From Lutibacter sp. Hel_I_33_5 (lineage in GTDB: Bacteria > Bacteroidota > Bacteroidia > Flavobacteriales > Flavobacteriaceae), in contig NZ_VISM01000001.1 in assembly GCF_007827455.1 (NCBI RefSeq), forward strand, positions 2,395,501 through 2,459,500: DNA of 64,000 nucleotides. The letters are read 5' to 3'. Position numbers and translations under genes: made by a program. Shown one piece after another: positions 1-64,000 of the stretch (its first letter is position 1; every line of letters begins with the position of its first letter). Below the pieces are notes generated by a model. The model did not search any database and was not told the DNA's origin. It saw only the letters and a program-made list of their open reading frames with translations.

Positions 1-60
1 CAGAACCAGGAGACTGACTTAGAAGGATTGAACTATAAAAAAGAGCAGTTAGTAGGGTGA
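1..60 (+). CDS. C-terminal end of an unidentified protein (partial)
   Basis: Frame 1 is open from the window edge for 19 codons, ending ...NYKKEQLVG and a TGA at 58-60; the other two plus frames stop within 25 bases. It may be the tail of a gene that converges on galE. The piece is too short to recognise, and chance openness is possible. Confidence 0.35.
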   Translation, partial: QNQETDLEGLNYKKEQLVG

Positions 61-204
61 TAACTCTTAGCTTCATTGGGGGTTTACTATTACTTTTTAG
101 ACATTACTTTTAAGCAAAAGTCTCAACAAGTACATATACCTTATGATTGATAAGAATATTCATTTGGGGACAAATGCAAGTTAAAAATACTAAAAAAAAA
201 TGAA

Positions 205-1212
205 TTATTGCTTTTCTTGCCACTTCCATGCGGAAAGTAGGGCTTCATCAAGTGTTTTTTCTGTCTTCCAATTGAGTTCTTTGTTGGCTATTGTAGTGTC
301 TGCATACGCAGCTGTAATATCACCAGCTCTACGTCCTACAATTTTGTAATTTAAAGGTTTTCCTGTTGCTTTTTCAAAAGATTGTATTACTTCTAATACA
401 GAGCTTCCAGTTCCAGTCCCAACGTTAAAAAACTCGAAATTAGTTTTATTTCTTTTTTCAATTAATCTAGATAAAGCAGCAATATGTGCTTTTGCTAAAT
501 CTACAACATGTATATAATCTCTTACAGCAGTTCCATCTACAGTATCATAATCATCTCCAAAAACAGATAATTCTTTTCTGATTCCTGCTGCTGTTTGTGT
601 AACAAAAGGAATTAAATTTTGAGGAACACCTAATGGTAATTCGCCAATTTTAATACTTTCATGTGCTCCAATAGGGTTAAAATAACGTAATGCTATTGCG
701 TTTAAGTTATAAGAACCACAGCTTTCTTTAATGATTTCTTCGCCAATCTGTTTGGTGTTTCCGTATGGAGATTCAGCAGGTTTTGTAGGCGCGCTTTCCG
801 TAATTGGTAATTGATCTGCCTGACCATAAACTGTACATGAAGAACTAAAAATAAAGTTATCTATTTTTCTATTCTTCATTTCTTGTAAAATATACACCAA
901 AGTTGTGATGTTATTTTCGTAATATTTTAGAGGCTCATTTACACTTTCGCCTACCGCTTTTGAAGCCGCAAAATGGATAATTCCATCTACAGTATTGTTT
1001 TCAAAAAAATGTTGCACATCTTTTTTTACACGTAAATCAATTTGATAAAAATCTGGTTTTGTGCCAGAAATGGAAGTAATTTGATCTAAAACTTCAATTT
1101 TTGAGTTTGATAAGTCGTCAATAATAACTACCTCAAAACCTGAGTTTTGTAATTCTACAACGGTATGCGATCCTATAAAGCCTAATCCGCCTGTAACTAA
1201 TATTCTTTTCAT
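205..1212 (-). CDS. galE: UDP-glucose 4-epimerase
   Basis: This extended short-chain dehydrogenase interconverts UDP-glucose and UDP-galactose with a bound NAD and supplies sugars for polysaccharide synthesis in the cytoplasm. The Rossmann glycine motif GGLGFIGSH is at residues 8-16, the SSSCTVYG segment carries the catalytic Ser near residue 124, and Y150-x3-K154 (YGNTK) is the catalytic pair. The length of 335 residues is normal and the ATG start sits directly before the NAD-binding strand. It lies 43 bases downstream of a sugar aminotransferase on the same strand, so the two probably form an operon. Other UDP-sugar epimerase specificities cannot be excluded from sequence alone. Confidence 0.93.
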   Translation of the reverse strand: MKRILVTGGLGFIGSHTVVELQNSGFEVVIIDDLSNSKIEVLDQITSISGTKPDFYQIDLRVKKDVQHFFENNTVDGIIHFAASKAVGESVNEPLKYYENNITTLVYILQEMKNRKIDNFIFSSSCTVYGQADQLPITESAPTKPAESPYGNTKQIGEEIIKESCGSYNLNAIALRYFNPIGAHESIKIGELPLGVPQNLIPFVTQTAAGIRKELSVFGDDYDTVDGTAVRDYIHVVDLAKAHIAALSRLIEKRNKTNFEFFNVGTGTGSSVLEVIQSFEKATGKPLNYKIVGRRAGDITAAYADTTIANKELNWKTEKTLDEALLSAWKWQEKQ

Positions 1213-1255
1213 TGTTTGTTTAAAAAGTTCGAATTAGCCAGCTAAATTACTTAAT

Positions 1256-2404
1256 TTATTTTAAAAAATCGTTGATTGTCTTAGTTATGAACTCCAATTG
1301 CTCAGTATCTAATTCGGTATGCATTGGTAGAGAAATAACTTCATCAATTAATTGATTAGTTATTTTAAAATCATTTTCATCATAACGATCATCTTTATAT
1401 GCTTTTTGAGCATGTAAAGGAACAGGATAATAGATAGCATTTGCAATACCATTATCTAATAAATGTTGATGTAATTCGTTCCTTTTTCCGTTTGTGATTT
1501 TTAAGGTGTATTGATGAAAAACATGGCAATTACAAGTGTCACAAATTTCTCTACAAGAACTGGTAGTTGGAGTTATAATATTCGGATTGTTAGCGAATGT
1601 ATTGTTATAAAAACGCGCCGCATTTCTTCGAGCTTCACAATAGGAATCTAATAAGGGTAATTTTGCTTTTAAAACAGCTGCTTGAATAGAATCTAATCTT
1701 GAATTTACACCAACAACATCATGATAGTAACGTTTGTACATTCCATGATTTACCATGCCGCGTAATGTGTGGGCTAATTCATCATCATTAGTAAAAATAG
1801 CACCACCATCACCATAACATCCTAAATTTTTAGAAGGGAAAAATGACGTTGTTCCAACATGCCCTATAGTTCCAGCTTTCTTTTTAGAACCATCTTTAAA
1901 AGTGTAATCTGCCCCAATTGCTTGTGCATTATCTTCAATAACAAATAAATTATGTGCTTCGGCAATTTCCATAACAGCGTCCATATTGGCAACTTGCCCA
2001 AATAAATGAACAGGAATAATTGCTTTGGTTTTTGGCGTAATTGCTTTTTTTAACGCATCAATATCAATATTAAATGTATCTGGTTCAACATCAACTAAAA
2101 CGGGTGTTAATTTTAATAAGCTAATCACTTCTACAGTTGCAGCAAAAGTAAAATCAGCAGTAATTACTTCATCTCCTTGTTCTAAACCTAAACCCATCAT
2201 AGCAATTTGCAATGCGTCGGTTCCGTTAGCACATGGAATTACATGTTTTACATCTAAATATTTTTCTAAATCAGCTTGAAATTCTTTAACATAAGGACCG
2301 TTAATATATGCTGATGAATTTAGAACTTCTTGAATAGAGTTATCAACCGTTTCTTTTATTTTTTGATATTGACCTTGTAAGTCAACCATTTGAATTTTTT
2401 TCAT
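1256..2404 (-). CDS. DegT/DnrJ/EryC1/StrS family sugar aminotransferase
   Basis: This PLP enzyme belongs to the family that transfers an amino group to keto nucleotide sugars for LPS or capsule. The PLP lysine is K192 in SFFPSKNLGCYGDGG, the HxFGQ segment (HLFGQ) is near residue 133, and an IEDNAQAIGA cofactor-binding stretch is near residue 156. The length of 382 residues is typical. It is the first gene of a probable two-gene unit with galE and is divergent from the penicillin-acylase gene. The exact keto-sugar substrate is unknown; WecE, PseC and QdtB types share these motifs. Confidence 0.88.
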   Translation of the reverse strand: MKKIQMVDLQGQYQKIKETVDNSIQEVLNSSAYINGPYVKEFQADLEKYLDVKHVIPCANGTDALQIAMMGLGLEQGDEVITADFTFAATVEVISLLKLTPVLVDVEPDTFNIDIDALKKAITPKTKAIIPVHLFGQVANMDAVMEIAEAHNLFVIEDNAQAIGADYTFKDGSKKKAGTIGHVGTTSFFPSKNLGCYGDGGAIFTNDDELAHTLRGMVNHGMYKRYYHDVVGVNSRLDSIQAAVLKAKLPLLDSYCEARRNAARFYNNTFANNPNIITPTTSSCREICDTCNCHVFHQYTLKITNGKRNELHQHLLDNGIANAIYYPVPLHAQKAYKDDRYDENDFKITNQLIDEVISLPMHTELDTEQLEFITKTINDFLK

Positions 2405-2450
2405 TCTGAAAGTGAATTTACAACATCAAAAATACAAATTAAATTTCTCT

Positions 2451-2458
2451 TATCTTTG
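2451..2458 (+). promoter_or_regulatory. Bacteroidota-type -7 box before the penicillin acylase gene
   Basis: TATCTTTG matches TAnnTTTG and lies 20 bases before the ATG at 2478. I see no clear TTG/TTTG element 19-20 bases upstream, so this is only a probable promoter. Confidence 0.45.
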
Positions 2459-2477
2459 GGTAAAATCCGAATAAAAA

Positions 2478-4862
2478 ATGAAGTTGATTAAAAAATTTTT
2501 AAAAATTGCTGTTGCTTTAATTTTAATAGTTATTGTTGGTCTTTTCTTCTATTTGAGAAGTTTTTCGCCGATGTATAATGGTGAGTTAGAGATTGCAAAT
2601 TTAACTGATGAAGTTACTGTTTATTTTGATGATATTGGCGTACCACATATAAATGCTCAAAATCAAAAAGATGCATATACGGCTTTTGGATATGTACATG
2701 CGCAAGATAGATTGTGGCAAATGGAGTTAATTAGAAGAATTGCTGCTGGTAGATTGTCAGAGCTTTTTGGAAAAGAATTGATACGTACGGATAAGTTTTT
2801 CTCTGGATTAGGTATTGAAGAAGCTTCGGAAAAAACTATTGCAGAATTAGATAAAACAAGTGAAAGATATCAATATGTTATGGCTTATTTGGATGGAATA
2901 AATCAGTATATCGAAAATGGAAAAACACCTTTAGAATTTACGCTGATTGGTCTAAAAAAAGAAAAATATACCATTAAAGATGTGTATAGTGTTTTTGGTT
3001 ATATGGCCTTTAGTTTTGCTGTTGCTCATAAAACTGACCCTATGTTAACTGAAGTAAAAGAAAAATTAGGATTAGCATATTTTAATGAATTGATAGGTGC
3101 GGAGACAGAAAACCTAACCTATATAAAAAGCAGTAAAGACGATAAAATAAAAGGCGATTTTGCGAAAGCAATAAGTGGTTTATACGATAAGCTTCCAATT
3201 TCTCCTTTTATAGGAAGTAATTCTTGGGTGATTGCTCCTGAAAAAACAAAGAATGGAAAAGTGATTTTCGCAAATGATCCTCACATTGGATTTTCACAAC
3301 CTTCAGTTTGGTATCAATCACATATAAAAACGCCAAATTATGAGATGTATGGATTTAATCTGGCATTATCACCTTTTCCTTTATTGGGACATAACAGAAA
3401 TTATGCATATGGTTTAACGATGTTTGAGAATGATGATGTAGATTTTTACTTAGAAAAAAATAATCCAGAGAATGAGATGGAATATCAAACTCCTAATGGA
3501 TATGTGAAATATGACATTAGAGAAAAACGGATTAAAATAAAAGGAGAAAAAGATTCTGTGTATCAAATAAAAGTGAGTAAACATGGACCTCTTATGAATG
3601 GTGTTATTGATTTTCTTGATGATGAACGTCCAATTGCCATGCAATGGATTTATACAAAACATCAAAATAAATTATTAGATGTTGGTTATGAGATATCACA
3701 CGCTACATCTTTAGCAGAATTTAAAGAAGGTGCAAAAAAATTACATGCGCCAGGTTTAAATATGATGTATGGTGATGCAAAAGATAATGTAGCTTGGTTT
3801 GCTTCAGGAAAGTTGTATAAATACAGAGATTCTTTATACACAAAAACTTTTTTAGATGGAACCTCTGGAAAAGATGAAATTGTAGAATATTTAGATTTTA
3901 ATAAAAATCCGCAATCAATAAATCCGCCTTGGGGATATGTGTATTCTGCCAATAATCAGCCAGATTCTATAGCAGGAATGTTATATCCTGGTTATTACTT
4001 AGCCGAAAATAGAGCAAAACGAATTGTAGAGTTATTAGAAGCTAAAAACGACTTCACAAAAGAAGATGTAGCAACCATGTTATACGATGTTGTTTCTCCA
4101 ACGGCACCAGTTGTGATTAAAAGTTTATTAAATTATTTAGACGACTCTGATTTTTCTGCAAGTCAGAAAATTGCCATAAATTATTTAAAAACTTGGAAAG
4201 GAAATTATAATAAAGATGAAGTTGCTCCAGTTATTTATAATCGATTTGTATATGAGTTTCAGAAAAATACATTTGCTGATGAAATGGGTAAATCTTTTAA
4301 TCAGTTTGTAAATACACCTTTTGTAGAAAAAGTTTTACCAGTTCAAGCAGAAAAAGAAAAATCGATTTGGTGGGATGATATTTCTACGAAGGATACAGTA
4401 GAAAGTAAGCAAGAAATTATTAATAAATCATTTGTAAATACATTTACGTTTTTACAAAATCAATTAGGAGAAAATGTAGATAATTGGACATGGAATAGAG
4501 TTGCTTCTGTTGAGTATGAACATGCTATAGGAAAAGCTGGCGGTTTACTAAGAAAATATTTTAATGTTGGGCCATTTGAAACTATTGGTGGAGATCAGGT
4601 GATTAATAATCAGATATTTAATATTGATTCTACTGGGTATTATAAAATAAAAGCAGGTCCATCAACACGTAGAATTGTAGATTTTTCTGATGTAGAAAAT
4701 AGCTTAGCAATTTTACCTACTGGACAATCCGGAAATAGAGCTAGTGAGCATTATAAAGATCAAGCTCAAAAGTATTTAAATGGTGAGTTTGTAAAAATGA
4801 GACTTAATGCGTCTGATATTAGGAAAAGTAAAAATGTGTTGATTTTGAAGCCGAAGAAATAG
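2478..4862 (+). CDS. Penicillin acylase family (Ntn-hydrolase) protein
   Basis: The protein has an N-terminal membrane or signal segment (about residues 7-26), then the large penicillin-amidase fold. Family members cleave themselves to expose an N-terminal nucleophile; the expected nucleophile is S247 in IGSNSWVIAP, followed by the calcium/substrate region NDPHIGFSQPSVWYQ. The length of 794 residues fits the unprocessed precursor. The likely location is the periplasm, attached to the membrane. Substrates in this family include N-acyl amides, acyl-homoserine lactones and peptides, and sequence alone does not decide between them. Its stop codon abuts the stop of the convergent lipoprotein gene with no spacer. 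Confidence 0.88.
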   Translation: MKLIKKFLKIAVALILIVIVGLFFYLRSFSPMYNGELEIANLTDEVTVYFDDIGVPHINAQNQKDAYTAFGYVHAQDRLWQMELIRRIAAGRLSELFGKELIRTDKFFSGLGIEEASEKTIAELDKTSERYQYVMAYLDGINQYIENGKTPLEFTLIGLKKEKYTIKDVYSVFGYMAFSFAVAHKTDPMLTEVKEKLGLAYFNELIGAETENLTYIKSSKDDKIKGDFAKAISGLYDKLPISPFIGSNSWVIAPEKTKNGKVIFANDPHIGFSQPSVWYQSHIKTPNYEMYGFNLALSPFPLLGHNRNYAYGLTMFENDDVDFYLEKNNPENEMEYQTPNGYVKYDIREKRIKIKGEKDSVYQIKVSKHGPLMNGVIDFLDDERPIAMQWIYTKHQNKLLDVGYEISHATSLAEFKEGAKKLHAPGLNMMYGDAKDNVAWFASGKLYKYRDSLYTKTFLDGTSGKDEIVEYLDFNKNPQSINPPWGYVYSANNQPDSIAGMLYPGYYLAENRAKRIVELLEAKNDFTKEDVATMLYDVVSPTAPVVIKSLLNYLDDSDFSASQKIAINYLKTWKGNYNKDEVAPVIYNRFVYEFQKNTFADEMGKSFNQFVNTPFVEKVLPVQAEKEKSIWWDDISTKDTVESKQEIINKSFVNTFTFLQNQLGENVDNWTWNRVASVEYEHAIGKAGGLLRKYFNVGPFETIGGDQVINNQIFNIDSTGYYKIKAGPSTRRIVDFSDVENSLAILPTGQSGNRASEHYKDQAQKYLNGEFVKMRLNASDIRKSKNVLILKPKK

Positions 4863-5546
4863 TTATTGATGATTTTGATTTATAACCTGATCAAGTGTTA
4901 GTTTTTTATAAACTATATCCATACTTTGAGCATATTCTTCAATTGTATTTTTATAACCAATGGCTTTTCTAAGTTCATTAACTTTTTCAGGATTTTTAAT
5001 TGGCCAAATAAAATATTTCCATTCTATTTTTCCTGTTTTATTGTTTTTAATTTCTCTACCTGAAGCTTGAGTACCATAAATTTGTTCTTTTTTTTGATAC
5101 ATTAATAATCTATCCTGCATCATTGCTACTAAAGTCATAGGTATTTCTTTTTGTTTACCTGCTTTTTCAATTAAAGTAAAGTGTTTTTCAATAATATTCT
5201 TTCTAGAATGTTGAATTACATACCATGCAGCTTTATTGGTTGGTTCTCCTACTAAACTTTTTCCTGGGTATCCATTTTTTTTGATTATTGACTCAACTTT
5301 AATTTGATTTAAACTATCATGTTTATTTATGATAACCCACTTCTTTTTTTGAAATTCCTCTAAAGTATATCCTTGTTCTTTAAGGAATTTTTTATAATTT
5401 TTAGTAGGACTGTTTAATAAATATCTAAATGTTTGGTCAACATTATAAATACTGTCTAGTTCTTTTTTTAAAGCTTCTTTGTTTATTTTTCTTTTACATG
5501 ATGTTGTAAAGTGAATAAGGAAAATTAATAAAATAATTTTTTTCAT
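4863..5546 (-). CDS. DUF6624-like lipoprotein
   Basis: This 227-residue protein starts with a lipoprotein signal peptide ending in the lipobox TTSC near residue 17. The mature part has the pattern LDSIYNVDQTFR ... WYVIQHS ... AMMQDRLLMYQ ... YGTQ that I associate with DUF6624; no function is established for that family. It is the last gene of the minus-strand run that starts at 9438, 11 bases after the nitroreductase gene. The family assignment is from memory of the motif, not from a search. Confidence 0.7.
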   Translation of the reverse strand: MKKIILLIFLIHFTTSCKRKINKEALKKELDSIYNVDQTFRYLLNSPTKNYKKFLKEQGYTLEEFQKKKWVIINKHDSLNQIKVESIIKKNGYPGKSLVGEPTNKAAWYVIQHSRKNIIEKHFTLIEKAGKQKEIPMTLVAMMQDRLLMYQKKEQIYGTQASGREIKNNKTGKIEWKYFIWPIKNPEKVNELRKAIGYKNTIEEYAQSMDIVYKKLTLDQVINQNHQ

Positions 5547-5557
5547 AATACTAGTTT

Positions 5558-6292
5558 TTATCTTTCCTTATAAACTTCATCAAAAGGAATTCTAAAACGA
5601 TCGCCATAAACACCTTCTGGCTTTCTGATTCCGCAAGATACAATCATATTTATTTCAGAACCATAAGGCAGTTTAAGTAATTTTTTTAAGCGCCAAGTAT
5701 CCGAACCTTCCATTGGGCATGTGTCATAGTTTTCTGCTGCCATAGATAGCATAAATGTTTGTGCAGCTAAACCACACGTTTTATGAGCTACAATTCGCAT
5801 ATCGCTATTTCTAACTTCTCGATACATGGGTTTAAATAAACCTGTAATTAAAATCATTAAATATTTAAAGTAACCAAGAATACCTAAAAATTCTGTGTAC
5901 GCAAACGGAATTATTTTTCCGTAATAATTTCTGGCTACTTTTTCTCTTCCACGTTGTTCAGATTTTGGATTGTTTTTTCCGAACACCTTATCCATGAAAC
6001 CTAAATTAGCTTTTGCACGTTTTTTCCATAAATCCTTTCTCACTATAAAAACCACTAATTGTTGTGCTGTTTTTGCAGCATTCTGATTAAAACACATTGG
6101 TGCAATTTTATCAATGGTTTCTTTTGAAGTTATATGATAAAACTCCCACAACTGCATATTGCTACTAGTTGGAGCTAAACTAGCTTGCTCTAAACATTTT
6201 TTAACAATCGATTTGTCAATTGGTTTTTCAGCATCGTAAATTCTTACAGAACGTCTATAGTGTATAGCTTCTGAAACTGTTTTTTCTGACAT
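5558..6292 (-). CDS. Nitroreductase family FMN-dependent oxidoreductase
   Basis: The N-terminus HYRRSVRIYDAEKPID is the characteristic FMN-phosphate-binding start of nitroreductases, followed by ASLAPTSSNMQLWEFY. The C-terminal MIVSCGIRKPEG region closes the FMN site. At 244 residues it is slightly longer than the usual ~200, with extra sequence near residues 95-140 that is rich in basic and hydrophobic residues. It lies 5 bases downstream of the AlkB-like gene and is probably co-transcribed with it. The substrate is unknown. Confidence 0.85.
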   Translation of the reverse strand: MSEKTVSEAIHYRRSVRIYDAEKPIDKSIVKKCLEQASLAPTSSNMQLWEFYHITSKETIDKIAPMCFNQNAAKTAQQLVVFIVRKDLWKKRAKANLGFMDKVFGKNNPKSEQRGREKVARNYYGKIIPFAYTEFLGILGYFKYLMILITGLFKPMYREVRNSDMRIVAHKTCGLAAQTFMLSMAAENYDTCPMEGSDTWRLKKLLKLPYGSEINMIVSCGIRKPEGVYGDRFRIPFDEVYKER

Positions 6293-6297
6293 AAATT

Positions 6298-7332
6298 TTA
6301 AGAAATTTCTTCTAGTTTTTTATTCATTAATCTAAACCAAAGTGGTGGGAATAATGATAAAATCATCATTCCAGGATATCCTGTTGGCATTTGCGGACTT
6401 TCTGGTAAAGACTTTAATAATTGATAATGTTTTGCTCCGTTATAATGATGATCTGAATGACGTGATAAATTAAACAACATTGCCTGCCCAATGGCATGGT
6501 CGGAGTTCCAAGAGTGCGTTCTTTTCACCCGTTCAAAACGACCGTGATCATTTTTATTTCTAAGTAAACCGTAGTGTTCTATATAATTTACGGTTTCTAA
6601 TTGTATAATTCCAAAAACAGCTGCTGCAATAAAAGCGAGCAGTACAAAAATTCCTAAAAAATAATAAATATTACTTAAGATAAGAATGTTGCAAAGAGTG
6701 TATATAACCATTCTATTTTGAAGATGAAACCAACTTCTATTACTTTCTTTTAATCGTTTATTTTCTAAATTCCATGCTTGAAAATAACTAGAGAAATGAG
6801 AGCGTATATAAAAAGTGTAAATCAGTTCATTTTTTCTAGCAGTAGCAGCGTCTTTTGGTGTGGCTACATTAAAATGATGTCCTGCATTATGATACGGTAA
6901 AAAATGTGCATTTAAAGAGGTGAGAAGTAGTAATTCTCCTAAAAACTCATCAAATCGATTATTTCTATGTCCTAATTCATGTCCAACATTTAAGCCAATG
7001 GCACCGCATAATAATCCCATAGAAATAATTCTTCCTATAAGCTCTAGATTTGATAAATTAACGTCTTGTACTGCATCAAAAAATAGATATAGAAATATAA
7101 ATTGTATAGGTACTGTAGCGTATAAAATAGCAGTGTAAATTTTATTTTCTTTCTCCTTTTTTTCTTCGTCTTTTGTGAAATTGTACTTGTTAGGTTTAAA
7201 AATTAATTCCACTAAAGGCATTATTATAAAAAAAATAATAAAAGGTAAATGGCAAAGCCAACCATAAGAATTAAAAGAGATATATGCTGTTACGGGGAGT
7301 ATGAAAATAGATAAATATTTTAGAGCTTTCAT
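6298..7332 (-). CDS. AlkB-like integral-membrane alkane/fatty-acyl monooxygenase
   Basis: This membrane di-iron enzyme carries the histidine boxes of alkane 1-monooxygenases in order: HELGHRNN, HNAGHHFNVATPKDAA, NYIEHYGL and RHSDHHYNGAKHYQ. Several hydrophobic segments surround them, and the length of 344 residues suits the family (about 340-400). Family members hydroxylate the terminal carbon of alkanes using rubredoxin. No rubredoxin gene is seen beside it, so the electron donor must be encoded elsewhere. A fatty-acid or other lipid hydroxylase role is also possible. Confidence 0.85.
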   Translation of the reverse strand: MKALKYLSIFILPVTAYISFNSYGWLCHLPFIIFFIIMPLVELIFKPNKYNFTKDEEKKEKENKIYTAILYATVPIQFIFLYLFFDAVQDVNLSNLELIGRIISMGLLCGAIGLNVGHELGHRNNRFDEFLGELLLLTSLNAHFLPYHNAGHHFNVATPKDAATARKNELIYTFYIRSHFSSYFQAWNLENKRLKESNRSWFHLQNRMVIYTLCNILILSNIYYFLGIFVLLAFIAAAVFGIIQLETVNYIEHYGLLRNKNDHGRFERVKRTHSWNSDHAIGQAMLFNLSRHSDHHYNGAKHYQLLKSLPESPQMPTGYPGMMILSLFPPLWFRLMNKKLEEIS

Positions 7333-7366
7333 TAAGTGATAAATGTTTCTCTAAAGATAGTAATAT

Positions 7367-8050
7367 CTAGCATGCGCTCCAAATAGCTTCTTTTGGTGTT
7401 GGCGCTTTTATAAAAATATTTTCTTTCGAAATTGGGTGGACAAACTCAATTTTTCTAGCATGTAGATGAATGCTTCCGTCTTTGTTACTTCTTTTAGCTC
7501 CGTACTTTAAATCACCTTTTATTGTGCTTCCAATAGAGGATAGTTGTACTCTAATTTGATGATGTCTACCTGTTTCTAAATCAATTTCTAATAGATAATA
7601 GTTGTCTAATTTTTTTAGAGTTTTGTAGTGAAGTATTGCTTTTTTACTTCCATCAGTTTCCTTAATAAAAGAAGTCGATTTATTATTTTTTGGATTCTTC
7701 TTTAAAAAATGAATTAAAGTATCTGCTGCTTTTTTTGGTTGATTCTTTACAACTGCCCAATATGTTTTTTTGATGGTTTTTTCACGGAGCATTTTATTTA
7801 ATCGCTCTAGTGCTTTTGAAGTTCTTGCAAAAATTACAATTCCAGTTGTGGGCCTGTCTAATCGATGAACCGTACCGAGATAAACATTACCTGGTTTATT
7901 GTATTTTTCTTTGATGTATTCCTTAACAACATCGCTTAACGGTTTGTCACCAGTTTTATCACCTTGTACAATATCACCTGCTCTTTTATTGACAATAATA
8001 ATATGATTGTCTTCAAATAAAACCTGTAAATTGTCTTTGTGAGAATGCAT
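7367..8050 (-). CDS. RluA-family pseudouridine synthase
   Basis: The enzyme isomerises uridine to pseudouridine in rRNA or tRNA. The catalytic motif HRLDRPTTGIVIFARTS carries the essential Asp, and the C-terminal RHHQIRVQLSSIG and GDLKYGA motifs match the RluA/RluC group. The length of 227 residues indicates a catalytic domain without an N-terminal S4 domain, as in RluA or TruC. It is 6 bases downstream of engB in the same operon. The modified site cannot be told from sequence. Confidence 0.9.
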   Translation of the reverse strand: MHSHKDNLQVLFEDNHIIIVNKRAGDIVQGDKTGDKPLSDVVKEYIKEKYNKPGNVYLGTVHRLDRPTTGIVIFARTSKALERLNKMLREKTIKKTYWAVVKNQPKKAADTLIHFLKKNPKNNKSTSFIKETDGSKKAILHYKTLKKLDNYYLLEIDLETGRHHQIRVQLSSIGSTIKGDLKYGAKRSNKDGSIHLHARKIEFVHPISKENIFIKAPTPKEAIWSAC

Positions 8051-8056
8051 TGTTGA

Positions 8057-8668
8057 TTATTTAAAATCTTTAGCTACATCTTCGTTTACGCCATCAATAA
8101 AATCTAAAAATTCTTTACGTCCTAAACCTGTTGAAGATGAGGTTAAGAAATTTATTGGTAATGTTTCCCAATGTTGAAGTAATTTCTTTTTATAAGAAGT
8201 TATTTGTTTGTTTAATTTAGAGCTTCCTAATTTATCAGCTTTTGTAAAAACGATACAAAAAGGAATTTGATTTTCACCTAGAAACTTCATGAATTCCAAA
8301 TCAATTTTTTGCGGATCATGTCTGGAATCAATTAAGACAAAAGTACAAACCAATTGCTCTCTTTCTTTGAAGTAATTTTCTATGAAATATTGAAATATGG
8401 TTCTTTTCTTTTTAGAAACTTTAGCATACCCATAGCCAGGTAAATCTACTAAAAACCAATTATTATTTATTTTAAAATGATTAATAAGCTGAGTTTTTCC
8501 TGGTTTTCCAGAGATTTTCGCCAAATCTTTACGCTCCATTAACATATTGATGAGCGAAGATTTACCAACATTAGATCGTCCAATAAAAGCGTATTCTGGA
8601 AGTCTATCTTTGGGAGCTTTAGTAACATTACTATTGCTCATTATAAATTCTGCCGATTTAATTTTCAT
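8057..8668 (-). CDS. engB: Ribosome biogenesis GTPase EngB (YihA/YsxC)
   Basis: This small GTPase is needed for 50S subunit assembly. The P-loop GRSNVGKSSLIN is near residue 31, the G3 motif DLPGYGYA follows near residue 75, and the G4 motif TKAD is near residue 143. The length of 203 residues is standard. It lies between an alpha/beta hydrolase gene (5-base gap) and the RluA-type gene, which gives the operon a ribosome-maturation theme. Confidence 0.95.
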   Translation of the reverse strand: MKIKSAEFIMSNSNVTKAPKDRLPEYAFIGRSNVGKSSLINMLMERKDLAKISGKPGKTQLINHFKINNNWFLVDLPGYGYAKVSKKKRTIFQYFIENYFKEREQLVCTFVLIDSRHDPQKIDLEFMKFLGENQIPFCIVFTKADKLGSSKLNKQITSYKKKLLQHWETLPINFLTSSSTGLGRKEFLDFIDGVNEDVAKDFK

Positions 8669-8673
8669 TGGAA

Positions 8674-9438
8674 CTAAATATTTCTAGAACTAAGCCAGTC
8701 TTGTAGAATTTGATTGAATTCTTTTGGGGTTTCCATCATGGCTGCGTGCCCACATTTATCAATCCAAAATAAATCTGAATCGGGTAAAAGTTTGTGAAAA
8801 TCTTCAGCAACTTCTGGTGGTGTAACACCGTCTTGTTTTCCCCAAATTAAACAAGTAGGTTGTTTCATGTTAGGAATATCAGCAGCCATATTATGTCTAA
8901 TTGCACTTTTTGCAATCGACAATGTTTTTAAGGCTTTCATTCTGTCATTTACGGTAACAAAAATCTCATCAACCAATTCTTTGGTTGCAATTTTTGGATC
9001 ATAAAAAACTTCTTCTGCTTTTTGCTTAATATAATCGTAGTTTCCTCTTTTGGGGAAACTGTCTCCCATAGATTTTTCATACAAACCAGAACTTCCTGTT
9101 AGAACAAGTGCCGCAACATCTTCTGGATAATGTTTTAGGTAATACAAAGCAATATGACCGCCTAAAGAATTCCCTAATAAAACAACTTTATTTAGCTTTT
9201 TATATTCAATAAATTCATGAAGGTATTTTGCTAAATTCTTGACATTCGTTTTTATTAAGGGAAGTGTATAAAGAGGTAATTCAGGAATTAAAACTTTATA
9301 TCCGTTTTTAGGAAAATGAGAAAAAGTATGTTCAAAATTACTTAAAGCTCCCATTAAACCATGAAGTACAACTATAGCTTGACCTTCACCAGCTTCTGCA
9401 AACGTAAAATCTCCTTCAGTCCTTAATTTTTCAGTCAT
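8674..9438 (-). CDS. Alpha/beta-fold hydrolase
   Basis: The fold is shown by the oxyanion segment VLHGLMG, the nucleophile elbow GNSLGGH, a late Asp near KQDGVTPPE and the catalytic His in CGHAAMMETP. I place the start at the ATG at 9438 (MTEKLRTEG). A TTG nine codons upstream at 9465 keeps the frame open but lies inside the probable -7 promoter element. The length is then 254 residues, typical for this family. It is the first gene of the operon running down to 4863. The substrate is unknown. Confidence 0.85.
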   Translation of the reverse strand: MTEKLRTEGDFTFAEAGEGQAIVVLHGLMGALSNFEHTFSHFPKNGYKVLIPELPLYTLPLIKTNVKNLAKYLHEFIEYKKLNKVVLLGNSLGGHIALYYLKHYPEDVAALVLTGSSGLYEKSMGDSFPKRGNYDYIKQKAEEVFYDPKIATKELVDEIFVTVNDRMKALKTLSIAKSAIRHNMAADIPNMKQPTCLIWGKQDGVTPPEVAEDFHKLLPDSDLFWIDKCGHAAMMETPKEFNQILQDWLSSRNI

Positions 9439-9462
9439 TAAATTTTTGGTTTGACGTAACGA

Positions 9463-9470
9463 CAAATGTA
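9463..9470 (-). promoter_or_regulatory. Probable -7 box for the hydrolase-engB operon
   Basis: On the minus strand this reads TACATTTG, a TAnnTTTG match about 25 bases upstream of the hydrolase ATG. No well-spaced TTG element is visible, so confidence is moderate. Confidence 0.45.
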
Positions 9471-9573
9471 ACTTTTTTTTATCAAATATTCACTTTTATT
9501 ATTTGCGATCAATTTTAAAGCTCTTGTCCGCTAATCTCTCGGTTTTTGATTTCAAATGATAGGAAATTGCAAT

Positions 9574-9619
9574 AAAGTGGTAAAAAGTGGTAAAAAGTGG
9601 TAAATATTTTATATTTTTG
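9574..9619 (+). promoter_or_regulatory. MraZ operator (three AAAGTGG boxes) and mraZ promoter
   Basis: AAAGTGG occurs three times at 9574-9580, 9584-9590 and 9594-9600, each followed by TAA, giving an exact 10-base period. This matches the AAAGTG(T/G) plus 3-base spacer repeat described for MraZ binding in mollicutes. A -7 box TATTTTTG is at 9612-9619, so the boxes cover the upstream promoter region. Autoregulation of the dcw operon by MraZ is the likely role. Confidence 0.85.
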
Positions 9620-9643
9620 AGGCTTATGGAAAATTCTCAATAG

Positions 9644-10111
9644 TTGATAAACCTAATTGGAACATACGAATGTAAAGCTGATGCTAAAGGGAGGATGATG
9701 TTTTCATCTGCCTTTAAAAAGCAATTGGCGCCTGTGTTGCAAGATGGTTTTGTGGTAAAAAGAGCAGTTTTTCAGCCTTGTTTGGAATTGTATCCGATGA
9801 AAGAATGGAATTTGATGATGGAGAAAATCAACAAGTTAAACAGGTTTGTGAAAAAGAATAATGATTTTATTAGAAGGTTTACTGCTGGTGTGAAAATGGT
9901 AGAATTGGATGCTTCCGGTAGAATACTAATTCCAAAAGATTTATGTCAGTTTGCAGGGATTCAAAAACAAATTGTTTTGTCTTCGGCAGTGAATATTATT
10001 GAAGTTTGGGATAAGGAGAAATATGAAAAAGCTATCGACGACGCTGCGGTGGATTTTGCTGATTTAGCAGAAGAAGTAATGGGCAATACAGATAGTGATG
10101 AGTTATCATAA
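9644..10111 (+). CDS. mraZ: Transcriptional regulator MraZ
   Basis: MraZ is a double AbrB-like DNA-binding protein that opens the dcw cluster and controls its own promoter. The start motif MINLIGTYECKADAKGRMM and the second repeat LDASGRILIPKDL are diagnostic, and 155 residues is normal. The start must be the TTG at 9644, because an in-frame TAG at 9641-9643 immediately precedes it and the conserved N-terminus begins at that codon. The gene overlaps the start of rsmH by 14 bases. Confidence 0.95.
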   Translation: MINLIGTYECKADAKGRMMFSSAFKKQLAPVLQDGFVVKRAVFQPCLELYPMKEWNLMMEKINKLNRFVKKNNDFIRRFTAGVKMVELDASGRILIPKDLCQFAGIQKQIVLSSAVNIIEVWDKEKYEKAIDDAAVDFADLAEEVMGNTDSDELS

Positions 10112-10997
10112 CCCAGTTCTTTTACATGAGAGTATAGATGCCTTAGACATTAAAAAAGATGGGGTGTACGTTGATGTTACTTTTGGTGGCGGCGGACATT
10201 CTAGAGAGATTTTGAAAAGGCTAGGAGATAAAGGAAAGTTGTTTGGATTTGATCAGGATCCAGATGCTTTGGAAAATAATATAAACGACGATCGTTTTGT
10301 GTTAATTCCAGAAAACTTCCGATTTATTTCTAGGTTTTTGAGGTTTCATAATATTAAAAAGGTAGATGGAATTTTAGCAGATTTAGGAGTTTCATCTCAT
10401 CAATTTGATGAAGCGGAAAGAGGTTTTTCAATCCGTTTTGATGGAGATTTAGATATGAGAATGAATCAGAAATCTAAAGTGTCTGCAAAAGAAATCATCA
10501 ATAAGTATGATGAAGAAAGATTAGCAAACATTCTGTTTTTGTATGGAGAATTAAGAAACTCTAGAAATATTGCAAGAACAATTGTAGAAGCTAGAGAAGA
10601 TGAGAAAATAGAAACAAGTTTTCAGCTTAGAGAAGTGCTTAAGAGATTTCTTCCAAAAGCAAGAGAACATAAAATATTAGCACAGATATTCCAAGCAATT
10701 AGAATAGAAGTAAATGAAGAGTTGGATGTGCTTAAAGAATTTTTAGAACAAACACCAGGATTGTTAAAAGAAGATGGAAGGTTAAGTGTAATCTCTTATC
10801 ATTCATTAGAAGACAGATTGGTGAAACGATATATCCGAACAGGATTATTTAGTGGCGAGCCCGAAAAAGATTTTTTTGGAAACACAAGTGAACCGTTGCA
10901 AAAAGTTGGAAAGTTAATAGCGCCTACCCCAGAGGAAGTTAACATAAACAATAGGGCTCGCAGCGCTAAATTAAGAGTAGCAAGATTAAAGCAATAA
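10098..10997 (+). CDS. rsmH: 16S rRNA (cytosine-1402-N4)-methyltransferase
   Basis: RsmH methylates N4 of C1402 in the 16S rRNA P-site using S-adenosylmethionine. The SAM motif VDVTFGGGGHSREIL is near residue 28, and GILADLGVSSHQFDEAERGF and VISYHSLEDRLVKR are family signatures. I choose the ATG at 10098; a GTG one codon earlier is also in frame. The length is 299 residues. The start lies inside the 3' end of mraZ, suggesting translational coupling. Confidence 0.95.
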   Translation: MSYHNPVLLHESIDALDIKKDGVYVDVTFGGGGHSREILKRLGDKGKLFGFDQDPDALENNINDDRFVLIPENFRFISRFLRFHNIKKVDGILADLGVSSHQFDEAERGFSIRFDGDLDMRMNQKSKVSAKEIINKYDEERLANILFLYGELRNSRNIARTIVEAREDEKIETSFQLREVLKRFLPKAREHKILAQIFQAIRIEVNEELDVLKEFLEQTPGLLKEDGRLSVISYHSLEDRLVKRYIRTGLFSGEPEKDFFGNTSEPLQKVGKLIAPTPEEVNINNRARSAKLRVARLKQ

Positions 10998-11057
10998 GGG
11001 TTAAGTTATTGACGATAATAAGTCAAAAACATAATGCTTAGAGCATAAAGCGTATTT

Positions 11058-11384
11058 ATGTCCAAGGTGAAAAAAAGTGTATACGGTATTCTAAAAGGAA
11101 ATTTCCTTACAGATGAATCGGCTTTTAAAAACTGGCGGATATTAATTTTTATCGTTGCTCTTTTGCTAATAATGATTTCTAGTGCTCATAAGGCAGATAA
11201 AAAAGTAATACAAATTTCAAATCTTAATAAAGAAAAAAGAGAGTTAAGAGCAGAATATATAGATACCGGAAATATTTTAATGCAAATGAAAATGGAATCT
11301 AATATAAAAAGTAAAGTAGCTGCAATTGGATTGAAAGCTGCTAAAACACCACCTAAAAAGATAAAAGTAATATTTAAAGACTAA
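11058..11384 (+). CDS. ftsL: FtsL-like division protein
   Basis: This 108-residue single-pass membrane protein has a basic cytoplasmic N-terminus, a transmembrane segment ILIFIVALLLIMISS near residue 30-45, and a short helical periplasmic part (ISNLNKEKRELRAEYI) that looks like a coiled coil. Its position between rsmH and the PASTA-type FtsI is that of FtsL, the FtsQLB member that activates septal synthesis. FtsL is poorly conserved, so the call rests on topology and position. Confidence 0.82.
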   Translation: MSKVKKSVYGILKGNFLTDESAFKNWRILIFIVALLLIMISSAHKADKKVIQISNLNKEKRELRAEYIDTGNILMQMKMESNIKSKVAAIGLKAAKTPPKKIKVIFKD

Positions 11385-11388
11385 TACA

Positions 11389-13407
11389 TTGGCAACCCAC
11401 AAGAAAAGCATACTTAACAAATTCTACATTGTAGCTGCTTTTATGACGCTTTTCTTATTGGCAATAATCTTTAGAGTTTTTAATTTACAATACATTCAGG
11501 GAGAGAAATATAAGAGGCTTTCTACCGAAAGAAATATAAAGCAAGACACTGTTTATGCAAATAAAGGAAATGTGTATGCTGCTGATGGAAATTTATTAGC
11601 AACGTCTATGTCTAAGTATACCATTAGAATGGATGCAGTTGCTGTAAAAGACAAAATATTTTATGCCAATGTTTTAGAGTTGTCAAAAGAATTGTCAAAA
11701 ATGTTCGGAAAAACTACAGAACATTATGAGCAACGATTAAGAAATGCTAAAAAAAGTAGAAATAGGTATTTATTAATAGCAAGAAATGTTGGGTACAACG
11801 ATTATATTAAAATGAAGCAATTTCCCATCTTTAGAAAGGGAGTTTATAGAGGTGGGTTTATTGCTGAACACAAAACTGTAAGAGCGCATCCTATTGGTAA
11901 AATTGCAGAAAGAACTATTGGTTATCACGATTTTAGAGGTGATGCAGGGTTAGAGGGAGCGTATGCAAATCATATGAAAGGAGAAAATGGTGTACGTTGG
12001 AAGCAGAAAATTGCAAAAGGACAATGGAAGCCTATTAATGATGTAAACGAAAAAGAACCAATTGATGGTCATGATGTAATTACTACCATCGATGTGAATA
12101 TTCAAGATATTACACATCACGCTTTATTGCAACAATTAGAACATTTTGAGGCAGATCATGGTTGTGCTGTGGTGATGGAAACCAAAACAGGAGAGATAAA
12201 AGCAATTGCAAATCTTGGTAGAACCTCTGATGGTAAATATTTTGAAAAAAGAAATTATGCTATTTGGGAAAGTCATGAACCAGGTTCAACATTTAAACTA
12301 GCTAGTTTAATGGCGGCTTTAGATGATAAAGTAATAGACACATCAACAGTTGTTGATACAGAAAAAGGTAGAATATATATTCATAATAGAAAAGTAGAAG
12401 ATTCTCAGCGTGGTGGATACGGAAAAATTTCTGCGGCTAGAGTTTTTGAAGTTTCTTCTAATGTGGGTATCGTAAAACTGATTAAAAAACATTACGATGA
12501 AAAGCCTGAAAAATTTATATCAAAAATAAAAGAGTACGGGTTTACAAAAAAAATAGGGTTACCAATTAAAGGAGAAGGAAAGCCATTTGTGCCAACTCCA
12601 AAAAACAAAAAACGTTGGAATAAAATTTCTTTAGAATGGATGGCATGGGGTTATGGGGTTTCAGTAACTCCTTTACAAACATTAATGTTTTATAATGCTG
12701 TTGCAAATGATGGAGTTATGGTAAAGCCTCGTTTTATTAAAGAGTTAAGAAGAGAAGATAAAGTAGAAAAAGTTTATGAGACTGAAATTGTAAACGCAAG
12801 AATTGCATCTAAAGAAACCATAAAGAAAATAAAGACAGTGATGGAAAATGTGGTTGTTAAAGGAACTGCAGATAATATTTATTCACCAAACTTTTCTATG
12901 GCAGGAAAAACAGGAACTGCTAAAAAATACATTCCAAGACATAAAAATAATAAAGGAGAAACCATTTCTGGTCATTATTCAAATAAACACTATGTAGCGT
13001 CATTTGCAGGTTTTTTTCCAGTTGAAAATCCTAAATATTCTTGCATTGTTGTGGTTCATGATCCGAAGAAAGAAAAAGGATATTATGGAGCCATAGTTGC
13101 TGCGCCAGTATTTAAAGAAATTGCTCAAAAAATATACACCACAACACCTGTTGATGTACAATCTGTTGATGATAATGTGCAGATATCAGCATTAGATAAG
13201 TTGTTTAATAAATATGGAAACGCATTAACTAATACAAATAATACAATTCCAAATGTTAAAGGAATGTCTGGTATGGATGCGATTTCATTGTTAGAAAATA
13301 TTGGATTGAAAGTCCGTTTTACGGGTACAGGAAAAGTTACTTATCAATCTTTATCGAAAGGACAAAAAATAAAAAAAGGAACAACCATAACTCTAAAGTT
13401 AACCTAA
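11389..13407 (+). CDS. ftsI: Septal penicillin-binding protein FtsI (PBP3-like) with a PASTA domain
   Basis: This class B transpeptidase cross-links septal peptidoglycan. It has an N-terminal membrane anchor (AAFMTLFLLAIIFRVFNLQY), a dimerisation domain, and the active-site motifs SxxK in EPGSTFKLAS, SSN in VSSNVG and KTG in GKTGTAKKY. A C-terminal PASTA domain (IPNVKGMSGMDAISLLENIG) occupies roughly the last 65 residues; this is common in Bacteroidota but absent from E. coli FtsI. The start is a TTG at 11389, four bases after the ftsL stop; no ATG occurs before the membrane segment. The length is 672 residues. Confidence 0.94.
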   Translation: MATHKKSILNKFYIVAAFMTLFLLAIIFRVFNLQYIQGEKYKRLSTERNIKQDTVYANKGNVYAADGNLLATSMSKYTIRMDAVAVKDKIFYANVLELSKELSKMFGKTTEHYEQRLRNAKKSRNRYLLIARNVGYNDYIKMKQFPIFRKGVYRGGFIAEHKTVRAHPIGKIAERTIGYHDFRGDAGLEGAYANHMKGENGVRWKQKIAKGQWKPINDVNEKEPIDGHDVITTIDVNIQDITHHALLQQLEHFEADHGCAVVMETKTGEIKAIANLGRTSDGKYFEKRNYAIWESHEPGSTFKLASLMAALDDKVIDTSTVVDTEKGRIYIHNRKVEDSQRGGYGKISAARVFEVSSNVGIVKLIKKHYDEKPEKFISKIKEYGFTKKIGLPIKGEGKPFVPTPKNKKRWNKISLEWMAWGYGVSVTPLQTLMFYNAVANDGVMVKPRFIKELRREDKVEKVYETEIVNARIASKETIKKIKTVMENVVVKGTADNIYSPNFSMAGKTGTAKKYIPRHKNNKGETISGHYSNKHYVASFAGFFPVENPKYSCIVVVHDPKKEKGYYGAIVAAPVFKEIAQKIYTTTPVDVQSVDDNVQISALDKLFNKYGNALTNTNNTIPNVKGMSGMDAISLLENIGLKVRFTGTGKVTYQSLSKGQKIKKGTTITLKLT

Positions 13408-14874
13408 TTGAAAATACTTAAAGATATATTATATAAGGTTTCTGTAAATGCTGTTTTTGGCGATACAAATATTGGTGTGAAAAGCATTGTATTTGATTCT
13501 AGAAAAACTGAACAAAATACTGTCTTTATAGCATTAAAAGGAACATTGGTAGATGGTCATGAATATATCGAAAAAGCCATAAAGTTAGGAGCAACGTCTA
13601 TCATTTGTGAAGATATTCCTAAAGATAAAAATGAAGGAATTACCTATGTGCAAGTTGAAAATTCAAATTCAGCATTAGCTATAATGGCTTCTAATTTTTT
13701 CGAAAACCCTTCAACAAATTTACAGTTAGTTGGTGTTACAGGAACTAATGGTAAAACTACCGTTGCATCATTGTTGTATCAACTCTTTAAGAAAGCAGGA
13801 TATAAAGTTGGTTTACTATCTACCGTAAAAATTATGGTTGATGAGGTTGAGTATAAAGCAACCCATACTACTCCAGATTCTGTAACAATCAATCAATATT
13901 TAGATACGATGGTTGAAGCTGGTGTGGCCTATTGTTTTATGGAAGTAAGTTCTCATGGGATTCATCAAAAAAGAACTGCTGGCTTACATTTTGCAGGTGG
14001 AATTTTCACAAATCTTTCCCACGATCATTTAGATTATCACAACACATTTGCAGAATATAGAGACACTAAAAAAATATTCTTTGATGAGTTACCAAAAACG
14101 GCATTTGCATTAATAAATATTGATGATAAGAATGCTGGTTTTATGCTGCAAAATTCGAAAGCAAAAAAATATTCGTATGCATTAAAAACCATAGGAGATT
14201 ATAAGGCTAAGATTTTAGAAAAACGTTTTTCCGGAACATTAATAAATGTTAATGGAATAGAAGTGTGGACGAAATTGATAGGAGAATTTAATATCTATAA
14301 TTTATTAGCAATTGTAGGAACAGCCCAATTATTAGGACTCGAAAGATTAGAAGTCTTGCGGATAATAAGTGAGTTAGAAAGTGTAAGTGGACGTTTTCAG
14401 TATACAATTTCAAAAGAAAATATTACGGGAATTGTAGATTATGCACATACACCAGATGCTTTAAAAAATGTGTTAGAAACAATTAATGATATAAGAACTG
14501 GTAACGAAAAAGTGATTACCGTTGTAGGATGTGGTGGCGATAGAGACAAAACTAAAAGACCAAAAATGGCGCATATAGCTTCTCAATTAAGTAATCAAGC
14601 AATATTTACTTCAGACAATCCAAGAACAGAAAATCCACAAACCATTATTGATGAAATGGAAGTTGGAGTTTCGCCAGAAAATTATAAAAAAACATTATCG
14701 GTTTTAGACAGAAAACAAGCAATAAAAGCAGCTTGTAAATTTTCTGAACCAGGAGATATTGTTTTAGTCGCAGGAAAAGGGCATGAAAATTATCAAGAAA
14801 TAAACGGAGAACGTTTTCATTTTGATGATATGGAAATAGTTACAGAATGTTTTAACCAACTAAAAAAATTATAA
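13408..14874 (+). CDS. murE: UDP-MurNAc-tripeptide ligase, meso-diaminopimelate type
   Basis: MurE adds the third amino acid to UDP-MurNAc-L-Ala-D-Glu. The ATP motif VTGTNGKTT is near residue 110, and the substrate-selecting motif DNPR (TSDNPRTENP) indicates meso-diaminopimelate rather than lysine. The length of 488 residues is typical. The start is a TTG at 13408 that immediately follows the ftsI stop codon, with no spacer at all. The next gene, mraY, follows its own stop in the same way. Confidence 0.95.
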   Translation: MKILKDILYKVSVNAVFGDTNIGVKSIVFDSRKTEQNTVFIALKGTLVDGHEYIEKAIKLGATSIICEDIPKDKNEGITYVQVENSNSALAIMASNFFENPSTNLQLVGVTGTNGKTTVASLLYQLFKKAGYKVGLLSTVKIMVDEVEYKATHTTPDSVTINQYLDTMVEAGVAYCFMEVSSHGIHQKRTAGLHFAGGIFTNLSHDHLDYHNTFAEYRDTKKIFFDELPKTAFALINIDDKNAGFMLQNSKAKKYSYALKTIGDYKAKILEKRFSGTLINVNGIEVWTKLIGEFNIYNLLAIVGTAQLLGLERLEVLRIISELESVSGRFQYTISKENITGIVDYAHTPDALKNVLETINDIRTGNEKVITVVGCGGDRDKTKRPKMAHIASQLSNQAIFTSDNPRTENPQTIIDEMEVGVSPENYKKTLSVLDRKQAIKAACKFSEPGDIVLVAGKGHENYQEINGERFHFDDMEIVTECFNQLKKL

Positions 14875-16101
14875 ATGCTGTATTATTTATTTCAATATTT
14901 AGAAGAACAATTTAATCTTACGGGAGCTAGTGTGTTTCAATTTATCACTTTTCGTGCAGCTGCTGCTTTTATTGTTTCATTATTGATTTCTGCTATTTTC
15001 GGTAAGAAAATTATTAGGTTTTTACAAAAACAACAGGTAGGAGAAAGTATACGTGATTTAGGTTTAGAAGGACAAGCGGAAAAAGCAGGAACTCCAACTA
15101 TGGGTGGAATTATTATCATTATGGCAACCTTAATTCCTGTGTTATTATTAGCGAAATTAGAAAATATTTACATCATCATTTTATTGATTACCACAGTTTG
15201 GATGGGGTTAATTGGTTTTACTGATGATTATATAAAAGTATTTAAAAAAGACAAGCAAGGTTTAAAAGGGAAGTTTAAAGTTTTAGGTCAAGTTGGATTA
15301 GGAATTATCGTTGGTTCGATGCTTTATTTCCATCCAGATGTAACCATGAAAGAACAATTGCCAAAAGCAGAACAAATAGAGCAAGCTAATGGTAAAATAA
15401 AAGTTTTTGGAGATGCAGAAAAGTCAACAAAAACGACAGTTCCGTTTTTAAAAGACAACGAATTAGATTACGCAAAAGCATTAAGTTTTTTAGGTGATGA
15501 TTATCAAAAGTATGGTTGGATTGTCTTCATTTTTATTGTTGTTTTTATAGTGACGGGAATTTCTAATGGGGCAAATTTAACAGACGGAATAGATGGCTTA
15601 GCAGCAGGAACATCAGCCATTATGGTAATTACGCTCGCGGTTTTTGCATGGGTTTCGGGTAATATCATTTTCGCAGATTATTTAGATGTAATGTATATCC
15701 CTAAATCGGGAGAAATGACAGTTTTTATACTTGCTTTTGCAGGAGCTTTAATAGGTTTTCTTTGGTACAACACGTATCCAGCACAAGTATTTATGGGAGA
15801 TACAGGGAGTTTAACAATTGGTGGAATTATCGCAGTAATAGCAATAGCAATTAGAAAAGAATTGTTGTTGCCAATTCTTGCTGGAGTATTTGTTGTAGAA
15901 AATTTATCAGTGATGTTACAAGTTTCTTGGTTTAAATACACAAGAAAAAAATATGGTGAAGGAAGACGAATTTTTAAAATGTCACCCTTACATCATCATT
16001 ATCAGAAATTAAGTTATCACGAAAGTAAAATTGTTACACGTTTTTGGATTGTTGGTGTTTTGCTAGCAGTGCTAACAATTGTAACTCTAAAATTAAGATA
16101 G
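14875..16101 (+). CDS. mraY: Phospho-MurNAc-pentapeptide transferase
   Basis: MraY makes lipid I on undecaprenyl phosphate in the inner membrane. About ten hydrophobic segments are visible with signatures [31 protein letters not shown] and the catalytic-loop region PLHHHYQ. At 408 residues it is longer than the ~360 of E. coli because of a hydrophilic insert of about 55 residues near positions 155-210 (from about [11 protein letters not shown] to DDYQKYGW). The ATG follows the murE stop directly. Confidence 0.95.
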
Positions 16102-16102
16102 T

Positions 16103-17437
16103 GTGAAAAAACTAGTTGTTTTAGGAGGTGGAGAGAGTGGAGTTGGTACAGCTATTTTAGGAAAGCAAAAAGGATATAAAGTCTTTGTTTCAGATAAAGG
16201 AAGTATATCAAATAAATATAAAGAAGTTCTTTTAAATAATGAGATAGATTTTGAAGAGAATCAGCATACAGAAAGTGAGATTTTTAATGCTGATGTTGTG
16301 ATGAAAAGCCCTGGAATTCCAGATAAAGTAGCCTTAGTTCAAACGTTACTAAAAAAAGGTATTCTAGTTATTTCAGAAATAGAGTTTGCATCACAATTTA
16401 CAGATGCTACTATTGTTGGAGTTACAGGTTCTAATGGTAAAACTACCACAACAATGCTAACGCATCATCTTTTAAAATCTAGTGGGATTCATGTTGGAAT
16501 GGCAGGTAATATTGGTGATAGTTTTGCGCTTCAAATTGCAGAACAAAACCATAAAAACTATGTGTTAGAATTAAGTAGTTTTCAATTAGATGGAATCGAG
16601 AAGTTTAATTCACACATTGCCATAATAACCAATATTTCTCCAGATCATTTAGATAGATATGATTACGATTACAACAAGTATATCGCGTCAAAGTTTAGAA
16701 TCAGTCAGAATCAAACCCCTGATGATTTTTTAATATACGATGCTGATGATGATGCGATTAATACTTGGTTAAAAAACAATAAAACAAAAGCAACATTAAT
16801 ACCTTTTTCTATAAAAAGAGAATTAGAATTTGGTGCTTTTTTAAAAGATAAAAACATAATAACAATTATTAATACCAAACAATTCAAGATGCCATTAACT
16901 AAGTTATCATTACAAGGAAATCATAATATTAAAAATGCAATGGCTGCCACGTTGTCTGCGCAATTATTGAATGTAAGAAAGCAAAATATTGCAGAAAGCT
17001 TATCAAACTTTGAAGGTGTAGAACATCGTTTAGAAAATGTTCAAAAAATTAGAGGTGTGCAGTTTATTAATGATAGCAAAGCTACCAATGTAAATGCAAC
17101 TTTTTATGCTTTGGAATGTATGAAAACTCCTACAGTTTGGATAGTTGGTGGTGTAGATAAAGGAAATGATTATACAGATTTAATGCCATTAGTAAGAGAA
17201 AAAGTAAAAGCTATTGTTTGTTTAGGCGTAGATAATTCTAAGATTTTAGAAACGTTTGGGAATGTTGTAGATGTTTTTGTAGAAACAGCAGGAGCTGAAG
17301 AAGCAGTAAAAGTGGCTAAAAAAATATCAGAAAAAGGAGATACTGTTTTATTATCGCCTGCATGTGCAAGTTTTGATTTATTTAATAATTACGAGGATAG
17401 AGGACGTCAATTTAAAGCGGCAGTTAGAGGTTTATAA
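16103..17437 (+). CDS. murD: UDP-MurNAc-L-alanine:D-glutamate ligase
   Basis: MurD adds D-glutamate in cytoplasmic peptidoglycan precursor synthesis. It shows the N-terminal nucleotide-sugar glycine motif LGGGESGVG, the ATP motif GVTGSNGKTTTT and the Mur ligase C-terminal domain ending SPACASFDLFNNYEDRG. The start is a GTG at 16103, one base after the mraY stop; the conserved N-terminal strand begins there. The length of 444 residues is normal. Confidence 0.95.
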   Translation: MKKLVVLGGGESGVGTAILGKQKGYKVFVSDKGSISNKYKEVLLNNEIDFEENQHTESEIFNADVVMKSPGIPDKVALVQTLLKKGILVISEIEFASQFTDATIVGVTGSNGKTTTTMLTHHLLKSSGIHVGMAGNIGDSFALQIAEQNHKNYVLELSSFQLDGIEKFNSHIAIITNISPDHLDRYDYDYNKYIASKFRISQNQTPDDFLIYDADDDAINTWLKNNKTKATLIPFSIKRELEFGAFLKDKNIITIINTKQFKMPLTKLSLQGNHNIKNAMAATLSAQLLNVRKQNIAESLSNFEGVEHRLENVQKIRGVQFINDSKATNVNATFYALECMKTPTVWIVGGVDKGNDYTDLMPLVREKVKAIVCLGVDNSKILETFGNVVDVFVETAGAEEAVKVAKKISEKGDTVLLSPACASFDLFNNYEDRGRQFKAAVRGL

Positions 17438-17442
17438 AAAGA

Positions 17443-18633
17443 ATGAAAACCATTTTACAACATATAAAAGGTGATAAAACCATTTGGGCAATTGTAGCTG
17501 TTTTGGCAATACTTTCCTTTATGCCAGTTTATAGCGCAAGCACAAACTTAGTATATGGTGTAGGTTCTGGATCTACTTTAGGATATTTAATTAAACATAT
17601 GGTGCTGTTAATAATGGGTTTTGCTATTATTTATGGCGTTCATAAAATTCCGTATAGATATTTTAGTGGCGGTTCAGTTATAATGTTACCAGTAGTTGTT
17701 ATTCTACTGATTTTTACGTTAGCACAAGGCACAACCATTGGAGGGGCAAATGCAAGTAGATGGATTCGTATTCCGTTTGTTGGTATTGGTTTTCAAACAT
17801 CCACATTGGCAGGTTTGGTGTTGATGGTCTATGTGTCTAGATATTTAGCAAAAAACAAAGAAAGAGAAATTCAGTTTAAAGAAAGTTTATTACAACTTTG
17901 GTTGCCAGTTGCAGCAGTATTGATATTGATTTTACCTGCAAATTTTTCTACTACGGCTATAATTTTTTCAATGATATTATTAATCACTTTTATTGGTGGT
18001 TACCCATTAAAATATATCGCATTTATTTTAGGAATAGGAATTGTTGCGTTAACCTTTTTTATTCTGATAGCAAAAGTGTTTCCTGATGCAATGCCAAATA
18101 GAGTAAATACTTGGCAAAGTAGAATTGAGAATTTTTCCAAAGCAGACGGGTCTGAAAGTTATCAAGTAGAAAAAGCAAAGATAGCAGTCGCAACGGGTGG
18201 AATTGTTGGGAAAGGTCCTGGTAAAAGTGTGCAAAAGAATTTTCTACCTCAATCATCTTCAGATTTTATTTATGCAATTATAGTAGAAGAATACGGTTTA
18301 ATTGGTGGATTTGTAATTGTATTTATTTACTTTTTATTACTCTTTAGAATTTTTATTGTGGTACGGAAAACCACAACAATTTTCGGAACATTATTGGTTT
18401 TGGGAGTTGGTATTCCAATCATATTTCAAGCAACAATTAATATGGCGGTAGCAACAAATATTTTTCCCGTTACTGGTCAAACACTACCGCTTATAAGTAG
18501 TGGAGGAACTTCAATTTGGATGACCTGTTTTGCACTTGGAATGATATTAAGTGTGAGTGCATCAAAAGATGAGACAGAAGAAGATATTTTAGATGATAAC
18601 CCTTTAGATATACTCCATGAAACAATCGATTAA
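17443..18633 (+). CDS. ftsW: SEDS-family septal glycosyltransferase FtsW
   Basis: FtsW polymerises lipid II at the septum together with FtsI. The protein is a multi-pass membrane protein of 396 residues with the SEDS signature near the C-terminus ([17 protein letters not shown]). The C-terminal cytoplasmic tail is short and acidic. Its 3' end overlaps murG by 17 bases. The position between murD and murG supports FtsW rather than RodA. Confidence 0.94.
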
Positions 18634-19711
18634 CATCATAATTTCTGGAGGTGGAACAGGCGGACATATTTATCCAGCGATTGCGATTGCGAATGAATTA
18701 AAATTACGTTATCCAGAAGCTAACTTTTTATTTGTTGGCGCAAAAGATAAAATGGAGATGGAAAAAGTTCCTCAAGCGGGATATGAAATTAAAGGATTGT
18801 GGATTTCTGGAATTCAAAGAAAACTAAGCTTAAAAAATTTATCATTTCCATTTAAATTAATCAGTAGTTTGTGGAAAGCAAATTCAATTATTAGAAATTT
18901 CAAACCTGATGTTGCTATCGGAACAGGCGGGTTTGCGAGCGGACCAACTTTAATGGCAGCGAATAGGAAAAAGATACCAACTTTAATTCAAGAACAGAAT
19001 TCATATCCAGGAATTACGAATAAATTATTGAGTAAAAAAGCACAAAAAATTTGTGTTGCTTACGATCATTTAGAGCGTTTTTTTCCAGAGAATAAAATCA
19101 TTAAAACTGGGAATCCAGTAAGACAAGATTTATTGTCTATACATACAAAAGTTGAAGAAGCAAATTCGTTTTTTAAACTTAAAAAAGATAAGAAAACAGT
19201 ATTGGTTTTAGGGGGGAGTTTAGGAGCAAGAAGAGTAAATCAATTAATAGAAAGTCAATTAGATTTTTTTAAAAATCAAGAGGTACAAGTTGTTTGGCAA
19301 TGTGGTAAATTATATGTGAATGATTATGAAAAGTATAATGAATTTGACGCAATTCAAGTACATCAATTCTTAAACAGAATGGATTTAGCATATGCAGCTT
19401 CGGATGTAATAATTTCTAGAGCTGGCGCAAGTTCGGTATCAGAATTATGCATTGTAGGGAAACCAACAATTTTTATTCCTTCTCCAAATGTAGCAGAAGA
19501 TCATCAAACTAAAAATGCAAAATCTATTGCAGATAAACATGGTGCTATTTTAATTAAAGAAAGTGAGTTGGAAACATTTCCAATTGTATTTGAAACACTT
19601 TTAAAAGACGAAGGAAAGCAACAAAGTTTGTCAGAAAATATTAAAGAATTAGCGTTGCCTAGTGCAACATCAGATATTGTAAACGAAATTGAAAAGCTGT
19701 TAAATAAGTGA
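18617..19711 (+). CDS. murG: UDP-GlcNAc:lipid I N-acetylglucosaminyltransferase
   Basis: MurG converts lipid I to lipid II on the cytoplasmic membrane face. The N-terminal loop [12 protein letters not shown] and the acceptor-domain GTGGFASGP are diagnostic, with the donor-site region [13 protein letters not shown] in the C-terminal half. The length of 364 residues is typical. The ATG lies within the last 17 bases of ftsW, and the stop overlaps the murC GTG start. Confidence 0.95.
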
Positions 19712-21042
19712 ATTTTAAAAGTATAGAAAACGTTTATTTTATAGGTATCGGAGGAATCGGTATGAGCGCTCTTGCAAGATATTTTGCAGCAAATGGGAAA
19801 AAGGTTGCCGGATATGATAAGACAGCTACAGATATCACAAATTCGTTAGAAAGTTTAGGTGTCGAGATTCATTTTAAAGATGGTGTAGAAAACATTCCAG
19901 GTCAATTTTTAGATCAGAAAAAAACACTTGTGGTATATACACCTGCTGTGTCAAAAGAACATATTGAATTAAATTATTTTATTGAAGCTGGTTTTACTGT
20001 TTTAAAACGTGCAGAAGTTTTAGGTAAAGTAACAGAAAACACCTTTTGTTTTGCCGCTGCTGGTACGCATGGAAAAACAACAACATCTTCAATTTTAGGG
20101 CATATAATGCAACCTAGTTTAGCAACTTCATTTTTAGGGGGCATTGCAGAGAATTATCAGTCAAATTTAATTCTTGGTGAAGATAAAATTACCGTAGTTG
20201 AAGCTGATGAATTTGATAGGTCGTTTTTACAATTATCTCCAAATATTGCATGTATAACATCTATGGATGCAGATCATTTAGATATTTATGGTGAAGCAGA
20301 AAGTTTAGAAAATTCGTTTAAAGAATTTGCCGCTAAGGTTTCAGAAAAATTAATCATTGCAAAAGGATTACCTATTAACGGAATTACCTACGCAATAAAT
20401 GAATCTGCGGATTATAAAGCGCACAATATTAAAATAAACAATGGTCGATATGTTTTTGATGTTGAGACTCCAAATTCTGAAATAAAAAATATTGAGTTTC
20501 ATCTACCTGGAAAACACAATGTAATGAATGCTTTAGCTGCATTGGCAATGGCAGATGTTTATGGAATTGACTTGCCGAAAATTAAAGAACAGCTAAAAAC
20601 TTTTAAAGGAGTTAGAAGAAGATTTTCTTATAAAATTAAAACCGATGATTTGGTGTTGATTGATGATTATGCACATCATCCGACTGAGATAAATGCAGTA
20701 GAAAATTCAGTAAGAGAAATGTATCCTAATGAAAAAACTTTAGCAGTTTTTCAACCCCATTTATTTAGCAGAACAAAAGATTTTGTAGAAGAATTTGCAA
20801 ATGCATTATCAAAATTTGATGAAGTTATTTTATTAGATATTTATCCAGCCAGAGAATTGCCACTTGAAGGGGTAACATCTGACTGGTTATTGAAAAAAAT
20901 TAATTTAAAAAAGAAACAATTATCAACAAAAAAAATGTTGATTGAAGATATTAAAAAATCATCTGCAAAAATTATTACCATTTTAGGTGCTGGAGATATT
21001 GGAATGATGGTAGACGAAATCCAAAATGAATTAGAAAAATAA
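19708..21042 (+). CDS. murC: UDP-MurNAc:L-alanine ligase
   Basis: MurC adds the first amino acid of the stem peptide. The N-terminal motif [17 protein letters not shown], the ATP motif [13 protein letters not shown] and the C-terminal [10 protein letters not shown] are family signatures. It starts with a GTG at 19708 in a GTGA overlap with the murG stop, so translation is probably coupled. The length of 444 residues is normal. Confidence 0.95.
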
Positions 21043-21056
21043 CAAAAATTAGAAAT

Positions 21057-21776
21057 TTGAAAAAGTATTTACCACATACAGGTTTATTGTTGTTGCTAGG
21101 TTTGTTGCTATTTTTGTATGGGTTTTCTGTTCATAGGAATATGAATAAGAAAATCATAAAAGTTGATATTGAGTTTAAAGAAGAGGTAAACTATTTTCTA
21201 ACTCATTCGATGGTTAATAAATTGTTAATACAAAACTTTGATGACGTTAAAAAACAAGCAAAAACTGTAATAGATTTACATAAGTTGGAGAAAAAGGTTT
21301 TAATGAACCCTTATATAGAAAATGCTTCGGTTTTTTTAACAATAAAAGGTGAGTTAAAATCAACGATAAAACAACGAACACCAATAATAAGGATTGTTGA
21401 TGGTAGTACCTCTTACTACATTGATAAGCAAGGAGTGAAAGTTCCTCTGTCTTTAAATTATTCAGCACGTGTTCCGTTGGTTTCTGGAGTGAAAAGTGAG
21501 AGTGATATTGCGGAAATTATGCAGTTGATGGAATTAATTTTGAATGATGACTTTTTGAAAAAAGAAATAGTTGCCATTCAAAAATTAGAGAACAAAGAAT
21601 ATTTTTTTACAACTAGGAGTGGTGATTATAAAATTGAGTTTGGAAAAATTGAAGAGGCAAGTTTAAAATTTAGAAAACTAAAAGCGTTTTACAACAAAAC
21701 ATTTGTAGATAAAACCATAAAAAAGTATAAAACTATAAACGTAAAATATCACAATCAAGTTGTGTGTACAAAATAA
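21057..21776 (+). CDS. ftsQ: Division protein FtsQ (DivIB-like)
   Basis: This 239-residue bitopic protein has a short cytoplasmic N-terminus, a transmembrane segment (GLLLLLGLLLFLYGFSV) and a periplasmic POTRA/FtsQ region (LEKKVLMNPYIENASVFLTI). It links FtsL and other division proteins at the septum. The start is a TTG at 21057, with no ATG before the membrane segment. The position between murC and ftsA is the standard location. Confidence 0.9.
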   Translation: MKKYLPHTGLLLLLGLLLFLYGFSVHRNMNKKIIKVDIEFKEEVNYFLTHSMVNKLLIQNFDDVKKQAKTVIDLHKLEKKVLMNPYIENASVFLTIKGELKSTIKQRTPIIRIVDGSTSYYIDKQGVKVPLSLNYSARVPLVSGVKSESDIAEIMQLMELILNDDFLKKEIVAIQKLENKEYFFTTRSGDYKIEFGKIEEASLKFRKLKAFYNKTFVDKTIKKYKTINVKYHNQVVCTK

Positions 21777-21782
21777 ATCAAA

Positions 21783-23111
21783 ATGGAAAACAATAAAATA
21801 GCAGTTGGTTTAGACATTGGTACTACCAAAATTGTTGCCATGATTGGTCGTAAAAACGAGTACGGTAAATTAGAGATTTTAGGAATAGGTAAGGCTAAAA
21901 GTTTAGGTGTAAAACGTGGTGTGGTAAGTAATATTACACAAACCATACAATCTATTCAACAAGCTGTTGATGAATCGGAAAGTGTTTCTAGTACTAAGAT
22001 AGATGAAGTTGTAGTTGGTATTGCTGGACAGCATATTAGAAGTTTGCATCATAGTGATTATATCACAAGAGCAAATGCAGATGAAGTAATTGATGAAAAC
22101 GATATTGAGAATTTAGTAAATCAAGTTCATAAATTAGTGATGTTGCCAGGAGAAGAAATTATTCATGTGTTACCACAAGAATTTAAAGTGGATTCTCAAG
22201 CGGATATCAAAGAGCCAATCGGAATGTACGGTGGGCGTTTAGAAGCTAATTTTCATGTAGTTGTTGGACAAGTTTCATCAATCAGAAATATTGGTCGTTG
22301 TGTAAAAAGTGCCGGTTTAAATCTAGCGGATATCACTTTAGAACCATTAGCTTCAGCATCAGCAGTATTAAGTCAAGAAGAAAAAGAAGCTGGTGTAGCT
22401 TTGATTGATATTGGTGGTGGAACAACAGATTTAGCCATTTTTAAAGACGGAATCATTCGTCATACAGCAGTAATTCCTTTTGGTGGAAATGTAATTACAG
22501 ATGATATTAAAGAAGGTTGTTCTATTATAGAAAAGCAAGCTGAATTATTAAAAATAAAGTTTGGATCTGCATGGCCAGGAGAAAATAAAGAAACAGAAAT
22601 TGTTTCTATTCCAGGACTTAGAGGAAGAGAACCTAAAGAAATTACTTTAAAGAATTTATCAAAAATAATACATGCTAGGGTTCAAGAAATTATTGAGCAT
22701 GTGTATTTAGAAATAAAAAATTACGGTCACGAAACTGCAAAAGGAAAATTAATTGCAGGGATTGTACTTACTGGTGGTGGTTCACAATTAAACCATTTAC
22801 GTCAGTTAGTAGAATATATTACCGGAATGGATGCAAGAATAGGCTATCCAAACGAACATTTAGCAGGAGAATCTGATGAATCACTTTCTAGTCCGTCTTA
22901 TGCAACTGCAGTTGGGTTGTTAATGGAAGGATTAGAAAATCATGCAAGAGAAGAGGCTGAAGAAGAAGTTGTTGAAGAAATTGAAACTTCAACAGAAGAA
23001 AATGTAGCCGTAGAAGAAGAAAAACCAGTAGAGAAAAAACAGCCTAAAAAGAAATCTTTCTTTGAGAAATTCACAGACGGATTAAAAGATTTTTTAGACA
23101 ACGCAGAATAA
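21783..23111 (+). CDS. ftsA: Division protein FtsA
   Basis: FtsA is the actin-like membrane tether of FtsZ. The phosphate-1 motif VGLDIGTTKIVAMIG is at the N-terminus and the second phosphate/adenosine motifs appear as ALIDIGGGTTDLAIF and GIVLTGGGSQL. The C-terminus has an acidic linker of about 40 residues and then a basic amphipathic helix (KKKSFFEKFTDGLKDFLDN) suited to membrane binding. The length is 442 residues. Confidence 0.95.
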   Translation: MENNKIAVGLDIGTTKIVAMIGRKNEYGKLEILGIGKAKSLGVKRGVVSNITQTIQSIQQAVDESESVSSTKIDEVVVGIAGQHIRSLHHSDYITRANADEVIDENDIENLVNQVHKLVMLPGEEIIHVLPQEFKVDSQADIKEPIGMYGGRLEANFHVVVGQVSSIRNIGRCVKSAGLNLADITLEPLASASAVLSQEEKEAGVALIDIGGGTTDLAIFKDGIIRHTAVIPFGGNVITDDIKEGCSIIEKQAELLKIKFGSAWPGENKETEIVSIPGLRGREPKEITLKNLSKIIHARVQEIIEHVYLEIKNYGHETAKGKLIAGIVLTGGGSQLNHLRQLVEYITGMDARIGYPNEHLAGESDESLSSPSYATAVGLLMEGLENHAREEAEEEVVEEIETSTEENVAVEEEKPVEKKQPKKKSFFEKFTDGLKDFLDNAE

Positions 23112-23150
23112 AATATATAATTAATAAACAATTAAAATTGAAAAGTTATT

Positions 23151-25049
23151 ATGAGCGCAGATTTCAATAACATTTCGTTTGAAATGCCTAAAGCACAATC
23201 TAATACCATAAAAGTGATTGGTGTTGGTGGTGGTGGAAGTAATGCAGTAAATCACATGTTTACCCAACATATTAAAGGGGTAGATTTTGTAATCTGTAAT
23301 ACAGACTCTCAGGCATTAGAAAACAGTCCAATTCCAAACAAAATTCAGTTAGGTGTAAACTTAACATCAGGTTTAGGAGCTGGAGCAAATCCAGAAGTAG
23401 GAGAGAAGGCAGCTAAAGAAAGCATGCAAGAAATTCAGCAAATGTTAAACACGCAAACCAAGATGGTATTTATTACTGCTGGTATGGGTGGAGGAACAGG
23501 TACTGGTGCTGCGCCAATTATTGCTAAGATTGCCAAGGATATGGATATTTTAACAGTAGGAATTGTTACTATGCCATTTCAGTTTGAAGGGAGAATGCGC
23601 TCGAAACAAGCTCAATTAGGAATTGATCAATTACGTAATAATGTAGATTCTTTAATCGTAATCAACAATAATAAACTTCGTGAAGTATATGGAAACCTTG
23701 GTTTTAAAGCAGGTTTTTCTAAAGCAGATGAAGTGTTGTCTACTGCAGCAAAAGGAATTGCAGAAGTAATTACACATCACTATAAGCAAAATATAGATTT
23801 ACACGATGCTAAAACGGTACTGTCTAATAGTGGAACAGCAATTATGGGTTCTGCAAAAGAAGAAGGAACTAATAGAGCTAAGAATGCGATTGTAAAAGCG
23901 TTAGATTCTCCGTTATTAAATGATAATAAAATTACAGGCGCTAAAAATGTACTGCTTTTAATTGTTTCTGGTGGCAGTGAGGTTACCTTAGATGAAATTG
24001 GAGAAATCAATGATTTTATTCAAACTGAAGCTGGATATGATGCTAATATAATTATGGGTATTGGTGAAGATGAAGAATTAGGTGATGCTATTTCCGTAAC
24101 AATTGTTGCTACAGGTTTTGCAGCAGATCAACAAAATACAATTACCAATACTGAAGCTAAAAAAATAATTCATACGCTAGAAGGCGAACAAAAAGCAACC
24201 TATGATTTTGAAGATAAAAAGGTTGAAAAAGCATCAGTATTAGAAGAACCAATTGCTCCAAGTGTTGAAAAGAAAATAGTGCATGTTTTAGAAGATAATG
24301 TTGAAGAAGTAGTTGAAGAAACAAACCCTTTAATCCAAACAACAGAAGCAATTAAAAACATTAATGTTGTTTTTGATGAAGTTGTTGAAGAAGTTTCTGA
24401 AGACGATTTTGTTATCACCAACGCTACAACTATTGAAGCACCAGTAGTAGAAGAAAAACTTGAAGTTCAGGCAGATTTATTATTTGATTTACCATTAAAT
24501 TCTTTTGAAGAAGTTACTGCAGAAGAAGAAATAGTACACGAAATTACTGCGGAAGAAATAAATCAAGTAGAAGTTCTTGATGAGCAAGAGATTGTTGCTG
24601 AGAAAGAAGAGGTTGAAGAAACAAGATTTGTTTTAGAAGATTTTGAAGTGCAGCCTACTATTGGTAAAAGTTCTACAATTTCTAAATCAGATGAAGTAGT
24701 GGAAGTTGAAGAAGGATTAAATTTCGAATTAAAAACTGCAACTCCACAAAACGAAATTAATCAGATAGAAACTGAAAGTGAAGAAGTGTCTCCGTTGAGT
24801 TTAACAATTGCAGAATTGGAAAATAGAGCAGAACTAAGACGTGAGAAAATGAAAGGTTTCAATTATAAATTTACAGAGCAAGTAAATAAAAACATAGATG
24901 ATATAGAACGTCAGCCAGCTTATAAAAGAATGGGTGTAGATTTAGACCAAAACAATGCTATTAGTAAGTCTAAAACTACTTTGAGTACAGAGAATGATGA
25001 TATTCAATTAAACTCAAACAATTCTTTTTTACATGACAATGTGGATTAA
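23151..25049 (+). CDS. ftsZ: Division GTPase FtsZ with a long acidic C-terminal linker
   Basis: FtsZ forms the cytokinetic ring. The tubulin signature GGGTGTGAAP, the N-terminal GVGGGGSNAVNHM and the T7-loop region (LDEIGEIND) are present. At 632 residues it is much longer than the ~380 of E. coli. The extra length is a Glu/Val-rich linker from about residue 330 to 575, followed by a basic conserved segment (QPAYKRMGVDL) that may be the FtsA-binding tail. It is the last gene of the dcw cluster and is closed by a strong terminator. Confidence 0.95.
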   Translation: MSADFNNISFEMPKAQSNTIKVIGVGGGGSNAVNHMFTQHIKGVDFVICNTDSQALENSPIPNKIQLGVNLTSGLGAGANPEVGEKAAKESMQEIQQMLNTQTKMVFITAGMGGGTGTGAAPIIAKIAKDMDILTVGIVTMPFQFEGRMRSKQAQLGIDQLRNNVDSLIVINNNKLREVYGNLGFKAGFSKADEVLSTAAKGIAEVITHHYKQNIDLHDAKTVLSNSGTAIMGSAKEEGTNRAKNAIVKALDSPLLNDNKITGAKNVLLLIVSGGSEVTLDEIGEINDFIQTEAGYDANIIMGIGEDEELGDAISVTIVATGFAADQQNTITNTEAKKIIHTLEGEQKATYDFEDKKVEKASVLEEPIAPSVEKKIVHVLEDNVEEVVEETNPLIQTTEAIKNINVVFDEVVEEVSEDDFVITNATTIEAPVVEEKLEVQADLLFDLPLNSFEEVTAEEEIVHEITAEEINQVEVLDEQEIVAEKEEVEETRFVLEDFEVQPTIGKSSTISKSDEVVEVEEGLNFELKTATPQNEINQIETESEEVSPLSLTIAELENRAELRREKMKGFNYKFTEQVNKNIDDIERQPAYKRMGVDLDQNNAISKSKTTLSTENDDIQLNSNNSFLHDNVD

Positions 25050-25084
25050 CCCCTAGATTAGATGGGTAAGTCTTACCCTTTATT

Positions 25085-25118
25085 AACCGCACTAAAATTT
25101 TAGTGCGGTTTTTTTTAT
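25085..25118 (+). terminator. Rho-independent terminator of the dcw operon
   Basis: A perfect 13-base inverted repeat (arm AACCGCACTAAAA, 25085-25097) has its partner at 25098-25110 and is followed by a run of T to 25116. A smaller palindrome GGGTAAG-T-CTTACCC is at 25064-25078. Confidence 0.92.
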
Positions 25119-25246
25119 GTTTTTTTTCAATCGGCGTAAACTATTGCTATTGAGTTTGTTGATTTTTAAGAGATTATGTTCAGATTTTAGTGTAACATTA
25201 ATTATTATATGTCGTCTATACTATATAATCAATTAAATTAAACACC

Positions 25247-25459
25247 ATGAAATCAACAGCACACCCACGAGTCATTGAAAGAGGAATTTTAACATCTAAT
25301 TACAAACAAGAGATTAGAAATAACCTTCGAGAAATAAATTCTACATCTTTGTTTGGTAAAAAACTACTCGTAAAAAACAACCAAGCACTTTGTACCCCTG
25401 CAGGCACAATTTTAAGAACTTCTTTATTCTTTATTGCTTTGGTATTTATTGTTTTTTAA
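25247..25459 (+). CDS. Small protein of unknown function with a C-terminal membrane segment
   Basis: This 70-residue protein is not recognised. It has a basic N-terminal part (HPRVIERGILTSNYKQ) and ends with one hydrophobic stretch (TSLFFIALVFIVF), so it may be tail-anchored. It stands alone between the ftsZ terminator and the convergent aminotransferase gene, with 4 bases between the stops. The ATG follows an A-rich leader typical of this genome. It could be a spurious reading frame, but the codon use looks like its neighbours. Confidence 0.55.
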   Translation: MKSTAHPRVIERGILTSNYKQEIRNNLREINSTSLFGKKLLVKNNQALCTPAGTILRTSLFFIALVFIVF

Positions 25460-25463
25460 AGCT

Positions 25464-26651
25464 TTATACTAAAACTTTTTCAATCCTTTTTATCGCTTCT
25501 CTTAATTGAAGTTCTGATGCTGCATAGGATAATCTAATACAGTTTGGTGCACCAAAAGCGTCACCAGTAACCGTTGCAACATTTGCTTCTTCTAAGATAA
25601 GCATAGAAAAATCGGTCGCATTATTAATTTGCTTACCAGAAATAGTTTTGCCAAAAAAGCTAGAAACATCAGGAAAAACATAAAAAGCACCTTCAGGTAC
25701 ATTTAGTTTTAAACCATCAATTTTACCTAGTAGATCTAATACTAAATCTCTACGAGATTTAAATTCTTCTACCATATAAGATACTTTTGTAGGCGATGCT
25801 AAAACAGCTGTAATTGCTGCTCGTTGAGCAATACAGTTAGTTCCGGAAGTAATTTGTCCTTGCATTTTAGTACATGCTTTAGCAATCCATTGTGGAGCAC
25901 CAATAAAACCGATTCTCCAACCTGTCATTGCATAAGCTTTTGCTAATCCGTTTACGGTAATTGTTCTATCAAACATAGATTCGATCGCTCCAAAACTAAA
26001 AGGTGTTACTCCATAGTTTATGTGCTCATAAATTTCATCAGATAAAATATAAATCTGCGGATGCTTTTCTAAAACAGCAGCTAAAGCTCTATATTCTGAT
26101 TCGCTATAAATACTCCCACTTGGATTGTTAGGAGAATTAAAGAAAATCATTTTTGTTTTTGGTGTAATTGCTGCTTCTAATTGAGCTGGTGTAATTTTAA
26201 AATCATCATCAATAGAAGAAGGGATTTCAACATATTTTGCTTCACACAACGTTGCAATTGCAGAATAACTTACCCAATATGGAGCAGGTAAAATAACTTC
26301 GTCACCAGGGTTTAATAAAACCTGTGCTATGTTTGCAATAGATTGTTTTGCTCCCGTTGAAACGACTATTTGATTTGGTGCATAATTTAAGTTGTTATCT
26401 CGCTTAAATTTCTCGCAAATAGCTTCTTTTAACTCACCATAACCATCAACTGGTGTATAGGAGTTGTAATCTTGATTAATAGCTTCAATTGCAGCATTTT
26501 TAATAAAATCAGGCGTATTAAAATCTGGTTCTCCCAAACTTAAACTGATAATATCTTTTCCTTCTGCTTTTAATTCTCTTGCTTTAGCAGCCATTGCTAA
26601 AGTTTGCGATACAGGTAAACTGTTAATTCTGTCCGATAATGGATGTGACAT
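25464..26651 (-). CDS. aspC: Class I aminotransferase (aspartate aminotransferase type)
   Basis: This PLP enzyme of 395 residues resembles the subgroup I-gamma aspartate aminotransferases, which transfer the amino group between aspartate and 2-oxoglutarate. The PLP lysine is in GLAKAYAMTGWRIGF, with FFNSPNNPSG and SDEIYEHINY upstream as cofactor-contact motifs and IRLSYA at the C-terminus for the carboxylate Arg. It is 29 bases downstream of the desaturase gene. Related prephenate or aromatic aminotransferase activity cannot be excluded. Confidence 0.87.
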   Translation of the reverse strand: MSHPLSDRINSLPVSQTLAMAAKARELKAEGKDIISLSLGEPDFNTPDFIKNAAIEAINQDYNSYTPVDGYGELKEAICEKFKRDNNLNYAPNQIVVSTGAKQSIANIAQVLLNPGDEVILPAPYWVSYSAIATLCEAKYVEIPSSIDDDFKITPAQLEAAITPKTKMIFFNSPNNPSGSIYSESEYRALAAVLEKHPQIYILSDEIYEHINYGVTPFSFGAIESMFDRTITVNGLAKAYAMTGWRIGFIGAPQWIAKACTKMQGQITSGTNCIAQRAAITAVLASPTKVSYMVEEFKSRRDLVLDLLGKIDGLKLNVPEGAFYVFPDVSSFFGKTISGKQINNATDFSMLILEEANVATVTGDAFGAPNCIRLSYAASELQLREAIKRIEKVLV

Positions 26652-26680
26652 TTTTAATAAAGTTATAGTGTGTTGTTTAT

Positions 26681-27772
26681 TTATGCTAATTCAGGATTTT
26701 TACCTAAAACCCCTAAATGTTTAAAATGTTCAATTACTGCTCTAGTCATTGTCTTATACTCATTATAAGGCAAATTAAATTCTTTTGTTGTTTCTCGCAC
26801 AATTTTAGATAATTTGTCGTAATGTACATGAGAAATATGTGGAAAAATATGATGTTCAACTTGATGATTTAATCCACCCGTATAGAAATTTACTAGCCAA
26901 TTACTAGGAGCAAAGTTCGATGTTGTATATAATTGATGGACAGCCCAAGTGTGTTCTAAATTTCCATCTTTATCAGGTATTGGCATTTCTGTATTAGGTA
27001 CAATATGTGCTAGTTGAAAAACTAGACTTAAAATCATACCGGCAGTATAATGCATTACAAAGAATCCTATTAAAATCTTCCACCAAGCAATATTCAAAAC
27101 TAATAAAGGTAAAACGATCCAAAGTGAATAATATACAATTTTAGAGACGATTAACTTTGTCCATTCAGTAGCAGGGTTTGGAAATTTACCATACGATAGT
27201 TTTCTTTTTAAATAACTATGCATTTGTTTAATATCGGTAGTAATTGCCCAATTAATGGTTAATAATCCATATAAAAAAATAGAATAATATTTCTGAACCT
27301 TATGAATTTTTAACCATTTAGAATGTTTAGAAAAACGAATGATTCTTCCCGCATCTATATCTTCATCATGATCTTTAACATTGGTAAATGTATGATGTAA
27401 AACATTGTGCTGTACTTTCCAGTTATAAACATTTCCTGCAAGAATATAAATACTACTCCCCATTAATTTGTTTACCCATTTTCTGCTAGAAAAGGATTCA
27501 TGATTACTATCGTGCATCACATTCATTCCAACTCCAGCCATTCCAATACCGGTAATTACCATTAATAAAGCCATTACCCACTGAGGCATTGATATTGTTA
27601 AAATTAAAATAAAAGGAATTAAAAATAACGAAAACATTAGAACTGCTTTGGTGTATAACTTCCAGTTACCAGTACGTTTTAAGTTATTTTCTTTAAAATA
27701 GGTATTCACTCTTTTATTAAGTGTTCTAAAAAATTTAGCGTTATCTATTCTAGAAAAGTTAATAGTTTTCAT
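26681..27772 (-). CDS. Membrane fatty acid desaturase
   Basis: The enzyme introduces a double bond into acyl chains, which matters for membrane fluidity in cold or marine bacteria. Three histidine boxes are present: HDSNHESFS, QHNVLHHTFTN and HQVEHHIFPHISH; the QxxHH third box is typical of front-end or linoleoyl-type desaturases. Four hydrophobic segments are visible. The length is 363 residues and no cytochrome b5 domain is present, so an external electron donor is needed. The regiospecificity is unknown. Confidence 0.9.
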   Translation of the reverse strand: MKTINFSRIDNAKFFRTLNKRVNTYFKENNLKRTGNWKLYTKAVLMFSLFLIPFILILTISMPQWVMALLMVITGIGMAGVGMNVMHDSNHESFSSRKWVNKLMGSSIYILAGNVYNWKVQHNVLHHTFTNVKDHDEDIDAGRIIRFSKHSKWLKIHKVQKYYSIFLYGLLTINWAITTDIKQMHSYLKRKLSYGKFPNPATEWTKLIVSKIVYYSLWIVLPLLVLNIAWWKILIGFFVMHYTAGMILSLVFQLAHIVPNTEMPIPDKDGNLEHTWAVHQLYTTSNFAPSNWLVNFYTGGLNHQVEHHIFPHISHVHYDKLSKIVRETTKEFNLPYNEYKTMTRAVIEHFKHLGVLGKNPELA

Positions 27773-27889
27773 ACTGTTAGTTTGTTTAACAAAAGTAAAC
27801 GTTTTTTGTGGACAAATGTTGTCTGATATACCCTTTTTAACGAATAAGATAACTTTCGTTTAAAAAATAACAGATATCAATTAGTTTTC

Positions 27890-27897
27890 TATTTTTG
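27890..27897 (+). promoter_or_regulatory. Probable -7 box for rsmG
   Basis: TATTTTTG matches TAnnTTTG and lies 17 bases before the rsmG ATG. No spaced TTG element is evident. Confidence 0.45.
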
Positions 27898-27914
27898 CAG
27901 AGTAAAATTTATCC

Positions 27915-28544
27915 ATGGAAATTATCCTTAAATATTTTAAAAACCTAAGTGAAACTCAGTTAGAACAGTTTGCAAAATTGCAAGAATTGTATCAAGATTG
28001 GAACCTGAAAATTAATGTGGTTTCTAGAAAAGATATCGACGAATTATATTTACGACATGTGTTGCATTCTCTTGGAATAGCAAAAGTGATGCAATTTAAA
28101 CCAGGTGCAAAAGTGATGGATGTTGGTACAGGTGGCGGTTTTCCTGGGATTCCGTTAGCTATTTTATTTCCTGAAACACAGTTTCATTTGGTAGATTCTA
28201 TAGGGAAAAAGATAAAAGTGGTGAACGAAGTTTCTGCTGGTTTAGGTTTAGAAAATGTAAAAACAACCCATGGAAGAGTTGAAGAGGTAAAAGACACCTA
28301 CGACTTTATTGTGAGTAGAGCAGTTGCACAAATGGAAACTTTTGTACGTTGGAATAAAGGTAAAATTGCTAAAAAGCAAAACCACGATTTAAAAAACGGA
28401 ATTCTTTATTTAAAAGGTGGCGATTTAACTGAAGAGTTAAAATTATACACTTCTGCTACTGTTTATAATTTGCCTGATTATTTTGAAGAAGACTTTTTTG
28501 AGACAAAAAAAGTGGTGCATTTAGGGATGAAGTTTAAAGGGTAA
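27915..28544 (+). CDS. rsmG: 16S rRNA (guanine-527-N7)-methyltransferase
   Basis: RsmG (GidB) methylates G527 of 16S rRNA; loss gives low-level streptomycin resistance in several bacteria. The SAM-binding motif VMDVGTGGGFPGIPLAI is near residue 65, with LNVVSRKDI-like sequence (INVVSRKDIDELYLRH) before it and FIVSRAVAQ later. The length of 209 residues is normal. It is a single gene divergent from the desaturase. Confidence 0.94.
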   Translation: MEIILKYFKNLSETQLEQFAKLQELYQDWNLKINVVSRKDIDELYLRHVLHSLGIAKVMQFKPGAKVMDVGTGGGFPGIPLAILFPETQFHLVDSIGKKIKVVNEVSAGLGLENVKTTHGRVEEVKDTYDFIVSRAVAQMETFVRWNKGKIAKKQNHDLKNGILYLKGGDLTEELKLYTSATVYNLPDYFEEDFFETKKVVHLGMKFKG

Positions 28545-28588
28545 ATTGTTTTTGTTTTATAATTAATCTTGTTAGATAATAATAAAAC

Positions 28589-31042
28589 CTAGTAAGGCCT
28601 TGCTTGTTTAATGTATAAGTATCTATTTTCAATTGTAGAATCAACTTTAAATTCTATATCCAACCCAAAATCAATGTAATCACAATTACAATTATATACT
28701 CTACTGTAGAAGTAAGTATTAATTATTGTTAGATAATCCCCTAATTTATATAATTCTTCATCCGACATAACATGATTTGATGTATCTGTTATAACATTAG
28801 AAAAAGTATTGTATTCTAAAGTATATTTATTATTGTTTGATGAAAAAGTATATATAATAACTTGATCTGGTATGATTCCTGGATCTGCGTCAACAACACT
28901 AATTTCTTTAAATTGAACATTTACAACAAAGGCATGGTTTCTGTTAAAAATATTTCTTGTGATAACAACACCGTTTGCGTCTTCATCTGGAAAAGAGCGA
29001 TGAACTAGAATTCCCATAGCAGTAGATAAGTGATTTATTTTAAAATAATCTCTTTCTTCAAAGGCACGAAAATTCCATAAACTTGCCCAAACCTTTTTTA
29101 TTGCTCTGGTTGGTGTTTTCCTATCATGATTTAATTTTCCGGAAGAAGAACTGTAAAGCCCAGCTCCATTAAACCCTTCTAAGTCTTCTGCGTTGGTTGA
29201 AGATCGAAAACGATATGAAGTAAACCTGCTGTCTGAGGTCATTTTATTTAATACATTACTTAATAGTTTTTGATTTAGAGGAGAATTCTTAATACTATCA
29301 CGAATTTTATCCAACATTGATTTTCTAAATTCGGTATTAGTTTTGAATTCAGATTGGTTTAAAATAGTATCAATATAAGTATCTATGCCATTTTCTTTAA
29401 GGTGTTCTTCATAGTAATAAAATGGAATCGCAAAATAATTTTCTGGTACAGGTGCTGTTTTGCCTTCCCTTTTAAAAGCTTTAAGGATTTCTGCAAAGTT
29501 TGCAGCTTTTCCTCCAATTTTATTTACATCTTTTATTGAAACATTTTCTAAATCAATAATCCCATAATTTTGGGTGTCTTTATCTAGTGTAATTATATTT
29601 TTTGGTTCATTTTTATTCCAAAAAGCGGTAGCTTCTTCAATAGTAGCTTTTCTAATTTGGAAAGAATCTGTATCTACTTTTAAATATACTAATTTTCCAT
29701 TTAAATCATTTAAAGTCTTATCTTTATAACCATCCCTTAAAGTCATGTTTGGTGTACCTCTGTTATAACTTAAAACATTAATATGACTTAGATGAGTTTG
29801 AAATTCAGTAGTAATAATTCCAGAAATAACGGGAATGTCAATAGGGATTCCATTTGTTAATACAATATTATGTTTTTGAAGATTTACAGATGAAATATCT
29901 TTTACGTCAATTTTTTTCAAATAACCATAGCCCTCGGCAATATTAAGTGCTTGATAATTTTGTCCTTCAAATAATTCATTAGCGCCAATTATTGGTATTT
30001 CTTTACAATTCTCCCATGAAGTATTTGTGGTATAAAAATACAGATTGTCTTTTAAATAAGAGCTTTCTGAAATTTTATTATATATTCTGTATACGTCCTC
30101 ACAATTAGCACCATCAGAAGAGAAAAATTCAAAAGTATAAATATTTAAATTTTTAAAATAATTGATAGTTATTGGGAATAAATAACGATTGGAATTATTA
30201 GAGTATTGTTCCTTAATATATTGATCATGAGAATGTTTGTATTCTAGTTGTTCTTTAGAAAAAGTATAATGTAATTTGTATTTTTTTGAATTCATGTAAT
30301 ACATTATATTTTTTCTACTATCGAATATTGCTTTTAAAGATTCTACTCCGCTTAAATGGGTTTTTGAAGGTTGATCTGCAACCATTACAAAAGCATTTTC
30401 ATCAATTAACTCTTCAAAATAATATAAATTTTCATATTTTTTTCTCAAGAGTTTTATTCCTCTTTTATTATAAAAACGATCATCTGACAAAGAAAGTTTT
30501 CTTTTGAAATAGTTTTCTTTTGTGAAAATAATGGAGTCAGATTTTTGAATGTAATTTCTACTATTGCTTTTTAGTTTAGAGATATGGTTTTTATCAGGGG
30601 ATAGAAAAAGGCGATAAATATAATTCCCTTTTGGAGAAAAAATTTTTATAAAATAGCTCCCTGTTTTTAGATTATTCAAAGAAATGTTATCCCTTTCTGA
30701 GGCATTATTTTTTTGATAAAGAGTTTTCCCTAAAGAATCATATATGTATATGTTAAATGTTGTATTAAAAAAACTATGAAGTGTGTTTCCGTCCGTAAAT
30801 AAATAACCTTTAAATTCCTGGTTTTTTTCGTTGGAATCTACTTTTAAATAAAAGTACCCGTTAGAGTCACTTTTGTAAATTACATTTGAATTTTGAAATC
30901 TAACATTAACATTTTTTAATGGAATATCAGAAACTACATCACTAATTACTGAATGTATCGGTATTTGTGCATTCGTTTTTTGAAAATAAAAAAATATACA
31001 TATAATAAAAAAATAAACAGTGATTTTAAGTTTGTCACTCAT
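28589..31042 (-). CDS. Secreted protein with PEP/pyruvate-binding (PPDK N-type) domain
   Basis: This 817-residue protein has an N-terminal signal segment (about residues 8-25). Residues 28-70 look like a carboxypeptidase-regulatory-like beta sandwich, and residues 96-150 (FNIYIYDSLGKTLYQ ... LKTGSYFIKI) resemble a type IX secretion sorting domain, but at the wrong end of the protein. A swivel-like segment near residue 417 (THLSHINVLSYNRGTPNM) resembles the PEP-utiliser mobile domain. From about residue 495 the PPDK nucleotide-binding fold follows (NKIGGKAANFAEIL, YRFRSSTNAEDLEGFNG, IKKVWASLWNFRAFEER). An ATP-dependent phosphotransferase fold outside the cytoplasm is odd, so the activity is unknown. 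It is 6 bases downstream of a lipoprotein gene. Confidence 0.75.
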   Translation of the reverse strand: MSDKLKITVYFFIICIFFYFQKTNAQIPIHSVISDVVSDIPLKNVNVRFQNSNVIYKSDSNGYFYLKVDSNEKNQEFKGYLFTDGNTLHSFFNTTFNIYIYDSLGKTLYQKNNASERDNISLNNLKTGSYFIKIFSPKGNYIYRLFLSPDKNHISKLKSNSRNYIQKSDSIIFTKENYFKRKLSLSDDRFYNKRGIKLLRKKYENLYYFEELIDENAFVMVADQPSKTHLSGVESLKAIFDSRKNIMYYMNSKKYKLHYTFSKEQLEYKHSHDQYIKEQYSNNSNRYLFPITINYFKNLNIYTFEFFSSDGANCEDVYRIYNKISESSYLKDNLYFYTTNTSWENCKEIPIIGANELFEGQNYQALNIAEGYGYLKKIDVKDISSVNLQKHNIVLTNGIPIDIPVISGIITTEFQTHLSHINVLSYNRGTPNMTLRDGYKDKTLNDLNGKLVYLKVDTDSFQIRKATIEEATAFWNKNEPKNIITLDKDTQNYGIIDLENVSIKDVNKIGGKAANFAEILKAFKREGKTAPVPENYFAIPFYYYEEHLKENGIDTYIDTILNQSEFKTNTEFRKSMLDKIRDSIKNSPLNQKLLSNVLNKMTSDSRFTSYRFRSSTNAEDLEGFNGAGLYSSSSGKLNHDRKTPTRAIKKVWASLWNFRAFEERDYFKINHLSTAMGILVHRSFPDEDANGVVITRNIFNRNHAFVVNVQFKEISVVDADPGIIPDQVIIYTFSSNNNKYTLEYNTFSNVITDTSNHVMSDEELYKLGDYLTIINTYFYSRVYNCNCDYIDFGLDIEFKVDSTIENRYLYIKQARPY

Positions 31043-31048
31043 AACTTT

Positions 31049-31513
31049 TTATTTTACTAATTCAAATTTTGAAATATTATTTCCGCTTCCATGAATGAAA
31101 ACAATATAATCTTCTCTAAAAAAATACTCATGAATAAATATTTCTTTTATTACATCTGGTTGAGATTGGCAAGTATATTTTAAATTAATTTTTTTCGATT
31201 CAATAAGATAATTTCCTCCAATTTCTATACAGTTAAGAATATTAATATTTGAAGTGAAAGTACTATCTAATAAAAATTCATATTTATCACTATTACTCAA
31301 ATTAATTGGCTTCCAAAATGAAGGACGTTCTCCACCACCATCTACCCAATTATAAGTTTCTTCCCATTTACCAATTAATGAGCCTTCATTTATAAGTTTA
31401 CCTGAATCCGAACCTTCTCGATATGCTTCTGGGTCATAATTGTCATCATTAAAAAGACTACTACAAGAAGTTGTTAGTACTAATAATAAACAATACGCAA
31501 TTTTAGATTTCAT
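31049..31513 (-). CDS. Lipocalin-like lipoprotein of unknown function
   Basis: The protein is 154 residues with a lipoprotein signal ending TTSCSS near residue 17. The mature part has GKWEETYNWVDGGG followed by alternating beta-strand sequence and Cys residues (LNCIEIGG, LKYTCQS). This resembles the small lipocalin-like lipoproteins common in Bacteroidota. It is the first gene of a pair with the secreted PEP/pyruvate-binding-domain protein, so the two may act together at the cell envelope. No function is assigned. Confidence 0.68.
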   Translation of the reverse strand: MKSKIAYCLLLVLTTSCSSLFNDDNYDPEAYREGSDSGKLINEGSLIGKWEETYNWVDGGGERPSFWKPINLSNSDKYEFLLDSTFTSNINILNCIEIGGNYLIESKKINLKYTCQSQPDVIKEIFIHEYFFREDYIVFIHGSGNNISKFELVK

Positions 31514-31580
31514 AAGATTTTTTTATTAAATATAATGAAAAATAATTAATAGTTTGATGGTAGCTAAAGTTGTTGTAATA

Positions 31581-31614
31581 AAAAAGGAACTACATTGCTG
31601 TAATTCCTTTTTTT
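31581..31614 (-). terminator. Bidirectional terminator downstream of lysS
   Basis: The stem AAAAAGGAA-c-TACA with loop TTGC pairs with TGTA-a-TTCCTTTTT and is flanked by A and T runs on either side. It stops lysS transcripts on the minus strand, but sits 70 bases beyond the stop because a palindromic element intervenes. Confidence 0.75.
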
Positions 31615-31683
31615 GTCATTCCTGCGAAGGCAGGAATCTCAGTAAGAATATAATGTCAAATTCCTGCCTTCGCAGGAATGACA
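31614..31683 (-). repeat. Palindromic repeat element with TGTCA/TGACA ends
   Basis: Two 24-base arms (31614-31637 and 31660-31683) are perfect reverse complements around a 22-base loop. Each arm carries the core CCTGCGAAGGCAGG, which can itself fold. The TGTCATTCCTGC ends are those of a widespread REP-like repeat (from memory). One edge lies one base from the lysS stop codon and the other touches the lysS terminator. Confidence 0.8.
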
Positions 31684-31684
31684 G

Positions 31685-33379
31685 TTAGATAACCTCTACA
31701 AATAAGCCATCATCAGTTTTAGAAACTTTTGCAAGCTTATTTTTAGTTAATCCTTTTATGGTTTTGTCCCATTTTTTATTAGACAGACCAGATTGAGTTT
31801 TTAATTCTGATAAATCAATTTTTTCTACTTTAGAAATAATTTCTAATAACGCTTTTTCTTCATCGTTTAATTCAACAGAAAGTGCTTTCTTCTCAGGTCG
31901 CATTTGCGGAAAGAATAATACTTCTTGTATCGATTGATTATTTGTTAAAAACATAATTAATCTATCCATTCCAATTCCCATACCAGAAGTAGGAGGCATA
32001 CCATATTCTAAAGCACGTAAAAAATCTTCATCAATAAATTCGGTAGCTTCATCATCACCTTTTTTAGCTAATTTAAGTTGATGCTCAAATCGCTCACGTT
32101 GATCAATTGGATCATTTAATTCCGAATATGCATTTGCAATTTCTTTCCCACAAACCATTAATTCAAAACGCTCAGTTAACTCAGGATTGTCTCTATGTTC
32201 TTTACAAAGCGGAGACATTTCTTTAGGATAATCTGTAATAAATGTTGGCTGAATGTAATTTCCTTCACATTTTTCACCAAAAATTTCATCAATCAATTTT
32301 CCTTTCCCCATGGTATCATCCACAGGAATATTCATGCCTTTTGCAGCAGCTCTAATTTCATCTTCTGTTTTACCAGTAATATCAAAACCAGTAAAATGTT
32401 TTATAGAATCTGCCATCGTTACTCTTGCATATGGCGCCTTAAAATCAATTTTATGCTCACCAAAAGTAGCTTCCGAAGTTCCATTTACTGCAATTGCACA
32501 ATGCTCTAAAAGTTGCTCAGCAAAATCCATCATCCAGTTATAATCTTTGTACGAAACATAGATCTCCATTGCTGTAAATTCTGGATTGTGCGTTCTGTCC
32601 ATTCCTTCATTTCTGAAGTTTTTAGAAAACTCATACACACCATCAAAACCACCAACAATTAATCTTTTAAGATATAATTCGTTAGCAATTCTCATGTATA
32701 ATGGAATGTCTAAAGAATTATGATGTGTAATAAATGGTCTTGCTGCAGCTCCTCCAGGAATCGGTTGTAAAACAGGTGTTTCAACTTCAAAATAACCAGC
32801 GTCATTAAAAAATGAACGCATGGCATTAAATAATTTTGTTCTTTTTATAAAGACTTCTTTTACATGCGGATTTACCACTAAATCTGCATAACGTTGTCTG
32901 TAACGCAACTCAGGATCTGTAAAAGCATCATAAATAACCCCATCTTTTTCCTTTGGTAAAGGCAATGGTTTTAAAGCCTTACTTAATAAGGTGAAATCTT
33001 TAACTCTAACCGTTTTTTCGCCAACCTTGGTTGTAAATAATTCCCCTTCAATTCCTATAAAATCACCTAAATCTAGTAATTTTTTAAAAACATCATTGTA
33101 TTTAGATTTGTCTTCTCCAGTACAAATTTCATCCCTATTAAAATACACTTGTATTTTACCTTCACCGTCTTGTAACTGTGCAAAAGAAGCTTTTCCTTGT
33201 ACATTTATAGCCATTAGTCTTCCAGCAATTATTACCTGTTTATTTTCAGCAAAATCCTGTTTAATTTTTACAGAATTTGAATTGATTGGATACAAATCTG
33301 CTGGATACGGATTAATGCCTAATGCACGTAATTTTGTGAGTTTTTCTCTACGTACAATTTCTTGTTCTGATAATTGCAT
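31685..33379 (-). CDS. lysS: Lysyl-tRNA synthetase, class II
   Basis: LysRS charges tRNA(Lys). The N-terminal OB-fold (VIIAGRLMAINVQGKASF) is followed by class II motif 2 (FRNEGMDRTHNPEFTAMEIY) and motif 3 (GMGIGMDRLIMFLT). At 564 residues it is about 60 longer than E. coli LysS. The extra C-terminal part (LEIISKVEKIDLSELKTQSG to the end) looks like a winged-helix-type domain, a feature I associate with flavobacterial LysRS. A consensus promoter starts transcription about 25 bases upstream. Confidence 0.95.
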   Translation of the reverse strand: MQLSEQEIVRREKLTKLRALGINPYPADLYPINSNSVKIKQDFAENKQVIIAGRLMAINVQGKASFAQLQDGEGKIQVYFNRDEICTGEDKSKYNDVFKKLLDLGDFIGIEGELFTTKVGEKTVRVKDFTLLSKALKPLPLPKEKDGVIYDAFTDPELRYRQRYADLVVNPHVKEVFIKRTKLFNAMRSFFNDAGYFEVETPVLQPIPGGAAARPFITHHNSLDIPLYMRIANELYLKRLIVGGFDGVYEFSKNFRNEGMDRTHNPEFTAMEIYVSYKDYNWMMDFAEQLLEHCAIAVNGTSEATFGEHKIDFKAPYARVTMADSIKHFTGFDITGKTEDEIRAAAKGMNIPVDDTMGKGKLIDEIFGEKCEGNYIQPTFITDYPKEMSPLCKEHRDNPELTERFELMVCGKEIANAYSELNDPIDQRERFEHQLKLAKKGDDEATEFIDEDFLRALEYGMPPTSGMGIGMDRLIMFLTNNQSIQEVLFFPQMRPEKKALSVELNDEEKALLEIISKVEKIDLSELKTQSGLSNKKWDKTIKGLTKNKLAKVSKTDDGLFVEVI

Positions 33380-33408
33380 TTGGAATTTTTATAATGATTT
33401 TTAAGCTC

Positions 33409-33439
33409 CAAAGATACAAACCCTTAAAGAATTAGACAA
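33409..33439 (-). promoter_or_regulatory. lysS promoter
   Basis: On the minus strand TTG (33439-33437) is followed after 20 bases by TATCTTTG (33416-33409), close to the Bacteroidota TTG-N19-TAnnTTTG consensus. The expected start site gives a leader of about 20 bases, with no leader peptide or attenuator. Confidence 0.7.
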
Positions 33440-33468
33440 TGAAGTTTAGGTAGTTATTCTACTAAAAA

Positions 33469-33499
33469 TTTGTTGGTCTACGAAATCGTTGTATATTTG
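33469..33499 (+). promoter_or_regulatory. Consensus promoter of the candidate small RNA
   Basis: TTTG (33469-33472), a 19-base spacer and TATATTTG (33492-33499) form a full match to the Bacteroidota housekeeping promoter. It points away from lysS and no protein gene follows on this strand for 900 bases. Confidence 0.75.
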
Positions 33500-33504
33500 C
33501 AGTC

Positions 33505-33612
33505 ACTTGCTATTTATATAGCAATTTAGTTGTGTTGTTTGGCACTTTAGTAAAAGTGTCTTGGTTTTGTTAACCAATGGAAAGCTTCCCTGAGATGGGA
33601 CGCTTTTTTTTT
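33505..33612 (+). ncRNA. Candidate structured small RNA (~105 nt)
   Basis: A strong promoter precedes this segment and a terminator ends it. Between them are three further hairpins: TTGCTAT/ATAGCAA at about 33507-33524, GGCACTTT/AAAGTGTC at 33541-33560 and TTGGTT/AACCAA at 33561-33577. The terminator (33582-33612) pairs AAGC-t-TCCC with GGGA-c-GCTT and runs into nine T. No convincing reading frame fills it, and I cannot match it to SRP, 6S or tmRNA. Confidence 0.6.
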
Positions 33613-33650
33613 GCTCTGAATTTATTTCTGGAACTTATTTTATTTTTTTT

Positions 33651-33720
33651 GAAGCTATTTCCTGCTTTTGCAGTCGCTCTTTTCAAGGAGCTCCAACAAT
33701 GCTGCAATCAGGGCTAAACA
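33651..33720 (-). other. Structured intergenic element in the 3' region of the DUF456 gene
   Basis: On the minus strand the segment runs AGCCCTGATTGCAGC ... CTGCAAAAGCAGGAAATAGCT. CCTG pairs with CAGG and TGCAG with CTGCA, giving a long interrupted stem around an inner GGAGCTCC palindrome. I recall similar elements as frequent intergenic sequences in flavobacteria, but cannot verify it here. Together with the small RNA this accounts for most of the 386-base gap from 33380 to 33765. Confidence 0.45.
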
Positions 33721-33765
33721 GCTTAGGGTGTTAATAGATAGACTAAAAAGGGTTTCCATTTTTTA

Positions 33766-34266
33766 TTAAAAGAACTGTCCTTTGTATTCCCAGAAGGTAA
33801 TCATGAATAAAACAAAATAGATTGCTGCTACAGAAAATTTTATAGTCGCAGAAGCTAAAAATCCTAGAAATGCTCCGAAAGAAGCTTTTATAGCGCGGTT
33901 TGTGTCTTTTCCATCATATAGTAATTCACCAATTAAAGCACCACCAAAAGCACCGATTAACATTCCGAATGGAATAGGAGAGAACAATCCAACAAGTAAC
34001 CCTATTGTAGTTCCATAGACACCATATTTACTGCCTCCAAATCTTTTTGTGCCTATTGCTGGAATAAAGTAATCTAGTATCCAAATTAAAATAGCAATCC
34101 CTAAAGTTACTCCTAAAAACGTCCAATCTTTCGGAACAATTTTTGTAAAATGTAATAGTAATAAACCAAACCAACTTGTTAAGGGTCCAGGTAAAACAGG
34201 TAAAAATGAACCTATAATTCCGAGAATTACAAGCACAAAACCTAGTAGTAATAAAAATATATCCAT
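33766..34266 (-). CDS. DUF456 family membrane protein
   Basis: This 166-residue membrane protein has four to five hydrophobic segments and the glycine-rich family pattern LGIIGSFLPVLPGPLTSW ... GKRFGGSK-like (GTKRFGGSKYGVYG) ... LIGAFGGALIGELL ... GFLASATIKF. The glycine-zipper-like stretches suggest close helix packing. The biochemical role of DUF456 proteins is unknown. It is transcribed alone and divergently from blaI. Confidence 0.85.
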   Translation of the reverse strand: MDIFLLLLGFVLVILGIIGSFLPVLPGPLTSWFGLLLLHFTKIVPKDWTFLGVTLGIAILIWILDYFIPAIGTKRFGGSKYGVYGTTIGLLVGLFSPIPFGMLIGAFGGALIGELLYDGKDTNRAIKASFGAFLGFLASATIKFSVAAIYFVLFMITFWEYKGQFF

Positions 34267-34361
34267 ATTTATTTAATGTTCAATTATAAGAAGAAACCTA
34301 ACAATAACTTCATTTATTCTAATTATAAGACGAAGATAAAGGAGTATTGTTACAAAAAATC

Positions 34362-34426
34362 AACTAAAAAATTAGTTTAAACTAAAAATTTAGTTACATT
34401 TGTGTTGTTGAACTAAAAAGTTAGTT
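34362..34426 (+). promoter_or_regulatory. Triple BlaI-type operator overlapping the blaI promoter
   Basis: Three 16-base palindromes share the half-sites AACTAA-N4-TTAGTT: 34362-34377, 34380-34395 and 34411-34426. A -7 box TACATTTG (34395-34402) begins at the last base of box 2, so boxes 1 and 2 cover the upstream promoter and box 3 sits in the leader six bases before the ATG. The symmetry and position indicate autorepression by the adjacent BlaI-family protein. Confidence 0.85.
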
Positions 34427-34432
34427 AAAAAA

Positions 34433-34795
34433 ATGAGCAAACAATTAACAAAAGCAGAAGAGCAAATAATGCAGGTTCTATGGGATTTAAAAGAAGCTTC
34501 GGTTAAGGAAGTTATTGAAAAGTTACCAGAGCCAAAACCTGCTTACAATACGGTTTCTACGATTATCAGAATTTTAGAAACAAAAGAATTTGTAGACCAT
34601 AAACCATTAGGGAGAGGGTTTATTTATTATCCAATAATAGAAAAAGAAACCTATAGCAATCAGAGTTTACATAAACTAATGAATGGCTATTTCGAAGGTT
34701 CTTTTAAAAGTATGGTGTCCTTTTTTGTAAAAGAAAACAAAATGGATATTTCTGAATTGGAGTCTATTTTAAAAGAAGTGAATAAGAAAAAGTAA
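34433..34795 (+). CDS. blaI: BlaI/MecI family transcriptional repressor
   Basis: This 120-residue winged-helix repressor starts MSKQLTKAEEQIMQVLWDL and has AYNTVSTIIRILETKEFV, the recognition-helix region typical of BlaI/MecI/CopY. The C-terminal part (residues 75-120) is the dimerisation domain cleaved by the M56 partner in known systems. The M56 sensor gene lies 128 bases downstream, and three matching palindromes precede it. A role in beta-lactam response is the family paradigm, but no beta-lactamase gene is nearby, so the regulated process may be different. Confidence 0.9.
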   Translation: MSKQLTKAEEQIMQVLWDLKEASVKEVIEKLPEPKPAYNTVSTIIRILETKEFVDHKPLGRGFIYYPIIEKETYSNQSLHKLMNGYFEGSFKSMVSFFVKENKMDISELESILKEVNKKK

Positions 34796-34903
34796 TGTCA
34801 GTTTGACTGAATTTTTAAGAATTAAAAATTAGTAACGAGAACAAATAACTTCTCGATAAAATTTCTTTTCGATTTGTATCTCAAGAAATCACGCTAAGTG
34901 ACA
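34796..34903. repeat. Degenerate palindromic element between blaI and the M56 gene
   Basis: The segment starts TGTCA (immediately after the blaI stop region) and ends TGACA. Inside is the hairpin GAGAA-caaataac-TTCTC, and the right part contains GATTTCTTGAG on the minus strand, a pattern I recall from dispersed flavobacterial repeats. The TGTCA/TGACA ends are shared with the element at 31614-31683. Confidence 0.4.
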
Positions 34904-34923
34904 GTTTAAAAAAAATAAAAATT

Positions 34924-36177
34924 ATGATCAACTATATTATTCAAGTTATTCTATTCCAAATATTGTTTTTGGCTATTTATGATTTAATTCTAAGTAGAGA
35001 GACATTTTTTAATAAAAATAGAGTGTATTTATTAATTACTCCTGTATTATCTTTTTTAGTACCATTCATAAAAATACCAACCTTTCAAAAAGTTGTTCCA
35101 AAAGAGTTTATTATTTACTTACCAGAAATAATGTTATCTCCAGAAAAAGTAATTCAACAAACAAATTGGTATCAAAATATTAACTTTTTGAATGTATTGT
35201 TCTGGCTAGGTGTATTCTTGTTTTTAGTAGTGTTTATTGTAAAAATAGTTAAAATTAGTAGATTAATTTTAAAGAATAAAACCATAAAACAAGCAACTTA
35301 TAAATTAGTGTTGCTACCAAAAAAGACGAAGGCTTTTTCTTTTTTCAATTACATTTTTTTAGGGCAAGATATTTCAGAAAATCAGCGAGAAAAAATTATT
35401 CAGCATGAGCTTGTTCATAGCAAACAAAAACATTCTTTAGATTTATTCTTCTTCGAGATATTAAAGATTTTTATGTGGTTTAATCCTATGATTTATTTCT
35501 ATCAAAAAAGAATCACTCTATTACACGAATATATTTCTGATGCTGTTATGACAAAATCAGATAAGAAAGAAAATTACATTAATAACCTACTATCCAACTT
35601 TTTTCAGGTTGAAAACATTTCGTTTGTCAATCAATTTTATAAACAATCATTAATTAAAAAAAGAATTATTATGATGAAAAAAACACAATCCAAAAAAATG
35701 AATCAATTAAAATATTTAGTGTTGATTCCAGTATTACTTAGTATGCTTTTTTATACTTCATGCTCGGAAATTAAAGCTCAAGAGAAATTTAATTCTAAAA
35801 AAGAAGTTTCTAGCGATAAGACAGAGGTCGAAGAGTTAAAATTTAATAAGATAGATAAACCACCAGTTTATCCAGGCTGTAAAGAAGGGGATAAACTATG
35901 CTTTTCAAGAAGCGTTCAAAAGTATTTTATAAGTAATTTTGATAATTCTTTGATTAAAAAATTGGGATTATCTAAAGGTGAAAAAAGATTAGCGATTCAA
36001 TTTACAGTTGATAAATATGGAAAAACTACTAATATCAATGTTAAAGCTCCTCATCCTGAATTAAAGTTAGAAGTAAGTAGAGTAATTGGTTTATTACCAA
36101 AAATGATTCCTGGTGAACACAAAGGCAAGAAAGTGGCTGTAAAATATTCTATTCCATTTGTGATAATGGTAGAATAA
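34924..36177 (+). CDS. BlaR1-like M56 metallopeptidase with a TonB-C-like C-terminal domain
   Basis: The N-terminal half has four membrane segments and a cytoplasmic zinc-protease motif HELVHSKQKH, with the downstream Glu in LLHEYISDAVM, as in BlaR1/MecR1. After a membrane segment near residue 265 (YLVLIPVLLSMLFYTSC) the outside part is not a penicillin sensor. It is a domain of about 110 residues (PVYPGCKEGDKLCF ... APHPELKLEV ... VKYSIPFVI) resembling the TonB C-terminal fold. Such M56-TonB_C proteins are common in Bacteroidota. It probably inactivates the adjacent BlaI repressor on an envelope signal that is unknown. Confidence 0.86.
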   Translation: MINYIIQVILFQILFLAIYDLILSRETFFNKNRVYLLITPVLSFLVPFIKIPTFQKVVPKEFIIYLPEIMLSPEKVIQQTNWYQNINFLNVLFWLGVFLFLVVFIVKIVKISRLILKNKTIKQATYKLVLLPKKTKAFSFFNYIFLGQDISENQREKIIQHELVHSKQKHSLDLFFFEILKIFMWFNPMIYFYQKRITLLHEYISDAVMTKSDKKENYINNLLSNFFQVENISFVNQFYKQSLIKKRIIMMKKTQSKKMNQLKYLVLIPVLLSMLFYTSCSEIKAQEKFNSKKEVSSDKTEVEELKFNKIDKPPVYPGCKEGDKLCFSRSVQKYFISNFDNSLIKKLGLSKGEKRLAIQFTVDKYGKTTNINVKAPHPELKLEVSRVIGLLPKMIPGEHKGKKVAVKYSIPFVIMVE

Positions 36178-36203
36178 ATTAATTAACTAGTGTAAAAAAT
36201 TTG

Positions 36204-36232
36204 AAAACTCAATACTTAGTATTGAGTTTTTC
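36204..36232 (+). terminator. Terminator after the M56 gene
   Basis: AAAACTCAATAC (36204-36215), loop TTA and the perfect complement (36219-36230) form a 12-base stem that ends in T-rich sequence. Confidence 0.85.
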
Positions 36233-36284
36233 TTTGTGTATTTGTAAAATTCTTCATTACCTATGTGAAATCTTAGGTATTTTC

Positions 36285-36292
36285 TATATTTG
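36285..36292 (+). promoter_or_regulatory. -7 box for the TPR/TonB-C-like gene
   Basis: TATATTTG lies 24 bases before the ATG at 36317. It includes the upstream in-frame TTG, which argues against that TTG as the start codon. Confidence 0.55.
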
Positions 36293-36316
36293 CTATCAAA
36301 TTTTATTTTTCTGTCT

Positions 36317-37384
36317 ATGCAAAAGGTTTATATTTCTATTTGTTTCTGTCTTATTTCTACAATTGTTTTTTCGCAAGATAAAGTCGCCCTTGCAAATGCT
36401 TATGTTAAAAAAGTAACTCAGAGTTTAAAAGCAACAGATACTGTAAAAGCGATAAGATATTTAGATAAAGCACTTATTAATTTTGGCGATAACAAATCTT
36501 CTAAAGCATTAAAGATAGCAACTGAAATATACGCAGCAAAAAAAGAATATAACAAAGCAAAGGAATATGCTGATTTGTATTTTAAAACATCCAAAGATCA
36601 AAAACTAAATGAGTATCAAGAAATGTTGCTTTTATATATTGATATTGAAGATGCGTTGATCGAAACACCAGTAGAAATTAAGAAAATTAAAGAAAAACCT
36701 CTTGTTGAAGTTAAAAAAGTAGAGGTAGCCAAAGTTGTTGTTGGAAAAACTATTGAAGATACATACCGTCTTTCAAAAGAAAATTTCGAAAAGAAATCAT
36801 ATAAACTATCAAAAGAAAACCTAACTAAATACTTTTCTTTAAATCCAAATAAGACATCAAAAGAATACGAAGAAATGTTGGAGTTGTTTGTAGATATTGA
36901 TGAAAAAATAGAAGAATCTAAGGCTAAAGAAACTAGTTCAGTAATACCTCCACCACCAACTCCTGAAGTAATTGAGATTGTTGAAGATAAAAATGAAATT
37001 GAAGAAACTGTTCCATTTACGGTAATTGAAGAAGTACCTGTTTTTCCAGGATGTAAAGGAGAAAATATCGAATTAAAGAAATGCTTTAGTAGTAGTGTAC
37101 AGAAACATTTCGTTAGAAAATTCAATGCAGATCTTCCGAATCAATTAGGTTTAACTCCAGGAAGAAAAAGGGTGAGTATTTTTTTTGTAATTAATAAAGA
37201 CGGAATTATAGATAATTTAAATGTACGAGCTCCACATCCAAAAATTAAAGAAGAAGTGATTAATGTTATGAACACTTTACCAAAAATGAAACCTGGTATA
37301 CAAAGAGGTAAAGCTATTGGTGTAAAATATTCTATTCCTTTTACAATGATTGTTGAAGGGAATTCTGATAAAGAAGAAAATTAA
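36317..37384 (+). CDS. Exported protein with helical repeats and a TonB-C-like domain
   Basis: The start at the ATG 36317 (MQKVYISICFCLISTIVFSQ) gives a clean signal peptide and 355 residues. Two similar helical units follow: residues about 45-115 (ALKIATEIYAAKKEYNKAKE) and 150-210 (YKLSKENLTKYFSLNPNK), each ending in an EYxEML-L-(Y/F)-(I/V)DI motif. A proline stretch (VIPPPPTPEV) leads to a C-terminal domain of about 110 residues nearly parallel to that of the upstream M56 protein (VFPGCK, APHPKIKEEV, LPKMKPG, GVKYSIPF). It looks like a duplicated sensor domain. Function unknown. Confidence 0.72.
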   Translation: MQKVYISICFCLISTIVFSQDKVALANAYVKKVTQSLKATDTVKAIRYLDKALINFGDNKSSKALKIATEIYAAKKEYNKAKEYADLYFKTSKDQKLNEYQEMLLLYIDIEDALIETPVEIKKIKEKPLVEVKKVEVAKVVVGKTIEDTYRLSKENFEKKSYKLSKENLTKYFSLNPNKTSKEYEEMLELFVDIDEKIEESKAKETSSVIPPPPTPEVIEIVEDKNEIEETVPFTVIEEVPVFPGCKGENIELKKCFSSSVQKHFVRKFNADLPNQLGLTPGRKRVSIFFVINKDGIIDNLNVRAPHPKIKEEVINVMNTLPKMKPGIQRGKAIGVKYSIPFTMIVEGNSDKEEN

Positions 37385-37410
37385 ATCAATATAATTTGTA
37401 AATTCACACA

Positions 37411-37890
37411 ATGAAATTTATACGTTTTTTGTGTGTTTATTTTTTACTGATTTTCACGATTATTTCCTGTGACTTATTCTACCCTAAGAAAAGTCAAAAT
37501 AATTCAATTAATACGGTCGTAGATTTCTCAACAATAGATGTGTATCCATCCTTTAAAAATTGCGATTCTATAATTGATAAAACTAAAAAAACAACGTGTT
37601 TTAGGAATACAATTCACAATAAAATATCAGAACAATTTAAAAACCATTCTTTAACTATAAAAGATACAATTGATGAAGTTGTTTATGTTGATGTTTTAAT
37701 TAATTCTAAAGGGAATATTAGCTTAAAAAAAATTACTTCTACAGAGAAATTAAAAGAGCAATTACCAAAATTAGATAGTATTATAAAAGTAAGTGTTACC
37801 AATTTACCTGTTATTTTTCCAGCGTTAAAAAGAGGGATTCCTGTTTCTACCGAATATCAATTACCGATTAAGGTTTTATTAAATGATTAA
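37411..37890 (+). CDS. Lipoprotein with a diverged TonB-C-like domain
   Basis: This 159-residue protein has a signal peptide with a Cys near residue 20 (FTIISCDLF), so it is probably a lipoprotein. The mature part follows the pattern of the two upstream proteins in weaker form: VYPSFKNCDSI, TTCFRNTIHNKI, VDVLINSKGNISL and FPALKRGIPVSTEYQLPI. The invariant-looking APHP and LPKM motifs are lost. It is the third member of a local family and follows the second by 26 bases. Confidence 0.65.
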   Translation: MKFIRFLCVYFLLIFTIISCDLFYPKKSQNNSINTVVDFSTIDVYPSFKNCDSIIDKTKKTTCFRNTIHNKISEQFKNHSLTIKDTIDEVVYVDVLINSKGNISLKKITSTEKLKEQLPKLDSIIKVSVTNLPVIFPALKRGIPVSTEYQLPIKVLLND

Positions 37891-37966
37891 AATTAAAAAC
37901 TAGTATATTTACAAAATTGATAAAATTTCAATATGAAAACTTCGATTGTAAATTGATCTATTTTCT

Positions 37967-38500
37967 ATGAATAAATTTTTTAAAAAACTTTATGAATTAG
38001 GCAGATTAGAGGGGTTTGAGGTCAGAAATACTAGTTTTGTATTATTTTTAATTGGCCCAAGTTTATTTATTTATTCTCTTTTTATTGATAATTATGACAA
38101 TGACAAAGTTAGAATTGAAGGTGCAAGAGAAGTTTTTTCTTTCTTATTCTTGATTATTAGTCTGCTTCCTTATTTTTATAAAAGAAATATAAAGAATTAT
38201 TATGGTTGGTTGGTTTTTATTTCCATGCTACTCTTTTCTCATTATACAATAATTAATCTTCTTTTAAATGATTTTACAATCTACTTTATATTAGGGAGTT
38301 ATGTTTTAATATTTTGTTCAATTCTGTTGTTTAATAATAGAGTATTTATTAATGTTTTCTTATTTACAGTACTAATACATTTAATTCTAAATTTATTTTC
38401 TTCTAATGTAGATAAAGAAACTTTTAGTGCGGTATTAAGCTCTATCTCGTTATTTTTTATTTTTTGCTTCATTATTTTAAACGGTTCTGCAACCGTTTAG
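37967..38500 (+). CDS. Membrane sensor half of a split histidine kinase
   Basis: The 177-residue product has about six hydrophobic segments (for example SFVLFLIGPSLFIYSLFI and LFTVLIHLILNLFS) and ends abruptly at TAG 38498-38500, right after FFIFCFIILNGSATV. A kinase module in the +1 frame begins at the same place. The two parts together would make one ordinary membrane histidine kinase of about 415 residues. It is either a frameshifted gene, a sequence error, or two proteins made from one message. Confidence 0.6.
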   Translation: MNKFFKKLYELGRLEGFEVRNTSFVLFLIGPSLFIYSLFIDNYDNDKVRIEGAREVFSFLFLIISLLPYFYKRNIKNYYGWLVFISMLLFSHYTIINLLLNDFTIYFILGSYVLIFCSILLFNNRVFINVFLFTVLIHLILNLFSSNVDKETFSAVLSSISLFFIFCFIILNGSATV

Positions 38501-38540
38501 AAATAGAATTTCTAGAGAAAATAAATCCTTAGAAATAAGA

Positions 38541-39221
38541 GTGCAAGAAAGAACCAAAGATTTAGAAGAAAAAAATAAAGATTTAGAAGATTTTGCTCAT
38601 GTTGTCTCTCATGATTTAAAAAGACCTTTAAGAAATATAATGACACTTTCTCATTGGTTATTAGAAGATAATGTAGATAGTACTACTGAAAAAAATATAA
38701 AGTTGATAAATAAGCAAATCGAGCAAATGGATTCCTTAATAAATGGAGTTTTAAACTATTCTTTGCAAAATCAAGTTTCTAGCGATGAAATTAAAGTGGA
38801 TTTAAATGCTTTGGTTAATACATTAATAGAACTAAATGTACATAAAAATTGTAGTATTAAAGTCAATAAAACATTGCCTACATTAAGTATTAATAAATCG
38901 CAAATAACTCAAGTTTTTGAAAACTTAATTAATAACGCAATCAAGTATAATGATAAAGATATTTGTGAAATAGAAATTGATTACACTAGAGATGAAAAAC
39001 ATTTCACTTTTTCAATAGAAGATAATGGTTGTGGAATTGAAAAAAAATATCATGAAAAGATATTCAAGTTATTTCAAAAACTAGAAGTTAATAAAGAAGT
39101 CGATTCTGTTGGAATTGGATTAGCATTGGTTAAAAAAATTATCACCAGAAATAATGGAGAAATTTATTTAAAGAGTAAAGTAGGTAAAGGAACAACTTTC
39201 TATTTTACACTACCAGCTTAA
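38541..39221 (+). CDS. Histidine kinase catalytic half (HisKA + HATPase)
   Basis: The phosphoacceptor box is [16 protein letters not shown], the N-box is [15 protein letters not shown], and the G boxes are [10 protein letters not shown] and [10 protein letters not shown]. The annotated start is the GTG at 38541, but the frame is open back to 38481 and those codons read [20 protein letters not shown], a coiled-coil linker typical of what joins a membrane domain to HisKA. This strongly suggests that the natural product continues from the upstream membrane gene. Its stop overlaps the obgE stop by four bases. No response regulator is adjacent. Confidence 0.8.
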
Positions 39222-40207
39222 TTAAGCATTTTCCAAAGTGTATCCTTTAACTCTTGCAAGCCAATTTGTGCAACAGAAGAGATAAATAATGTTTTAATTC
39301 CTTTAGGTAAATCTGCTTTAATTTCTGCTATTAATTCATCATCCAGCATATCTGTTTTAGAAATAGCTAATAATCTATCTTTGTCTAATAATTCTGGATT
39401 GTGTTGTTTAAGTTCGTTCAACAAAATTGCATATTCTTTGTTGATGTCATCACTATCAGCAGGAATTAAAAAGAGCAAGGTAGAATTTCGCTCTATATGA
39501 CGTAAAAAACGATGTCCTAAACCTTTTCCTTCAGCAGCACCTTCAATAATTCCAGGAATATCTGCCATCACAAACGTCTGATGATTTCTATGTTCTACAA
39601 TTCCTAAATTAGGTTTTAGAGTAGTAAATGCATAATCTGCAATTTTAGGTTTTGCAGCCGTAACCACCGATAATAATGTGGATTTTCCTGCATTAGGAAA
39701 ACCTACCAATCCAACATCTGCTAATAACTTTAATTCTAAACGAAACCAGCCTTCAATACCATCCATTCCAGGTTGCGCATAACGAGGAGTTTGATTTGTA
39801 GAGGATTTAAAATGCCAGTTTCCTAATCCACCTTTTCCGCCTCGTAACAATACTATTTCTTGTTGATCTTCGGTTACTTCAAATAAAATTTCGTCAGTAT
39901 CTGCATCTCTAACAATAGTTCCTAGTGGAACAGGAATGTAAATATCCTTTCCATCATGCCCAGTACTTCTACTTTTACTACCAGAACCACCATGATCTGC
40001 TCTAAAATGCTTTTTGAATTTTAAATGAAATAGTGTCCACATGTTTTTATCACCACGTAGAATTATATGTCCGCCACGACCTCCGTCACCACCATCTGGA
40101 CCACCTTTGGTAATAAATTTCTCTCTGTGTAAGTGCATAGAACCTTGTCCGCCTTTACCAGAAGATGCATACACTTTTATGTAGTCAACAAAATTTCCTT
40201 CAGTCAT
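39218..40207 (-). CDS. obgE: Obg-family GTPase
   Basis: ObgE binds the 50S subunit and helps ribosome assembly and stress control. The glycine-rich Obg domain ([20 protein letters not shown]) is at the N-terminus, followed by the G domain with [28 protein letters not shown] and the G4-type SKTD. The length of 329 residues fits the short form without the C-terminal OCT extension. It is 85 bases downstream of hpt-adk on the same strand. Confidence 0.95.
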
Positions 40208-40226
40208 TTTATTTGTGTAATTATAT

Positions 40227-40286
40227 AATTGTTAAAATGTGTAATTGTTCAGTTTGTTGTTTAAACAATTCAACATATAAACAATT
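40227..40286. repeat. Imperfect inverted repeat between hpt-adk and obgE
   Basis: AATTGTT occurs at 40227 and 40243, and AACAATT at 40264 and 40280, with the same 16-base offset in each arm. The two arms of 23 bases can pair around a 14-base loop. No T run follows on the minus strand, so it looks more like an mRNA processing or partial attenuation structure than a terminator. Confidence 0.45.
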
Positions 40287-40292
40287 CAGCTT

Positions 40293-41411
40293 TTATAGAG
40301 TGTCAAATACTTTCGATAATCGTGTTGTAATATCTTCAATAGAACCAACACCGTTTATACCGTAATAATTTCCTTGCGCTTGATAAAAGTCTTTTAAAAT
40401 AGCTGTTTTTGTATTGTATTCGTTAAAACGATTACGTATTTTGCTTTCATCAGTGTCATCTGTTCTTCCACTAGTTTTTCCACGTTCTAATAAACGTTCA
40501 ACTAATAAATCTTCTGGTACTTCTAAAGCTACCATTCCGTTTATTTGTTCTCCTTTTTCAGATAAAAACTCATCCAAAGCAATTGCTTGAGATTCTGTTC
40601 TTGGAAATCCATCAAAGATAAAACCGTTTGCATCTGCGTTTTTTTCAACCTCTGCTTTTAACATATTTATGGTTACTTCATCTGGTACTAAATCACCTTC
40701 ATCCATAAATTTCTTGGCTAATAAACCAAGTTCAGTTTCGTTTTTAATATTAAATCTAAAAACATCTCCTGTAGAAATATGTACTAAATTGTATTTGTCT
40801 TTTAGTAAATCTGCCTGTGTTCCTTTTCCTGCACCTGGAGGGCCAAATAATACAATATTTTTCATTTTTGGTTGTGTTGTTAATTGATATACTGATGGTA
40901 AATTTCTTCCTAATTCGTTATAATCTAAACCGTAACCTACAATAAATCTATCGTCAATATTTTTTCCGATATAATTTATTGGCAGCTCTTTTTTATACAC
41001 ATCGGGTTTAAAAAAGAGGGTTACAATTTTTAATGCTTTTAATTTTTTATCCTTAAAAATAGTGTAGATTTCTTGAAGTGTAACTCCAGTATCTATAACG
41101 TCTTCAAGAATAATTACGGTCCTATTGGTTAAATCTTCATTAATACCAATTAGGTTTTTTACTTTTTCGGTTGATGTGGTTCCACTGTATGATGCTAGCT
41201 TAACAAAAGATACTTCGCAATCTCCTTTGTAAGATCGTATAAAGTCTGCAGCAAAAACAAAACACCCATTTAAAATTCCAACAAAAACCGGAACTTCATT
41301 TGGGTATAAATCAGCTTTTACTTGTTTGGTTAATGACTGTATAATTCTATCTATTTCTTTTTCAGAAATAAAAGGTTTAAAATACAAATCATGTAACTTT
41401 ATAATGCTCAT
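40293..41411 (-). CDS. adk: Fused hypoxanthine phosphoribosyltransferase-adenylate kinase
   Basis: Residues 1-180 are a purine phosphoribosyltransferase with the PRPP motif VIILEDVIDTGVTL. Residues 182-372 are adenylate kinase with the P-loop LFGPPGAGKGTQ, the NMP-binding HISTGDVFR and GFIFDGFPRTESQA. The fusion joins purine salvage to AMP phosphorylation and is, to my knowledge, usual in Flavobacteriaceae. An internal ATG exactly at the kinase start (40865) could in principle give a separate kinase. The LID region is short. It heads a unit with obgE. Confidence 0.93.
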   Translation of the reverse strand: MSIIKLHDLYFKPFISEKEIDRIIQSLTKQVKADLYPNEVPVFVGILNGCFVFAADFIRSYKGDCEVSFVKLASYSGTTSTEKVKNLIGINEDLTNRTVIILEDVIDTGVTLQEIYTIFKDKKLKALKIVTLFFKPDVYKKELPINYIGKNIDDRFIVGYGLDYNELGRNLPSVYQLTTQPKMKNIVLFGPPGAGKGTQADLLKDKYNLVHISTGDVFRFNIKNETELGLLAKKFMDEGDLVPDEVTINMLKAEVEKNADANGFIFDGFPRTESQAIALDEFLSEKGEQINGMVALEVPEDLLVERLLERGKTSGRTDDTDESKIRNRFNEYNTKTAILKDFYQAQGNYYGINGVGSIEDITTRLSKVFDTL

Positions 41412-41443
41412 TTATAGGTAAATATACTAATTGATATGAATTG

Positions 41444-41498
41444 AAAAAACCGTTTTGAAGTTTCTGAAATATTTTCAGTATAACAAAACGGTTTTTTT
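41444..41498 (-). terminator. Bidirectional terminator at the secDF 3' end region
   Basis: AAAAAACCGTTTTG (41444-41457) pairs perfectly with 41484-41497. The loop holds a second small hairpin CTGAAA-tat-TTTCAG. A and T runs flank it on both sides, and it lies 20 bases beyond the secDF stop. Confidence 0.8.
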
Positions 41499-41517
41499 AT
41501 ATGATTAATTTTTACTC

Positions 41518-44487
41518 TTATTTATTCTTTTCGTCTTTTTTAGTTGTATCAAACATTATTGGTGTTGCAACAAATAATGAAGAGTAGGTACCTACTATTA
41601 CACCAATAATTAATGCAAACATAAATCCTTTAATAGAATCTCCACCGAATAAGAAAATAGCTAACATTACTAATAAAGTAGTTAATGATGTATTTATGGT
41701 TCTTCCTAACGTAGAACTTAATGCTTTATCAACTACTTCGCTATATTTCCATTTAGTATGAAGTCCAGCAAACTCTCTAATTCTATCAAAAATTACCACC
41801 GTATCATTCAGTGAATAACCTACCACGGTAAGTATTGCTGCAATAAATGATTGTCCGATTTCCATATCAAATGGCATAAATTTATAAAGAATTGAGAAAA
41901 TTCCGATTACAATTAATACATCATGGAAAACTGCAACTACAGCTCCAATTGAGTATGATATTTTTCTAAAACGTAATAAGATGTATAAGAAAACTACTAA
42001 TAAAGAACCGAAAACTGCATAAAGCGCTGATGTTTTAATATCATCTGCAATAGTTGGATCTACTTTTCTATAACTCATAACTCCGCTTCCAGATTTTTCG
42101 AAACCTGGTTTAAAATTATCATAAGAAGTGTCTCCTAAATAGGTTTTTAATCCTTTGTATAATGTACTTTGAACCTCTTCATCTACATTTTGTCCTTCTT
42201 CATCAATCTTATAAACTGTTGTTATTTTTAACTGAGAATCAGAACCATATGTTTTAACTTCTGGTGATGTTCCAAAAACATCTTTTAACGTTCCAGCAAC
42301 TTCTGTTGCATTCATTGGTTGGTCAAAACGAACAACAAAAGAACGTCCTCCTTTAAAATCAACTCCTTGTTTTAATCCAATAGAGAAAATAGAAACCAAA
42401 CCTGCTAAAACAATTGCACCAGAAATAACATAAGCAATTTTACGTTTTCTAAGGAATTCTATATTTAAATTTTGGAACCAACCTTTAGAAATAGATGTGT
42501 TAAACGTTAGGTTAGAACCTCTATTTACTGCTCCATCAACTAATAATCTAGTAATAAATACTGCTGTAAATAATGATGTTGCTATACCAACCATTAATGT
42601 TAAGGCAAATCCTTTAATAGGACCTGTCCCAAAAACATATAAGATAATACCTGTTAATAAAGTAGTAATATTTGCATCTATAATGGCAGATAAAGCTCCT
42701 TTGATAGAGAATCCTTCTTCTACAGATTGTTTTAATCCTTTCCCTTTATATAAGCCTTCTTTAATTCTTTCAAAGATGATAACGTTTGCATCCACAGACA
42801 TACCAATTGTTAAGATAATACCAGCTATTCCAGGTAATGTTAACACTGCATTAAACGATGCTAATATTCCAAAAATGAATAAGATATTTACTGCTAACGC
42901 GATGTCTGCATATAAACCTGCTTTTCCGTAATATAAAAACATCCAAAGTAATACAAGGATAATTGCTAGTCCGAAAGATTGAATACTTCTATCAATAGAT
43001 TCTTGACCTAAAGAAGGTCCAACAACTTCAGATTCAATAATTTTTGCCGCAGCTGGTAATTTACCTGCTTTTAAAACCGTTGAAATATCTTGTGCTTCAT
43101 CTACTGTCATTAAACCACCAGATATTGAAGTTCTTCCTCCAACAATTGGTCCTGGTACAGAAGGAGCTGTATATACATAATCATCTAACACTACAGCAAC
43201 AAATTTCCCTGTGTTATCTCCAGTTAATTTCTCCCATAACTTAGAACCAATACTGTTCATAGTCATACTTACTTCTGGCTTGTTCAATTGGTCATATACT
43301 TGAGCAGCGTCAACAATTACATCACCTTCAATAGGTGCTTTGTCAGCTCTGTTAGACTTTATGGCATATAATGAAATTATATCTGTTCCGTCTGCTCCTT
43401 TTGTAGGCTTGTAATCCCATAAAAATTTAGCAAACTTTAAATCTCCAGTTAATAATGCTCTAACATCTTTATTAGCTAGTAGGCTATTAACTTGAGCTGT
43501 ATCAACTAATCTAGCATAAGCTACTGTAGAACTAGCTTGCTGATTTTGTGTGAAATTTGGATTTAAATAAGTAAATAATGATTTTTGTTCTACTTGGGTA
43601 GAATCTGTGTCTTTACCTAATAAATCATCAATACTATCAGTTTCTGTAGAGTCCTTTACAACTTCTGTATCAACTTTTAGTAACTCGCTAACTTTACTGT
43701 TTGCTTGTAAAAAAAAGTTTTGAAGTTCTGTATTAGAAAATACTTCCCAGAATTGTAATTCTGCCGTACTTTGTAATAATTTACTTACACGTTCTATATC
43801 TTTTGCTCCAGGTAATTCTATTTGAATTCTTCCTGAATTTCCAATTCTTTGTATGTTTGGTTGCGTAACACCAAATTTGTCAATTCTACTTCGTAATACT
43901 TCAAACGCAGTACTAATAGATTGATCTATTTCTCCCTGTAGAATTTCTTTAACTTCTTCATTCGTTTTGTTAAAGTCAATTTTATCACGTAAAGATTTTG
44001 TTCCAAAAATACTTGGGTCACTTAATTTTACATTTGTTCCAGCTAACTTAACAAACTCATCATAAAAGTCGTCAAAATAAGTTGCATTACTATTTTTTTG
44101 AATTTTATCAGTAGCAACCAATGCTTGGTTAAAAATTACATTTTTAGTTTCGTTTGTTAACCCTTTCAAAATATCTTTTACAGATACTTGTAAAATAGCA
44201 TTAATACCACCTTTTAAATCAAGACCCAAGTTCATTTCTTTGTCCTTGATGTTGTCGTAAGTTAATTTGGTAAACCCTAGATCTACAATTTCTTTTCCAG
44301 CAACGCTGTCTAAATATTTTCTTTCAAAAGTAGCAAGCTCTCTACCGTTGTTTTCTTCAGCTAAATTTTTAGCATAAACTTTAGCATCATCTTCTACTTT
44401 ATTCGCAAAAAATGTGAATGATAATTGGTATAAACTTACTAATCCGAAAAGGATTGCAAATAATTTGATTAGTCCTTTGTTTTGCAT
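41518..44487 (-). CDS. secDF: Fused protein translocase subunit SecDF
   Basis: SecDF uses the proton gradient to pull exported proteins through SecYEG. One chain of about 989 residues carries both halves, each with an N-terminal helix, a large periplasmic domain and five membrane segments. SecD signatures are LGLDLKGGINAILQV and GMSVDANVIIFERIKE; SecF signatures are GVDFKGGRSFVVRF and GYSLNDTVVIFDRIRE. I use the ATG at 44487; a TTG two codons upstream is possible. The periplasmic part of SecD contains a Ser/Asp-rich insert (SIDDLLGKDTDSTQ). Confidence 0.95.
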   Translation of the reverse strand: MQNKGLIKLFAILFGLVSLYQLSFTFFANKVEDDAKVYAKNLAEENNGRELATFERKYLDSVAGKEIVDLGFTKLTYDNIKDKEMNLGLDLKGGINAILQVSVKDILKGLTNETKNVIFNQALVATDKIQKNSNATYFDDFYDEFVKLAGTNVKLSDPSIFGTKSLRDKIDFNKTNEEVKEILQGEIDQSISTAFEVLRSRIDKFGVTQPNIQRIGNSGRIQIELPGAKDIERVSKLLQSTAELQFWEVFSNTELQNFFLQANSKVSELLKVDTEVVKDSTETDSIDDLLGKDTDSTQVEQKSLFTYLNPNFTQNQQASSTVAYARLVDTAQVNSLLANKDVRALLTGDLKFAKFLWDYKPTKGADGTDIISLYAIKSNRADKAPIEGDVIVDAAQVYDQLNKPEVSMTMNSIGSKLWEKLTGDNTGKFVAVVLDDYVYTAPSVPGPIVGGRTSISGGLMTVDEAQDISTVLKAGKLPAAAKIIESEVVGPSLGQESIDRSIQSFGLAIILVLLWMFLYYGKAGLYADIALAVNILFIFGILASFNAVLTLPGIAGIILTIGMSVDANVIIFERIKEGLYKGKGLKQSVEEGFSIKGALSAIIDANITTLLTGIILYVFGTGPIKGFALTLMVGIATSLFTAVFITRLLVDGAVNRGSNLTFNTSISKGWFQNLNIEFLRKRKIAYVISGAIVLAGLVSIFSIGLKQGVDFKGGRSFVVRFDQPMNATEVAGTLKDVFGTSPEVKTYGSDSQLKITTVYKIDEEGQNVDEEVQSTLYKGLKTYLGDTSYDNFKPGFEKSGSGVMSYRKVDPTIADDIKTSALYAVFGSLLVVFLYILLRFRKISYSIGAVVAVFHDVLIVIGIFSILYKFMPFDMEIGQSFIAAILTVVGYSLNDTVVIFDRIREFAGLHTKWKYSEVVDKALSSTLGRTINTSLTTLLVMLAIFLFGGDSIKGFMFALIIGVIVGTYSSLFVATPIMFDTTKKDEKNK

Positions 44488-44525
44488 CTTCAATAATTTA
44501 AGTCGTCTTTCTATATAAAAACGTG

Positions 44526-44556
44526 CAAATATAGTATTTCAAAAAAGATTTAACAA
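44526..44556 (-). promoter_or_regulatory. secDF promoter
   Basis: On the minus strand TTG (44556-44554), 20 bases and TATATTTG (44533-44526) match the Bacteroidota consensus, giving a leader of about 30 bases. Confidence 0.7.
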
Positions 44557-44688
44557 TTCTTTTATCACATTTATCTCATTAGATTTTTTTAGTAAAAATC
44601 GAGTGTCATTTTTGTCGTTTTTTAAGTATTAATATTGTTTATATTTACCTCATTAAACAGACATTTATTACATACTAAAAGTTGATAT

Positions 44689-46365
44689 ATGGCACATTTA
44701 TCTGATATAGAAATTGCACAAAAAAAAGAGTTATTACATATTAAAGATATTGCAGAGAAGTTAAGTGTCTCTGAAGATGATATAGAAATGTACGGAAAGT
44801 ATAAGGCAAAACTACCTTTATCTTTAATTGATGATGAAAAAGTAAATCAAAATAACTTGGTTTTAGTAACGGCGTTAACTCCTACACCAACAGGTGAAGG
44901 TAAAACTACTGTTTCAATAGGATTGACAGAAGGATTAAATAAAATTGGTAAACAAGCAACTGTTGTTTTACGTGAGCCTTCTTTGGGGCCTGTTTTTGGA
45001 ATAAAAGGCGGAGCTGCAGGTGGAGGATATTCTCAAGTTGTACCGATGGAAGATATTAATTTACATTTTACGGGTGATTTTAACGCCATAGAAAAAGCAA
45101 ATAATTTATTGTCTGCATTAATTGATAATAATATTCAAAGTAGGATAAGTAATTTAAATATTGATCCAAGAACAATTTTGTGGAAACGTGTTATTGATAT
45201 GAACGATCGTTCTTTAAGACAGATAACTATTGGGTTAGGTGGTACAGCAAATGGAGTTCCAAGAGAAGATGGGTTTAATATAACACCAGCTTCAGAAGTG
45301 ATGGCTATTTTATGTATGGCTACTAATTTTGATAATTTAAAAAAGCGTTTAGGAAATATTTTTATTGGATTTACTTATGATAAAAAGCCAGTTTTTGCTA
45401 GTGATCTAAAAGCTGAGAATGCTATGGCAATTTTATTGAAAGATGCAATTAAGCCTAATTTAGTACAAACATTAGAAGAAAATCCAGCTATAATTCACGG
45501 AGGTCCTTTCGCAAATATTGCGCAAGGAACCAATACTATTATTGCTACTAAAATGGGACTTTCTTTATCTAATTATGTAGTAACGGAAGCTGGTTTTGGT
45601 GCGGATTTGGGTGCAGAAAAATTCTTGAATATAAAATCTGCATACGCTAAGTTAAATCCTAAATGTGTAGTTTTAGTGGCTACAATTAGAGCGCTACGTC
45701 ATCATGGGAAATCTCCAAAAGAAGAATACAATACGCCAAACTTAGAACGTGTAAAAGAAGGGTTTAGAAATCTTGAAAAACATATAGAGAATATTAGAAA
45801 ATACAATATAGAATCCGTGGTTGCTATAAATTCGTTTATATCAGATACAGATGAAGAAGTGCAGTTTGTTATTGATGCATGTAAACAATTAGGTGTAGAG
45901 GCTGTTTTATCTGAAGGTTGGGCTAAAGGTGGAAAAGGAACTCAAAATCTTGCTAAAGCAGTTGTAAATGTAGTTGAAAATAAAGCAACTCAACTTAAAC
46001 CTTTGTATGATTGGAAAAGTCCAGTGAAAGAAAAAATTGAAACAATTGCTAAAGAAATTTATGGAGCAGAAAAAGTAGAGTATAGTAAAAAAGCACAATT
46101 AAATTTACGTAGAATTGATAGGTTAGGTTTTAATGATTTTGCGATTTGTATGGCTAAAACTCAAAAATCATTTTCAGATAATGCATCATTAATCGGAAGA
46201 CCTGAAGGTTTTACTGTTACTGTACGTGAAATAGAGATTGCAGCTGGAGCGCAATTTATTATTCCAATTTTAGGTAAAATGATGCGTATGCCAGGATTGC
46301 CATCTATTCCTGCGTCTGAAGGAATGACGATTGACAGTAATGGTGTTATTTCTGGTTTGTCTTAA
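44689..46365 (+). CDS. fhs: Formate-tetrahydrofolate ligase
   Basis: The enzyme makes 10-formyl-tetrahydrofolate from formate, ATP and tetrahydrofolate, feeding purine and formyl-Met-tRNA synthesis. The ATP motif TPTPTGEGKTTVSIGL is near residue 64, and EPSLGPVFGIKGGAAGGG and FNITPASEVMAILC are family signatures. The length of 558 residues is normal. The upstream 195-base gap shows a weak TATATTTA -7 box at 44640 but no riboswitch that I can recognise. It converges on the DUF4412-like gene. Confidence 0.95.
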   Translation: MAHLSDIEIAQKKELLHIKDIAEKLSVSEDDIEMYGKYKAKLPLSLIDDEKVNQNNLVLVTALTPTPTGEGKTTVSIGLTEGLNKIGKQATVVLREPSLGPVFGIKGGAAGGGYSQVVPMEDINLHFTGDFNAIEKANNLLSALIDNNIQSRISNLNIDPRTILWKRVIDMNDRSLRQITIGLGGTANGVPREDGFNITPASEVMAILCMATNFDNLKKRLGNIFIGFTYDKKPVFASDLKAENAMAILLKDAIKPNLVQTLEENPAIIHGGPFANIAQGTNTIIATKMGLSLSNYVVTEAGFGADLGAEKFLNIKSAYAKLNPKCVVLVATIRALRHHGKSPKEEYNTPNLERVKEGFRNLEKHIENIRKYNIESVVAINSFISDTDEEVQFVIDACKQLGVEAVLSEGWAKGGKGTQNLAKAVVNVVENKATQLKPLYDWKSPVKEKIETIAKEIYGAEKVEYSKKAQLNLRRIDRLGFNDFAICMAKTQKSFSDNASLIGRPEGFTVTVREIEIAAGAQFIIPILGKMMRMPGLPSIPASEGMTIDSNGVISGLS

Positions 46366-46383
46366 ATTAAGGTTAGTAAATTA

Positions 46384-47049
46384 TTAATCAATTCCAGCTG
46401 GACTTGGTTTTTCTGGTTTTTTAAAACCATCAGGAATGCTAAAGTCAAATAGATTATTATCTACCTCTTTTTTAGTAACCTCGGTAACTTTTAATTCGAC
46501 TTCCATGTCAATTCCTCCTTGATTTACGTTGACAATAGTAAGCATTGGAAACCCTTTAATTTTGTCTTGAATAACAACTGTATTTTGAGTAGGAGCAGAA
46601 ATTTTTTCAGTCATAAATAAGGTTAATTTAGTTTCAATTGATCCTTTCTTTATTACAACATCATAGCCTATACAATTGTAGCCTGCAATTGTCATTGTTT
46701 TGTTGTTTTCAGAAACTGTTACATCATCTGGTTTGCTATTATTTAAATCTTTTTCAATATAAATTTTTCCTGCCATTGGGTTATCAGAAAGCAATAACAT
46801 TTTCTTTTTATTATTATCAATAATTGTAGTGTTGTCACCAATCATATTATGCTTTTGTTCTGTTCTTGACATATTGTTTTTAAAGTAATATGTAATTGGA
46901 ACTTCACCAATCATTTGAAACATAGCTTTTGCTTGTGCGTTATCAGTAGACATTTTCATTGTCATTTTTATAACGCCTTCTTCTAGTTTTTCTTGAGAAA
47001 CTACAGATACTGTTATCAGGAGAATAAATAATTGAACAATTTTTTTCAT
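46384..47049 (-). CDS. Exported DUF4412-like protein
   Basis: A signal peptide (MKKIVQLFILLITVSVVSQ) precedes about 200 residues of mostly beta-strand sequence. The pattern GVIKMTMKMS ... PITYYFKNNMSRTEQ ... MLLLSDNPMAGK ... IAGYNCIGYDVVIK ... FDFSIPDGFK resembles the DUF4412 group of exported proteins. The function is unknown; a periplasmic or surface lipid-binding role is only a guess. It lies downstream of the mdh terminator, so it probably has its own promoter. Confidence 0.72.
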   Translation of the reverse strand: MKKIVQLFILLITVSVVSQEKLEEGVIKMTMKMSTDNAQAKAMFQMIGEVPITYYFKNNMSRTEQKHNMIGDNTTIIDNNKKKMLLLSDNPMAGKIYIEKDLNNSKPDDVTVSENNKTMTIAGYNCIGYDVVIKKGSIETKLTLFMTEKISAPTQNTVVIQDKIKGFPMLTIVNVNQGGIDMEVELKVTEVTKKEVDNNLFDFSIPDGFKKPEKPSPAGID

Positions 47050-47080
47050 GGTTTTATTTTAAAATTATAAAAAAAACCTC

Positions 47081-47108
47081 TCTTATTTAAGAGAGGTTAG
47101 CTTATACA
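47081..47108 (-). terminator. mdh terminator
   Basis: The stem AACCTCTCTTA (47085-47095) pairs perfectly with 47098-47108. The plus-strand A run before it is a T run on the minus strand, so it terminates mdh transcripts. Confidence 0.9.
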
Positions 47109-47126
47109 AATATACTTTTTTTAAAA

Positions 47127-48053
47127 TTAAATATTTAAAGAAGTATTGTTATTCTTTACAGCTTCTGCAGAAGATGCTAAGTGTTCTTTCTCTGCGTCAC
47201 TTAGATTAATTTCTACGATACGTTCTATTCCGTTTTTTCCTAAAACAACAGGAACTCCAATACACAATCCAGATAATCCATATTCACCATCTAATAATGT
47301 TGAACAAGGGAATATTTTTTTAGTATCACATGCAATTGCTTGAACCATTCCAGAAACAGCAGCACCAGGAGCATACCAAGCAGAAGTGCCTAGTAATCCA
47401 GTTAATGTGGCGCCACCAACTTTAGTATCTTGTTTTACTTGTTCTAATTTTTCTTCTGATAAAAACTCAGAAACAGGAACAGAGTTTCTAGTTGCTAATC
47501 TAGTTAATGGAACCATTCCTTTATCAGAATGTCCACCGATAACCATTCCGTCAATATCAGAAATTGGAGCTTCTAAAGCTTCAGCTAATCTATATTTAAA
47601 ACGAGCAGAATCTAATGCACCGCCCATTCCGATAATTCTATTTTTTGGTAATCCAGTTGTTTTATGAACTAAATAGGTCATTGTATCCATTGGATTAGAA
47701 ACCACGATAATAATTGTATTTGGCGAATGTTCTATTAAGCTTGCAGAAACCATTTTTACAATTCCAGCATTGATGCCTAATAATTCATCACGTGACATTC
47801 CTGGTTTACGTGCGATACCAGAAGTAATAACACAAACATCAGAATTTGCAGTTTTACTATAATCTCCAGTAGTACCAGTAATTTTAGTGTCAAAACCATT
47901 TAAAGAGGCAGTTTGCATTAAATCCATTGCTTTTCCTTCTGCAAAACCTTCTTTAATATCTAATACAACTACTTCTGATGCGAAGTTTTTAATTGCTATG
48001 TACTCTGCACAACTTGCTCCAACAGCACCTGCACCTACAACTGTTACTTTCAT
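47127..48053 (-). CDS. mdh: Malate dehydrogenase
   Basis: This LDH-like malate dehydrogenase oxidises malate to oxaloacetate with NAD in the citric acid cycle. The NAD motif VVGAGAVGASCAEYIA starts at residue 4, the substrate Arg region is ARKPGMSRDELLG, VSNPMDTMTYL follows, and the catalytic His is in IGGHSDKGMVPL. The R-x4-R substrate loop supports malate over lactate. The length is 308 residues. It is monocistronic between two terminators. Confidence 0.94.
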   Translation of the reverse strand: MKVTVVGAGAVGASCAEYIAIKNFASEVVVLDIKEGFAEGKAMDLMQTASLNGFDTKITGTTGDYSKTANSDVCVITSGIARKPGMSRDELLGINAGIVKMVSASLIEHSPNTIIIVVSNPMDTMTYLVHKTTGLPKNRIIGMGGALDSARFKYRLAEALEAPISDIDGMVIGGHSDKGMVPLTRLATRNSVPVSEFLSEEKLEQVKQDTKVGGATLTGLLGTSAWYAPGAAVSGMVQAIACDTKKIFPCSTLLDGEYGLSGLCIGVPVVLGKNGIERIVEINLSDAEKEHLASSAEAVKNNNTSLNI

Positions 48054-48089
48054 TTTATTTGTTTTTAATGATCATTAATTTAAGTTGCA

Positions 48090-48097
48090 CAAAAGTA
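48090..48097 (-). promoter_or_regulatory. Probable -7 box for mdh
   Basis: Minus-strand TACTTTTG matches TAnnTTTG and lies about 37 bases upstream of the mdh ATG; the -33 element is unclear. Confidence 0.4.
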
Positions 48098-48122
48098 GAG
48101 AATTACAAAATCATATAAAAAC

Positions 48123-48152
48123 AAAAAGCTCTTGAAATTTCAAGAGCTTTTT
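48123..48152 (-). terminator. Terminator of the DUF6588-like gene
   Basis: A 30-base perfect palindrome has the 15-base arm AAAAAGCTCTTGAAA at 48123-48137. It is bounded by A and T runs, so it can work in both directions, and it lies 20 bases after the stop of the gene at 48173. Confidence 0.88.
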
Positions 48153-48172
48153 ATATAAAAATGTATTTTTTA

Positions 48173-49237
48173 TTATCTGATACTGATTGCAATACCAGCA
48201 CTAATTGTATTATACTCTTGTAACGTATAATCAGCAAATATTTTAAAGAACCCTAAACTTAGTCTAGCTCCTACAGTGGTTTTAAAGCCGCTTGCATCAA
48301 ACTCCATGTTTGATGGTGGTGATAAATCAATTTTTTCTGTATAACTAGTTCCTGCTATATTATATGAATAATTACCTTCATAAGTACCACTCATTACTAA
48401 ACTAGAATTACCACTACCGTATCCTAAACCTCCATAAATATTGATGAAAGGAAAATTTAATGAAGCGATAGCCTGAATAGTATAAGCAGATAAATTAAAT
48501 TCTGCTTTTGCATTATTTATAGTAATATCACCTGTCTGATTTGGAATTCCATAACTTACATCCATAGATGTATAAGCTGCTAATAAAGAAACATGTAATG
48601 GAGTTTTACCTAAAGGACCAAACCAATCTGTAATTTCTTTTTTAAGACCTAAACCATACATTCCTGCTTTACCGCCATCATCCCCTAAATCAGTTTCAGG
48701 AAAATAACGTACACTAGCTTCAAATTTTCCAGGTAAGCCAATATTAAATTGAACTAATGGGGCAGGAACAGCTTTTAAGGGTAAATCACCAACCACCCCA
48801 CCTGGCAACGTTAAGTTTGCAGTAACATTTTGTGATTGTCCATTTGCTGGAGAAGCTGGGTCATTAATTGTTACATTCCTTGTAACAGTTAAACTAGTTG
48901 AATTACTAGGTCCAGCAAAAGTTGATGCTGATGAAGCTCCAGAAATAGAAGTTAAACCTAATGCGGTTAAATTAAATAATTCTCTTTCAGTTGGTACTTT
49001 TGCAGCACTTAATCCTATTGTTAAATCAAATCCTAAAACCTTGTGAACTTTCGCAGTATGAAACCATCCATTGTTCATGCTGTAAATAAACCCCTCCATG
49101 GCAGGAGCAAAATATCCTTGCATTAATTTGGTTGCATCATTCTTGTCTGCAAGTAAAATATTTTCAAAACCATCTTGTGCTTTTGAATTTAAGGATAACG
49201 TAAGTGTTGCTATAAATAATAGCGCATACTTCTTCAT
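48173..49237 (-). CDS. DUF6588-like probable outer-membrane beta-barrel protein
   Basis: The protein has a signal peptide (MKKYALLFIATLTLSLNSKAQ) and 354 residues rich in alternating beta strands, ending in an aromatic/hydrophobic strand (NTISAGIAISIR) as barrels do. The pattern ADKNDATKLMQGYFAPAMEG, YSMNNGWFHTAKVHKVLGFD and FEASVRYFPETDLGDDGGK fits the DUF6588 proteins I recall from Bacteroidota. A variable Ser/Thr-rich stretch lies at about residues 97-145. The ligand or partner is unknown. Confidence 0.68.
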   Translation of the reverse strand: MKKYALLFIATLTLSLNSKAQDGFENILLADKNDATKLMQGYFAPAMEGFIYSMNNGWFHTAKVHKVLGFDLTIGLSAAKVPTERELFNLTALGLTSISGASSASTFAGPSNSTSLTVTRNVTINDPASPANGQSQNVTANLTLPGGVVGDLPLKAVPAPLVQFNIGLPGKFEASVRYFPETDLGDDGGKAGMYGLGLKKEITDWFGPLGKTPLHVSLLAAYTSMDVSYGIPNQTGDITINNAKAEFNLSAYTIQAIASLNFPFINIYGGLGYGSGNSSLVMSGTYEGNYSYNIAGTSYTEKIDLSPPSNMEFDASGFKTTVGARLSLGFFKIFADYTLQEYNTISAGIAISIR

Positions 49238-49284
49238 AATATAGTATATTTAATTAATAATTGGTTAAACTTTAGGCAAGATAT

Positions 49285-49320
49285 AAAAAAAAACACATTT
49301 CAAAAATTGAAATGTGTTTT
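49285..49320 (-). terminator. gyrB terminator
   Basis: AAAACACATTTCAA (49290-49303), loop AAA and its perfect complement (49307-49320) are preceded by an A run that reads as T on the minus strand. Confidence 0.88.
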
Positions 49321-49351
49321 TAAGATGTTAAATACGGTATATCACGTAGTT

Positions 49352-51379
<2,028 letters not shown>

Positions 51380-51501
51380 TTAGATGATGAAACTTGTAAT
51401 TATTAACATTTGTTCATTACTAAGAAAGTGTCTTAAATAGCTTAAAAATGAGTTTATTTTTAATTTTGATATTTCTAAAATCGATGATTATTTAAAAGAA
51501 T

Positions 51502-51529
51502 AAAAAAAATCCCGCAGAAGCGAGATTTT
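51502..51529 (-). terminator. Terminator of the gatCAB/aspS operon
   Basis: AAAATCcCGC with loop AGAA pairs with GCGaGATTTT (one C/A mismatch); the A run at 51502-51509 is a T run on the minus strand. It lies 28 bases beyond the gatB/aspS stop. Confidence 0.82.
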
Positions 51530-51557
51530 AAAATTTTATAATAGAGTGAAATTTACA

Positions 51558-54500
51558 CTATTTAATCACTTTTACATTCATTTCCTCAACTTTTTTATCA
51601 GATAAAGGAGAAGGAGCGTTAAATAATAAATCTTCACTGGATCCTGTTTTTGGGAAAGCCATGACTTCTCTAATAGATGCTTTTTTCTCTAAAATCATCA
51701 TCAATCGATCAATTCCCCAAGCAATTCCACCATGAGGAGGAGCACCGTATTGAAACGCTTTGTACATGGTTCCAACACTTTTCATCATTTCTTCTTTATT
51801 GTACCCCATATTTTTATAGGTAGCTTCTAATATTTCAGCTTTATGTGCACGAACTGAACCACCACCGATTTCAAAACCATTTAAGATTAAATCATATTGT
51901 TGCGCTATGATTGTTCCAATTTCATCATCATTTCCAGTCATATGTTTTTCTAAATCATAAATTGCTGGCATAGAAAAAGGATTATGTGTAAACGTCCATC
52001 TTCCTTCTTCTGTTTTTTCAAACATTGGGAAATCTACCACCCAAGCTGGTCTTAATTCCTTTGAGTTAATCAACTTTAAAATTCTACCCATTTCCTGGCG
52101 AACAGCATCTAATGCTTTATTAGCAGTTGCATAATCTGCAGCAGAGAAAAATACAATGTCACCAATTTGAGCGTCAGCAGCTTTAATAATGTTGGCAGCA
52201 ATCTCTTCACCTAAAAACTTAATGATTGGCGATTGTAAATCATTTTCATTCACAATAATATAGGCTAAACCTCCAAGCCCATTTTGTTGAGCAATTGCTG
52301 TTAGGTTTTCAATTTGACCTTTAGACATACGTTTCTTACCTTGTTCTTTTGCAGAAACTTTAATACATTTTACAATTCCACCATCTTCAATAGGTTTGCT
52401 AAAAACTTGAAATGTAGTGTCTTTTACAATTTCAGTAATATCTTGCATTTGTAATCCGAAACGTAAATCTGGTCTGTCGCAACCGTATTTATCCATCGCA
52501 TTTTTATAGGTAATAACTTCAAACGGATGTAAAATCCATTTTTTACCATATATTTTTGTCACCACTTCATTAAACATTTTTGTGTTTAAATCTATGATTT
52601 GTTGCATACTAGCATATGCTAATTCTATATCTAATTGTGTGAATTCTGGCTGACGATCTCCACGAGAATCTTCGTCTCTAAAACAACGAGCAATTTGGAA
52701 ATATTTCTCAAAACCACCAACCATTAACATTTGCTTAAACTGTTGAGGTGCTTGTGGCAAAGTATAAAAAGAACCTGCTTGTTTTCTTGTTGGAACAATA
52801 AATTCTCTAGCACCTTCATCAGTTCCAGCGGTTAAAATAGGCGTTTCAATTTCTAAGAATTCTTCTTCATCTAAAATATCACGTAATAACTTAATTACTC
52901 TATGACGATTTACAATTGCCTTGCGAACATCGTCATTTCTGTGGTCTAAAAACTTGTATTGAAAACGAGTAGTTTCATTTGTTTTCATTGCTCTTTTTAT
53001 TTCAAAAGGCAATGTTTTAGATAAATTTAATATTTCTAAAGTGGCTGTTTCTAATTCTAGTTTACCTGTTCTTAAACCTGCATTATAGTCATCTTCTTTT
53101 CTTTGAACAACAATTCCAGTAACCATAATTACAGTTTCTGGTTTCAATTTAACAAGTTCATCTAGATTTGGGAATGACTCTCTACTTAATCGTACTTGAA
53201 ATATTTGATTGCTAGAATCACGTAAATCGATGAAAATTAATTCCCCATGATCTCGCACACTAGAAACCCAACCAGATAAAGTTACTTCTTCGTTAATTGA
53301 AGTTTCTGTTAGTTGAGAGATTTTATGTGTTCTATATTCATCTTTTATGATGATAGGAACTTGAGTTAATTCTTCTTCTGCTTTAGCTATTTGCTTTTGG
53401 CTATTCGTTTTTTGTTTTTCGTTTCCATTATTTTCACTTCCAACTTCACCAGAAAGAGAACTTAAAATTCCTTCTCTAATTACTTTTCCTGAAGCACCTT
53501 TACCAATAATAGCGATTACTTTACCAACTAAAATACCAGCTTTACCTTGGTTTCCTCCTTTGATATCATTTGCAACTGCTTCGTTTTCTGAAATTACTTT
53601 TTTGATGGCATTTTGAATTTGCGCTTCAGAAATAGTATTCTCTTTAAAGTAAGTTGTATAATCAAAACTAGCATTATCTAATAATGATTTTATAGCATTT
53701 TGAGCAAGAACTACAGTTACTTTGTTTTCTTTAAGTAGTGAGAAAATGGTTGTGAAATCTTCAATATTTTGAATCTTCACATAATCTTCAGGTTTAATAT
53801 TATTGGTTAGTGTTTTCGCAACAAATGACGCATCACCAATCTTGTTGTTAATCGTGACAAAGGTTTCAGATCGTAATGAATCTCCAGTGAAAAACTTTGC
53901 GTCTTGCGGTAAAACACCACCTTTAATTAGTATTGACTCTACGGCAAAAGGTAAGGCGCTTGTATCTACATCAATAGACTCTACAACTTCTTTTATACTA
54001 ACAAAAGGTAAATCTGGTTCAGAGATAAAGCGATAATCTGCTTCAAACTCCTTTTTACGCATCGTCTTTGTTTGCTTTAATTCTGCATCAAATAAAACGG
54101 TAGTTTGGTCGGGTCTAAATTTTTTATGCTCAACAAAATAGTTTAGTTGCTTTTCAATTTCTTCCTTTAAAGCATCGACCATAAACTTAAACGAGTTTAG
54201 GTTTTTTATTTCTGTTCTGGGGTTTAAATCGTTGCTTCCTTTTTTACGTAAAGAGACAGAAACATCCGATTTAAATTCACCTTTTTCAAGGTTAGCTTCC
54301 GATATTTTTAAATTTTGAACAATACGCTGTATGTATTGCGCGTAGGTTGATGCATCTTCAATATTACGAACACATGGTTCTGTAACTATTTCTATTAAAG
54401 GTACACCTGCTTTATTAAAATCGACTAAAGAAACATTCTTTTCGTGCATTAATTTTGCTGCGTCTTCCTCAATATGAGTTTGAGTTAGTTCAACAGTAAA

Positions 54501-54881
54501 CTGTGATCCATCATTTCTAAAACACGATACTTTTCCATCTGGAATTACCGGATTGTGGTATTGTGTAATTTGAATATTTTTCGGGTTATCTGGGTATTCG
54601 TAATGCTTTCTATCCCACGAGATGATTTCGTTTGAAAAACTAGATTCTACAGCTTTTCCAAAGTAAATAGCTTTTGTAATCGCTTCTTTATTAATAGCGG
54701 GTAATACACCCATTTGCCCTGTACAAACTGAACAAATATTTTCGTTAGGTTTGTCTATTTCAGTGTTTGGACACGAACAAAATAATTTTGTCTTTGTGTT
54801 TAATCGTACGTGTGTTTCAAGTCCGATAACCAACTCTAAATCTTGTGCTTCAATCGCTGCGTTTAATTGCTCTAATTCCAT
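51558..54881 (-). CDS. gatB/aspS: Fused amidotransferase subunit GatB-aspartyl-tRNA synthetase
   Basis: Residues 1 to about 478 are a full GatB with the N-terminal VIGLETHVRLNTKTKLFCSC, the zinc cysteines CSC and CSVC, and the C-terminal YqeY-like helices ending GKASGKVIREGILSSL. A hydrophilic linker of about 35 residues (GEVGSENNGNEKQKTNSQKQ) follows. From about residue 515 a complete bacterial-type AspRS begins: OB fold with SSVRDHGELIFIDLRD, motif 2 FRDEDSRGDRQPEFTQLDIE, a GAD insert, and motif 3 GGIAWGIDRLMMIL. The enzyme would mis-charge tRNA(Asn) with Asp and hand it directly to the amidotransferase. It is the last gene of gatC-gatA-gatB/aspS, with its start at the gatA stop. Confidence 0.95.
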   Translation of the reverse strand: MELEQLNAAIEAQDLELVIGLETHVRLNTKTKLFCSCPNTEIDKPNENICSVCTGQMGVLPAINKEAITKAIYFGKAVESSFSNEIISWDRKHYEYPDNPKNIQITQYHNPVIPDGKVSCFRNDGSQFTVELTQTHIEEDAAKLMHEKNVSLVDFNKAGVPLIEIVTEPCVRNIEDASTYAQYIQRIVQNLKISEANLEKGEFKSDVSVSLRKKGSNDLNPRTEIKNLNSFKFMVDALKEEIEKQLNYFVEHKKFRPDQTTVLFDAELKQTKTMRKKEFEADYRFISEPDLPFVSIKEVVESIDVDTSALPFAVESILIKGGVLPQDAKFFTGDSLRSETFVTINNKIGDASFVAKTLTNNIKPEDYVKIQNIEDFTTIFSLLKENKVTVVLAQNAIKSLLDNASFDYTTYFKENTISEAQIQNAIKKVISENEAVANDIKGGNQGKAGILVGKVIAIIGKGASGKVIREGILSSLSGEVGSENNGNEKQKTNSQKQIAKAEEELTQVPIIIKDEYRTHKISQLTETSINEEVTLSGWVSSVRDHGELIFIDLRDSSNQIFQVRLSRESFPNLDELVKLKPETVIMVTGIVVQRKEDDYNAGLRTGKLELETATLEILNLSKTLPFEIKRAMKTNETTRFQYKFLDHRNDDVRKAIVNRHRVIKLLRDILDEEEFLEIETPILTAGTDEGAREFIVPTRKQAGSFYTLPQAPQQFKQMLMVGGFEKYFQIARCFRDEDSRGDRQPEFTQLDIELAYASMQQIIDLNTKMFNEVVTKIYGKKWILHPFEVITYKNAMDKYGCDRPDLRFGLQMQDITEIVKDTTFQVFSKPIEDGGIVKCIKVSAKEQGKKRMSKGQIENLTAIAQQNGLGGLAYIIVNENDLQSPIIKFLGEEIAANIIKAADAQIGDIVFFSAADYATANKALDAVRQEMGRILKLINSKELRPAWVVDFPMFEKTEEGRWTFTHNPFSMPAIYDLEKHMTGNDDEIGTIIAQQYDLILNGFEIGGGSVRAHKAEILEATYKNMGYNKEEMMKSVGTMYKAFQYGAPPHGGIAWGIDRLMMILEKKASIREVMAFPKTGSSEDLLFNAPSPLSDKKVEEMNVKVIK

Positions 54882-56281
54882 TATAGTACGTCGTTTAAAA
54901 AGTTAGCAAAAGTTAAAACTTTATCGTCATTTTTTTTCGCTGCCGATATTTGTAATCCTGTAACTGTTCCTTTAGGAATGGTTAATGTTGGTAATTGTGC
55001 TAAGCTAAAACCAACGGTGTATGCGTCTGATAAATACATGGCCAACGGATCTTTTAAGCTGTTTCCTATTTCTGGCGGAGCTGCTGGTGTTACTGGAGAT
55101 AAAATAATATCTACATCGTTAAAATCGGCGTCAAAACTTTGTGAGATTTGATCTCTTAAAGCTAATCCTTTTAGGTAAATAGCATCTGAAAACCCTTGTG
55201 ATAATACTTGATTTCCACCAACAATTCTGCGTTTTGTTTCTTCAGAAAAATTTTCTGAACGTGTTACAGCGTAGGTTTCTTTTAAATTGTCAGATTCAAT
55301 TCTATTTCCATAGTTAGTGCCATCTAAGCGCGATAGGTTAGAGGCTGTTTCTGCCATAGCAAGTGTATAATAAGTAGAAACTAATGTGTTCGATTCAAAA
55401 AAGTCTAAGGCTTTAACTTCAATACCCTTGGCTTTTATTTTTTCAATAGTTTTTAAAAAATCTGCTTTTACCTGAGTGTCAATAGCATCAGAATCTATGA
55501 AGTTTTTAAAATACCCAACAGATTTAACAGTATTGGAATTTAAAATATCAGCATCATTAATATCTTCTGATTGATACGTGGTTTGATCTTTAGCATCTTT
55601 TCCACTCATTGTATTTAGTACAATACGAATATCTTCGATCGATTTTGCTAAAGGTCCTACACAATCGGTTGACGATGCATAAGCCATTAATCCGTAACGT
55701 GAAATACGACCGTAAGTTGGTTTTAAACCATAAACGGAATTATATCCAGCAGGTTGACGTACAGAACCACCAGTGTCGCCTCCTATAGAAAATACGGTGT
55801 AATCTTTTGCAACATTTACAGCCGATCCACCACTAGATCCACCACCAACTAAATTAGGATTATTGGCATTTTTCACAGCGCCAAATATGGTGTTCTCACT
55901 TGACGATCCGTGACCAAAGCTATCACAGTTTTCTTTTACAATCGGTATTGCACCTGCGTCTAATAACTTCTGGATTGCCGTTGCTGTATAAGCCGATTTA
56001 TAGTTTTTTAATAAATTAGAACTAGCCGTTGTGTTTGTGCCCTGAAACATATACACATCTTTAATGCCGAAAGGAATACCTTCTAATAAACCTATAGATT
56101 CACCATTGTTTATTTTAGCATCAACTTTAGCCGCTAATTCTAAAGCAATAGTATCAAGTAAAGTGTTTACTGAATTGTGTGTGTTTTGCTGTAAAAGGTC
56201 TAATTTTTCTTGAATTAGTGCTGTGCAAGTAATTTGTTTAGACACCAGTTGTTGGTGTGTTTTTTTTATCTGCGACTCCAT
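54881..56281 (-). CDS. gatA: Asp/Glu-tRNA amidotransferase subunit A
   Basis: GatA is the glutaminase/amidase subunit that releases ammonia for the amidation of Asp-tRNA(Asn) or Glu-tRNA(Gln). The amidase triad is visible: Lys in FGIKDVYMFQGTN, the cis-Ser in GGGSSGGSAVNVA and the nucleophile Ser in GGDTGGSVRQPAG. The length of 466 residues is slightly short of the usual ~485. It starts two bases after gatC, and its last base overlaps the start of gatB/aspS, so the three subunits are translated together. Confidence 0.95.
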   Translation of the reverse strand: MESQIKKTHQQLVSKQITCTALIQEKLDLLQQNTHNSVNTLLDTIALELAAKVDAKINNGESIGLLEGIPFGIKDVYMFQGTNTTASSNLLKNYKSAYTATAIQKLLDAGAIPIVKENCDSFGHGSSSENTIFGAVKNANNPNLVGGGSSGGSAVNVAKDYTVFSIGGDTGGSVRQPAGYNSVYGLKPTYGRISRYGLMAYASSTDCVGPLAKSIEDIRIVLNTMSGKDAKDQTTYQSEDINDADILNSNTVKSVGYFKNFIDSDAIDTQVKADFLKTIEKIKAKGIEVKALDFFESNTLVSTYYTLAMAETASNLSRLDGTNYGNRIESDNLKETYAVTRSENFSEETKRRIVGGNQVLSQGFSDAIYLKGLALRDQISQSFDADFNDVDIILSPVTPAAPPEIGNSLKDPLAMYLSDAYTVGFSLAQLPTLTIPKGTVTGLQISAAKKNDDKVLTFANFLNDVL

Positions 56282-56282
56282 G

Positions 56283-56549
56283 TTAATCTTCTATAACTTT
56301 TGAAACTACTAAATAACCGTTCTTTTCTTTCGGAAAGTTTTCTTTTATTATTGTGCGTTCTATTTCAGAACTTTTAACTACGATATCTTCTCGCAAATCA
56401 GTTAATGACACAGCGTTGTAATTGCCATTGCTAGAAGTATTGTTATCTGTATGTGCATTTTTAATTACATCAAATAATTGATTAACCGCTTCCGAAGGTT
56501 TCGCGCCTTTAATACTCGATAAAATATCGACTGTCATTATTTTACTCAT
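56283..56549 (-). CDS. gatC: Asp/Glu-tRNA amidotransferase subunit C
   Basis: GatC is the small belt subunit that wraps around GatA and contacts GatB. This 88-residue version is diverged at the N-terminus but keeps the C-terminal pattern LTDLREDIVVKSSEIERTIIKENFPKE-NGYLVVSKVIED (LREDxxxxS, FPxxxxGYxxVxxVIE). Its place at the head of the gat operon supports the call. It lies 24 bases downstream of the attenuator terminator stem, so its expression depends on read-through. Confidence 0.88.
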   Translation of the reverse strand: MSKIMTVDILSSIKGAKPSEAVNQLFDVIKNAHTDNNTSSNGNYNAVSLTDLREDIVVKSSEIERTIIKENFPKEKNGYLVVSKVIED

Positions 56550-56572
56550 ATGCTTTAATATCTATAATTAAT

Positions 56573-56600
56573 AAAAAAGCCTTCCAAATTTGGAAGGCTT
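56573..56600 (-). terminator. Attenuator terminator upstream of gatC
   Basis: On the minus strand AAGCCTTCCAAA (56600-56589) pairs perfectly with TTTGGAAGGCTT (56588-56577) and runs into six T. The 5' arm of this stem can instead pair with TGGAAGG at 56631-56625. Confidence 0.92.
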
Positions 56601-56631
56601 TATTTATATATGTTTAAACAACAACCTTCCA
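56589..56631 (-). promoter_or_regulatory. Antiterminator region of the gat attenuator
   Basis: TGGAAGG (56631-56625, just after the leader stop codon) is complementary to CCTTCCA (56597-56591) in the terminator 5' arm. The adjacent TTGTTGTT (56624-56617) is complementary to AACAACAA (56670-56663) within the Asn codons. These are the region 1:2 and 2:3 pairings of a classical attenuator. Confidence 0.85.
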
Positions 56632-56634
56632 GTC

Positions 56635-56682
56635 CTAACAATTAGGATTATTGAAATTATTATTGTTGTTATTATGTTTCAT
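56635..56682 (-). CDS. Asn-rich leader peptide of the gatCAB/aspS operon
   Basis: The reading frame is MKHNNNNNNFNNPNC followed by TAG: 15 residues, nine of them Asn, including six in a row (AAT AAC AAC AAT AAT AAT). It begins about 15 bases after the expected transcription start, is followed within 4 bases by the antiterminator, and stops before gatC. The Asn codons are the expected sensor: low Asn-tRNA stalls the ribosome there and favours read-through. No Gln codon is present, which argues that the operon senses Asn and not Gln. The peptide itself probably has no function. Confidence 0.9.
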   Translation of the reverse strand: MKHNNNNNNFNNPNC

Positions 56683-56702
56683 TTTTGTTTAAAAATTGGT
56701 GG

Positions 56703-56732
56703 CAAATATATATAGAATTGTTTTGCTCACAA
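56703..56732 (-). promoter_or_regulatory. Promoter of the gat leader and operon
   Basis: On the minus strand TTG (56732-56730), exactly 19 bases and TATATTTG (56710-56703) form a full Bacteroidota consensus. The start site is expected near 56696. Confidence 0.85.
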
Positions 56733-57009
56733 TTTATTTTTTTAAAATATTTAATCTTTTTATTATTTAAAAATACACCAATAATCTGATCAAAAATTAT
56801 TGGTGTAGTAATCAATTCAAATAGTTATACAAAAGTTTGTATTTCTATGCAAATAACTAATTATTAGTTATTAAAATAAAGTTAAATATTAATTATAGTT
56901 ATATATTGAAACTAAATTATTTATAATTATAATAAAAAATTAATTCTTTACTTATTTTACTCTAATCATATTACAATCTATTATATAGTTAAAAAAAAAT
57001 ATAAGAATA
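56733..57009. other. AT-rich spacer with three inverted repeats between the gat and trp promoters
   Basis: The 277 bases contain no convincing gene. Three perfect inverted repeats lie in it: TACACCAATAAT/ATTATTGGTGTA (56774-56785, 56096-type partner at 56796-56807), ATACAAA-ag-TTTGTAT (56827-56842), and AATAACTAAT-t-ATTAGTTATT (56852-56872). The first is followed by five T on the minus strand, so it could end an unknown minus-strand transcript. Operators for a repressor are another reading. Confidence 0.5.
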
Positions 57010-57041
57010 TTTGTTCAAATAGATTTAGGTCTCTACATTTG
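57010..57041 (+). promoter_or_regulatory. trp operon promoter
   Basis: TTTG (57010-57013), 20 bases and TACATTTG (57034-57041) match the Bacteroidota consensus. Transcription should start just before or at the leader peptide ATG, so the leader is almost leaderless. Confidence 0.82.
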
Positions 57042-57048
57042 CCATTCA

Positions 57049-57096
57049 ATGATGAAACAAATAAACATATGGTGGTGGAACTCTCTTAATCAATAA
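57049..57096 (+). CDS. trpL: trp leader peptide
   Basis: The frame reads MMKQINIWWWNSLNQ and TAA; the second ATG (57052) may be the real start. Three consecutive TGG codons are the Trp sensor. GTGAGA immediately after the stop (57097-57102) can pair with TCTCAC in the terminator loop region, and CATATGG over the first Trp codon can pair with CCTATATG at 57109-57116. This is the standard arrangement for Trp-dependent attenuation. Confidence 0.92.
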   Translation: MMKQINIWWWNSLNQ

Positions 57097-57130
57097 GTGA
57101 GAATAGATCCTATATGTAAAAAATAAAGAA

Positions 57131-57159
57131 AAGGCTTATCTCACGATAAGCCTTTTTTT
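57131..57159 (+). terminator. trp attenuator terminator
   Basis: AAGGCTTATC (57131-57140), loop TCAC and GATAAGCCTT (57145-57154) form a perfect 10-base stem followed by T to 57159. It lies 31 bases upstream of trpE. Confidence 0.93.
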
Positions 57160-57190
57160 ATAATACGCTTTTTTTGAAGCAAAACATAAA

Positions 57191-58582
57191 ATGAAAAAAT
57201 TACAATTTAAGACAACAAGTAAAAAACGGATATCGGATACTGTAACACCAGTAGGTTTGTATTTGCGTTTTAGAGATAAATATGCGAATTCACTTTTACT
57301 AGAAAGTTCAGATTATCATAGTAAAGAAGAAAGTTTTTCTTTTATATGTATTGAGCCTGTAGTTTCAATGAAGGCTGATAAAAATCAGTTTACGGTTACA
57401 CATAAAGGAGTAGAGTTGTCTAAAAATACAATAGATAGAAGTTTTTTCGATTTATTTACTGATTTTTCTAAGACGATAGATTTAGATTGTGATGATGAAC
57501 TAAAATCATTTAATGGCTTATATGGTTATACAACCTATGATTCCGTTAAATATTTCGAAACTGTTCAGTTAAATAATCCTGATGCACCTTCTGCAATTCC
57601 AGAAATGCAGTATAGTTTTTATCGATTTATTATTGCTATCAATCATTTTAATGATGAAATGACCTTGATAGAAAATATAGAAGAAGGTACCGAATCAAGA
57701 ATTTCTGAAGTAGAAACGATTATAGAATCTCAAGTTTTTAACACCAACACATTTGATATTGTAGATGATGAAACTTCAAATTGTACAAACGAAGATTTTA
57801 AAGAATATGTAAGAAAAGCAAAATCTCATTGTAAAAGAGGAGATGTTTTTCAGTTGGTTTTATCACGTCAGTTTCAACAAAAATTTAAAGGAGATGAATT
57901 CAATGTTTATCGAGCTTTGCGTTCTATAAATCCGTCACCCTATTTATTTTATTTTGATTATGGTTCTTTTAAATTGATGGGATCATCACCTGAAGCACAG
58001 ATAAAAATATCTGCAGGAAAAGCAACCATCAATCCAATTGCTGGTACGTTTAGAAGAACTGGTGATATGGCTGAGGATATTAAACTTGGTAAAAAACTTT
58101 CTGAAGATAAAAAGGAAACTGCTGAGCATGTAATGTTGGTAGATTTAGCGCGTAACGATTTAAGTAAACATGCTGATAATGTAACTGTAGAGGTTTTTAA
58201 AGAAGTGCAATATTTTAGTCATGTTATTCATTTAGTTTCTACCATAGAAGGAAAAATTAAAGGAAAACCAATAGAAATTGTTGGCGATACTTTTCCTGCA
58301 GGAACCTTAAGCGGCGCGCCAAAATATAAAGCGATGGAGCTCATTAATAAATACGAAAATCAGTCTCGAGGATTTTATGGCGGAGCAGTAGGAATTATTG
58401 GTTTAGATGGTTCTGTTAATTTAGCAATTGCAATTCGTTCTTTTGTGAGTAAAAGTAATGTGTTGTATTATCAAGCTGGAGCAGGAATTGTAATTCATTC
58501 TGATGAAGAAAAAGAATTACAAGAAGTAAATAATAAGTTGGCAGCGTTGAAAAAAGCGTTGACTTTAGCAGAAAATATATAA
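57191..58582 (+). CDS. trpE: Anthranilate synthase component I
   Basis: TrpE converts chorismate to anthranilate with ammonia from TrpG. The C-terminal chorismate-binding fold shows GDVFQLVLSRQF, SPYLFYFDYGSFKLMGSSPE, the catalytic INPIAGTFRRTG and FPAGTLSGAPKYKAMELI. The N-terminal LLESSDYHSKEESFSFI corresponds to the Trp feedback site (the LLES motif). The length of 463 residues is normal. It is the first structural gene after the trpL attenuator. Confidence 0.95.
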   Translation: MKKLQFKTTSKKRISDTVTPVGLYLRFRDKYANSLLLESSDYHSKEESFSFICIEPVVSMKADKNQFTVTHKGVELSKNTIDRSFFDLFTDFSKTIDLDCDDELKSFNGLYGYTTYDSVKYFETVQLNNPDAPSAIPEMQYSFYRFIIAINHFNDEMTLIENIEEGTESRISEVETIIESQVFNTNTFDIVDDETSNCTNEDFKEYVRKAKSHCKRGDVFQLVLSRQFQQKFKGDEFNVYRALRSINPSPYLFYFDYGSFKLMGSSPEAQIKISAGKATINPIAGTFRRTGDMAEDIKLGKKLSEDKKETAEHVMLVDLARNDLSKHADNVTVEVFKEVQYFSHVIHLVSTIEGKIKGKPIEIVGDTFPAGTLSGAPKYKAMELINKYENQSRGFYGGAVGIIGLDGSVNLAIAIRSFVSKSNVLYYQAGAGIVIHSDEEKELQEVNNKLAALKKALTLAENI

Positions 58583-58583
58583 A

Positions 58584-59513
58584 ATGAAAAACATTCTATT
58601 TTTATGTTTGTTGATATTTCTAGTTTCTTGTAATAAAAACAAGAAATATGTTGAAGAAGCTATAGAAATAATTGAAAACAATTCGATTAGAAAAGATTCA
58701 ATAAATTGGAATTCTTTTAAAAGCAACTTGTTAGAAGAGATTAAGAAAGAAGATGACTTGACAGAGTTACATGCTTTAATTAGCAAAGCCTTATATGGTT
58801 TAGGAGATAATCATAGTTTTTTATTAACTAAAGATGTTCAAGCTAAAATTTTTAATGATAGAAACCCAATTCCAAGAGTTTATTCAGATACAATTTCTGA
58901 TAAAATAGGTTACATAAAAATACCACAATTTTTAGGAAATGATAGACAAGTAAATCAGTTTGCAAATGATATTCAAGATGAAATAAAATGGTTAGATAGT
59001 TATGATTTAAATAACTATATTATTGATTTAAGAGGAAATACAGGAGGAAATATGTTTCCTATGTATTTAGGTTTAGCTCCAATTTTAGGTACTGATGTTT
59101 CAGGGTTTTTTAAAATGACAAACGATAAATTATTGCCTTGGAGTTATAAAAGTAACAGTGTTTTTGTAGGAGATGAAAAAATGTTAGAAATAGAAGATTC
59201 GTATTCTTTAAAATCGGATATTCATAAAATTGCTGTTTTAATTGATGGAGAGACTGGTAGTTCTGGTGAAGCAATTGCGATTGCTTTTAAAGGAATGAAA
59301 AACACAAAGTTTTTTGGTCAATCAACTTATGGAATTTCTACAGGAAATGATGTCTTTGTGTTAAGCGATGGCACAAAAATGGTTTTAACAACAAGTATTT
59401 TTGTAGATAGAAATAAAAAAATATACGGAGGTAAAGTTGAACCAGATGCTATAACATACCAACCGAAAAAAGAAGCTATAGAATGGTTGTTAAATACCAA
59501 CACTAATAAATAA
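58584..59513 (+). CDS. S41-family peptidase-like lipoprotein inside the trp operon
   Basis: The N-terminus is a lipoprotein signal (FLVSCNKN, Cys near residue 16). The rest resembles the C-terminal processing peptidase core: YIIDLRGNTGGNMFPMYLG, the nucleophile segment ETGSSGEAIAIAFKG, and FFGQSTYGISTGND. In CtpA/Prc-type enzymes a catalytic Lys follows TFG; here that stretch is TYGIS, so the dyad may be absent or the enzyme may be of the tricorn-like S41B type. No PDZ domain is visible in the 309 residues. It sits 1 base after trpE and 3 bases before trpG, so it is surely co-transcribed. A link to Trp synthesis is not obvious. Confidence 0.78.
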   Translation: MKNILFLCLLIFLVSCNKNKKYVEEAIEIIENNSIRKDSINWNSFKSNLLEEIKKEDDLTELHALISKALYGLGDNHSFLLTKDVQAKIFNDRNPIPRVYSDTISDKIGYIKIPQFLGNDRQVNQFANDIQDEIKWLDSYDLNNYIIDLRGNTGGNMFPMYLGLAPILGTDVSGFFKMTNDKLLPWSYKSNSVFVGDEKMLEIEDSYSLKSDIHKIAVLIDGETGSSGEAIAIAFKGMKNTKFFGQSTYGISTGNDVFVLSDGTKMVLTTSIFVDRNKKIYGGKVEPDAITYQPKKEAIEWLLNTNTNK

Positions 59514-59516
59514 AAA

Positions 59517-60101
59517 ATGAAAATATTAATTTTAGATAATTACGATTCTTTTACCTATAACTTGGTTCATATGGTAGAGAAAATTACTGGCAATTTTCCT
59601 GCAGTTTTTAGAAATGATGAAATCAGTATTGACGCCATAAATAACTACGATTTAATTATGCTGTCTCCAGGACCAGGAATTCCGGATGAAGCTGGAATAT
59701 TAAAGGAAGTTATTAAGACGTATGCTGGTAGAAAACCAATTTTTGGAGTATGTCTTGGTTTACAAGCCATCACAGAAGTTTTTGGAGGTAAAATCATTAA
59801 CCTAGAAGAAGTTTTTCATGGAGTTGCAACCGAAATGAGGGTCATAGATCCATCAAGTGTTATTTTTAAAGATATTCATGAAACGTTCTTAGCAGCACGT
59901 TATCATTCTTGGTTAGCTTCAGATGAAGGTTTTCCTGAGCAAATTAAAGTAACTGCAAGAGATGAAGATGGGGGAATTCAAGCAATTGAACATAAAGAAT
60001 ATCAAATAAGTGCAGTGCAGTTTCACCCAGAATCTATTTTAACGGAAGTTGGTGAGCAGATTGTTACAAATTTTATTCAAAGCTGTAAACCAAGAGCTTA
60101 A
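59517..60101 (+). CDS. trpG: Anthranilate synthase component II (glutamine amidotransferase)
   Basis: TrpG supplies ammonia from glutamine to TrpE. The class I amidotransferase triad is complete: Cys in FGVCLGLQAI, and His and Glu in QFHPESILTE. The N-terminal NYDSFTYNLVHM and the oxyanion SPGPGIPDEAG are typical. The length of 194 residues means it is not fused to TrpD, unlike in enterobacteria. In some bacteria this subunit also serves PabB. Confidence 0.95.
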   Translation: MKILILDNYDSFTYNLVHMVEKITGNFPAVFRNDEISIDAINNYDLIMLSPGPGIPDEAGILKEVIKTYAGRKPIFGVCLGLQAITEVFGGKIINLEEVFHGVATEMRVIDPSSVIFKDIHETFLAARYHSWLASDEGFPEQIKVTARDEDGGIQAIEHKEYQISAVQFHPESILTEVGEQIVTNFIQSCKPRA

Positions 60102-60118
60102 AGCGAAAAGCCAATAGA

Positions 60119-61108
60119 ATGAAAGAAATACTAAATAAATTATATCAACATAAAAGGTTATCAAAATCTGAAGCAAAACAAATCTTGATAGATATTGCCG
60201 CAGAAAAATATAACGATGCGCATTTGTCGTCTTTTTTAACGGTGTTTATGATGCGCCCAATTACAGTTGATGAACTTTCAGGGTTTAGAAATGCGTTAAA
60301 AGAATTAGCGATAAAAGTAGATTTTTCAGACTATAATACCATTGATATTGTTGGTACTGGTGGTGATGGAAAAGACACGTTTAATATATCAACTTTAACT
60401 TCTTTTATAGTTGCAGGAACTGGCCAGAAAGTTGCAAAACATGGTAATTATTCTGTGTCTTCGCAATCAGGTTCTTCAGATATGTTAGAAAGTTTTGGTT
60501 ATGAATTTACTAATGATGAATCAATTTTAAAAAGTCATTTAGAAAAAGCTAATATTTGTTTTTTGCATGCACCAAAATTTCATCCAGCTATGAAAGCAGT
60601 TGGGCAAACAAGGAAAGCGCTAAAATTAAAAACGTTTTTTAATATGTTAGGACCATTGGTAAATCCGAGTTCACCTCAAAATCAATTATTAGGAACATTT
60701 AACTTGGAAGTTGCACGTTTGTATAATTATATTTTGCAAGAAGAAAATTCTAATTACGGAATTGTGCATGCTTTAGATGGTTATGATGAAATTTCCCTAA
60801 CTGGGGGATTTAAATTGTTTACCAAAAATGGAGAGCAATTAATTAATCCGGAAGATTTAGGGCAAAAAAGGTTGCAACAATCAGATATTTTTGGAGGTAA
60901 TTCTGTAGCTGATGCAGCAAGGATTTTCAAAACTATTATTGATGGAAATGGAACTGATGCACAAAATTCTGTAGTATTAACAAATACAGCTTTTGCATTA
61001 CAAATAGTTGATGAAACAAAGAGTTTTGAAAATGCATATGAAGAAGCTAAAGATTCGTTATTTGGATTAAAAGCAAAAAGGACTTTAGAAAAACTAGTAA
61101 ATATTTAA
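60119..61108 (+). CDS. trpD: Anthranilate phosphoribosyltransferase
   Basis: TrpD joins anthranilate to PRPP. The PRPP motif DIVGTGGDGKDTFNIST, the KHGNYSVSSQSGSSD stretch and LGPLVNPSSPQNQLLGTF are family signatures. The length of 329 residues is normal. It follows trpG by 17 bases, and a previously easy-to-miss 58-codon gene starts one base after its stop. Confidence 0.95.
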   Translation: MKEILNKLYQHKRLSKSEAKQILIDIAAEKYNDAHLSSFLTVFMMRPITVDELSGFRNALKELAIKVDFSDYNTIDIVGTGGDGKDTFNISTLTSFIVAGTGQKVAKHGNYSVSSQSGSSDMLESFGYEFTNDESILKSHLEKANICFLHAPKFHPAMKAVGQTRKALKLKTFFNMLGPLVNPSSPQNQLLGTFNLEVARLYNYILQEENSNYGIVHALDGYDEISLTGGFKLFTKNGEQLINPEDLGQKRLQQSDIFGGNSVADAARIFKTIIDGNGTDAQNSVVLTNTAFALQIVDETKSFENAYEEAKDSLFGLKAKRTLEKLVNI

Positions 61109-61109
61109 A

Positions 61110-61286
61110 ATGAAGAAAAAAAGTGATTTAATATCTATTATCCCTGCATTTTTATTAATGGGGACAGCTTTGGGTATTCAAACTCAGAATATTTTAAAAC
61201 ATTCAATAATTGGGTTAATAGTTGGAATAATAGTTTACTTTTTCTTAACAAATAGAAATAAAAGAATAAATAAAACGAAGTCATAA
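61110..61286 (+). CDS. 58-residue membrane protein between trpD and trpC
   Basis: The ATG at 61110 is one base after the trpD stop and the TAA at 61284-61286 is one base before the trpC ATG, so the frame fills the gap exactly. The product has two hydrophobic segments (LISIIPAFLLMGTALGI and IIGLIVGIIVYFFL) and a basic tail (NRNKRINKTKS), consistent with a hairpin membrane protein. I do not recognise the family. The tight packing argues for a real, co-expressed gene. Confidence 0.72.
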   Translation: MKKKSDLISIIPAFLLMGTALGIQTQNILKHSIIGLIVGIIVYFFLTNRNKRINKTKS

Positions 61287-61287
61287 T

Positions 61288-62076
61288 ATGACAATACTCG
61301 ATAAAATAATAGCCTTCAAAAAGAAGGAAATAACAAAAATAAAAACAGAAGTTCCTGTTAAAAAATTGGTAGAAAGTCCAAAGTTTAAAAGAACACCTTT
61401 GTCGTTAAAAAAGTCGTTGTTAGAAGTTGGTTCTACAGGAATTATTGCAGAGTTTAAACGTCAATCGCCATCAAAAGGAATTATTAATGACAAGGCTACA
61501 ATTACTGATGTAACAAATGGATATTTGGATGCTAATGTTGCAGCTCAATCCATTTTAACAGATACTTCATTTTTTGGAGGTACGATGGCAGATTTAATGG
61601 AAGCGAGAATTATTAATCAACAAAAACCAATTTTACGGAAAGATTTTGTTGTGGATGGATTTCAAATTGTTGAAGCAAAAGCAATTGGAGCTGATGTAAT
61701 TCTATTGATAGCAACCTGTTTAACTGCTCAGGAATTAAAAAATTACGGACAACTTGCAACTGATCTTGGAATGGAAGTTTTGTATGAAGTACATACCAAA
61801 GAAGATTTAGATAAGATTAATGATTTGGATGGGAAAATCATCGGAATTAATAATAGAAATCTAAAAACCTTTAAGGTAGATTTAGAGCATTCAATCGCTT
61901 TAGCGAATCAAATTCCTGATACTTGTGTTAAAGTTTCTGAAAGTGGAATTTCTGACCCAAAAATTATTACAGGTTTAAAAGAGTTTGGATTTCATGGTTT
62001 TTTAATCGGAGAAAATTTCATGAAAACCGATAATCCAGGTGAAGCTTGTCAAGAATTTATCAGTCAAATTCGATAA
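61288..62076 (+). CDS. trpC: Indole-3-glycerol phosphate synthase
   Basis: TrpC closes the indole ring. Motifs: EFKRQSPSKGIIN with the catalytic Lys, PILRKDFVVDGFQIVEA, GINNRNLKTFKVDL and VSESGISDPK. The length of 262 residues is the monofunctional form. It starts 1 base after the 58-residue gene and is followed after 2 bases by trpF. Confidence 0.95.
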   Translation: MTILDKIIAFKKKEITKIKTEVPVKKLVESPKFKRTPLSLKKSLLEVGSTGIIAEFKRQSPSKGIINDKATITDVTNGYLDANVAAQSILTDTSFFGGTMADLMEARIINQQKPILRKDFVVDGFQIVEAKAIGADVILLIATCLTAQELKNYGQLATDLGMEVLYEVHTKEDLDKINDLDGKIIGINNRNLKTFKVDLEHSIALANQIPDTCVKVSESGISDPKIITGLKEFGFHGFLIGENFMKTDNPGEACQEFISQIR

Positions 62077-62078
62077 TT

Positions 62079-62768
62079 ATGAAGCTGAAAGTTTGTGGAA
62101 TGAAATATCTAGAAAATATCCAACAAGTTGCTGAGTTGCAACCTGAGTATTTGGGTTTTATTTTCTATGATAAATCGAAACGTAATTTTGAAGGAATCAT
62201 TCCTGAATTCCCAAAATCAATTAAGAAAACAGGTGTTTTTGTTAATGAATATATAGAGATTTTAATTTCTATGGTTGAAGAATATCAGTTAGAGGCAATT
62301 CAGTTACATGGGGATGAATCTGTAGAATATATTAATAAATTAAGAAATCAATTAGCAGAAAGAAGAGCCTTGTTTATTGAAGAAAATAAGCAGATAAGAA
62401 AGAAAAAAAATCAACATTTTATTTCTAAATCACCAATTGAAATTATAAAAGTATTTGGTATTAAAGATGAATTTAATTTTGATGTTTTAAAACCTTATGA
62501 AGATGTAGTTGATTTCTTTTTGTTTGATACTAAAGGAAAAGAAAGAGGAGGGAATGGTGTTGTTTTTAATTGGGAAGTATTAAAAAATTATCCATCCAAA
62601 AAACCATTTTTTTTAAGCGGAGGAATCGGTTTAGAACAATTAAAAGAAGTAAAAGAGATTTTAAATACTGAGTTACCAATTTATGCAGTTGATGTTAATA
62701 GTCAATTTGAAATTAAACCAGGATTAAAATCTATAGAAAATATAAAGAAGTTTAAAAATGAAATTTAA
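62079..62768 (+). CDS. trpF: Phosphoribosylanthranilate isomerase with a charged insert
   Basis: TrpF isomerises phosphoribosylanthranilate. The start at ATG 62079 gives [10 protein letters not shown] with the catalytic Cys in the KVCGM motif; an upstream in-frame TTG inside trpC is not needed. Other signatures are [25 protein letters not shown] and [11 protein letters not shown]. The length of 229 residues is about 25 above average because of a highly charged stretch at residues 89-118 ([20 protein letters not shown]) between two beta strands of the barrel. The last 11 bases overlap trpB. Confidence 0.92.
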
Positions 62769-63936
62769 ACCTACAAAAGAAGGGTATTACGGACAGTTTG
62801 GAGGCGCATTTATCCCTGAGTTATTATATCCTAATGTGAAAGAATTAGAAGATAATTATATTCAAATTATCGAATCTTCTGAGTTTCAAAAAGAGTATAA
62901 ATCGTTGTTGAAGGATTATGTTGGTCGTCCAACACCATTGTATTTAGCAAAACGATTATCAGAAAAATATGGTGTTACTATTTACCTAAAAAGAGAAGAT
63001 TTAAATCATACAGGAGCGCATAAAGTAAACAATACGGTTGGTCAAATTCTTATAGCAAAAAAATTAGGTAAAACTAAAATTATTGCTGAAACTGGAGCGG
63101 GACAACATGGAGTTGCAACTGCAACTGTTTGCGCTTTAATGGGATTAGAATGTACTGTTTTTATGGGGGAGATTGATATTAAACGTCAAGCGCCCAATGT
63201 TGCTAGAATGAAAATGTTAGGAGCAAAAGTTGTTGCTGCCACAAGCGGAAGTAAAACGTTAAAAGATGCTACTAATGAAGCAATTCGTTACTGGATTCAG
63301 AATCCTGAAACCTATTATTTAATTGGTTCTGTAGTTGGGCCACATCCTTATCCAGATATGGTAGCGCGTTTACAAGCTATTATTTCTGAAGAAATGAAAT
63401 GGCAATTAAAAGAACAAACTGGTAAAGAAAATCCGGACACGGTAATTGCTTGTGTTGGTGGTGGTTCTAATGCGGCTGGTGCTTTTTATCATTATTTAGA
63501 GGATGATAAAGTTGAGTTAATTGCTGTTGAAGCTGCAGGTTTAGGAGTTCATTCCGGAGAAAGTGCTGCTACTTCTCAATTAGGAGAAGTTGGTGTAATC
63601 CATGGAAGTAAAACTATTTTAATGCAAGATGATTATGGTCAAATAGTTGAACCATATTCAATTTCTGCAGGATTGGATTATCCTGGAGTTGGCCCTTTAC
63701 ATGCCTATTTATTTGAAAGTAAACGAGCTGAATTTATGAATGCGACTGATAAAGAAGCATTAGATGCTGCTTATGAATTAACTAAAATTGAAGGAATTAT
63801 TCCTGCATTAGAAAGCGCCCATGCATTGGCTGTTTTACCTAAGATGAATTTAAGAAAAGATCAAGTTGTTATTGTTAATTTATCGGGTAGAGGAGACAAA
63901 GATTTAGAAACGTATATTAAACATTTAAGCGATTAG
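62758..63936 (+). CDS. trpB: Tryptophan synthase beta subunit
   Basis: TrpB condenses indole with serine on PLP. The PLP lysine is in [15 protein letters not shown], the catalytic Glu in [12 protein letters not shown], and the phosphate-binding loop is [20 protein letters not shown] and the C-terminal [12 protein letters not shown] complete the site. At 392 residues it is the standard TrpB1 form that pairs with TrpA, whose gene follows. Confidence 0.96.
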
Positions 63937-63965
63937 CCATTAGCTAAAAGCCAAAAGCTTTAGAA

Positions 63966-64000
63966 ATGAATTCAATCAAAAATATATTCAATCAAAAAAA
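63966..64000 (+). CDS. trpA: Start of tryptophan synthase alpha subunit (partial)
   Basis: An ATG 29 bases after trpB begins MNSIKNIFNQK and runs off the window. Position and the N-terminal pattern fit TrpA; the sequence is too short to confirm it. Confidence 0.65.
   Translation, partial: MNSIKNIFNQK

Follow-up and report, generated by a model that had tools for sequence, protein, structure and literature searches.

What controls the predicted amidotransferase operon of Lutibacter sp. Hel_I_33_5, whose first gene is preceded by a very small asparagine-rich open reading frame and a hairpin? We analyzed a stretch of 64,000 nucleotides (the window; contig NZ_VISM01000001.1, positions 2,395,501 to 2,459,500) for which a first-pass annotation had proposed an Asn-codon attenuator controlling a gatCAB/aspS operon. 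All of the sequence parts it named are found: a promoter-like site, a leader with nine Asn codons, both complementarities, and a terminator with six T's. The whole element lies on the minus strand in the order promoter-like site, leader ORF, alternative stem, terminator, gatC-like gene. The predicted promoter (56703 to 56732) comprises TTG (56732 to 56730), a 19-base spacer, and TATATTTG (56710 to 56703). In 48 of 49 related elements, a −7-type box, TAnn[TC]TTG, occurs 18 to 31 bases 5′ of the leader start, a frequency that falls to about 5% when sequence is shuffled; the consensus in the accessible text of PMC9723704 is TAnnTTTG. Farther 5′ of the leader promoter, a stretch AATAATTTGATAATA...TAGGATA looks conserved by eye in leader-bearing loci (e.g., L062, L024, and L009) and is a possible regulator site.

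The leader ORF MKHNNNNNNFNNPNC (56635 to 56682) has 15 codons, nine of them Asn, and ends in TAG. Region 1 (56652 to 56667) consists of Asn codons complementary to region 2, with AACAACAA matching TTGTTGTT (56624 to 56617). Region 2 itself (GGAAGGTTGTTGTT, 56617 to 56630) begins directly 3′ of the stop and would form the 5′ strand of an antiterminator, in whose core GGAAGGTT (56630 to 56623) pairs with AGCCTTCC (56599 to 56592), part of the terminator 5′ arm. Region 3 (AAAGCCTTCC, 56592 to 56601) is common to antiterminator and terminator, and region 4 with the T run (GGAAGGCTTTTTT, 56573 to 56585) supplies the terminator 3′ arm and six T's. The resulting hairpin, AAAGCCTTCC-AAATTT-GGAAGGCTTT (arms at 56601 to 56592 and 56585 to 56576, T's at 56578 to 56573), is an intrinsic terminator located between the leader ORF and the gatC-like gene, the first structural gene.

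That gene (56283 to 56549, minus strand) encodes a divergent 88-aa protein that scores below the cut-offs of both TIGR00135 (E = 1.2e-4; 22.3 bits, cut-off 47.1) and PF02686 (18.4 bits, cut-off 23). When a 12-sequence profile of it was compared with solved structures, a GatC chain came last of eight (E = 0.72), behind seven unrelated chains, and we call the protein GatC-like, an identity at which these matches weakly hint. It also carries an Asn-rich loop, NNNSFNNNHNN-like in relatives, at leader-less loci included. It is followed on the same strand by GatA (54881 to 56281; 466 aa; TIGR00132 E = 1.1e-129 at 433 of the 481 cut-off bits, and Amidase PF01425 over its cut-off) and by a 1,107-aa protein (51558 to 54881) in which GatB is fused to a bacterial-type AspRS, with both the GatB and AspS models over their cut-offs, a GAD domain, and the motif RDHG in the anticodon domain. 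The annotated operon stands as to a gatC-like gene, gatA, and gatB; what had been called a separate aspS gene is the C-terminal half of the GatB-AspS protein.

The region is very AT-rich, AAT/AAC repeats arise easily, and such a stretch could lie by chance beside the terminator of another gene. However, the upstream neighbor is a divergent trp operon (trpE-like gene first) with its own Rfam-recognized Trp leader, and so no gene ends at the Asn-leader terminator. We also scanned 1.73 Mb (both strands of 80 related loci, the best 80 of 173 GatA relatives) for small ORFs with at least six Asn codons and at least 30% Asn. The scan returned 24 ORFs, of which one had no terminator and the 23 followed by a terminator were the 23 leaders described below; the window holds one such ORF, the leader. 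A chance ORF is ruled out by this background and, with 49 distinct elements conserving the arrangement, we regard a fortuitous origin of the whole as extremely improbable. An Rfam scan of the whole window gave a single match, the Bacteroid-trp leader RF01692 at 57029 to 57140 on the plus strand (MMKQINIWWWNSLNQ by eye), and no family at the Asn leader. Two leader-peptide attenuators thus appear to stand back to back. A T-box riboswitch (no T-box match in the window) and RF01692 itself (matching only at its own site, on the other strand) were both discarded as identities for the Asn leader.

Among the 80 named loci, the leader unit is present or absent as a whole: it occupies the same place in 23 and is missing from 57. 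None of its four parts was found in those 57, except for one stray hairpin motif in L076; upstream sequence reached at least 800 bases in 54 of them and 66, 138, and 430 bases in L034, L051, and L078, respectively. The conservation of leader and stems among relatives, which the first-pass annotation had proposed as a check, thus holds for 23 loci, and the remaining 57 have the operon with neither, as the annotation's own refuting condition in part foresaw. Such operons mean that the unit can be replaced, but they do not show it to be idle in the genomes that keep it. A covariance model built from 24 elements was then searched in 397 sampled genomes of the family and matched 39 of them at E = 1.1e-7 or better, with one match in the window genome. 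In 37 of these 39 (the window genome and 36 others) the match is an Asn leader directly 5′ of gatC; the other two are one ilv-type leader and one region with no leader. GatB is encoded in 59 of the 397 genomes, in open frames of 1,114 to 1,130 aa in 58 and of 809 aa in one fragmented assembly, and judging by length, the frames outside the window and the named loci are AspRS fusions as well. The leader is present in 36 of these 59 genomes and absent from 23; one further genome, G130, has the leader and gatC near a contig end, and gatB was not found there. Across 295 genomes of the class (model E = 1e-6), three matches were obtained, namely the window genome, one leader of asnA, and one located before a gene that we take to be pheA-like, and no further gat leader was found.

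A quick tree of 81 GatA sequences requires 10 changes in leader presence (mean of shuffled data, 20.9), at least 4 of them forced by well-supported branches. This patchy distribution is most simply read as repeated loss, with gain by transfer as another possible route. The enzyme set was considered as a cause of leader loss and set aside, since three leader-less and three leader-bearing named genomes do not differ in it: all six have frames of AspS, GatB-AspS, LysS, and AsnS length, and one has a second AspS-length frame.

Conservation was assessed on an alignment of 49 distinct elements (A2), namely the 24 of alignment A1 and 25 of the 37 model matches, 12 duplicates having been dropped. In all 49, the frame is open as far as TAG and contains 7 to 10 Asn codons (one frame starts with GTG), and the third positions of these codons alternate between AAT and AAC among elements. 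Asn at codons 4 to 9, 11, and 12 of the window leader is kept in 45 to 49 of the 49 and at codon 14 in 34, whereas codon 15, which directly precedes the stop and at which a stalled ribosome would cover region 2, is Asn in none. The antiterminator core (GGAAGGTT with AGCCTTCC) is paired in 392 of 392 cells, with six cells changed on one side only. The terminator is paired in 98.1% of cells, and two-sided changes affect 3 pairs and 22 cells, a level that none of 500 shuffles reached. The stem between regions 1 and 2 is paired in 94.3% of cells and shows no clear covariation, as 37 to 327 of 500 shuffles reached the observed values. The proposal of an Asn-codon attenuator gains from these comparisons: 49 distinct copies conserve the four parts (frame, Asn codons, alternative stem, and terminator) jointly, and 37 of the 39 top model matches stand before gatC.

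We modeled the switch by folding the RNA with a masked ribosome footprint and the A site placed at positions along the leader. In nascent RNA extending to region 3, the mean antiterminator value was at least 0.99 for A sites between 2 and 12 codons ahead of the stop; it fell to 0.05 at a distance of one codon and to 0.00 at the stop itself. This position dependence is consistent with codon 15 never being Asn. Without a ribosome, the nascent antiterminator was favored (0.94); the region 1:region 2 stem was not a strong competitor in the model. At equilibrium, the terminator won at every ribosome position (mean, 0.83 to 1.0). Since the terminator wins at equilibrium and the antiterminator is favored without a ribosome, we infer a kinetic switch whose main step is the covering of region 2 by a ribosome that has reached the stop codon. 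With ample Asn-tRNA, a ribosome at the stop codon would cover region 2, the terminator would form, and transcription would end before gatC. With scarce Asn-tRNA, a ribosome stalled at an Asn codon would leave region 2 to pair with nascent region 3, a pairing that would pre-empt the terminator and allow the operon to be transcribed. Sequence and comparison establish the frame, the Asn run, the place of region 2 behind the stop, its complementarity to the terminator 5′ arm, and the joint conservation of all of these, while complementarity and position-dependent folding in silico suggest that antiterminator and terminator cannot form together and that the position of the ribosome decides whether the antiterminator is free or covered.

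The stability of the terminator, which is the most stable equilibrium fold wherever the ribosome is placed, would also suit a constitutive partial terminator that sets a fixed low level of gatCAB-aspS, with a leader ORF that protects the RNA or aids translation initiation and with no response to an amino acid. Such a device leaves unexplained the Asn run, the invariant antiterminator complement after the stop, and the Asn-rich leaders of asnA and asnB described below, and we consider it very improbable. Weighing against an attenuator are the 57 named loci and the 23 GatB genomes that lack the leader, the want of clear covariation in the region 1:region 2 stem, the one-sided changes in the antiterminator core, and the need for kinetic trapping in the folding model. 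On balance, we hold with good confidence that positions 56682 to 56573 are a trp-type ribosome-mediated transcription attenuator that senses Asn-tRNA before gatC-gatA-gatB/aspS and would raise transcription of that operon when Asn-tRNA is scarce.

Other genes of asparagine synthesis, too, have Asn-rich leaders and terminators in front of them. Such leaders were found before asnA in 13 of 41 places read, comprising 9 of 26 family loci (L149 to L157; 26 of the 29 AsnA genomes were fetched) and 4 of 15 places in the class (L175, L176, L177, and L180, which belong to three other families); the other 17 family loci and 11 class places, one of which (L179) is ambiguous, showed no Asn leader. In L150 to L153, L156, L157, and L176, two leaders apparently stand in tandem, both with a terminator behind them; the second frame, which contains PPPGG in L151, L156, and L157, runs into its own terminator in these three loci. 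The first leaders of L150, L156, and L157 and the leader of L177 were missed by the scan and called by eye. Before asnB, 3 of 20 loci (L200 to L202) have an Asn-rich leader with a terminator and 17 have no Asn leader, among them L198 with an Asn-rich ORF that lacks a terminator. An Rfam scan of eleven asnA/asnB leader loci matched no family. A search for an antiterminator helix gave p values of 0.07 or less in 9 of 16 of these leaders and nothing in 7, in which region 2 seems by eye to lie inside the leader ORF.

These leaders bear on what is being sensed. A run of N residues or FNNPN might stall the ribosome for reasons other than Asn-tRNA (factor limits, drugs, or nascent-chain arrest), in which case the same stems, which would serve any stall, would antiterminate in response to slowed translation in general or to the peptide. 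At the protein level, FNNP hardly varies among the gat leaders; its codons, however, are nearly invariant as nucleotides too and take part in pairing, so that peptide and RNA constraint are indistinguishable there. The asnA and asnB leaders share the Asn richness of the gat leader but not FNNP. The Asn codons follow the pathway and not one gene, which is the strongest argument for Asn-tRNA sensing, and we judge a sensor of general stalling or of the peptide to be improbable. Beyond Asn-tRNA sensing at the gat operon, it seems probable that Asn-tRNA attenuation is a portable control across Bacteroidota, with Asn leaders fitted partly independently, and sometimes in tandem, to the GatCAB-AspRS fusion, AsnA, and AsnB, and with the gat sensor reading the Asn-tRNA that its own operon makes.

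Lower matches of the covariance model fall mostly on leaders of another kind. Of the 13 regions read (L126 to L138), which scored 63, 58, and at most 48 bits, none was counted as an Asn leader: Ile/Val-rich leaders were present in ten, and three held no leader. Behind nine of the ten is a gene that we take to be ilv-like, and the tenth (L129) stops at a contig edge. The layout of these leaders (L126 and L128 to L136), and of a Phe-rich leader before a presumably pheA-like gene (L140), is as in the Asn attenuator; L128 also has a SAM-II Rfam match.

The enzyme complement of the genome bears on the function of the operon. Over curated cut-offs, the window genome encodes AsnS, LysS, a standalone (second) AspS, GltX, and GlnS, so that GatCAB genes (GatC below its curated cut-offs) and an extra AspRS stand beside AsnRS and GlnRS. 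The first-pass annotation had called for a search for asnS and glnS: both are present, and because AsnS is present, a role in asparagine biosynthesis fits the operon better than one as the sole source of Asn-tRNA. The Asn-only role predicted from the absence of Gln codons in the leader fits the presence of GlnS and GltX. AsnA was not found in the window genome, and its one AsnB-like protein, which passes the TIGR01536 cut-off but not that of PRK09431, is encoded in a glycan-like gene cluster (with genes that we take to be neuA/neuB/neuC-like) and may or may not make asparagine independently of tRNA. Within the family, AsnB over the PRK09431 cut-off occurs in 0 of 40 genomes with gatB (25 of them leader-bearing) and in 39 of 40 without it, an exclusion with a Fisher p of about 8e-22 if kinship is ignored. 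In the exceptional genome, G104, gatB, AsnA, and AsnB over that cut-off were all not found. AsnA is present in 29 of 397 family genomes and in 0 of the 59 with gatB (Fisher p = 0.013, again ignoring kinship). Neither of the two sampled congeners of the window genome has gatB, and AsnB is present in both, although the AsnB match of one (G137) spans two stop codons.

The variable residue of the RDHG motif may mark relaxed AspRS specificity. RDHG is present in the fused enzyme at all 74 loci (of 80) at which the pattern matched and in solved enzymes named Asp/Asn, compared with RDKG in the standalone AspRS and RDLG in the E. coli and Thermus chains. The tRNA-Asn gene has the U1-A72 pair that GatCAB needs according to the accessible text of PMC4206432, which is weak evidence given that tRNA-Gln here has U1-A72 too. 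From its predicted enzymes, the operon looks like asparagine biosynthesis by the tRNA route, in which the fused AspRS would load Asp on tRNA-Asn and GatCAB would amidate the resulting Asp-tRNA-Asn. With Asn-tRNA as the probable product of the fused AspRS and GatCAB, the leader would sense the product of its own operon.

Several known systems are close to this arrangement. As in trp- and his-type attenuation (RF01692 included), a leader ORF rich in codons for the end product, mutually exclusive antiterminator and terminator, and a T run stand before the first gene, but here the codon is Asn, the target is GatCAB-AspRS, and no Rfam family matches. T-box control of transamidation in Clostridium, as presented in the available portion of PMC4052509, likewise relies on an RNA element that lies 5′ of a transamidation operon and senses tRNA-Asn; there, however, the RNA binds the tRNA directly (also tRNA-Glu), whereas here a translated leader would act via the ribosome. 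The tRNA-dependent Asn synthesis of the Deinococcus/Thermus type (PMC4206432, as far as its accessible text goes) shares AsnRS, GlnRS, GatCAB, a second AspRS, and the lack of AsnA and of a curated AsnB, but its second AspRS is archaeal-type, unlike the bacterial-type, GAD-containing, GatB-fused enzyme with a leader before its operon described here. In the same text, some Bacteroidetes are already listed with the genera that have AsnRS, GlnRS, and GatCAB but lack an Asn synthetase; the pathway there is therefore not new, and the leader appears to be. For Flavobacterium psychrophilum, of the same bacterial family, the accessible part of PMC9723704 gives clues for the same kind of control, leader-peptide attenuation upstream of amino acid operons, but asparagine and gatC are absent from its main text. 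Neither the main text of PMC2965389 nor the available text of PMC4833913, PMC7366714, and PMC2494555 contains an account of Asn-codon attenuation or of leader control of gatCAB. Our literature searches, in which few subscription papers were covered, gave among the matches listed no report of Asn-codon attenuation or of leader-peptide control of gatCAB or tRNA-dependent amidation. The kind of control predicted here is a known one; its apparent specificity (Asn) and target (gatCAB-aspS) were not found in print.

If this reading is true, the control is a direct loop: what the leader measures, Asn-tRNA, is also what the operon makes. The almost mutually exclusive occurrence of AsnB and gatB in the sampled Flavobacteriaceae genomes suggests a role for the accessory GatCAB-AspRS fusion, and the leader would offer a ready test of when asparagine is made on tRNA by bacteria that possess AsnRS as well as GatCAB.
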